Source: Actinomycetes bacterium (GTDB lineage: Bacteria > Actinomycetota > Acidimicrobiia > Acidimicrobiales > Bog-793). From it: 37,023 bases of DNA. The position numbers and the translations under genes were made by a program. Of this stretch, positions 1 through 37,023 are shown piece by piece. The notes under the pieces were generated by a model. The model saw only the letters and a program-made list of their open reading frames with translations. It did no database searches and was not told the origin of the DNA. Within the stretch, counting starts at the first letter, position 1, and the number at the start of each line of letters is the position of its first letter. The stretch is from positions 1-37,023 of the forward strand of contig JAJZLV010000053.1 of assembly GCA_021803215.1 (NCBI GenBank), in the 5' to 3' direction.

Positions 1-1
1 G

Positions 2-604
2 CTTACGCGGCTGATCGGCGATGGGGTCCTCGACCGGGTCGCCCGTGGCGTCTACCGGCTGACGGGCGTCCCGCCAACCGACCACCTCGACATCCGTGCC
101 GCGTGGCTCCAGCTCGCCCCCGAGGTTCCGGCCTGGGAACGCTCCGCCGAGCAGGGAGTCGTCTCGCATCGCTCGGCGGCGGCCCTGTACGGCCTCGGAG
201 ATCTGCCCGCGGACCGGCACGAGTTCACGCTCCCAGGCCGCAAGCAGTCCCGACGTGCCGACGTCCGCCTCCACGTAGGAAGGCTCACAGACACCGAGTG
301 GGTCGTCCTTCGCGGCCTGCCCGTGACGCGTCCCTCGCGCATCGCCGCCGACTTGCTCGCCGAGCGCGAGGACCCCGAGTCGGTCGGGAGGCTCGTCTCA
401 GACGCCATTCGGGGTGTCTTCGACTACCCACGGACTTTCGCCGAGAAGCTCGCTCCGATGGCGGTGCAGTTTGGGCTGCGGCGGGGCAACGGCCTGGCCG
501 CGCTGCGCTGGCTCCTCGAACTGGGCGGTGACCGGCAGGCGCAGGAGTGGCTCGCCGAGGCGCGCGAGTCGCTCAGCCGCGCGCCCGAGGGCAGGGAGTC
601 GTGA
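2..604 (+). CDS. AbiEi-like type IV antitoxin / transcriptional regulator (5' end off window)
   Basis: Frame 2 is open from the window edge: LTRLIGDGVLDRVARGVYRLTGV...SHRSAAALYGLGDLPADRHEFTLPGRKQ...LPVTRPSRIAADLL. This matches the winged-helix plus SHxSAAxLxGLGDL pattern of AbiEi-type antitoxins. Stop at 602-604. Confidence 0.75.
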   Translation, partial: LTRLIGDGVLDRVARGVYRLTGVPPTDHLDIRAAWLQLAPEVPAWERSAEQGVVSHRSAAALYGLGDLPADRHEFTLPGRKQSRRADVRLHVGRLTDTEWVVLRGLPVTRPSRIAADLLAEREDPESVGRLVSDAIRGVFDYPRTFAEKLAPMAVQFGLRRGNGLAALRWLLELGGDRQAQEWLAEARESLSRAPEGRES

Positions 605-747
605 CAGAGGATCGTCGGTACGCGAACCCGGCCGCCTTCCGTCGCGCCCTGACGGACCGACTCAAGGCGGCAGCACAGGAGGGTCGGTGGTCGCTGCCGC
701 AGCTCCAGCGGCAGTTCGCTCCCGGGCAAGGCAGAGGAGAGCTGTAG
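601..747 (+). pseudogene. Truncated AbiEii-like nucleotidyltransferase toxin, N-terminal ~48 aa only
   Basis: GTG at 601 overlaps the antitoxin TGA (GTGA). VTEDRRYANPAAFRRALTDRLKAAAQEGRWSLPQLQRQFA resembles the N-terminus of AbiEii nucleotidyltransferases, then diverges to a stop at 747. No nucleotidyltransferase domain follows. Confidence 0.6.
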
Positions 748-817
748 GTCGGGTGGAGAGTCACGGCGATGTCACGGCGGGGTGAGAGGTGTGTGGTCGG
801 GCTTGCCAGTCGGCCTG

Positions 818-2317
818 TCAACCGAGGTGCATCGAGCTCCTGCTTGTCTGGATCTTGCCGCCTCTCAGCACGAAGGCCGTGATGACCGCCGAGGCGAAGA
901 GGATCAGGTAGACGACGACGAATGCGACCTTGTCGCCATGGACGGCCGCGGCAGCCTGCGCCTGCAAGGTCGACATGACATGAGAGGGCCGGAAGTGCGA
1001 GGCGGCGCTCGTGGCGATTGTGTTGAGCAGAGCAGGTCCGAGTGCTCCACCGATCTGCTGGGCGACGTTCGGCAAGGCCGAGGCCACGCCGGCATCTCGA
1101 GGCTCGGCCCCGGCCGTGGCGGCGTTCATGGCGGCCGAGAAGATGAGCCCCATGCCGGCGCCCGTCACGAGGAGGGCAGGCAGCACAGTTCGGCTGTAGT
1201 CACCGCCAACCGTGATGTGGGACATGAGCAGCATGCCGACGCCGCTCACCGCCATGCCGGAGACGACGAGGAGGCGGGGTCCGATGAGGTTCAGCAGGAC
1301 CACGCCGCCGATGGTGCTCGTGACCATGATCGTCCCGACCATCGGCAAGAAGGCGAGGCCCGTCCGTACCGGCGAGTAGCCGAGGGTCAGCTGCAGATAG
1401 TAGGTGAGAAAGAGGAAGACTCCGAACATGGCCACTCCGACGAGCAAGATGGCGAGATTGGAGCCGCCCCTGTTGCGGTCTGCTATCACCCGCAGGGGAA
1501 GGAGCGGGTGGCTCTTCCGGCTCTCGATCAAGACGAAGGCGGCCAACAAGAGCACCGAGGCCACCAAGAAGCCGAGGGTGGTGGTGCTTCCCCAGCCGCT
1601 CGTGTCAGCTTCGGAGAAGCCGTAGACGAGTGCCGCCAGCCCGCCTACGGCTGCGACGGTCCCAGCCAGGTCGAGCTTGGCCCCTGGCGCCCGCTCCTGG
1701 TTGCGGAAGAAGGTGACGGCTCCGGCTGCCGTCACGACTGCGAACCCGACGTTCACGAACAGGCACCAGCGCCAGTCGAGGTACTCCGTGAGCACCCCGC
1801 CGAGCAGCAGACCTACGGCGGCGCCGGCTCCGGCGATCGCACCGTAGATGGCGAAGGCCTTGGCCCGCTCCCGGACGTCGGTGAAAGTTGTGGTGAGAAG
1901 CGAGAGGGTTGCTGGGGCGAGGATCGCTCCGAAGGTGCCCTGGGCGGCTCTGGCGGCTACGAGCATCGCGAAGCTGGTCGAGAATCCGCCGATGGCAGAG
2001 GAAGCGGCGAAACCGGCAAGCCCGATGAGGAACATCCGCCGGCGCCCGAAGAGATCTGAGAGCCGGCCGCCCAAGAGGAGGAAGCCGCCGAAGGTGAGCG
2101 CGTAGGCCGTCACTATCCACTGGCGGTCGGCGTTCGAGAAGGCCAGTGCCTGCTGGGCGCTCGGGAGGGCGATGTTGACGATGGTCGCGTCGAGCACCAC
2201 CATCAGTTGGGCGAGGCCCAGGACGGCAAGGACCCACCAGCGGTGGTTCTTCTTCTCGCGCGGGAGGCTCTGCGCCCTTGGCACTTCGAGGGCGGCCTCT
2301 TCAGGGAGGACGCTCAT
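818..2317 (-). CDS. MFS drug transporter, DHA2 (EmrB/QacA) family
   Basis: MSVLPEEAALEV...LMVVLDATIVNIALPSAQQALAFSNADRQWIVTAYALTFGGFLLLGGRLSDLFGRRRMF; motif C-like and multi-TM pattern. Start ATG overlaps the TetR stop (ATGA). Confidence 0.93.
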   Translation of the reverse strand: MSVLPEEAALEVPRAQSLPREKKNHRWWVLAVLGLAQLMVVLDATIVNIALPSAQQALAFSNADRQWIVTAYALTFGGFLLLGGRLSDLFGRRRMFLIGLAGFAASSAIGGFSTSFAMLVAARAAQGTFGAILAPATLSLLTTTFTDVRERAKAFAIYGAIAGAGAAVGLLLGGVLTEYLDWRWCLFVNVGFAVVTAAGAVTFFRNQERAPGAKLDLAGTVAAVGGLAALVYGFSEADTSGWGSTTTLGFLVASVLLLAAFVLIESRKSHPLLPLRVIADRNRGGSNLAILLVGVAMFGVFLFLTYYLQLTLGYSPVRTGLAFLPMVGTIMVTSTIGGVVLLNLIGPRLLVVSGMAVSGVGMLLMSHITVGGDYSRTVLPALLVTGAGMGLIFSAAMNAATAGAEPRDAGVASALPNVAQQIGGALGPALLNTIATSAASHFRPSHVMSTLQAQAAAAVHGDKVAFVVVYLILFASAVITAFVLRGGKIQTSRSSMHLG

Positions 2318-2961
2318 CAACTCTTCCTTGCTCTGGCGTCGGGCTGGGTCCGGTGCTGACCGACCCCTAGGGCGGGGAGGATGAGGGAGTCGACCAGGTC
2401 TGTGAGGTGCCGAGAGTCGACCGACCTTCCCTCGAGAACGGGACGAGAGACGATGGCCTGCAAGAAGAGGCCGGGCACGTAACGGACCGCCGGGTTGTCG
2501 CTCGCGATCTCCGCCCGTTCCACCGCCCGCTCGAGGATGGCCCCGAAGACTTCGTCGTTCGGCTTGAACATACATTCGCGCATGGCGCCGGCGAGCTGCG
2601 GGTCGCTCCTGATGGCGTGGCCGACCGCCGCGAAGAGCTGAGCGTTGGTCTCGGCAACCTGGCCGATCGTCTTAGCCACCGCCAGGAGGTCTCCTCGAAG
2701 AGTGCCGGTGTCGGGGACCACGTGGTGCTCTTTCATGGAGCGGATTGCCGCCGCCACCAGGCCGGGCTTGCCGGACCACTGCCGGTAGATGGTGGCCTTC
2801 GAGCTGTGGGCTCGCTGGGCGACGGAGTCCATCGTGAGCGCCTCGTAGCCGCTCTCGACGAGCAGCTCGAGGACGGCGTCGTAGAGCGACCTCTCCCGCT
2901 CGGAAGTGAGCCTGCTCCGGGCCATCGCCTGCTCGCCCCGTCCGTTGGTCCTCGGCTGCAC
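2317..2961 (-). CDS. TetR/AcrR family transcriptional regulator
   Basis: N-terminal HTH LTSERERSLYDAVLELLVESGYEALTMDSVAQRAHSSKATIYRQWSGKPGLV. Immediately upstream of and overlapping the MFS gene. An internal ATG (MARSRL) is an alternative start. Confidence 0.93.
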   Translation of the reverse strand: MQPRTNGRGEQAMARSRLTSERERSLYDAVLELLVESGYEALTMDSVAQRAHSSKATIYRQWSGKPGLVAAAIRSMKEHHVVPDTGTLRGDLLAVAKTIGQVAETNAQLFAAVGHAIRSDPQLAGAMRECMFKPNDEVFGAILERAVERAEIASDNPAVRYVPGLFLQAIVSRPVLEGRSVDSRHLTDLVDSLILPALGVGQHRTQPDARARKS

Positions 2962-2977
2962 CAGCGTCCTCTCAATA

Positions 2978-2993
2978 GAAACGATACGGTTTC
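2978..2993. promoter_or_regulatory. Candidate TetR operator GAAAC-GATACG-GTTTC
   Basis: Inverted repeat GAAAC (2978-2982) / GTTTC (2989-2993), 17 bp upstream of the annotated TetR start, in an AT-rich promoter-like stretch. Confidence 0.55.
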
Positions 2994-3151
2994 GTACACT
3001 ATAGCGGAGGCTGGCCGACGCGGCTCAGCCGGCGACCGTGAGCGGCCCTCCTGGCGCACCGGCTGCAACGTGAGAGGGGCTTTGCTGCGAGCGCCTGCCT
3101 TGCTGGCAGGAGCGGCCAGGGCCCTGCCCGGTTGCGGCGCCTCCGGCGCTC

Positions 3152-3982
3152 CTAGAGCTCTGCGATGGCTCTCGTGAGGGCGATGGCGGTCGTGAAGGTG
3201 CGAAAGAGGCGAAGGGGGTCGTCGTCGGTGAGGGCGATCGTCCGGCTCGAGCGCCGCCTGGCCCCTCGGAGCGGCTCGCAGAGCTCTGCCATGTCGGCGG
3301 TCAGGAATGAGACCTCCAAGGTGGCCGGGAGCTCGATGCGAGGAGGTCGGATCTCTCCGGCGCGCACGCGCTCGATCGCCTGCCGAGCGCCTTCGGCGAT
3401 GGCCTTGCGAGCCCGCTCGGGGTGGAGGCTCTCCGCCGAGAAGCGTGTCACCGCCTCTTTCACCTTCACGCCGACGAGATCAGGGAAGAAGGGTTCCGCC
3501 TCCTCGAGAGTCACCTGGTCGCCCGTGATGAGCGCTACCGGCACCTCGTGGCCGACGGCGACCAGCCCGTTTATGCCGGCTTCGCCGGTCACGATGCCGT
3601 TCAGTCTCACTTCGCCCACCGCTCGGGGGTTGTAGGTGTGTGACAGCACCCCGTTCGAGCCCATCGAGCCGTGATACGAGACGAAAAAGACGGCGTCGAA
3701 GGAGCCGTCGAGCCGCTCCATCATGTAGAGCGGCTTGTGGCGGCCAGAGGAGTAGGAGGTGTTGGCCGGCAGCCTCCCGGGAGGCAGGTTGGCCATGGCG
3801 CCGTGCGAGTCGTTCAGCAGCACCTCGCCGACCCCGGCCGCCACCGCACCTTCGATGGCCGCCAACACCTCTCCGAGCAAGAGCTCGCAGCCTGTCTCGT
3901 AGGACGAGCCCGGGCCGCGGCACTGCGACCAGTCGACGATGCCGGCCGTGCCTTCCATGTCGCTCGAGATGAACAGTCGCAT
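3152..3982 (-). CDS. dppA: M55 family D-aminopeptidase (DppA-like)
   Basis: MRLFISSDMEGTAGIVDWSQ...NDSHGAMANL...HKPLYMMERLDGSFDAVFFVSYHG...GEAGINGLVAVGHEVPVALITGDQ; M55 signature (SxDMEG, NDSHG, GYHG-like). Confidence 0.9.
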   Translation of the reverse strand: MRLFISSDMEGTAGIVDWSQCRGPGSSYETGCELLLGEVLAAIEGAVAAGVGEVLLNDSHGAMANLPPGRLPANTSYSSGRHKPLYMMERLDGSFDAVFFVSYHGSMGSNGVLSHTYNPRAVGEVRLNGIVTGEAGINGLVAVGHEVPVALITGDQVTLEEAEPFFPDLVGVKVKEAVTRFSAESLHPERARKAIAEGARQAIERVRAGEIRPPRIELPATLEVSFLTADMAELCEPLRGARRRSSRTIALTDDDPLRLFRTFTTAIALTRAIAEL

Positions 3983-4055
3983 AAGGACCTCCGGGGCGAT
4001 GCTAGAGACGGGCCGGCGGGACCCGGTAGTTGGTGAGGCACGCGAGAATCCGACG

Positions 4056-5039
4056 ATGGCTCGGATCGGTCTCGTGCTCGGCGCCGGCGGCGCGGTCGGA
4101 GAAGGATTTCACGTCGGCGCCCTTGCCGCCATCGCCGAGGCGACGGGCTTCGACCCCCGCTCTTGCGAGGTGGTGGTCGGGACCTCGGCCGGCTCTGTCG
4201 TGGCCGCCTCCCTCCGAGCCGGACTGAGCGCCACGGACCTCTTCGCCCGGGTGACCGGCCGTCCTCTCAGCCCGGCTGGGCGGGCATTCCTCGAGTCGCT
4301 GCCCACCTCGAGCAACAAGCCGGCCGTCGCCACGCCGCCACGCCGGCTCGCCCCAGCCTCGCCGGAGCTCATAGGTCGCCTGGTAGCGAAGCCGCAGAGC
4401 TTCAAGGCTCTGAAAGCCCTCACCGCTCTGCTGCCAGAGGGTCGCCGGGACGGGGCCGGGTGGTTCACCGGCTTCGACATCGCCTTTCCCGACGGCGCCT
4501 GGCCGAAAGAGGCGCTCTGGATATGCGCCGTGTCTCTCGAGCGGGGAGATCGCGTCGTCTTCGGACGAGACGAGCCGGCGGTCGCAGGTTCCCCCCGGGT
4601 GGCCGAGGCGGTGCAGGCCTCCTGCGCCATACCGGCCATCTTCAAGCCAGTTGCCGTGAACGGCCGGCGCTACGTGGACGGGGGCGTCCACTCGCCCACC
4701 AACGCCGATCTCTTGTCGGGCCTGGCTCTCGACGCCGTCATCGTGAGCTCGCCGATGTCCATGAGCGGGTCACCGCCCGCCGGCACGAGCGGGCCGCTCC
4801 TCTCGGCCAGCCGGATCCCGGCCAAGAGGACCCTACGCCGCGAGCTGGCGCCGCTAACGGAACGCGGTGTGCCGATTCTCACCTTCGAGCCGAGCGGCGA
4901 GCTCGTCTCCCTCATGGGCATGAAGGCGATGGACTTCTCTCGCCGCGGCCCGGTGGCCGAGCAGACCTACTCGATGGCCAAGGAGGCCCTCGTCGGTGGA
5001 GCGGCCGAAGAGGTGGGAGCCATCCTCTCGGACGCCTGA
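4056..5039 (+). CDS. Patatin-like phospholipase family protein
   Basis: MARIGLVLGAGGAVGEGFHVGALAAIAE...VVVGTSAGSVVAA (GxSxG) ... YVDGGVHSPTNADLL (DGG). The ORF track's longer start at 3939 overlaps dppA; 4056 fits the family N-terminus. Confidence 0.88.
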   Translation: MARIGLVLGAGGAVGEGFHVGALAAIAEATGFDPRSCEVVVGTSAGSVVAASLRAGLSATDLFARVTGRPLSPAGRAFLESLPTSSNKPAVATPPRRLAPASPELIGRLVAKPQSFKALKALTALLPEGRRDGAGWFTGFDIAFPDGAWPKEALWICAVSLERGDRVVFGRDEPAVAGSPRVAEAVQASCAIPAIFKPVAVNGRRYVDGGVHSPTNADLLSGLALDAVIVSSPMSMSGSPPAGTSGPLLSASRIPAKRTLRRELAPLTERGVPILTFEPSGELVSLMGMKAMDFSRRGPVAEQTYSMAKEALVGGAAEEVGAILSDA

Positions 5040-5193
5040 GCGACCGCTGTACGCTGTCCGCTCCCAGCCGGGGCGGCCTCGAGCCGGAAGTCTCGTGGCT
5101 TGCGAGGAGGTCCTCGCCGGGCCGCGTCGCCCCGGACTCGACGAGGCTCCCTCGCCGTGGCGCCCTTGCCCGCCCGCCCCGAGGTGATCACCG

Positions 5194-6000
5194 TCACTTG
5201 CGCTGACGGCGGCGCCAGGGGTGGTGTACGACCCCGATCGGCCGCCAGCCGGCCCAGCCGATCATCTCGATGCGTCCCTGGCGCAGGTAGGCGTGCGAGA
5301 TCATGTTGGCCCGGTCGGTGTTCTGGTTGACGATGGTGAGGAAGCTCCCCCGCACCCGGGAGACGACAGCGGCGTGCCCGTAGCCGCCCCCTGGGCTGTC
5401 GTAGCTGATGACATCACCGGGGTGCACATAGCCGATGTGGCCCTGGCGCTGGCGGGCCAGGTTGGGCGGTGCCGTGTAGAACATCTGGTTGCCGTTCCCT
5501 CGCCAGGTCGACTCGATCCATCCCTTCGAGAGGTAGAGCCGGTCGACCAGCTCGACGCACTGCCAGGCATAGCCGTCGACCACGACCCGTCCCCGGGGCG
5601 TCCTCGTCCAATGGATGCAGGCGGTGAAGCTGCCGGAGGTACCGTTCGAGAAGACTGGGACCCCCCGAAAGCCGCCTGGCCAGCGGTCACCGAGAAAGCG
5701 CATGCCATAGCCCCGCGGTCCCCGACAACCCGACCTCGGGTAGGCGGCTCGGCGACCGGCCGAGTCGAGCCCGAGCCCGAGGTCGCCGCGCGCGTCAGCT
5801 CTTTTAGCTCTCGGGCTCAGCTCGACGGCGGCGAGTCGGGCAGAGAGGGTGCGGGCGGCCGAGACGCCCGGGGCGGCGGCCGTCAGCCAGCCAAAGGCAC
5901 CGAGCGTGACGGCGAGTCCGCCAAGGGCTCCCCGGAGGCCCTTGGCGGCTCGCCGGCCCCCTGCAGGACGCGATCGTTCGGCGTTCAGTTGAAGCAGCAC
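5194..6000 (-). CDS. Secreted CHAP-domain protein (putative cell-wall amidase)
   Basis: Signal-peptide-like N-terminus; CHAP Cys motif VVDGYAWQCVELVDRLY and His motif GGYGHAAVVSRV. Confidence 0.8.
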   Translation of the reverse strand: MLLQLNAERSRPAGGRRAAKGLRGALGGLAVTLGAFGWLTAAAPGVSAARTLSARLAAVELSPRAKRADARGDLGLGLDSAGRRAAYPRSGCRGPRGYGMRFLGDRWPGGFRGVPVFSNGTSGSFTACIHWTRTPRGRVVVDGYAWQCVELVDRLYLSKGWIESTWRGNGNQMFYTAPPNLARQRQGHIGYVHPGDVISYDSPGGGYGHAAVVSRVRGSFLTIVNQNTDRANMISHAYLRQGRIEMIGWAGWRPIGVVHHPWRRRQRK

Positions 6001-6285
6001 TCAAACCTCCCTCGCAGGTCGAGGCGGCCAGTTAAACCTCCAATTTCATTACTTTTTCGTTACGGCAAGAGGAGAAAGCATCTCTGACCACCGATCCGGT
6101 CTCGCCGCCGAGTCCGCCAGCGGCCTCGTTGTGTCCCAGGGCTGCCGCGCTCCTGCTCAGAGGGGGAGGACTGAGACTTTCTCGCCCGGGGCGCTCGAAG
6201 CTGCTAAGGCCGCGTGGAGCCCGCCAGCTCTGCTTGGCAGACGCCCGGGCTCTCTCCGAGTCCGAGGGGTCGGCTCCGCGAGCTT

Positions 6286-7344
<1,059 letters not shown>

Positions 7345-8574
7345 CTAGGTGGTGGCGTCGAGCTCGAAGGCCCTGTGCAGGACCTGGACGGCCCGCTCGG
7401 CGAGATCGGCCCGCACCATGCAGGAGATGCGGATGGGCGAGGTCGAGATCATCTCGATGTTGATCTTCTCGCCCGCCAGCGTTTCGAACATGGTGGCCGT
7501 GACGCCCGGGTGGGTGCGCATGCCGGCTCCTACGAGAGAGACCGTTGCCACCTCCTCGTCGGCCACGACACCGGCTGCCCCGAGCTCGTCCTTCAGCGAG
7601 AGGGCTACCTCCTTGCTCAAGGCCAGGTCGTCGCGGGGCACGGTGAAGGAGATGTCCGTCGTGCCGGCGCGTGAGACGTTCTGGACGATCATGTCCACGT
7701 TGACTGCCTTGTCGGCCAGGTGCCTGAAGAGCGAGGCCGCGATGCCGGGCCGGTCCGATACGCCGGTCAAGGTGAGCTTGGCCTGCGAGGTGTCGTGGGT
7801 GATGGCTGACACGATCGCCTGTTCCATGTCGCTGTCCTCCTCGGTGATGACGGTGCCGGGCTCCCATGTGAAGCTCGAGCGCACGAGGAGCGGCACGTGG
7901 TGGTTGCGGGCGAACTCGACCGACCTGAGCGCCAGCACCCGCCCGCCGGTGGCCGCTATCTCGAGCATCTCCTCGAAGGAGATCTTCGGCACCTTGCGGG
8001 CTGTCGGCACGACGCGGGGATCGGCGCTGAAGACGCCCGAGACGTCGGTGTAGATCTCGCAGCGCTCGGCACCGAGGGCGGCAGCCAGGGCGACCGCCGT
8101 CGTGTCCGAGCCGCCCCGACCGAGCGTCGTCACGTCCCTCGTGAACGACACTCCCTGGAAGCCGGCCACCACCGGCACGACCCCCTCGGCCAGGGCGGCC
8201 CGCAAGCGGTCGCCCTTCACCTCGAGGATGCGGGCTTTGGTGTGCAATGTGTCGGTGATGATCCCCGCCTGGCTGCCCGTGAAGGAGGTGGCGGCACAAG
8301 AGCGCTCCGCCAGCGCCATGCAAAGGAGGGCCATCGAGATCCGTTCACCGGCCGTGTAGAGCATGTCGAGCTCTCTACCAGGGCGGACGCGGCTCACGTC
8401 CTGGGCGAGGCGCACCAGGTCGTCGGTGGTCTTGCCCATGGCGCTCACTACGACGACGACGTCCTCGCCCGAGCGCCTGGTGCGCGCCACGTGGTCGGCG
8501 ACCGCTCTTATGCGGTCGGCGTCGGCCACCGAGGTGCCGCCGAACTTCTGGACTACGAGGCTCACGCTTGCCAA
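7345..8574 (-). CDS. lysC: Aspartate kinase
   Basis: [23 protein letters not shown]...[51 protein letters not shown]-terminal ACT repeats. Confidence 0.96.
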
Positions 8575-8636
8575 GCTAGCTGGCCCTCGGCCCCTGTTCC
8601 CCAGAGCTTCTCCCTGCTCGGGTACTCTTCCGGGCC

Positions 8637-9500
8637 GTGCCCAGCGACAAACGAGCCCGGCAGCGGGCAGCCCGCTACGAGAAGCGGGCCCAGGCCCAGC
8701 GTGCCGCGAAGCGTCGCCGCGCCCTCCGTCGAGGAGGGAGCCTCCTCGCCCTCGTGATCGCCATCGTCCTCATCGTCGTGCTGATCTCCTCGAGCGGGCA
8801 CGGCAAGAAGAGCGCCTCCAAGGAGACGACCACCACGACGAGCTCGACCACCACAACCACCACCTCGCTCCAGTCGGCCGCCGTCGCCCCGACCTGTCCG
8901 ACGGCCCACGAGACAAAGCGCCTCGTCTGGTTCACCAAGGCCCCGCCGGACTGCATCTCTAAGACCTCCACCTGGGCGGCGACCTTCACGACGAGCCTCG
9001 GTGACTTCACCGTCGACATGCCGGCCGCCGCCTCCTATGCAGCGGTCAACAACTTCGTCTTCCTCGCCCGCTGGAACTACTACAACGACACCTTCTTCCA
9101 CCGGGTCATCCCCGGCTTCGTCGTGCAGGGCGGTGACCCGACCGGGACCGGCTACGGCGGTCCGCACCACTACCCGGGCTACTCGTTCACCGGCAACTAC
9201 CCGCCGGCCTCCTGCAAGACGGACCCCGCCCAGTCCACCTGCTACGCCCCGGGCGACTTCGTGATGGCGAACTCCAACCCGAACCCCCAGACGCAAAACG
9301 CCAGCACAGACGGCAGCCAGTTCTTCATCGTGCTGCCGGGCGGCCAGAAGACTCTCAACAACGAGCCGACCTACACCCTGTTCGGCAAGGTCGTGAAAGG
9401 CATGTCTGTCGTCGACCGGATCGGCAAGGACGGGAGCCCGTCGGGCACCCCGAAGGTGAAGGTCGACGTCAAAAGCGTTACGGTCAAACAGATCTCATAG
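8637..9500 (+). CDS. Membrane-anchored cyclophilin-type peptidylprolyl isomerase
   Basis: Basic N-terminus, TM segment [19 protein letters not shown], Thr/Ser-rich linker, cyclophilin core [23 protein letters not shown]...[11 protein letters not shown]. Confidence 0.92.
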
Positions 9501-9548
9501 ACGCTGCGAGAGCACCGAGTCATGCCGGTGCCCAAAAAGGAGAGGTTG

Positions 9549-10103
9549 ATGGCCATCGAGTGCCCTGCCGCGGACGGTTCTTCGGAGAAGCGCCAGCACT
9601 TTTCCGAGCTACCGCCGATGTGCCTCGACCTGACCAAGCGTTACGGCGCCGAGATGGTGACCTCCAAGGGCACCATGAAGTTCTCGCTCTCGGTGGATGC
9701 GGCGCCCCGTACGGTCAACAACTTCGTCTTCCTGGCCCGCTATCACTATTTTGAGGGCATCTTCTTCCACCGTGTCATCCCCGGCTTCGTCATACAGGGA
9801 GGCGATCCGGAGGGAACCGGGGCGGGGGGTCCCGGCTACCGCTTCGAAGACGAGCTTCCCAAGCCCGGGCGTTACGAGATCGGCTCGCTCGCGATGGCCA
9901 ACGCCGGCCCGAACACGAACGGGAGCCAGTTCTTCGTCATCTCGGGTCCAGACGGGGTGCGTCTTCCACCGCAGTACTCCCTCTTCGGACAGCTCGTGTC
10001 AGGTCGCGACGTGCTGGCGGCCATCGACGCCGTCGGCAGCCAGAGCGGCCGGCCGAGCGAGAAGGTCGTCATCGAGTCGGTGACGATCACCGAGTCGGCC
10101 TAG
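9549..10103 (+). CDS. Cyclophilin-type peptidylprolyl isomerase (no TM segment)
   Basis: MAIECPAADG...[48 protein letters not shown]...NTNGSQFFVI; GGAGAGG-like RBS just upstream of ATG 9549. Confidence 0.92.
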   Translation: MAIECPAADGSSEKRQHFSELPPMCLDLTKRYGAEMVTSKGTMKFSLSVDAAPRTVNNFVFLARYHYFEGIFFHRVIPGFVIQGGDPEGTGAGGPGYRFEDELPKPGRYEIGSLAMANAGPNTNGSQFFVISGPDGVRLPPQYSLFGQLVSGRDVLAAIDAVGSQSGRPSEKVVIESVTITESA

Positions 10104-10194
10104 AGCTCCTCGCAGGACAGCGCCCTCTCCCCGCAGAGCTGCCCTCCGGTCTGGCGCCGTCGGGCTCCCGGGCCGACCCGTCCAGCAGAAGGGC

Positions 10195-10504
10195 TGTTCG
10201 TTCGGGGAACACTGCCGATCAGGCGACGGAAGCCGAGCACCGCGCGGAGTTGAAGCGGCAGGCCATCGCCGAGGCAGATGAGACGGGGGCTCGCCACCTG
10301 CTCGCAGACAGCCGGGTGAGCGCCTCTTTCAGCCGGAGGACCATGAGAGGCCGGCGCTCGGCCCCGAGCCGGGCGAACCAGCGCGGCCGCCGCCGGGAGG
10401 ACCGGGACCTCCTCGCCGGAGCATTCGAGCATGTCGGTGTTGAAGTTGGCCCCTTCGCGCCGCCCCATCCCGCCGAGGAGGGCGAGCGGGCCGCTCGTGG
10501 ACTT
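10195..10504 (-). pseudogene. Frameshifted, truncated peptidase S51 / cyanophycinase-like (type 1 glutamine amidotransferase-like) remnant
   Basis: Minus-strand pieces: GPLALLGGMGRREGANFNTDMLECSGEEVPVLPAAAALV, then another frame WFARLGAERRPLMVLRLKEAL, then the first frame VASPRLICLGDGLPLQLRAVLGF. These align in order with the N-terminal half of S51-like proteins. The part carrying the catalytic Ser is absent. Confidence 0.5.
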
Positions 10505-10510
10505 GCCCGC

Positions 10511-10990
10511 TCAGCCCGGCGGCGGCAGGTAGGTGGCGCGCACCGGCACGCCCTCGGCAGAGTCGTCCGGCCAGTCGAGGACCCAGGTGGAGGCCTTGGC
10601 GGCATCTGGACGCCTTCCGATCTCGACTCCTCCCCTGGCGATCCACTCGAGGATCCCCCAGACGACGTCGCCATGGGTGCAGGCGGCGACGCGCTCCTCC
10701 TCCAGGAGCCTCAGGTGCTCCACCGCCCGGATCGGGTCGCTTCCCTCCGCGAGCCAAGCCGCCTCCTCGATCACGATGCCCGACAGCACCGAGAGCGGCT
10801 CCAAGGTGCCGAGACAGCGCCGGGCCGGGCTCGAGAGCAGCCGTCCCGGAGCACCGTGCACCTCCAAGAGGTCGGGAAGCGAGCGCGCCTGGATCAGCCC
10901 GGTCTCGTCCAGGGGGCGCAGGTCGTCCTCGCCGACGAACTGGGAGCGGCTCTCCGCCTTGGCGTGGCGGACGAGATACGTCCGGCGCAT
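10511..10990 (-). CDS. SixA-like histidine phosphatase
   Basis: MRRTYLVRHAKAESRSQFVGEDDLRPLDETGLIQARSL...LLSSPARRCLGT...VAACTHGDVVWGIL. Confidence 0.88.
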   Translation of the reverse strand: MRRTYLVRHAKAESRSQFVGEDDLRPLDETGLIQARSLPDLLEVHGAPGRLLSSPARRCLGTLEPLSVLSGIVIEEAAWLAEGSDPIRAVEHLRLLEEERVAACTHGDVVWGILEWIARGGVEIGRRPDAAKASTWVLDWPDDSAEGVPVRATYLPPPG

Positions 10991-10993
10991 CGC

Positions 10994-11740
10994 CTAGCCG
11001 GCGCCGGCCACGCCGATGGCGCTGCCGAGAGCGAAGGTGATCGCCCCGGCCGCGGCGCAGATGAGCAGCTGGCGCAGGGCCGACCACTTCCAGTTGCGCC
11101 CCGTGAAGACCGAGAGGAGGCCCCCGACGACGAGAGCCATCAGGCCGCCCGCCGCGATCGTGGCAAACTCCGCGCCTCTGCCGCCGGCGACGAGGAACGG
11201 GAAGAGCGGTATGAGCGCTCCTACGGCGAAGGTCAAGAAGGAGGAGATGGCTGCCTCCATCGGCCTTCCGAGTGAGTTGGGGTTGACCCCTAGCTCTTCT
11301 CTCGTGTGGGTCTCGAGCGCCAGCTGCGGGTCGGCCATCACCTGGGTGGCAATCTGCTGGGCCAGCTCTTGGGGGATGCCCCGGCTCTCGTAGAGGTGGG
11401 CGAGCTCTCGAGACTCAGCTTGGGGCGAGCGCTCGAGCTCGCGCCGCTCGACCTCGATCTCGTGCTGGAAGAGCTCCTTTTGCGCCTTCATCGAGATGTA
11501 CTCACCCGCCGCCATCGAGAAGGCCCCGCCGAGGAGGCCGGCCAGTCCGGCGAGGCGGATGACCGAGGAGGAGGGGTTGGCGCCGGCCAGCCCCAAGATG
11601 AGAGAGACGTTGGAGACGAGGCCGTCGCTTATCCCGAAGACAGCGGCTCGCGCTCCGCCTCCCTGGATGTCGCGATGGGTGTGCTCTCCGGGGAGGAGGC
11701 GGGGGCTCCGACGGGCTCGGCTTGGCCGACGCGGTGGCAT
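10994..11740 (-). CDS. VIT1/CCC1 family iron/manganese transporter
   Basis: ARAAVFGISDGLVSNVSLILGLAGA...GLLGGAFSMAAGEYISMKAQKELFQHEIEVERRELE; hydrophobic C-terminal segments. Confidence 0.92.
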   Translation of the reverse strand: MPPRRPSRARRSPRLLPGEHTHRDIQGGGARAAVFGISDGLVSNVSLILGLAGANPSSSVIRLAGLAGLLGGAFSMAAGEYISMKAQKELFQHEIEVERRELERSPQAESRELAHLYESRGIPQELAQQIATQVMADPQLALETHTREELGVNPNSLGRPMEAAISSFLTFAVGALIPLFPFLVAGGRGAEFATIAAGGLMALVVGGLLSVFTGRNWKWSALRQLLICAAAGAITFALGSAIGVAGAG

Positions 11741-11814
11741 GGCAACGTTCTAGCCTGGCCCGGCTGGCCGCGCAGCGACGGGCGGAGAGGCCCCCCTACA
11801 CTGAGCGGCCGAGT

Positions 11815-12414
11815 ATGGGAGCCATGGCGATCGAGTCAGGGGGCAGGGACGATCCGCGTCTTGAGAGCCGTCGCGCCTTGGCGGCCCGTGTTAAGGCCCG
11901 GGGTTACGAGCGGCGCGAGCAGGCCTTCAAGCTCTCTTCAGGGGGCGAGAGCCACGACTACGTCGACCTGCGGAGGGCGGTCAGCCGGGGCGAAGACCTC
12001 GAGGCAGTCGCCCAGGCCGTCGTAGCGAGGCTCGAGGAGGCAGCAGTCGCTTTCGACGTCATCGGCGGCATGACGATGGGAGCCGACCCGGTCTCCCACG
12101 CCGTCGCCCTCTTGAGCGGCAAGTCCTGGTTCTCGGTGCGAAAGGCGACCAAGGAGCACGGCACGGGTCGGCGGACCGAGGGAGCCCACCTCGGGCCGGG
12201 CAGCCGGGCTGTCGTCTTCGAGGACACGGTCTCGACCGGTCGCTCCCTGCTGGAGGCGCTCGAGGTGGTGCGAGAGACGGGTGCCGAGGTGGTGGCGCTC
12301 TGCACCGTCCTCGACCGAGGCGAGAGGCTTCGTGAGATCCTGGCGGCGGACGACGAGGCACCCGAGTACCTTCCGCTCCTCACCTACGAGGACCTCGGAA
12401 TCGAAGCTCTCTAG
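11815..12414 (+). CDS. pyrE: Orotate phosphoribosyltransferase-like protein
   Basis: FKLSSGGESHDYVDLRRAVS...VIGGMTMGADPVSHAVAL...SWFSVRKATKEHGTGRRTEG...VVFEDTVSTGRSLLEAL (PRPP-binding loop). Confidence 0.85.
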   Translation: MGAMAIESGGRDDPRLESRRALAARVKARGYERREQAFKLSSGGESHDYVDLRRAVSRGEDLEAVAQAVVARLEEAAVAFDVIGGMTMGADPVSHAVALLSGKSWFSVRKATKEHGTGRRTEGAHLGPGSRAVVFEDTVSTGRSLLEALEVVRETGAEVVALCTVLDRGERLREILAADDEAPEYLPLLTYEDLGIEAL

Positions 12415-12423
12415 CGCAGAGCC

Positions 12424-13602
12424 TTGGACCTCCTCGACTGGATCATCGTCCTTTTGGTGGTGGCGGCCGCCGTGCACGGCCTGCGTCTCGGGGCTGCTGT
12501 CCAGATCCTCTCCTTCGCCGGCATGCTGGTCGGCCTTGCCGGCGGCGTCGCCCTCGTGACAGCGGTCACCCCGCATCTGCACGGGCAGTTCACCCGCTCG
12601 TTCATCTCCCTCTTGCTGCTCCTGTTGCCCTGCGTCCTCTTGTGGACGGTCGGGCGCCAGATCGGCACGCACGTCTGGGGCCGGTTGCAGGGCCATGCCC
12701 TGGCCCGGATCGACGCCCTCGGTGGGGCGGTCATAGCCATGGCGGGCACGCTCGTGTTCGTCTGGCTGCTGGCCACCGTCATGGTCAACTCCCAGGTGGC
12801 GGCGATCTCGAGCCAGATCGAGGACTCGGCCATCGTCCACGGCGTGGCGAGGATCATGCCCCAGGTCCCGAGCCAGCTCGCCTCGGTCGAGCACCTGCTC
12901 GGGGCGGACGGCTTCCCGATCCCGCTCATAGAGCCCAACTCCGTCAGCCCTGTGAGGCTGCCGAGCGGGGCCGAGGTACAACGGGCCGTGCGCCTCGCAG
13001 GGAGCTCGACGGTGCGAGTGGTCTCCTACGGCTGCGACCACGGGGACATCGTCGAGAAGGGATCCGGCTTCGTCGTGGCTCCCGGCCTCGTCGTGACGAA
13101 CGCCCACGTCGTCGCCGGCGGGCGCCAGATCGTGGTGGTCGACGAGGTGGGTGACCACAACGCCGTCCCGATCTATTTCAACCCCCGCTACGACCTGGCG
13201 GTCCTGCGGGTGGCCGGGCTGACCGGCAAGCCGCTACGCCTCGACCCCCACTACGTCGGCCGGGGGACCGACGCCGCGGTCCTCGGCTACCCGGGCGGTG
13301 GGCCGTTCAACGCCCAGCCGGCGGGGGTGCTCGCCCTCCTCGACGCCGAGGGCATGGACATCTACAACAACCGGATAACGGTCCGGGAGATCTATCAGAT
13401 CCCGGCAACCGTGCGGCAGGGCAACTCTGGGAGCGCTCTCGTCGAGCCGAGCGGCCTCGTCATAGGAGTGGTCTTCTCGCGGGCGACCGACAACAACGAC
13501 ATCGGCTATGCCCTCGCCTCTCCGGGTGTGCTGGCCCGGGTGAAGAGGGCGGAGCGGGTCCCGGTGGGCCAGCGGGTGAGCACGGAGAGCTGCACCGGCT
13601 AG
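12424..13602 (+). CDS. MarP-like membrane serine protease (CvpA-like TM domain plus trypsin-like domain)
   Basis: N-terminal TM region LLDWIIVLLVVAAAVHGLRLGAAVQILSFAG; protease VVAPGLVVTNAHVVAGG (His), YDLAVLRV (Asp), VRQGNSGSALVEPSG (GNSGS). Confidence 0.9.
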   Translation: MDLLDWIIVLLVVAAAVHGLRLGAAVQILSFAGMLVGLAGGVALVTAVTPHLHGQFTRSFISLLLLLLPCVLLWTVGRQIGTHVWGRLQGHALARIDALGGAVIAMAGTLVFVWLLATVMVNSQVAAISSQIEDSAIVHGVARIMPQVPSQLASVEHLLGADGFPIPLIEPNSVSPVRLPSGAEVQRAVRLAGSSTVRVVSYGCDHGDIVEKGSGFVVAPGLVVTNAHVVAGGRQIVVVDEVGDHNAVPIYFNPRYDLAVLRVAGLTGKPLRLDPHYVGRGTDAAVLGYPGGGPFNAQPAGVLALLDAEGMDIYNNRITVREIYQIPATVRQGNSGSALVEPSGLVIGVVFSRATDNNDIGYALASPGVLARVKRAERVPVGQRVSTESCTG

Positions 13603-13646
13603 CGGCCCGGCTTTTGTCGGCCGCCCTGGCGGGCAATGATGGGCTC

Positions 13647-15587
13647 GTGAGCCTGCCAATCGAGGACTACGGCATAATCGGAGACACCCAGACCTGCGCG
13701 CTCGTCGGGCGGGACGGCTCGATCGATTGGTGCTGCCTGCCCCGTTTCGACTCGGGGGCCCTCTTCTCGGCCCTCCTCGGTGATTCCACCGCCGGCTACT
13801 GGCGCCTGGCGCCGGCTGCCAGCCCCCGCCCGGGCCAGGGACGGCCGCTGCTCGCCACCCGGCGGGGCTACCGGGGGGACTCCCTCGTGCTCGAGCAGGT
13901 CTGGGAGCTGCCCGAGGGGACCGTCCGCCTCACCGACTGCATGCCGGTGCGCCAGGACCACCCCGAGATCACCCGGTTGGTCGAGTGCCTCTCGGGCGAG
14001 GTGCAGATGCGCATGGACCTCGTCATGCGCTTCGAGTACGGCTCGGTGATCCCGTGGGTGCGCCACCTCGACGGAGTCCTCACGGCCATCGCCGGGCCCG
14101 ACGGGGTCGCCCTCTGGACGCCGGTGCACACCCGGGGTGAGGACATGGCGACCGTGGCTGAGTTCGTCATCAGAGAGGGCCAGCACGTGCCCTTCAGCCT
14201 CTCGTACTTTCGCTCCCACGAGGAGTGCCCCCGGCCGATAGACGCCATGTACGCCACCGAGCACACCGTCTCGTACTGGCAGGAGTGGGCCTCGATGGAC
14301 CACATCGACCTGGGCGACTGGCAAGAGGCCGTTGTGCGCTCGCTCATCACCTTGAAGGCCCTCACCTACGCCCCGACGGGCGGCATCATCGCGGCCGCGA
14401 CCACCTCCCTTCCCGAGACCCTTGGCGGCAGCCGGAACTGGGACTACCGCTACTCGTGGCTGCGAGACGCCACGCTCACGCTCTCCTCGCTCATGGTGGC
14501 CGGCTACAGCGAAGAGGCGCAGGCCTGGCGGGACTGGCTCCTTCGCGCCGTCGCCGGCGAGCCCTCGAAGCTGCAGATCATGTACGGGCCCTCGGGCGAG
14601 CGGACCCTGACCGAGCGCGAGCTCCCCTGGCTCGCCGGCTACGAGGGCTCGGCCCCGGTCCGGGTCGGCAATGCCGCCTCGGACCAGTTTCAGCTCGACG
14701 TCTACGGCGAGGTGCTCGGCGCCCTGCACGAGGGTCGCCGGCTCGGCCTTGACAGCTCCGGTCCGGCTTGGGACCTCGAACTCGCCATCTTGGACTTCTT
14801 GGAGTCGGGCTGGCAGGAGCCCGACGACGGCATCTGGGAGGTGCGCGGTCCGCGGCGCCACTTCACCCACTCCAAGGTCATGGCCTGGATGGCCGTCGAC
14901 CGGGCTGTGAAGGACGTCGAGGAGTTCGGCCTCGAGGGTCCGGTCGAGCGCTGGAAGAAGCTGCGGGACGAGATACGGGGCGAGGTGCTCGAGAAGGGGT
15001 ACGACTCGGAGCGGAAGACGTTCACCCAGTACTACGGCTCGAAGGAGCTTGACGCCAGCGTCCTCATGATCCCCCTCGTCGGCTTCCTTCCACCCTCGGA
15101 CGAGAGGGTGGTAGGCACCGTCGAGGCGATCCAGCGCGAGCTCACCCAAGACGGTTTCGTGCTCCGCTACGACGCCCAGAATTCCCAACACGTGGACGGC
15201 CTGGAGGGCAGGGAGGGCGCCTTCTTGGCCTGCTCGTTCTGGCTGGCCGACGACCTCCACCTGATCGGGCGCCAGCAGGAGGCAAGGGAGCTCTTCGAAA
15301 AGCTGCTCGCGCTGCGGAACGATCTCGGCCTCCTGGCCGAGGAGTACGACCCGGTGGCGGCCCGCCAGGTCGGCAACTTCCCGCAGGCCTTCAGCCACGT
15401 CTCGCTCGTCAACACCGCAGCCGGCCTCGCCAGCCCGCCGGAGACCGACAACCCGATCACGCACGCCGCCCGGGCGGCCGGCAAGACCCCGGCGCCTCAT
15501 AAGGTCCACCACCGGAGGGGGACCATCCAGCTGCCGCGCCGGGCCTTCCACCGCAGCAGCGCTCCCCGTCCAAAGGAGAAGCCGTGA
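13647..15587 (+). CDS. Glycoside hydrolase family 15 protein (glucoamylase/trehalase-like)
   Basis: LPIEDYGIIGDTQTCALVGRDGSIDWCCLPRFDSGALFSALLGD...GGSRNWDYRYSWLRDATLTL...EEYDPVAARQVGNFPQAFSHVSLV. GTG start at 13647. Confidence 0.93.
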   Translation: MSLPIEDYGIIGDTQTCALVGRDGSIDWCCLPRFDSGALFSALLGDSTAGYWRLAPAASPRPGQGRPLLATRRGYRGDSLVLEQVWELPEGTVRLTDCMPVRQDHPEITRLVECLSGEVQMRMDLVMRFEYGSVIPWVRHLDGVLTAIAGPDGVALWTPVHTRGEDMATVAEFVIREGQHVPFSLSYFRSHEECPRPIDAMYATEHTVSYWQEWASMDHIDLGDWQEAVVRSLITLKALTYAPTGGIIAAATTSLPETLGGSRNWDYRYSWLRDATLTLSSLMVAGYSEEAQAWRDWLLRAVAGEPSKLQIMYGPSGERTLTERELPWLAGYEGSAPVRVGNAASDQFQLDVYGEVLGALHEGRRLGLDSSGPAWDLELAILDFLESGWQEPDDGIWEVRGPRRHFTHSKVMAWMAVDRAVKDVEEFGLEGPVERWKKLRDEIRGEVLEKGYDSERKTFTQYYGSKELDASVLMIPLVGFLPPSDERVVGTVEAIQRELTQDGFVLRYDAQNSQHVDGLEGREGAFLACSFWLADDLHLIGRQQEARELFEKLLALRNDLGLLAEEYDPVAARQVGNFPQAFSHVSLVNTAAGLASPPETDNPITHAARAAGKTPAPHKVHHRRGTIQLPRRAFHRSSAPRPKEKP

Positions 15588-16636
15588 GAGCCATCACCGT
15601 CGTCCCGGGCAAGAAGGACTCTGCCGACCTCGAGGAGTTCGATGCCCCGTCCGAGTCGGAGGGCGGGGTCCTCGTAGAGACCCTTGCCGTCGGCGTCTGC
15701 GGCACCGATCTTGAGATCGCGGCGGGTGAGTACGGTTGGGCGCCAGCCGGGCACGAGCGCCTCGTCCTCGGTCACGAGTCGATCGGTCGGGTGCGGACCG
15801 CCCCGGCCGGCTCGGGCCTCTCGCCGGGCGACTACGTCGTCGGCATCGTGCGCCGGCCCGACCCGGTGCCCTGCTACAACTGCGCGGCGGGCGAGTGGGA
15901 CTTCTGCCGGAACGGCCAGTACACCGAGCACGGCATCAAGTCCCTCGACGGTTTCATGCGCCAGCAGTACAGGGCCGAGCCGGACGCCCTCGTGAAGGTA
16001 GACTCCGCTCTCGGGGAGCTCGGCGTGCTGCTCGAGCCGACCAGCGTGGTCGCGAAGGCCTGGGAGCAGGCCGAGCTGGCCGGCAAGCGGGCAACGTGGC
16101 ACCCGAAGACAGCGGTCGTGACCGGGGCCGGCCCGATCGGCCTCCTGGCGGCCCTCATCGGGGTGCAAAAGGGTCTGGACGTTCACGTCTTCGACCAGGT
16201 GAGCGAGGGGCTCAAGCCCGACCTGGTGCATGCTCTCGGGGCGAGCTATCACACCGGCCCAATCGAGAACTCGGTCGACGAGCCGGACATCATCATCGAG
16301 TGCACCGGCGTGCCCGGGCTCGTCTTCGACGCCATCGAGCACATCGGGCCGGGCGGCGTGGTCTGCCTGACGGGGGTCTCGCCGACCGGTCGCGAGCTCT
16401 CGATCGACGCCGGGCTCGTCAACCGCTCCATGGTGCTCGCCAACGAGAGCGTCGTCGGCTCGGTGAACGCCAACCGACGCCACTACGAGCAGGCGGCCGA
16501 GGCTCTCGCAAAGGCCGAGAAGAACTGGCTGACCAGGCTGATCACCCGCCGGGTTCCGATGGAGCAGTTCGCCTCGGCTCTCGAGCGCCAGCCAGAAGAC
16601 GTGAAGGTCGTGATCCAGATAGCCGAGGCCGGCTGA
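15584..16636 (+). CDS. Zinc-dependent glucose 1-dehydrogenase family protein
   Basis: MRAITVVPGKKDSADLEEF...VGVCGTDLEIAAGEYGWAPAGHERLVLGHESIGRV...LLEPTSVVAKAWEQ. GTGA overlap with the GH15 stop. Confidence 0.88.
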   Translation: MRAITVVPGKKDSADLEEFDAPSESEGGVLVETLAVGVCGTDLEIAAGEYGWAPAGHERLVLGHESIGRVRTAPAGSGLSPGDYVVGIVRRPDPVPCYNCAAGEWDFCRNGQYTEHGIKSLDGFMRQQYRAEPDALVKVDSALGELGVLLEPTSVVAKAWEQAELAGKRATWHPKTAVVTGAGPIGLLAALIGVQKGLDVHVFDQVSEGLKPDLVHALGASYHTGPIENSVDEPDIIIECTGVPGLVFDAIEHIGPGGVVCLTGVSPTGRELSIDAGLVNRSMVLANESVVGSVNANRRHYEQAAEALAKAEKNWLTRLITRRVPMEQFASALERQPEDVKVVIQIAEAG

Positions 16637-16637
16637 G

Positions 16638-17570
16638 GTGCCCCACACCACCATCGCGGACGGGGTCATCGAGATCGACACGATGCTCGGCGGCTTCGAG
16701 AAGATGACGGCCGGCTACCTCGTAAGCGGGGAGCGGAGCGTCCTCGTCGAGACGGGCAGCCAGTCTTCCGTCGAGACGCTGCTGACCGCTTTGGACGAGC
16801 TCGGTATCGCACGCGAGGAGCTGGCCGGGGTGGCTGTGACCCACATCCACCTGGACCACGCCGGCGGGGTGGGAGACGTGGCCCGGGCCTTCCCGAGAGC
16901 CACCGTCTACGTGCACGCCAAGGGCGCCCGCCACCTGGCCGACCCGAGCCGCCTGGTCGACTCGGCAGCCCGGGTCTACGGTCCTCTCCTCGACAGCCTC
17001 TACGGCCGGCTCGACCCGACGCCGAGCGAGCGGATCCACGTCCTCGAAGATGGCGAGGAGGTCGACCTCGGGGGTGGCCGGAGCCTGCGGGCCATCGACT
17101 CGCCCGGGCATGCCAAGCACCACCTCGGGCTCATCGACTCCTCCTCCGGCCTCTTGTTCGCCGGCGACGCCGTCGGGGTGAGGCTCCCGAACGGCGGGGT
17201 GCTGCGGCCCGCCACCCCGCCACCCGACTTCGACCTGGACCAGGCGCTCCACTCGCTCAGACGTTTCGCAGACCACTCGCCCGCCGGGATCGCCCTCGCC
17301 CACTACGGCCTGGTGCCGCTCCCGCCCGGCGAGCTCCTCGAGGAGGCGGCCGAGACCCTGACGGCCTGGGCAGAGGAGGCGCAGCGGGCCTATGAGGCGG
17401 GCGAGGACATCGCGGCCGCCCTCGGCGCCCGCTTCAGCCCCGACTACGCCGGGGTGCCCGACGAGGCGCGGGAGCGGCTCGAGACCTTGAACGGGGTGCA
17501 CTCGAACGCCGCCGGGCTGCGCCGCTGGCTGGAGCAGAAGGAGGCTGGCTCCGCCGGACAGCGAGGCTGA
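16638..17570 (+). CDS. MBL-fold metallohydrolase
   Basis: VAVTHIHLDHAGGVGDVA (HxHxDH), IDSPGHAKHHLGLIDSSSGLLFAGDAVG. GTG start right after the upstream stop. Confidence 0.9.
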   Translation: MPHTTIADGVIEIDTMLGGFEKMTAGYLVSGERSVLVETGSQSSVETLLTALDELGIAREELAGVAVTHIHLDHAGGVGDVARAFPRATVYVHAKGARHLADPSRLVDSAARVYGPLLDSLYGRLDPTPSERIHVLEDGEEVDLGGGRSLRAIDSPGHAKHHLGLIDSSSGLLFAGDAVGVRLPNGGVLRPATPPPDFDLDQALHSLRRFADHSPAGIALAHYGLVPLPPGELLEEAAETLTAWAEEAQRAYEAGEDIAAALGARFSPDYAGVPDEARERLETLNGVHSNAAGLRRWLEQKEAGSAGQRG

Positions 17571-17578
17571 GCCAGCTC

Positions 17579-19126
17579 TCAGCGGGCGTTGAGGCGGGCG
17601 AACATCGGCCGCCCCGTCTTGTAGAGCCGGGGGAACTCCCCGTAGAGCTCGTTGTAGCAGGAGGCATTGGCCTGCATGGGCTCGAAGATCGTCTCGGCGG
17701 GCACGAGGGAGCGCACCTCATCGGCTGCGAAGCTCCCGAGCGCCAGGCCGGCAAAGATGGCCGCTCCGCGCAAGTTGGCGCGAAAGGGCATCTTCACCCG
17801 CTCGACCGTCCGGCCCATCACGTCGGCGTGGATCTGGCACCACAGATCGGACTGGGCCCCGCCCCCGATGATGCGGATCGGGTCGAGGCGCCGCCCGGCG
17901 AATGACTCGACCGAGTCGTGCAGCCAACGGTTGTTGAGGGCCACGCCCTCGAGCACAGCCCGGGCGAGGTCAGCCCTTGTCGTGGCGACCGAGAGGTTGT
18001 GGAAACCGCCGCGGGCTCGCCGATCGTCTACCGGTGAGCGCTCGCCGTTCAGCCACGGCGTGAAGACGACCTTTCCGGCTCCCGGCTTGGCGGTGGCGGC
18101 CTCGGCCGTCGCTTGGTCGAAGGTGGCGCCGGGAAAGGCGAGGTCGCGGAACCACTGCAGGCAGTAGCCACCGGTCTCGTGGTTGTTGGCGATGAGGTAG
18201 CGGTCCGGGCCGAGGCCGGGGACCGAGACGATCGAGTGGAGGGCGTCGGTCTTCTTGAACGGGACCGGCGCGCCGATCCAGGCGCTCGTCGAGAGGGCGA
18301 GGTGGGTCTCGAAATCACCTACCGCTCCGGCCCCGCAGGCGGCCGAGTGCAGGTCGGGCGTGCCGGTCACGACCTCGACCGAGCCGTCGAGCCCGAGGCG
18401 GCGGGCGACCTCGGGCCGGAGCGGTCCGAGGTTCGAGCCGGTCCGCACGAGTGGCGGCAGCTTGCGCCCGTCGATGCCGGCGAGACGCAAGAGCAATGGG
18501 TCGTAGGCGAGCTTGTCGAGCCGCCGGTTGTCGGTCAACCAGGCTGCCGTCATGGAGGCGTGGGTGGCGACCGCCCGTCCGGTGAAGCACATCGTGAGGA
18601 AGTCGACGGGCTCGAGGTAGAGGGCCGTCTTTCTCGCCACCTCTGGAAGGGCGTTCTCGATGAAAAGGATGTGGCCGATCGGGTCGGCGCCGCTCGAGGA
18701 AGGTGCGCCGCCGGACCGCCTGATCCATTGCAGGGCCGGGCGGGGGGCGTATCCCGCCACGGGGCCGCCGATCACCTTTCGGGAGTAGGGACCGCCCCGG
18801 CTGTCCATCCAGAGAATGCACTGGCCGACCGGCTGGCCCTGCTCGTCGACCGGGACGGTGCTCGACCACTGACCCGTCACCGAGACGGCCGCCACCTCGT
18901 TCGGATCGACCACCCCGCTCTGCAGGGCGCGGGTAGCCGAGTCCGCCACGAGCTCCCACCATCTGCCGGCGTCCTGGACGGCACCGCCCCCCTCGCTCCA
19001 GGCGGTCGTGACCGGGCGGTGCTCCTGCCAGAGAACCTCGCCATCCAGGCGGACGAGGCCGACCTTCGGTCCCCCGGTGCCGAGGTCGACGGCTAGGCAG
19101 ACCCTTTGTCTCGAGGGGGCGCTCAC
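17579..19126 (-). CDS. FGGY-family carbohydrate kinase (xylulokinase-like)
   Basis: VCLAVDLGTGGPKVGLVRLDGEVLWQEHRPV...VAAVSVTGQWSSTVPVDEQGQPVGQCILWMDSRG...RIIGGGAQSDLWCQIHADVMGRTVERV. GTG start overlaps the upstream stop. Confidence 0.92.
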   Translation of the reverse strand: MSAPSRQRVCLAVDLGTGGPKVGLVRLDGEVLWQEHRPVTTAWSEGGGAVQDAGRWWELVADSATRALQSGVVDPNEVAAVSVTGQWSSTVPVDEQGQPVGQCILWMDSRGGPYSRKVIGGPVAGYAPRPALQWIRRSGGAPSSSGADPIGHILFIENALPEVARKTALYLEPVDFLTMCFTGRAVATHASMTAAWLTDNRRLDKLAYDPLLLRLAGIDGRKLPPLVRTGSNLGPLRPEVARRLGLDGSVEVVTGTPDLHSAACGAGAVGDFETHLALSTSAWIGAPVPFKKTDALHSIVSVPGLGPDRYLIANNHETGGYCLQWFRDLAFPGATFDQATAEAATAKPGAGKVVFTPWLNGERSPVDDRRARGGFHNLSVATTRADLARAVLEGVALNNRWLHDSVESFAGRRLDPIRIIGGGAQSDLWCQIHADVMGRTVERVKMPFRANLRGAAIFAGLALGSFAADEVRSLVPAETIFEPMQANASCYNELYGEFPRLYKTGRPMFARLNAR

Positions 19127-20520
19127 TTGGCGGGGACTGCCTGGTGCCGGTCCATCATGTCGGCCATCACCATCTTGATGAACTGGTCCGCCTCGGCGGT
19201 CATCCCGCCGGCCACCCCGCCGTAGATGGCGCCGCTCGAGGGGGCCGTGCCGGCCGCCTCCTTCTCCTTGGCATACTCGATCGCCGCCGCCAGGTCGGCC
19301 GAGAAGGCCGCGACCACGCCCTTTTGGGTCTGAGGTCGGGTGACCGCCATGTGGAGGGCGTTCGGGTACTGCTGTCCGTTGAAGCGCCAGCCTCTTTGCC
19401 GCATGAAGTCGTTCACGTGGTAGATGTCGAAAAGGTCGCTTGTGAAGGAGAAGAGGAAGGTCGGCCGGCCGAGGATCCGCAGCTCCCTGTGGGAGGCGAC
19501 CGCCTCCTGCATGGCGGCCGCGGCGGCGAAGATCTCCGCCGCGTAACGGCGGTAGCCGCTGCGCCCGAGCGAGACGAGCGAAGCCCAGGTGGCCGCCAGC
19601 AGACCACCCGAGCGTGAGCCGTCCATCCCCGGTGAGCAGTACTTCCCACCGCTCCAGTCGGTCAGGTAGAAGTACTGGGCGTTCCTGAGAGCCTTGTCTC
19701 TGAACAGGACCGTCGAAGAGCCCTTGAAGGCGTAGCCGTACTTGTGGGTGTCGGCCGAGATCGAGGTGACCCCCGGGAGGCGGAAGTCGAAGGGCGGGAC
19801 GGGGTAGCCGAGCTCCTCGCCGAAGGGGAGGATGAAGCCCCCGAGGCAGGCGTCTACGTGGAGGCCGATACCGGCCGAGCGAGCCAGCTCGGAGAGCCCG
19901 TCGATCGGGTCGGTCGTGCCGTAGCCGTAGTTGCAGGCCGATCCGACAAGGGCGATGGTGTCCTCGTCGATGTGGGAGGCGACCCAGTCGAGGTCGACGA
20001 GAGTCGTGTCCGGGTCGATCGGCGCTCGGCGCAGCTCGATGCCGAAGAGGTGGCAGGCCTTGTCGAAGGCCGGGTGGGCGGTCTCGGGCTTGATGAGGTT
20101 CGGATGCTCGACGCCCCGGCTGGTGGCAGCGTGCTCGCGGTAGGCGAGGACGGCATGGGCGATGCTGCCAGTCCCGCCGCTCGTCACGAGCCCGGCAGGC
20201 TCGGTGCCCTCGATCGCACCGGCGTGGAACAGGTCGAGCGCCATGGCGATGATCTCGCCCTCGAAGCGGGTCTGGCTCGGACACATGTCGCGCTGCAAGG
20301 CGTTCACGTGGGCGAAGAGGCCGAAGGTCTCGTTCATGAAGCCGTAGTGCTCGTGGTCCCCGCAGTACATCGTGCCCGAGCACTTGCCGGTCTCCCAGAA
20401 GGCGTCCTCTTCGGACGCCATCTCCCGCAGTTCGGCGAGGATCTCCTCTCGCGGGCGTCCCTGCTCGGGAAGAGACCGCAGCACTCCGTAGCGGCTCGCA
20501 TAGGGATACTCGTTGCTCAA
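19123..20520 (-). CDS. PLP-dependent decarboxylase/lyase, sphingosine-1-phosphate lyase-like
   Basis: SGTMYCGDHEHYGFMNETFGLFAHVNALQRDMCPSQTRFEGEIIAMALDLF...VTSGGTGSIAHAV...VDACLGGFILPF...ISADTHKYGYAFKGSS (PLP Lys). TTG start at 20520 with GGAGG RBS. Confidence 0.88.
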   Translation of the reverse strand: MSNEYPYASRYGVLRSLPEQGRPREEILAELREMASEEDAFWETGKCSGTMYCGDHEHYGFMNETFGLFAHVNALQRDMCPSQTRFEGEIIAMALDLFHAGAIEGTEPAGLVTSGGTGSIAHAVLAYREHAATSRGVEHPNLIKPETAHPAFDKACHLFGIELRRAPIDPDTTLVDLDWVASHIDEDTIALVGSACNYGYGTTDPIDGLSELARSAGIGLHVDACLGGFILPFGEELGYPVPPFDFRLPGVTSISADTHKYGYAFKGSSTVLFRDKALRNAQYFYLTDWSGGKYCSPGMDGSRSGGLLAATWASLVSLGRSGYRRYAAEIFAAAAAMQEAVASHRELRILGRPTFLFSFTSDLFDIYHVNDFMRQRGWRFNGQQYPNALHMAVTRPQTQKGVVAAFSADLAAAIEYAKEKEAAGTAPSSGAIYGGVAGGMTAEADQFIKMVMADMMDRHQAVPAK

Positions 20521-20619
20521 GGGGACCTCCTCATCGGCCGGCCGGTGTAAACGATACGGGCTCGTGGCGCGGGGCTCCCCTGCCGGGGCCAGCTCTGGCC
20601 ACCTCGAAGGCGCTGTGGC

Positions 20620-21420
20620 GAGTCGGCGGCAGACCCAAGGTTGGTCGCAGGCGTCGTCGCGGCTCTTCATCACAGCGGGCGGTGAGCGCGACAAGGCCTG
20701 GGGCGACGAGACGATCCGCTGGCACCCAAGTGAGGGCTGGCTCGAGATCGCGACAAAGCCACCCGGCCGCGTTTGCATCCGGCCAACCGGTCGCACGGTC
20801 GCTACCGCGTCACCTGGCCGTATCGGGGAGACGAGGTGACGGTGCAGGCCACAAGCGGTGCCGTTCGCTCCGACATCCTCTAGGACCCGACTGAGCAACC
20901 CCGGTACGCAGACGCCTCATCGACGACCATGCCACCCCCATCGCATCCCTGGACAGCTACGCCGTGGCCCGGTGATGGCGGCAGAGGCGAACGACAAGCA
21001 CCCGGCCGTCTCAGTGCGTGATGGCTACAGCAACCCGGTCGGTCTGCCGATCACCAGCTCGCTTGTCCTCGGTGGCCTCCCCACATCCACCGGGGGCGGG
21101 CTCATACGGGACGCCAGCTCGCGATCATCGAGATCGCCGCTGTCCATCGCCCGGGGGCTTTGGACATCGAGGGATCGGGCTTAGATGCGGCCCGTCCCGC
21201 GAGCCGGGAGAAGAGAGGCAACCGCCGGTCACCTACCAGGAGGTGCAAGAGGTTGCACCGTCACATCTCGGGCCTGTTGACCGCCAAACTGCGCGACCGG
21301 CTCACCCAGATGGCCTGCGACGCAGGGGTGGCGGGTCATCGCCGCCACTCCGCCTGAGCGCCGAGCGCCCATGCCTCGTCGCCGGGCTCGCTGTCCGAGG
21401 TCGCTTCTCCCTGTGACCAC
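20620..21420 (+). pseudogene. Decayed TnpB/OrfB-like (IS605/IS607-type) transposase remnant
   Basis: Fragments in several + frames in collinear order: FITAGGERDKAWGDETIRWHPSEGWLEI / HGRYRVTWPYRGDEVTVQATSGAVRSDIL*DPT / GYSNPVGLPITSSLVLGGLPTST / IIEIAAVHRPGALDIEGSGLDAAR / HISGLLTAKLRDRLTQMACDAGV. Multiple stops and frameshifts. Confidence 0.6.
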
Positions 21421-21581
21421 CGCTGCATGGTGGCCGGTGAGAGATCGTTGATTTGAACTGTGCCTTCAAGACCACGGTGCCTACCCGAGGCGAAGGACAC
21501 GAGGTGGCCCAGGATCGCCCGGTCGCTCGCCGGGCGCTACTCACCATCGCGCCGGGTCAGGAACGGTCGCCGCCGTCGCGT

Positions 21582-22979
21582 CTAGGTTGCCGGACTGACC
21601 GAGCTCATGTTGAAGCCGTCCACCCTGAGCGGAGGCATGGCGGAGCGAGTCAGCCACTCGCCCCATTCACGCGACAGACAGCGCTCGGTGCTGCCCGCCT
21701 CGGCCGTCCGCCTCAAGATGTCGAGCGGGCTCTCGTTGAAGCGAAAGTTGTTCACCGCCCCCACCACCTCACCCTTGTCGATCAGGTAGACGCCGTCGCG
21801 GGTGAGCCCGGTGAGAAGGAGAGTGGCCGGATCGACGGGACGGATGTACCAAAGGCATGTGAGGAGGAGCCCACGCTCGGTGCGACCCACCATCTCGTCG
21901 ACGTTGGCGCTTGCTCCCGGGAGCTCGAGGACGAGGTTGTCGACGTCGGGGGTGAAGGTGCCACCCGCCGCCGAACGGGCAGCACCCGCCCGGTGATACC
22001 TAAGACGGCGGAGCACGCCGTGACGCACCATGTCGACCCGGGAGGTGGCCACCCCGTTGTCGAAGACCGACGAGTCGGCCGTCGAGGCTTTTGCTATCAC
22101 GAAGGGCGGGGTCGGAAAGCGAGCGTCAGCCGGGTCGCCGTAAAGGTCGAAGGGGAGGTCGAAGAGCTTCTCTCCGACTCTCGTCTTACCGCTCGGGGCG
22201 GAGAAGACGTTCCGCCCCTCCTCAGCCTGCCTGCCGGAGGCGAACTTGTCGAGCATGAGGACGAGGTCCGCCACCGCATCTGGCGGAAGGAGCGTCTCGT
22301 ACCGGCCGGCCGGGAGCTCCACTTTGCTGCCGGCCCACCGGAGGCCGCGTGCGACGCGGGCCTCGAGGCCTTCGAGGTCGACATCGGAGAAGTCGTTCGT
22401 GCCGGTACCCGCCCAGGCCGACCGGGATCCGTCAGCCGCCCGCCCGACCAGTTCCACCCGGCCGCTCGGGGTGGAAAAGCGCCGCCTCAGCCCGGTCGAG
22501 GAGGCGAGGTAGGTGGTGGTCACCTCGTGGCGAGCGAAGCCGGCCCTCACCTCGTTGGAGGACTCGGCGCGCGCGAACAGGTCGTTCAGCCTGGAGAGCA
22601 CCGGCTCGAGTCGTCCGAGGTCGGTGTCGGGGGCAGCTGTGGCGAAGTCGGCGTCGTTTGCCTCGGGCCCTACGAGCTCGAAGGCATCCTCGGCTGGCTC
22701 CGAGCCGGCCGCGTCGGCTCTCGAAAGCCTGACCAGCTCCTCGACGGGGAGAGCGCCGCTGGCAGAGGCAACCCCGGACGCGATGCCGGCCGCCCTGGAT
22801 TCGAAGCTCACCAGCGTGACGTTTCGCTGCCGCCGAACGCCGTTCGTCGTGACAGTGTTGTTTGCGAAGCGGACCTCGGCCGAGTAGGACTCCTCGACGA
22901 TCGCCAGCCGGCCGGCCGTTCCAGCACCAGCAATGGCACGCTCTGCCAGCTCAGCCGGGCCTGTCATCTGAGAGCTCAT
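21582..22979 (-). CDS. TldE/PmbA-family metalloprotease partner
   Basis: YSAEVRFANNTVTTNGVRRQRNVTLVSFES...VVIAKASTADSSVFDNGVATSRVDMVRHGVLRRLRYHR...GLLLTCLWYIRPVDPATLLLTGLTRDGVYLIDKGEVVGAVNNFRFNES. Adjacent to TldD. Confidence 0.9.
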   Translation of the reverse strand: MSSQMTGPAELAERAIAGAGTAGRLAIVEESYSAEVRFANNTVTTNGVRRQRNVTLVSFESRAAGIASGVASASGALPVEELVRLSRADAAGSEPAEDAFELVGPEANDADFATAAPDTDLGRLEPVLSRLNDLFARAESSNEVRAGFARHEVTTTYLASSTGLRRRFSTPSGRVELVGRAADGSRSAWAGTGTNDFSDVDLEGLEARVARGLRWAGSKVELPAGRYETLLPPDAVADLVLMLDKFASGRQAEEGRNVFSAPSGKTRVGEKLFDLPFDLYGDPADARFPTPPFVIAKASTADSSVFDNGVATSRVDMVRHGVLRRLRYHRAGAARSAAGGTFTPDVDNLVLELPGASANVDEMVGRTERGLLLTCLWYIRPVDPATLLLTGLTRDGVYLIDKGEVVGAVNNFRFNESPLDILRRTAEAGSTERCLSREWGEWLTRSAMPPLRVDGFNMSSVSPAT

Positions 22980-24481
22980 CGCCCGGACTCCGCTTTCGTG
23001 TTCAAGACGTTGACCTGGCGAAAGAGGGCGGCCGGGCAGCCGTGGCTGACGGGAGCTGATTGCATCGGCTGGCCCTTCCCGCAGTTGAAGGCCCCGCCGA
23101 GCACATAGGTGGAGGATCCGCCAACTGCCTCCATCGAGCCCCAGAAGTCCGTTGTCCGGGCCTGGTAGGCGACGTCTTTCAGCTGGCCGGTGAGCCGTCC
23201 GTTCTCAATCGAGAAGAAGCGCTGGCCGGTGAACTGGAAGTTGTGGCGCTGCATGTCGATCGACCAGCTCTTGTCACCGACGACATAGATGCCACTTTCG
23301 ACCGCCCCGATCAGGTCCTGGAGCGTGACCTCGTCGCGGGCGGGCTGCAAGGAGACGTTCGCCATCCGCTGGATCGGCGTCTGGAGGGCGGACTCGGCGT
23401 AGGCGCAGCCGTTGGAACGTGAGAAACCCATCTCGGCCGCGATGCGGCGGTCCAGCTGGTAGCCGCGGAGGACCCCGTCGATGACGAGGTCGAACGACTG
23501 CCCCTCGACCCCTTCGTCGTCGACGGCGATAGTCGATAGCCCGTGCTCGACGGTACGGTCCGCTCTTATGTTCATCACCTCGGAGCCGTAACGAAGAGAG
23601 CCGAGCTTGTCGAAGGTGGCGAAAGAGGTCCCCGCCATGGCCGCTTCGTAGCCCATTGCCCGGTCGAGCTCGGTGGCATGGCCGATCGACTCGTGGATCG
23701 TGAGCCAGAGGTTGCTCGGGTCGATCACCAGGTCGTAATGGCCTGCCTCGACCGATAGGGCCTGCCTCTTCTCCGCCAGATGCCCGGGCAGCTCCGCTAG
23801 CTCGATCTCGAAATCCCAGCCGGTGCCGACGAGGTACTCCCATCCCCGACCGGCCGGCGGTGCCAGGGTGCGCATCGTCTCGAATTCGCCGGTCTGCGGG
23901 TCGACCGAGAGGATCTCGACCGTCGGGTGGATCCTCACCCTGCGCTGGATGGCGGTCGTACCGGCTAGGTCGGCGTAGTACTTGTCCTCGACCACGGCGC
24001 GGACTGAGGCTGTGACGTGGTCTACCTCCGGCGAGGCGAGCAGGCGGTCGCTCCAGGTACCCAAGAGCTCGACCTTCTCCTGCAGCGGAACGTCGACCGG
24101 GTCGATCTCGTAGGACGAAACCCACTCGACCCGGCCGTGAGGCTCCTCCGGGGCGAGCTCGACCCGGCGTCTCAGCGCCTGGCTCGTCGCTCGGGCCGTG
24201 GCCACCGCGCGGCGTGCGAGGCCGGCCCCGGCATCGGCTCCGAGCTCGACGGTGGCGGCGAAGCCGAAAGAACCCTCCTCGACCACCCGGCAGCTGGCAC
24301 CGAGGCTCGTCTCGTCGAGCGAGGTCTCGACTCGGCCGTCCCGCAGGGTGAGGAGCTGTGAGCGGGTCTGCTCGACGCGCACCGAGGCGCTGTCGCAGCC
24401 CGCCAAGCCGGCCGCCTCGAGGGCCGCCGCCGCCATCTCGTCGAGGCGAAGGTCCTGGAACGAGTCGCTCTGTCCTGCCAC
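22976..24481 (-). CDS. tldD: TldD-family metalloprotease
   Basis: LWLTIHESIGHATELDRAMGYEAAMAGTSFATFDKLGSLRYGSEVMNIRADRT (HExxxH). Overlaps the TldE start by 4 bp. Confidence 0.93.
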   Translation of the reverse strand: MAGQSDSFQDLRLDEMAAAALEAAGLAGCDSASVRVEQTRSQLLTLRDGRVETSLDETSLGASCRVVEEGSFGFAATVELGADAGAGLARRAVATARATSQALRRRVELAPEEPHGRVEWVSSYEIDPVDVPLQEKVELLGTWSDRLLASPEVDHVTASVRAVVEDKYYADLAGTTAIQRRVRIHPTVEILSVDPQTGEFETMRTLAPPAGRGWEYLVGTGWDFEIELAELPGHLAEKRQALSVEAGHYDLVIDPSNLWLTIHESIGHATELDRAMGYEAAMAGTSFATFDKLGSLRYGSEVMNIRADRTVEHGLSTIAVDDEGVEGQSFDLVIDGVLRGYQLDRRIAAEMGFSRSNGCAYAESALQTPIQRMANVSLQPARDEVTLQDLIGAVESGIYVVGDKSWSIDMQRHNFQFTGQRFFSIENGRLTGQLKDVAYQARTTDFWGSMEAVGGSSTYVLGGAFNCGKGQPMQSAPVSHGCPAALFRQVNVLNTKAESGR

Positions 24482-24484
24482 CGG

Positions 24485-24940
24485 TTAGGCCCTCTTCAAG
24501 ATGGATCGGGTGTGGCCCGTCAAGGCCTCGTCGTTCATCGCTATGTCGAGCTCCACCAACAAGGTCTCGTCTCTCAGGATCAGGTGGCGAGCGGTCGCCG
24601 TGACGTTGAGAGCTGTGGGTGCCTGGCCTATCTCGGTCGAGCCGAGGACGATTCCCTCCGTCGTGAGGCTGCCCGTCAGCACCTCAGTGATTCCCGTCGG
24701 CGCCGCGATCGTCATGGACACTGTGCCGTCCTCGCCGAGCGAGAGGTAGCCGCTCTCGGCGTGTGCGGTGGCGCCTTCGAGCGTCCTTGTCAGCTGGTGG
24801 TACTCGATCCAGGCCTTGCCGCGGTGGGCGAAGCTCAGCCGGTCTTTGAAGGAGAAGCCGCCCCAGAGGCCTTCGCCCTCTCCCTCCCATTCGCCGAGCA
24901 GGAAGTCGATGTCGACCGGTGGGGAGCCATCTGAGGTCAC
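24485..24940 (-). CDS. Nitrobindin-like/FABP-like heme-binding beta-barrel protein
   Basis: VDIDFLLGEWEGEGEGLWGGFSFKDRLSFAHRGKAWIEYHQLT; GxWxGxG motif and short all-beta pattern. Confidence 0.75.
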   Translation of the reverse strand: MTSDGSPPVDIDFLLGEWEGEGEGLWGGFSFKDRLSFAHRGKAWIEYHQLTRTLEGATAHAESGYLSLGEDGTVSMTIAAPTGITEVLTGSLTTEGIVLGSTEIGQAPTALNVTATARHLILRDETLLVELDIAMNDEALTGHTRSILKRA

Positions 24941-25496
24941 CCGCAGAACCGTAGTTTTCCGGCGAGCGGTCTGCAGCCTTGGCCGAAAGATGACTTACCT
25001 CGGGCTCGCCTGTTTGCTCCCCCCGGGTTCGGCAGCTCGCCCGCATCGAACCAGCGGTAAGCGGTCCGGGGGTGGATGGGTTGGGCCCCAGCCCTCTCAG
25101 CAGAGTTCATCGTTGCTCACACTGATCTGGGGCGTGACAAGGGTGGCAGCCCTAACTTCATGCCACCGTCATGGCAAGAGGATGTGACTCCGTCGCGGCC
25201 CAGTCGAGGATACGGCGAGCCGCTGCAAAAGGCGCCGAGCAAACTGAACTACGGGCCGGTTTCCGCCCGCTGGGAGCCGTGTTGCGCTCCGGGGTGATGA
25301 GCGCGGCGGCCCGACACTCCCGCTGCCGGCGACAGCTCGAGGTCGGTCATTTCTGCTGCGCTTCTCACCGCGGCCTCTGCCTGCGATAGGACACCTCGCT
25401 CCCCGCCCGGAAACCCCCAACTGAGCGAGCACGAGCGAGCGGGGTGTTCACAAGTTAGCTCTGAGGCCAGGGGGAACGTCAGTTTCCGTCCGCGCG

Positions 25497-25522
25497 TTTG
25501 GCGCGGCAGTTTTCGCGCCAAA
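25497..25522. repeat. 9-bp perfect inverted repeat TTTGGCGCG-8 nt-CGCGCCAAA
   Basis: TTTGGCGCG (25497-25505), gcagtttt, CGCGCCAAA (25514-25522). Confidence 0.6.
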
Positions 25523-25543
25523 ACGACAAAATTCCTGGTAGGA

Positions 25544-25581
25544 GCGCGTGGAAACTTGCCCGATCGCGCGTGGAACTTTGC
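25544..25581. repeat. Two imperfect tandem repeats GCGCGTGGAA(AC/CT)TTGC, 22-bp period
   Basis: GCGCGTGGAAACTTGC (25544-25559) and GCGCGTGGAACTTTGC (25566-25581), 14/16 identical. Confidence 0.6.
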
Positions 25582-25756
25582 TTATGAAGTTCTCAGACTG
25601 CGAGGGCGAGCTGGGGGGACGTGCGCAACGACATCTCTTACTGGCCTCGTAGTGCGTGGGGGCTCGCTCGGCCGGTCGCGATCAGACGAGGGAGCGATGG
25701 TGGCCGCCGTGGCCGGCGGGGAGCACGCAGTAAGCGTCGGCGATCGGCATGGGGGC

Positions 25757-27187
25757 TCAGCAAATCGGTGCAGGAGAGCCGGCGGCAGTGGGCCGTTCCG
25801 TCACGGCGTCCGGGGTGTTGCTGGGGGAGCCAATCGGTGCGAAGCCGGCTGGGAGGTCGGTCTGCTCCTTGTCGCCCGGGAGCTGGCTGCTTTGAGCAAT
25901 ACCAGGCCCGGGATCGATCATGGAGAGGCACTCCTTCCCGCGGGCCACGAGGACCATGTGGAGTCGGGCGACCATCTTGGCTGCCATCTCTTCGAGCGAC
26001 GGTTCTCCACATACGTCGGACACGGCTTGCGGCAGGTTGGCCGCGAGCGCGCCGACGCGGTCTATGACCTCGCTCGAAGAAAGCCCGACGTCGACCGCTA
26101 GCTTCCCCCACTCTCGACGGCCGATCTGGCGTAGGCGTCTCTGCCCGCCGATCGTCATCGCCAGGTCCAGCCCGTCCAGACCGAAGTCCGGATCGTCGTA
26201 GACGAGTGCAGAGGCCGCGTCATACAGCGGAGCCAGCCGGACTCGCTGGCCAGAGAGAAGGAGCGAGAAGTTCTTCGCGTGGGCATCGCTCCCTCCGATG
26301 AGCCACTGGAAAGCCAGCTGGTCGACGAGGTCGAGCACGCAACGGCGGGCCTCGGCGCCAGGCTGAGCCCGCCAGAGCAACTCGGCCATGCGCCGCGGCC
26401 CTGGCCCACCCTCACGCTGGTACTTGTGCTCGGGCAGGATGCCAAGAGCCTGGCAGAAGTCCTCCTGGTGTACCCGTAGCCAGCGCCCATCGCGCTGCAG
26501 GCGGTCGTAACGTTCGACTACGAGCGCCCGGGTTCCTGCAAACTCCTGCAGCCGCGTCCTTGCGGTCGGGATACCGAGCCGCCGTCCGACCTCGAGGCAG
26601 ACATGCTCGTTCACGTCGTGATGCTCGTAGCCGGGAACGGTCGGCTTCAGGATGTGAGTGGTCGGGGTAGCCCCACCGGGGCGACCCCACCTAGTGCCGT
26701 CGTACAACAGCGCCAGCTTCGCCTGAGCACCGGTCAAGCTCCACTGCGGCCCATGTCGCGTGTAGTGCCACATTGTCGGATCGATCCGCAAGGCATGCAG
26801 CCACCGGCCGATGTCCTCGGCTTCGAGCCACTCGACCGATCCACCGACGCGGGCTGCCTCGTAGCGCTCGGGTCGGACGAACTGGACGGCACCCGCGACA
26901 TCCTCGCCGACCTCTTTCAGCAGTGCGAAGGGATGCCGAGAGGTGATGTCGAACTGCTGACGCCAGCGCTGGAGCACTCGCTCGTTGTCCGGCAACAGGC
27001 CTTCGACGAAGGGGCGGACGACGCGGTGCTCGTGACGTGAGACGACGGTCGGCATTGAGAGGGACAAGGGAGTGGCGGCACGCGGCCGGCTCGTCTCATA
27101 GCTGAAGTGCATCCTCCCGCTCGGATCATGCACGAGCTCGCCGGCGAACTCGCCTTCGATGAGGACGAGGAGCCGCTTATCGCTCAT
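25757..27187 (-). CDS. hipA: HipA-like serine/threonine kinase toxin
   Basis: HipA N-domain LLVLIEGEFAGELVHDPSGRMHFSYE...SLSMP; SLTGAQAKLALLYDG; FQWLIGGSDAHAKNFSLLLSG; LAPLYDAASAL. Confidence 0.93.
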   Translation of the reverse strand: MSDKRLLVLIEGEFAGELVHDPSGRMHFSYETSRPRAATPLSLSMPTVVSRHEHRVVRPFVEGLLPDNERVLQRWRQQFDITSRHPFALLKEVGEDVAGAVQFVRPERYEAARVGGSVEWLEAEDIGRWLHALRIDPTMWHYTRHGPQWSLTGAQAKLALLYDGTRWGRPGGATPTTHILKPTVPGYEHHDVNEHVCLEVGRRLGIPTARTRLQEFAGTRALVVERYDRLQRDGRWLRVHQEDFCQALGILPEHKYQREGGPGPRRMAELLWRAQPGAEARRCVLDLVDQLAFQWLIGGSDAHAKNFSLLLSGQRVRLAPLYDAASALVYDDPDFGLDGLDLAMTIGGQRRLRQIGRREWGKLAVDVGLSSSEVIDRVGALAANLPQAVSDVCGEPSLEEMAAKMVARLHMVLVARGKECLSMIDPGPGIAQSSQLPGDKEQTDLPAGFAPIGSPSNTPDAVTERPTAAGSPAPIC

Positions 27188-27488
27188 CAGCTGACCGGAG
27201 ACTGTCGAGCAGGGCGTCGACGTCTAGCCCCTGGGGTTCTGTGTCGGCAGGCGACACGACCTCGGTGTCGGTCACGGCCAAGCTGAGGCCGAGAGCGGCG
27301 AAGAGGTCGAGCACGAGCCCGAGCTCGGCCCGCCTCGCTCCTTGCTCGAATGAGTTGACCCACTGGCGCGACACGCCGGCCTGTCGTGCGGCCACCTCCT
27401 GCGACATCCCAAGGGCGCGGCGCTGTGCTCGGGCCGTATGCCCGATGTCAACGGCGGTACGGATGGGGAGCAGCCGTGGTGTCGTCAT
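27177..27488 (-). CDS. hipB: HipB-like XRE-family antitoxin
   Basis: DIGHTARAQRRALGMSQEVAARQAGVSRQWVNSFEQGARRAELGLVLDLFAALGLSLAV; overlaps the hipA start by 11 bp. Confidence 0.93.
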   Translation of the reverse strand: MTTPRLLPIRTAVDIGHTARAQRRALGMSQEVAARQAGVSRQWVNSFEQGARRAELGLVLDLFAALGLSLAVTDTEVVSPADTEPQGLDVDALLDSLRSADER

Positions 27489-27555
27489 ACGGTGACATTA
27501 TAGCATGTCGTCGTATGACGACAACTATCTGTGTCGTCGTATGACGACACAGATA
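27480..27555 (-). promoter_or_regulatory. hipBA control region: three operators (O3 27480-27497, O1 27506-27523, O2 27526-27555) plus extended -10 TATAAT (27497-27502)
   Basis: O1 TGTCGTC-GTAT-GACGACA. O2 TATCTGTGTCGTC-GTAT-GACGACACAGATA (13-bp arms). O3 on the minus strand TGTCACCGTATGACGACA (16/18 match to O1). Centres 27488.5, 27514.5, 27540.5. Minus-strand TGCTATAAT between O1 and O3. Confidence 0.85.
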
Positions 27556-27562
27556 AGTCATA

Positions 27563-27580
27563 ACTCTGTTGGGACAGAGT
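27563..27580. repeat. Short stem-loop ACTCTGT-TGGG-ACAGAGT
   Basis: 7-bp perfect arms 27563-27569 / 27574-27580. Confidence 0.5.
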
Positions 27581-27595
27581 CATCCAGGGGAAACG

Positions 27596-27633
27596 CAGGC
27601 AGACAGCGGCCGGCTACAGCAGCTGTCTGCCTG
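27596..27633 (-). terminator. Strong stem-loop downstream of tRNA-Ser, probable terminator
   Basis: CAGGCAGACAGC (27596-27607) / GCTGTCTGCCTG (27622-27633), 12-bp perfect arms, 14-nt loop. A short T run follows on the minus strand. Confidence 0.6.
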
Positions 27634-27653
27634 ATTCCCCCCTGGCTGGCTGG

Positions 27654-27693
27654 CGGAGGGAGTGGCGGAGGGAGTGGCGAGCGGAGGGAGTGG
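27654..27693. repeat. Three copies of CGGAGGGAGTGG, the tRNA-Ser 3'-terminal sequence
   Basis: Copies at 27654-27665, 27666-27677 and 27682-27693. The last lies inside the tRNA gene. Confidence 0.8.
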
Positions 27694-27767
27694 GATTCGA
27701 ACCCACGGTACGCAGGACGCACAACGGTTTTCGAGACCGCCCGATTCGGCCACTCTCGCATCCCTCC
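27682..27767 (-). tRNA. tRNA-Ser(CGA)
   Basis: Minus strand GGAGGGATGCGAGAGTGGCCGAATCGGGCGGTCTCGAAAACCGTTGTGCGTCCTGCGTACCGTGGGTTCGAATCCCACTCCCTCCG: 7-bp acceptor, CTCGAAA anticodon loop, long variable arm, GTGGG-TTCGAAT-CCCAC T arm, discriminator G. Confidence 0.96.
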
Positions 27768-28124
27768 GGCCGCGAGCCTAGGCGATGGCAACGGTCATCA
27801 AGCCAAGGCTGGCAGAAGGCGGCCGTGCCGAACGCTGCCATCCGGTTGCTCTACGCCAGCCCGAGCAGTTTTGAACCACCTGTGAGCCTCGGAGTGCCTG
27901 ATCCGTGGCTGGCGGCGGCAGAGATGGCGTCGCCCGTCGCGTAGTGCGTGACTCTTGAGCCGTCTGGCCCTGTTTGGTGCCTTGCCCAGGATTTGTCCGT
28001 GCTACGTGGCCGGCGACGCGGCTCGGTCTACTGCGGGCTCCAGGTCGGTGCGCTGAGGTGGCACCTCGACGACCCGGTCGGGACCGAGCCGAAGAGCCGG
28101 GCCAACGCGCCGGCACTCGACCCA

Positions 28125-28437
28125 GGTAGGTACGCCCCCGGTGCCGGGGCTACAGGGTGAACAGGCGAACGACTCTCGTCTCGCCCGACGTCACCCTGGT
28201 GCCCGCCAGAACCCTCGGCCTTTGCGCCCGGGCGTCCTCCCATGACCAACGGGCAGGCCTCGACCGCCAGGTGGCGGGGCTCCGACTGGGCAGCCGAGAC
28301 GGGACGGCCGGTCGTTCGGGTAAGGCCAGAAGCTGGTTCGGAGAGGAACGGTCCGCCGACCAAGCCGCACCGCCTGCTCGCTGATCCAAGGTATCGACCG
28401 TCGTTGTCGAGCGCCGGACCGTCTGGTGTGCACTTAA
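28125..28437 (+). pseudogene. Decayed IS607-type serine recombinase (TnpA) remnant
   Basis: GTPPVPGLQ / NRRTTLVSPDVTL...LCARASSHDQRAGLDRQVAGL / EAGSERNGPPTKPHRLLADPRYR / STVVVERRTVWCALNG across three frames. ARxSSHDQ...LDRQV...GSGxNGRR.KL..LLxDP...VVVExR is the IS607-type resolvase pattern. Confidence 0.65.
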
Positions 28438-28898
28438 TGGCGGTGCGCGTGGAAGTACTGCTTCAGCCCTGCAGCACACGCCGACTCGAGCACGCCGGGG
28501 ACAACCGACAGCTCGTGGTTGAGGCGTGGGTCCGAGCAGAGGTTGTAAAGGGATCCGCAGGCCCCGGCCTTGGGGTCGGCGGCTCCGAAGACGACCCGCC
28601 TGATACGAGCGGCCACCGCGGCTCCGGCGCACATGGGACAGGGTTCGAGGGTCACGTAGAGGCTCGCGTCGACAAGGCGCCAGGAGCCGAGCCTCGAGGC
28701 GGCAGCGCGCAGCGCCAACAGCTCGGCATGCGCCGTCGGATCCTGCAGCTGCTCGCGGCGGTTGTGGTCGGCGGCGACGATCTCCCTGCCTACGACCACG
28801 AGGGCTCCGACAGGAACCTCGCCCTCGGCTTCTGCTTGGCGGGCCTCATCGAGGGCGAGCGACATCAGGCCCTCGTCAGGCGTGGGCGTCAGGAGCAC
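28434..28898 (-). CDS. tadA: tRNA-specific adenosine deaminase TadA (cytidine deaminase fold)
   Basis: MSLALDEARQAEAEGEVPVGALVVVGREIVAADHNRREQLQDPTAHAELLALRAAASRLGSWRLVDASLYVTLEPCPMCAGAAVAARIRRVVFGAADPKAGACGSLYNL. Start uncertain (GTG 28898 or ATG 28865). Confidence 0.93.
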   Translation of the reverse strand: MLLTPTPDEGLMSLALDEARQAEAEGEVPVGALVVVGREIVAADHNRREQLQDPTAHAELLALRAAASRLGSWRLVDASLYVTLEPCPMCAGAAVAARIRRVVFGAADPKAGACGSLYNLCSDPRLNHELSVVPGVLESACAAGLKQYFHAHRH

Positions 28899-28923
28899 GC
28901 CGGAAGGATATTGCTCGGAGTGA

Positions 28924-30621
28924 TCACGAGAAGGAATTGTCTGAGACGACATTCCCGTTGTCGAGCTGCACCTGGCGTGTGACCTCGATCGCTTCCAGCA
29001 GAGCCTGGTCGTGGGTGACCAGCAAGAGGGTCGCCTGCCAGCCGGAGAGGGTTGCCTCAAGCTGTTCGATGGCTGCCAGGTCGAGGTGGTTTGTGGGCTC
29101 GTCGAGCACGAGGCAATTGGTCCCTCGGGCAACGAGAAGGGCGAGCTCTGCTCGGGTTCGCTCACCGGGTGAGAGGGAGACCGCTGGTCGCTGGACGTCC
29201 CCTGCCGAGAGCCCGAACTTCGCGAGCAGCGAGCGGCTCTCTGAGACCGTGGTCCCCGTCGCCGCGAGGAAGCTTTCGATAAGCGGCCCGTCGTTGAAGA
29301 AGCGTCGACGATCCTGGCCGAGCTCGCCGGCCACGACCGAGCTGCCGAGGCGGGCGCGTCCCTCCGAGAGCGGGAGGCGCCCTAGGACTGCCGCAAGCAG
29401 GGTTGACTTGCCGCTGCCGTTCGGTCCGAGGATGGCCACCTTCTCCCCGAAGGAGATGTGCAGATCGACTGGCCCGAGGCGAAAGTCGCCCCTTTCGACA
29501 ACCCCATTCTCGATCTCGGCCACAATCTCTCCGGAGCGGCCGAGCGACGGGATCTCGAGGCGGAGTTGCCAGGGCTCGTAGGGGCGTTCGACCACCTCGA
29601 GGCGTCCAAGCGCCTTCTCCGTTATGCGCACCTTGGAAGCCTGTTTCTCTGTCCGGTTGACCCGGAAGTCCCGTTGCACCTTGTCGCTGTCCGGCTGTTT
29701 CCTGACCTCTTTGCGCACTCCCTGTACGGCCCACTGTCGCTGCTCGCGAAGCCGTCCTTGCAGCCGTCCCCGCTCTGTCATGTAGGCCTCGTAGGCCTGC
29801 TCGGCATGGCGCCTAGCGTCCTGACGGGCTTTGAGGTAGGTGTCGAAGCTGCCGGAGTAAAGAGCCGTCTCGTGGGTCCACTCGTCGACCTCGAGCACGG
29901 CATTCACGCTGCGGGCCAGAAAGGATCGGTCGTGCGACACGATGGCGGTGCCGCCGACCCGCGCCGACAGGTAGCTCTCCAATCGAGCGATGCCGTCGAA
30001 GTCGAGGTCGTTGGTGGGCTCGTCCAGCAGCAAGATGTCAAAGCGCGATACGAGCAGGGCTGCCAAGGACACCTTGGCGCGCTGACCGCCCGAGAGCTCG
30101 GCCGTCGGCCGCTCGAGGAGGTTCTCGTCGAGCTGCAGCTCGGCAATGACCTCTCCGAGCCGTCCGTCGAACTCCCCGGCCTCGAGGGAGATGAAGCGTT
30201 CCAGGGCAGCTCCGTAGGCTTCCTCGGCACCGGACCTGTTTTCCGCCAGAGCGGTAGCTGCTTCCATCAGGCGCCGTTCGGCAAGTGCGATGCCGCTTCT
30301 GCGTCCAAGCATCTCGCGCGCTGTCTCGGTTGTGTGGCGCTCCGGCTCCTGAGCCAGGTAGCCGACGGTGGCGTTGGCCGGCAAGATCTCGACCCGTCCG
30401 GCATCCGGTTGCTCGAGACCGGCCAGGATCCTCAAAAGGGTGGTTTTGCCGGCGCCGTTCGGGCCCACGACTCCGACCCTTTGTTTCGGCCCGACGCTGA
30501 GGTCGACAGCCGACAGGACAGGGTTTGGCCCATAGCTCTTCGAGATGCCGTGAGCTACGAGGGTGGCAAAGGCGAGAGAGGCGGAAGAAGGCAAAGGGGG
30601 ATCTCCGGAGCAAAGAGGCAA
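28924..30621 (-). CDS. ABC-F family ATP-binding protein
   Basis: Two ATPase domains: GPNGAGKTTLLRILAG ... LSGGQRAKVSLAALLVSRFDILLLDEPTNDLD ... GPNGSGKSTLLAAVLG ... LSPGERTRAELALLVARGTNCLVLDEPTNHLD. No TM segment. Confidence 0.95.
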   Translation of the reverse strand: MPLCSGDPPLPSSASLAFATLVAHGISKSYGPNPVLSAVDLSVGPKQRVGVVGPNGAGKTTLLRILAGLEQPDAGRVEILPANATVGYLAQEPERHTTETAREMLGRRSGIALAERRLMEAATALAENRSGAEEAYGAALERFISLEAGEFDGRLGEVIAELQLDENLLERPTAELSGGQRAKVSLAALLVSRFDILLLDEPTNDLDFDGIARLESYLSARVGGTAIVSHDRSFLARSVNAVLEVDEWTHETALYSGSFDTYLKARQDARRHAEQAYEAYMTERGRLQGRLREQRQWAVQGVRKEVRKQPDSDKVQRDFRVNRTEKQASKVRITEKALGRLEVVERPYEPWQLRLEIPSLGRSGEIVAEIENGVVERGDFRLGPVDLHISFGEKVAILGPNGSGKSTLLAAVLGRLPLSEGRARLGSSVVAGELGQDRRRFFNDGPLIESFLAATGTTVSESRSLLAKFGLSAGDVQRPAVSLSPGERTRAELALLVARGTNCLVLDEPTNHLDLAAIEQLEATLSGWQATLLLVTHDQALLEAIEVTRQVQLDNGNVVSDNSFS

Positions 30622-30732
30622 GCGGGCTCGACGAAGATCAGATCTGCACGGGGAAGATGGTAGCGCCTATGGCCTTGGGGCCGAAAGATGTCGTCCGGGT
30701 CGACTCACGAGAGAGCTGCGCCAAGCCCCGCC

Positions 30733-31413
30733 TCAAGATGCGGCCAGCCCGGCGAGCGGCTCGTCGAGGGCCCTCGGTTTCCCAGCCTGGCTCCCGGCCG
30801 GTGCGAGAGCGGCGATCCCCCGGCGAGGGACGATTATCTCGTCGATGAGGCCGTACTGCCTGGCCTGCTCGGCGTTCATGTAGCGGTCCCGCTCGATGTC
30901 GGCCGCCACCTGCGCGATGCTCCGACCGGTGTGATGGGCGAGGATCTCGACCATGCGCCTCGTGGTGGCGAGCACCTCCTTCAGGTGGATCTCCATGTCC
31001 CGCGGAGCGCCTCTGGTGCCGGCAGTGCCCTCATGGATCATGATCTTGGCGTTCGGGAGGGCATAGCGCTTGCCTCCGGCGCCGCCGGCGAGGATCATGG
31101 CGGCAGCCGACATGCCCATCCCGACGCAGATGGTCGAGACCTCGCAGCTCACGTGCTGTATGACGTCGTAGATCGCCATGCCGGCGTAGCTGAGGCCGCC
31201 CGGAGAGTTGATGTAGAGGTGGATGTCCTTCTCGGGGTCTTCGGACTCCAGGTAGAGGATCTCCGCGACGAGCAAGTTGGCGATCTGGTCGTCGACCTCT
31301 TGTCCGAGAAAGACGATGCGCTCTCTCAGCAGCAACGAGAAGATGTCGTATGCCCTGTCGCCCCGCGCCGTCTGGTCGAGCACGGTGGGGATCATCGAGT
31401 GTCGGATCTCCAT
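30733..31413 (-). CDS. clpP: ClpP protease proteolytic subunit (divergent paralogue, triad retained)
   Basis: RAYDIFSLLLRERIVFLGQEVDDQIANLLVAEILYLESEDPEKDIHLYINSPGG...TICVGMGMSAAAMILAGGAGGKRYALPNAKIMIHEG...IERDRYMNAEQARQYGLIDEII. Confidence 0.95.
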   Translation of the reverse strand: MEIRHSMIPTVLDQTARGDRAYDIFSLLLRERIVFLGQEVDDQIANLLVAEILYLESEDPEKDIHLYINSPGGLSYAGMAIYDVIQHVSCEVSTICVGMGMSAAAMILAGGAGGKRYALPNAKIMIHEGTAGTRGAPRDMEIHLKEVLATTRRMVEILAHHTGRSIAQVAADIERDRYMNAEQARQYGLIDEIIVPRRGIAALAPAGSQAGKPRALDEPLAGLAAS

Positions 31414-31422
31414 CTCTGCCTC

Positions 31423-31460
31423 CTCTATCTCAAATAGAATATCTCATTGCTAAGATAGAG
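31423..31460. promoter_or_regulatory. Inverted repeat CTCTATCT-22 nt-AGATAGAG in the divergent clpP/XRE promoter
   Basis: CTCTATCT 31423-31430, AGATAGAG 31453-31460, with an additional TATCT at 31440-31444. The intergenic region is 52 bp and AT-rich. Confidence 0.6.
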
Positions 31461-31465
31461 ATGAC

Positions 31466-31738
31466 ATGAGCGAAGGACCCGAACCCGGTCACCGTCCCGT
31501 CTTCCCGGGCTTCAGGGAGATCGCGGAGCGCCGTCGCCAGTTCCTCTCGAGCCTCGTCGAGCAGCGGGTCGCACTCGGCCTGACCCAGACAGAGGTGGCG
31601 GCCCGGATGGGGACCTCGCAGTCGGCCGTGGCCCGGCTCGAGTCTGGCGAGGCAGACGTTCGGGTCTCCACCCTGGAGCGCTACGCGGCAGCGCTCGACG
31701 GCTCGCTCGAGTGGCATCTGCGCAAGGAGGAGCGGTGA
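31466..31738 (+). CDS. XRE-family helix-turn-helix regulator
   Basis: FLSSLVEQRVALGLTQTEVAARMGTSQSAVARLESGEADVRVSTLERYAAALDGSLEW. Confidence 0.92.
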   Translation: MSEGPEPGHRPVFPGFREIAERRRQFLSSLVEQRVALGLTQTEVAARMGTSQSAVARLESGEADVRVSTLERYAAALDGSLEWHLRKEER

Positions 31739-32325
31739 GCGACCACTCCCGACTCGAGAGCGGCGACTGGCTGGAGGCTTTCTTGTTCGACCGGCGCATG
31801 GCGGTCCTGCGCGGCACCCTCGACGACGGGCTCGCCACCCGGGTGGCGACCGAGCTCATGACCTTCGATGCCACTGGTGACGATCCGGTCACCTTGCAGG
31901 TGGACTGCTCGGGCGGGACGCTCACGGCCGCTCTCACGCTGGTCGACGTGATCGAGGTGCTCGGGGTGCCCGTCGAGGTGCTCTGCATGGGCAGGGTGGA
32001 GGGCGTCGGAGTGGCGGTCGTGGCGGCTGCCTCGTCGAGAAGGGCCCTTTCCCACACCCAGTTCAAGATGGGCGACCCCGAGCTCTCCTTCGAGGCCCGT
32101 GCCGGTGAGGTGGCGCGCCTGGCGGCCGCTCAGCGAGATCTGCTCGGCCGGTACCACCAGGTCCTCGCACAAGCGACGAAGCGAACGGTCGAGGAGATCG
32201 AGCGGTGGTGCGCGAGACGAAGCGTCTTCGACGTCTCCGAGGCGATGAGCCGAGGGATCGTCGACGAGATACTCCGCGGCAAGGAAGGCCCCCGCTCGGC
32301 CCGCCAGAGCCACTCTGGTCGGTAA
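31735..32325 (+). CDS. ClpP-fold protein lacking catalytic residues (ClpR-like pseudoprotease)
   Basis: MAVLRGTLDDGLATRVATELMTFDA...VTLQVDCSGGTLTAALTLVDVIEVLGVPVEVLCMGRVEGVGVAVVAAASSRRALSHTQFKMGDPE...IERWCARRSVFDVSEAMSRGIVDEIL. GTG start overlaps the XRE stop; AAGGAGG RBS. Confidence 0.8.
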   Translation: MSDHSRLESGDWLEAFLFDRRMAVLRGTLDDGLATRVATELMTFDATGDDPVTLQVDCSGGTLTAALTLVDVIEVLGVPVEVLCMGRVEGVGVAVVAAASSRRALSHTQFKMGDPELSFEARAGEVARLAAAQRDLLGRYHQVLAQATKRTVEEIERWCARRSVFDVSEAMSRGIVDEILRGKEGPRSARQSHSGR

Positions 32326-32349
32326 GAAGGCGTGTCGCCCCGGCGCGAA

Positions 32350-32386
32350 AGGGCCGCCGCCGGGCTCTCGCCCTGGCGGCGGCCCT
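32350..32386. terminator. Stem-loop between convergent genes, putative bidirectional terminator
   Basis: AGGGCCGCCGCC (32350-32361) / GGCGGCGGCCCT (32375-32386), 12-bp perfect arms, between the ClpP-like (+) and S53 (-) genes. Confidence 0.7.
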
Positions 32387-32398
32387 CTGGGAGGCGGG

Positions 32399-34111
32399 CT
32401 ACTTGATGCGGTCGATGATCTGGCCGATGTCGAAAGAGCCGAGACCGGTCGTGTAGTCCCAGCCGGGCGTAGCGACGAAGCCTCCGTTCGTCCCGACCGT
32501 CACGTCGTGGAAGGCGGGGGTGCTGCAGATGTCGGCCAGGCTGAGCGAGGTGCAGCTACCGGCCGCGTAGGTCCGGTAGAGGGCGACGGAGGCCATGCCG
32601 AGGCGGTTGGCGTGGGCGCTCTCGAGCCTGGCCCAGACGCCGAGCGCCAGAGGCGAGGAGAGGCTCGTGCCTCCCCAGCCGGCGCTCTCCTTACCGTCGA
32701 TGACGAGCGTCACGCCCGAATAGGGGTCGGCGTCCATGGCGATGTCGGGCACGCCCTTGCCGACGGCCGAGCCGGGGACTATCCCGTTTTGCCAGTAAGG
32801 AGCGCTCTCCCAGACGCTCGAGCCGCCGCCGCCGGCGTTCCAGGCGATCTCGTCGTAGTAGGTGTTGTTGGAATTCGTGAGGAGCGTCGTCCCGCCAACA
32901 GCGGTGACATAGGGGGAAGACGCCGGGTAGTTGACGCTCGGCGGGCCTGAGTCCGGCACGCCGTTGGTGCCGGCAACGGCGCAGGCAGCGCCGGTGTCAC
33001 CCGAGGAGGCGAAGAACGACTGGCCCTGGGCGGCTCCTTCGGCGAAGGCCTCATCGTCGGCGAACATCGAACCGTCAAGGTAGGGGAAGGTCTCGCACTC
33101 CCCGAGGGAGGCGCTGGCGGCCCGGGCGACGTCTTGTGCCACGAACTTGTTGATGGCGAGCGCCAGGTCGGAGTCGGTGAGCGAGGTGGCGTCGTAGAGG
33201 TAGAGCCTCTTCACGTTGTGGGCCATGGCCGTGGAGACCTGGGTGTCCATGTCCCACTCGTCGACGCCCGAGGTGTCCGGGCTGGCCAGGCCGGCGTGCA
33301 CGATCGTCACCCGTACCCGGGGTAGACGGTTGACCTGCTCCGCGACGCGGAGGTCTTTCACCACCTGGGTGAGATTGCCTTCGGCGATTATCGCTATCGC
33401 CGTCCTCCAGCCGGTCGGGGTCCTCGGGGTGGCTCCGTAGATGGCCGGGAACTGGCTCGGCTGGTACGAGACGTTGTACTGCGGCAGTCCGGTCGAGACT
33501 GCCGGCGAGGGCTTGGTGTCCTTGGTTGTCTTCAGCGTGGAGTGGATGGCGACGATGTCGTTCAGGCCGAGGACGGCGCCGACAGTCCCTCCAAGGCGTG
33601 AGGGTACCCGGGCCGGGGCCGTGTTGGCGAAGACGATCCGGCCGGCCTGCTTGAAGTTGACCAAAGTGGTGTGGAAGGCACGCTCGACGTCCGAGACGCT
33701 GCCGCTGGCAGATACGAGGAGGCGGTTGCCAGTCACCGACAGGTGCGAGAAACCTTGGTGCAAGAGGTAGTCGCGGACCGCTCGCACCTCGGCGGGCGTG
33801 GGTGCGAAGCGAGCCTCGAACTGCGAGCGGCTGAGTGGGGCGGCTCCGGCTGCGATGCGGTGATCGAGCGTCGCTCGATTCCGCAGGTCTAGCACCGCTC
33901 TTATCGTGAGAGTCTTGTCCCTCGGAGTGGCTCCAAGGCGCAGGGCCTCCCTGAGCGGCAGAGCTCTGGTGGCGGTCTCGTGCCAGGAGACGGCGTGATG
34001 GACGCTGGCTCCTGCCGGCAGCGCTGACAGGCCGGACAGCCCCGCTACGCCGCCGGCCAAGAGCGCGGCGGCCATCACCGGGCGAAGCGCCCTTCGAGGC
34101 GCAGTGGTCAT
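32399..34111 (-). CDS. Secreted S53 (sedolisin/pro-kumamolisin) serine-carboxyl peptidase
   Basis: Signal peptide, pro-domain, DEWDMDTQVS (Glu/Asp), FFASSGDTGA, GWGGTSLSSPLALG (Ser), Ca-site-like GWDYTTGLGS. Confidence 0.93.
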   Translation of the reverse strand: MTTAPRRALRPVMAAALLAGGVAGLSGLSALPAGASVHHAVSWHETATRALPLREALRLGATPRDKTLTIRAVLDLRNRATLDHRIAAGAAPLSRSQFEARFAPTPAEVRAVRDYLLHQGFSHLSVTGNRLLVSASGSVSDVERAFHTTLVNFKQAGRIVFANTAPARVPSRLGGTVGAVLGLNDIVAIHSTLKTTKDTKPSPAVSTGLPQYNVSYQPSQFPAIYGATPRTPTGWRTAIAIIAEGNLTQVVKDLRVAEQVNRLPRVRVTIVHAGLASPDTSGVDEWDMDTQVSTAMAHNVKRLYLYDATSLTDSDLALAINKFVAQDVARAASASLGECETFPYLDGSMFADDEAFAEGAAQGQSFFASSGDTGAACAVAGTNGVPDSGPPSVNYPASSPYVTAVGGTTLLTNSNNTYYDEIAWNAGGGGSSVWESAPYWQNGIVPGSAVGKGVPDIAMDADPYSGVTLVIDGKESAGWGGTSLSSPLALGVWARLESAHANRLGMASVALYRTYAAGSCTSLSLADICSTPAFHDVTVGTNGGFVATPGWDYTTGLGSFDIGQIIDRIK

Positions 34112-34177
34112 CTCTTTCCTCCCTCGTGGTCCCTTGCTGGGCGGCAGGGAAACGGACCGCCGGGAGAGAACTTGCGG

Positions 34178-35722
34178 TCAGCGCCAGGGATCGCCGGCGC
34201 TCACGACCCCGTCGGCCGTCAGCAAGAGGCTCGCCAGCTCCTCGTCCTCATAGCGCATCCGCCATCTCGAGAGCTCTTCTGCCAGCAGCAGCCGGTCTGG
34301 GGCCCGTTCCTTGCTGGCGGAGAGGTCGTCGAGCTGGTCAGGGTCGGCAAGCAGGTCGAAGTAGATAGGCGGCAGCAGCTCCGGGTCGGCCGCGAACTGC
34401 ACGTACTTCGCTCCGGCTGTGCGCAGCACCGCCAAAGAGCAATGGGCCGAGGGGATGGCGAAAGCGGTCTCCGCCCTCCTCGTCGCCGGGTTGCGGAAGC
34501 TCCACTCGAAATGGGCGGCCGTGCGCCAATTGGTGGGATCGGCGCCACGAACGAAGCCGAGGAGGCTCCGGCCGTCGAACTGGCGAGGAAGCGGCAGCCC
34601 GAGCCACTCGAGCAGGCTCGGCGCCACGTCGACCGACTCGGTGAAGTCCTCCACCACCCGACCCCGCGTGGCTTCGGCCTCCTCGCTCGGGTCGACCACG
34701 ACGAGAGGCACCCGGAAGCTCTCGTCCCAGTAGCCCGCCTTCTGGAAGCCCCAGTGATCTCCTCCCATCTCGCCGTGATCGCTCGTGAGGAGGATGAGCG
34801 TCTCGCTGGCGAGCCCCGACTGCTCGAGGAAGTCGAAGAACCGCCCGAGCTGGGTGTCGACCTCGGCCTGCATCCCGTGATAGGTGGCCCGCAGCTGGCG
34901 ACGGGCTCCCTCGTCGTCAGGCGAGGCGACCGCCGGCAGCCCGAGCAGCATCCGGGCGAGCGGGTGGGAGGCTCTCTCGGCCTCCCGGGTCGCCTGTCCG
35001 ACGAGGAAGTCGACCTCGTCTGCCGAGCAGAGGTCGTGGTATCCGGTGGGGTTGCGGTAGGGCGGATGGGGCCTTATGTAGCTCAAGTGGAGGAAGAACC
35101 CGGGCTCTTCGAGCCGGCCCAGCCACTCGATCGCCTTCTCGGTGAGAAAGGCGCTCTCGCTGTCCTCGGCTCGAAAGAGGGTCGGTGCCCAGCTCGGGGC
35201 GTGCTCGCCGGCACCGGGATAGGAGGTGTCGGGCGCGTAGAGATCGTGCGGACGGGAGGGCACGTCGTAGCCCCGCTCGGCCAGCCAGCGCCCCCACTCG
35301 AGACCGCCGAGCTCGAATGGGTCGTGGACGACCGGCCTGAAGCCGGGGAGCACCCCTTCGTAGCTGGCCAGCCTGGCATCGTCCTCGGCGACGGTCCGGG
35401 GATCGATGCTCGTGTCGGTGTAGCCGAACAGCACGGGGTCGTAGCCGGCCGCCCTCGCCTCGAGGGCGATGTTCGTGAAACGGGCGTCCAGCGGCGTGCC
35501 GTTCAGGACCGAGCGGTGGTGGTGGGCATAGGTACCGGTGTAGAGCGAGGCGCGGCCCGGGCCGCAGGGAGCGGTCACCGACCAGTGGTTGGCGAAGCAG
35601 ACCCCGCGGCTGCAGAGCTGGTCGATCGCCGGGGTCTGGGCCACCCGATGGCCGAGGTAGGAAAGAGAGTCGCCCCTGTACTGGTCGACCGTGATCACCA
35701 CGACGTTGCGGGCGACTGCCAC
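34178..35722 (-). CDS. Sulfatase / phosphonate monoester hydrolase family protein (CxPxR type)
   Basis: ARNVVVITVDQYRGDSLSYLGH...WSVTAPCGPGRASLYTGTYAHHH (C-x-P-x-R) ... LILLTSDHGEMGGDHWGFQKAGYWDESFRVPLVV. GTG start at 35722. Confidence 0.9.
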   Translation of the reverse strand: MAVARNVVVITVDQYRGDSLSYLGHRVAQTPAIDQLCSRGVCFANHWSVTAPCGPGRASLYTGTYAHHHRSVLNGTPLDARFTNIALEARAAGYDPVLFGYTDTSIDPRTVAEDDARLASYEGVLPGFRPVVHDPFELGGLEWGRWLAERGYDVPSRPHDLYAPDTSYPGAGEHAPSWAPTLFRAEDSESAFLTEKAIEWLGRLEEPGFFLHLSYIRPHPPYRNPTGYHDLCSADEVDFLVGQATREAERASHPLARMLLGLPAVASPDDEGARRQLRATYHGMQAEVDTQLGRFFDFLEQSGLASETLILLTSDHGEMGGDHWGFQKAGYWDESFRVPLVVVDPSEEAEATRGRVVEDFTESVDVAPSLLEWLGLPLPRQFDGRSLLGFVRGADPTNWRTAAHFEWSFRNPATRRAETAFAIPSAHCSLAVLRTAGAKYVQFAADPELLPPIYFDLLADPDQLDDLSASKERAPDRLLLAEELSRWRMRYEDEELASLLLTADGVVSAGDPWR

Positions 35723-35724
35723 CG

Positions 35725-37023
35725 CTAGCTGCCGGCGTGGGGCGAGAGACGCACCACCACGGACTTCGAGGTCGGCGTGTTGGAGCGGTCGGCGACGCTC
35801 TCCAGGGGGACGAGGACGTTGAGCTCGGGAAAGTATCCGGCCACGCAACCCCGGGCGGTCGGGTAGGAGACGACCCGGTAGCCGAGCGCCCTCCGCTCGA
35901 TGTCATCCTCCCAAAGGGTGGTGATGTCGACCTCGTCGCCCTCCGAGAGCCCGTTTGTGCGCAGGTCGTCGGGATGTACGAACAGGACCTTCCTCGTCCC
36001 GTGCACCCCTCGGTAGCGGTCGTCGTGGCCGTAGACGGTCGTGTTGAACTGGTCGTGGGAGCGGATGGTCTGCAGCAGCAGGCAGCCCTCTGGCACCTGG
36101 GGGTAGGCGAGGTCGCTCACCGAGAAGTGGGCGAGGCCGTCCGGCGTGTCGAAGCGGCGGGCGTCACGCGGAGCGTGGGGGAGGAGGAAGCCGCCTGGCT
36201 CGGCGATCTTCTCGTTGTAGGCCTCGAAGCCCGGGACGACCCGCGAGATGTGCTCACGGATCTGTCCGTAGTCACCCGCCAGCCGTTGCCAGTCGATGCT
36301 GGCCGGCGAGCCGGACGACCCCCGGCCGGCGAGGGCCCGTTCTGCGAGCGAGCAGATGATCGCCACCTCGCTCCTGAGCGCTGGTGAGGCGGGCTTCAAC
36401 CGCCCGGCCGAGGCGTGGACGGCGCCGACCGAGTCCTCAACGGTCACCTGCTGCGCGACACCGCCCTGTAGGTCTTCCTCGGTGCGCCCGAGGCAGGGCA
36501 AGATGACGGCCGCCTCGCCGGTGTGGGCGTGGCTCGAGTTGAGCTTGGTAGCCACAGAGACGGTGAGAGCGAGGCGGGACATGGCCTTTTCTGCCACCGA
36601 GGTGTCCGAGATGGCCCGCACGAGGTTGCCGCCCAAGCAGAAGAGCACCTTGGCCTTGCCGTCGCGGATCGCCTGCAGCGAGCCGACGGCGTCGAGGCCA
36701 TGGCGCCGCGGTGGCTCGAAGCCGAATTCGCGCCCGAGGGCGTCGAGGAAGGAATCCGGCATCCTCTCCGAGATGCCCATCGTCCGATCGCCCTGGACGT
36801 TGCTGTGGCCCCGGACCGGGAAGACTCCGGCGCCCGGCTTCCCGATGTTGCCCTGCAGGAGAAGGACGTTCACGATCTCTTTGATCGAAGGGACCGAGTT
36901 CTTGTGCTGGGTGAGGCCCATCGCCCAGCACACGGTGACAGCCGACGAGTGCAGCACCCGGCGTGCTACCGCTTCTATCCTTGCGCGAGAGACGCCACTT
37001 TGTGCTTCGATATCCTCCCAGCG
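35725..37023 (-). CDS. Molybdopterin oxidoreductase, FdhF/YdeP-like (N-terminus off window)
   Basis: Open to the window edge: RWEDIEAQSGVSRARIEAVARRVLHSSAVTVCWAMGLTQHKNSVPSIKEIVNVLLLQGNIGKPGAGVFPVRGHSNVQGDRTMGI...LLQTIRSHDQFNTTVYGHDDRYRGV. Confidence 0.9.
   Translation of the reverse strand, partial: RWEDIEAQSGVSRARIEAVARRVLHSSAVTVCWAMGLTQHKNSVPSIKEIVNVLLLQGNIGKPGAGVFPVRGHSNVQGDRTMGISERMPDSFLDALGREFGFEPPRRHGLDAVGSLQAIRDGKAKVLFCLGGNLVRAISDTSVAEKAMSRLALTVSVATKLNSSHAHTGEAAVILPCLGRTEEDLQGGVAQQVTVEDSVGAVHASAGRLKPASPALRSEVAIICSLAERALAGRGSSGSPASIDWQRLAGDYGQIREHISRVVPGFEAYNEKIAEPGGFLLPHAPRDARRFDTPDGLAHFSVSDLAYPQVPEGCLLLQTIRSHDQFNTTVYGHDDRYRGVHGTRKVLFVHPDDLRTNGLSEGDEVDITTLWEDDIERRALGYRVVSYPTARGCVAGYFPELNVLVPLESVADRSNTPTSKSVVVRLSPHAGS

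Follow-up and report, generated by a model that had tools for sequence, protein, structure and literature searches.

A conserved three-gene unit pairing an active ClpP with a triad-less ClpP homologue and a small XRE regulator in Acidimicrobiia-type genomes

Main finding

The window (i.e. the whole 37,023-nucleotide stretch of DNA that was analysed) contains a three-gene unit, P1-X-P2, in which a clpP gene with an intact catalytic triad (P1) is divergent from two genes coding for a small XRE regulator (X) and for a ClpP-fold protein that has lost the triad (P2). The conservation of this unit, the triad loss and ClpP fold of P2, the purifying selection acting on P2 and the operator between the divergent genes were all computed directly. 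The finding is real and extends further than could be seen in an earlier sequence-only reading of the same DNA; its regulatory side has good support. We think that the unit is probably an accessory Clp core under local autoregulation, in which P2 serves as the dedicated non-catalytic, ClpR-like subunit. No description of a P1-X-P2 unit was found in the open-licence literature.

Gene content and organization in the window

The unit is made up of the following features:

30733–31413, minus strand: P1, a clpP gene (239 bits against Pfam CLP_protease, cut-off 20.2; intact triad; own clade within ClpP)
31414–31465, no strand: divergent intergenic region of 52 bp, common to P1 and X-P2
31440–31457, plus strand: predicted X operator, TATCTCATTGCTAAGATA (consensus TATCTC-N6-GAGATA, core TATC-N10-GATA)
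31466–31738, plus strand: X, a 90-aa XRE/HipB-like DNA-binding protein (54 bits against Pfam HTH_3)
31735–32325, plus strand: P2, a catalytically dead ClpP-fold protein (80 bits against Pfam CLP_protease, cut-off 20.2; fold model; triad lost)

The stop codon of X and the GTG start codon of P2 share a 4-bp overlap (GTGA, 31735–31738). The sequence-only reading had given these coordinates and strands, the 52-bp divergent spacer and the X/P2 overlap, all of which are exact on recheck. It had also proposed a check for a canonical clpP1P2-clpX operon elsewhere in the genome: a canonical tig-clpP-clpX locus is present outside the unit, together with one further clpP gene. P1-X-P2 is thus an accessory system.

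Two neighbouring loci deserve mention. A HipBA-type pair, made up of a HipA-like gene and an XRE gene upstream of it (25757–27488, minus strand), lies 3 kb from the Clp unit, and its promoter region contains no TATC-N10-GATA. A gene for a secreted pro-kumamolisin (S53/sedolisin-like) peptidase (32399–34111, minus strand) converges on P2 and is not kept next to P1-X-P2 in relatives. The Rfam search gave zero matches, and the scans for sigma-70 promoters and for terminators were both empty. Among the defence-system models of PADLOC, none matched P1 or P2 and X gave generic HTH matches only; PHROGs lent no support to a phage origin of P2, and P2 was not found in the plasmids searched.

Conservation of the unit

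In the 298 genomes of the order, P1 (E <= 1e-80) is present in 26 and P2 (scoring well above the canonical-ClpP background) in 28. All 26 P1 genomes hold P2, a count that includes one frameshifted copy (G173), and in the three genomes with P2 only, P2 lies at contig ends. A scan of one genome per species with P1 as the seed returned 109 P1 loci, of which 80 were kept: 60 have all three genes, 5 are cut by a contig end or have no local X, and 15 have neither X nor P2. A scan of genome contigs seeded by P2 alone gave no matches, and the P2 alignment was too divergent to serve as a seed.

Pooling yields 63 non-redundant complete P1-X-P2 units, all of them divergent, with a median spacing of 97 bp. 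X and P2 overlap in 51 of the 63, by exactly 4 bases in 25. No conserved flanking genes beyond P1, X and P2 were found around the units. An arrangement that recurs in 63 non-redundant, invariably divergent units is not accidental. The pairing on which the sequence-only reading depended is thus present in relatives, and its description of a self-contained ClpP/pseudo-ClpP pair with its own HTH switch stands, given these 63 units, no other conserved neighbour and a dedicated predicted operator. Two closely related records (L112 and L115) have about 2 kb of extra genes between P1 and X, one with a zinc-finger/transposase-like start, and are otherwise intact.

The records bearing the unit are mostly MAGs labelled Acidimicrobiales, Acidimicrobiaceae or Actinomycetes (Acidimicrobiia-type genomes), with one named isolate-type record, Acidiferrimicrobium sp. 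IK. A few are labelled Dormibacterota or Acidobacteriota and may be mis-binned. In one of the latter (L077), P2 is 96% identical to that of an Acidimicrobiia-order locus (L030), which suggests that its label or binning is probably wrong. In a phylum-wide profile search (matches of 125–158 bits), the 11 best non-window loci, one of which (L204) aligned unusably, were canonical ClpPs or held no other triad-less protein. P2 relatives outside the class were not found in the phylum-wide sample checked.

Catalytic and docking residues of P1 and P2

Aligned to E. coli ClpP, P1 has all of the catalytic Ser, His and Asp, and it carries the signatures GMGMS-AAA and MIHEG (MIHQG in most relatives). Ser and His are present in 84/84 P1 proteins, and Asp in 83/83 that have sequence at that position, in agreement with the earlier description of an intact triad. 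At the sequence level, P1 combines the CLP_protease domain and the Ser-His-Asp triad of MEROPS S14 ClpP peptidases. It also forms its own clade within ClpP; the orphan ClpPs and those linked to ClpX in these genomes fall outside it.

In P2, the positions equivalent to Ser, His and Asp in the same alignment are occupied by Gly90, Gly113 (FKMGDP) and Arg162 (CARRSVF), respectively. The sequence-only reading had placed both glycines correctly, but its Ser at the Asp position was one residue off. Among 70 P2 proteins, the Ser position is Gly in 69 and Thr in one, the His position is never His, and the Asp position is Gly in 55 and Asp in only two. The same pattern of loss across 70 related proteins indicates that it is not due to chance, and intact catalytic residues do not reappear elsewhere in P2. 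Having no Ser-His-Asp triad, P2 falls outside the MEROPS S14 ClpP peptidases; it is a ClpP homologue without a catalytic triad, as ClpR is defined.

The AlphaFold model of P2 (pLDDT 92.5, pTM 0.84) and a Foldseek search of the PDB agree on a ClpP fold, as had been proposed, and not on a crotonase or an unrelated fold. ClpP accounts for all 50 Foldseek matches listed (TM about 0.8), and the nearest structures include Listeria ClpP1/2 and the Pseudomonas ClpP1/ClpP2 heterocomplexes.

The two proteins also differ in docking-site residues and at the N-terminus. The docking residue Tyr62 is present in 84/84 P1 but only 8/70 P2 proteins, the N-terminal axial-loop motif in 60/63 P1 but 0/63 P2 proteins, and most hydrophobic docking-site residues are lost across the alignment of 70 P2s. 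In ClpP, an Asp/Glu-Arg pair next to the catalytic Asp aids ring stacking. P2 has lost this pair, which makes canonical ring stacking by P2 doubtful.

C-terminal tails of P2

A [LIVMFP]-G-[FYL] motif occurs near the end of the tail in 23 of 69 P2 proteins (22 genuine and one, from L049, a frameshift artefact), whereas shuffling of the tails gives an expectation of 3.8. In the same genomes, most ClpX loops have the sequence IGFRAE, which is near P2 tails such as IGFRPRR and LGFRPRP. In L013, L015, L017, L075, L095, L099, L114, L123 and others, the P2 C-terminus has the ClpX-IGF-loop-like form [FLIVM]-G-F-x-P. As a universal feature of P2 the tail motif was rejected: it is absent from about two thirds of the P2 proteins, including the window P2 and those of its genus. 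Since the window P2 has no such tail, the IGF-loop-like tail is a lineage variant.

These tails bear on the alternative that P2 is not a core subunit but a dedicated inhibitor or plug. It would keep the accessory protease latent by capping or poisoning P1 (or else the housekeeping ClpP), and in many species its C-terminal [LIVMF]-G-F tail would do so by entering the hydrophobic sites at which Clp ATPases bind. The excess of the motif, its resemblance to the ClpX loops of the same genomes and the few docking-site residues kept in P2 itself all fit such a role, for which the long C-terminus of Listeria ClpP2, which can occupy its own docking site, is a precedent (PMC9035409). However, a motif that the window P2 and most other P2s do not have cannot provide a universal mechanism, the P2 tail is of low confidence in the structure model, and the roles of subunit and plug can coexist. 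We consider this alternative possible but on the unlikely side. The corresponding claim that P2 represents a novel type of Clp regulator, i.e. a dead paralogue plugging the ATPase-docking sites of its active partner, seems to us unlikely to a similar degree. If it were true, a latent protease would be switched at both the transcriptional (X) and the assembly (P2) levels, and in many lineages the plugging would rely on a C-terminal mimic of the ClpX IGF loop.

Evolution and selection

In a tree that also includes P1s and sampled canonical ClpPs, P2 forms a single clade apart from these with 100% support, which means that the triad was lost a single time. Relative to ClpR, P2 may be of independent origin. 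For the same 27 loci, the subtree length is 24.7 changes per site for P2 compared with 8.2 for P1, i.e. P2 evolves about three times faster. Pairwise dN/dS values (near-identical pairs being uninformative) are about 0.08–0.46 for P2 and about 0.05–0.27 for P1. Being well under 1, these values indicate that P2 is constrained: it is under purifying selection, although looser than that on P1.

The faster evolution of P2 could be taken to mean that it is an ordinary duplicate, i.e. a decaying, pseudogene-like paralogue hitch-hiking with P1. P2 is also frameshifted in one genome (G173, locus L049) and split in another locus (L086), where P1 and X are intact, owing to either sequencing error or natural loss. 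However, P2 is open and intact in about 70 diverse copies with dN/dS well under 1, has a near-invariant Gly at the Ser position (69/70) and adopts a high-confidence fold, all of which makes decay a very improbable explanation.

The regulator X and its predicted operator

The best NCBIfam model for X is the HipB-type couple_hipB (35 bits, below the model cut-off), and X is conserved in 25 aligned relatives. In the intergenic regions, the palindrome TATCTC-N6-GAGATA is matched at at least 10 of 12 positions in 51/62 cases compared with 0.8 expected, an excess far too big to be affected by derivation of the consensus from the same regions. The excess is confined to spacing 6, and side peaks at 4 and 8 reflect tandem half-sites. 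The core TATC-N10-GATA is exact in 32/62 regions, compared with 0.26 expected. The operator of the window ends 8 bp upstream of the X start codon; it is the only TATC-N10-GATA in the 37-kb window and the only match to the consensus in the genome when one mismatch is allowed.

Two genomes with rearranged units are informative. In G123, X is found on a separate contig, immediately preceded by a perfect operator, and a second perfect operator lies in the 38 bp between the facing P1 and P2 genes. In G003, P1 lies away from the X-P2 pair, and an 11/12 operator immediately precedes the P1 start. The presence of the operator in 51/62 regions and its retention where X or P1 has moved suggest that X very probably controls P1, itself and P2.

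X has an XRE domain and a predicted palindromic operator in its own promoter region, as HipB-like autoregulators do. HipB is an autoregulator with the operator TATCCN8GGATA (PMC3376134), and the TATC-N10-GATA core of the X operator has the same spacing. X thus resembles HipB-type XRE autorepressors in its small size and operator core; it differs in that the gene partnering it codes for a ClpP-fold protein instead of a HipA kinase, and in that its match to the HipB-type NCBIfam model is sub-threshold. Operator spacing, this sub-threshold match and the position of the operator make X, by analogy, likelier to be a repressor than an activator. A HipB-type switch would join the known modes of Clp gene control.

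A further alternative is that P2 acts mainly on X: as a co-regulator with a ClpP fold, it would bind X or a ligand, modulate repression and thereby couple the state of the protease to transcription. Translational coupling of X and P2 in most units is consistent with this, as is genome G003, where X and P2 stay together. By contrast, P1 and P2 are still adjacent in G123, where X is unlinked, and the correlation of P1–P2 distances with X partialled out (partial r 0.54) is stronger than that of either protein with X (0.26–0.28). Moreover, a ClpP-fold transcriptional co-regulator is not known, and we regard this reading as improbable. The P1–P2 correlation itself fits an interaction but can also reflect shared descent.

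Proposed model and comparison with other Clp cores

Regarding the sign of regulation, the co-assembly of P1 and P2 and the effect on proteolysis, we infer the following for the preferred accessory Clp core. X, most likely a repressor, would bind the palindrome between the divergent genes and control P1 on one side and X itself and P2 on the other. Once repression is lifted by some signal, active P1 and inactive P2 would be made together, and their placement under one switch suggests that they act together. The product would most likely be a mixed ClpP core in which all catalytic sites come from P1, which would also contact a housekeeping Clp ATPase as the main docking subunit. P2 would be a non-catalytic subunit that either alternates with P1 within a ring or makes up the opposite ring. 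It would reduce the number of active sites and, because it has neither the axial-loop motif nor most hydrophobic docking-site residues, that of ATPase-docking sites. By analogy with ClpR and ClpP3 of cyanobacteria, a mixed core of P1 and P2 would be the simplest model. The mixed barrel, the gating or restriction of proteolysis and the substrate sensing with feedback on X that the sequence-only reading had suggested for P2 are hypothetical.

Heteromeric ClpP1P2 cores, in which unlike subunits divide the labour, are known from Listeria, Pseudomonas, Mycobacterium and Streptomyces. In these cores, both subunits have retained the triad fully or for the most part, whereas in P2 none of the three residues is left. 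Catalytically inactive ClpP subunits have mainly been described as the ClpR proteins of cyanobacteria, plastids and apicoplasts; these are essential and have many paralogues, so that their role is difficult to isolate. Cyanobacterial ClpP3 and ClpR co-assemble in one core, and plastid ClpR1–4 and apicoplast ClpR are related cases (PMC7966870, PMC6508832). Like ClpR, P2 is a triad-less ClpP-fold protein genetically tied to an active ClpP, its partner gene P1 always lying close by or in the same genome. Unlike ClpR, the P1-X-P2 unit occurs in a different bacterial group and has its own XRE regulator and predicted operator, its P2 has no axial-loop motif, and the co-assembly of its two subunits is putative. 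The unit would represent a three-gene, accessory bacterial version with about 60 natural variants. Given this simplicity, the predicted operator and these variants, the role of a non-catalytic ClpP subunit becomes directly testable by reconstitution of P1, P2 and an ATPase.

Local regulators of accessory clpP genes

Streptomyces clpP3clpP4 is controlled by PopR, an activator and ClgR paralogue that is degraded by ClpP1P2 (PMC9765437, PMC12607617). P1-X-P2 resembles this system in combining an accessory clpP with a dedicated HTH regulator in an actinobacterium that has a housekeeping ClpP. The differences are that (i) X is a 90-aa protein that is HipB-like in both sequence and operator and is encoded divergently from P1, unlike PopR, and (ii) the unit contains one active ClpP and one dead homologue in divergent genes instead of two catalytic ClpPs in one operon.

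This comparison raises the alternative that the unit is a reserve or resistance Clp system of the type of Streptomyces ClpP3P4-PopR or ClpP-ADEP, which would be induced when the housekeeping ClpP is blocked and in which P2 would be a structural relic. In Streptomyces, accessory clpP genes with an HTH regulator of their own do behave in this way (PMC9765437, PMC12607617). In addition, in genomes that carry the label Chloroflexi or Dormibacteraeota, P1 relatives directly follow an XRE gene of 139 aa or longer (L135:5571-5990 and L140:5573-5992), whose helix region (recognition helix) resembles ClgR/PopR by eye. X, however, is short and HipB-like and not ClgR/PopR-like, and P2 is under selection and not decaying. 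We therefore regard a backup Clp with a relic P2 as rather unlikely, and continue to favour a core in which P2 is a dedicated subunit.

X-P2 is absent from a sister group of P1, and P1 can thus do without P2 in some lineages. In L121, L122, L124, L126, L128, L129, L131, L133, L138 and L139, a short AHSA1/SRPBCC gene upstream of P1 faces it, followed in most of these loci by an ArsR-like HTH gene. This suggests that the protease lineage has another private regulator there. Because P1 relatives without X-P2 carry other local regulators, the P1 lineage seems to change its private regulator and to have gained X-P2 once or a few times.
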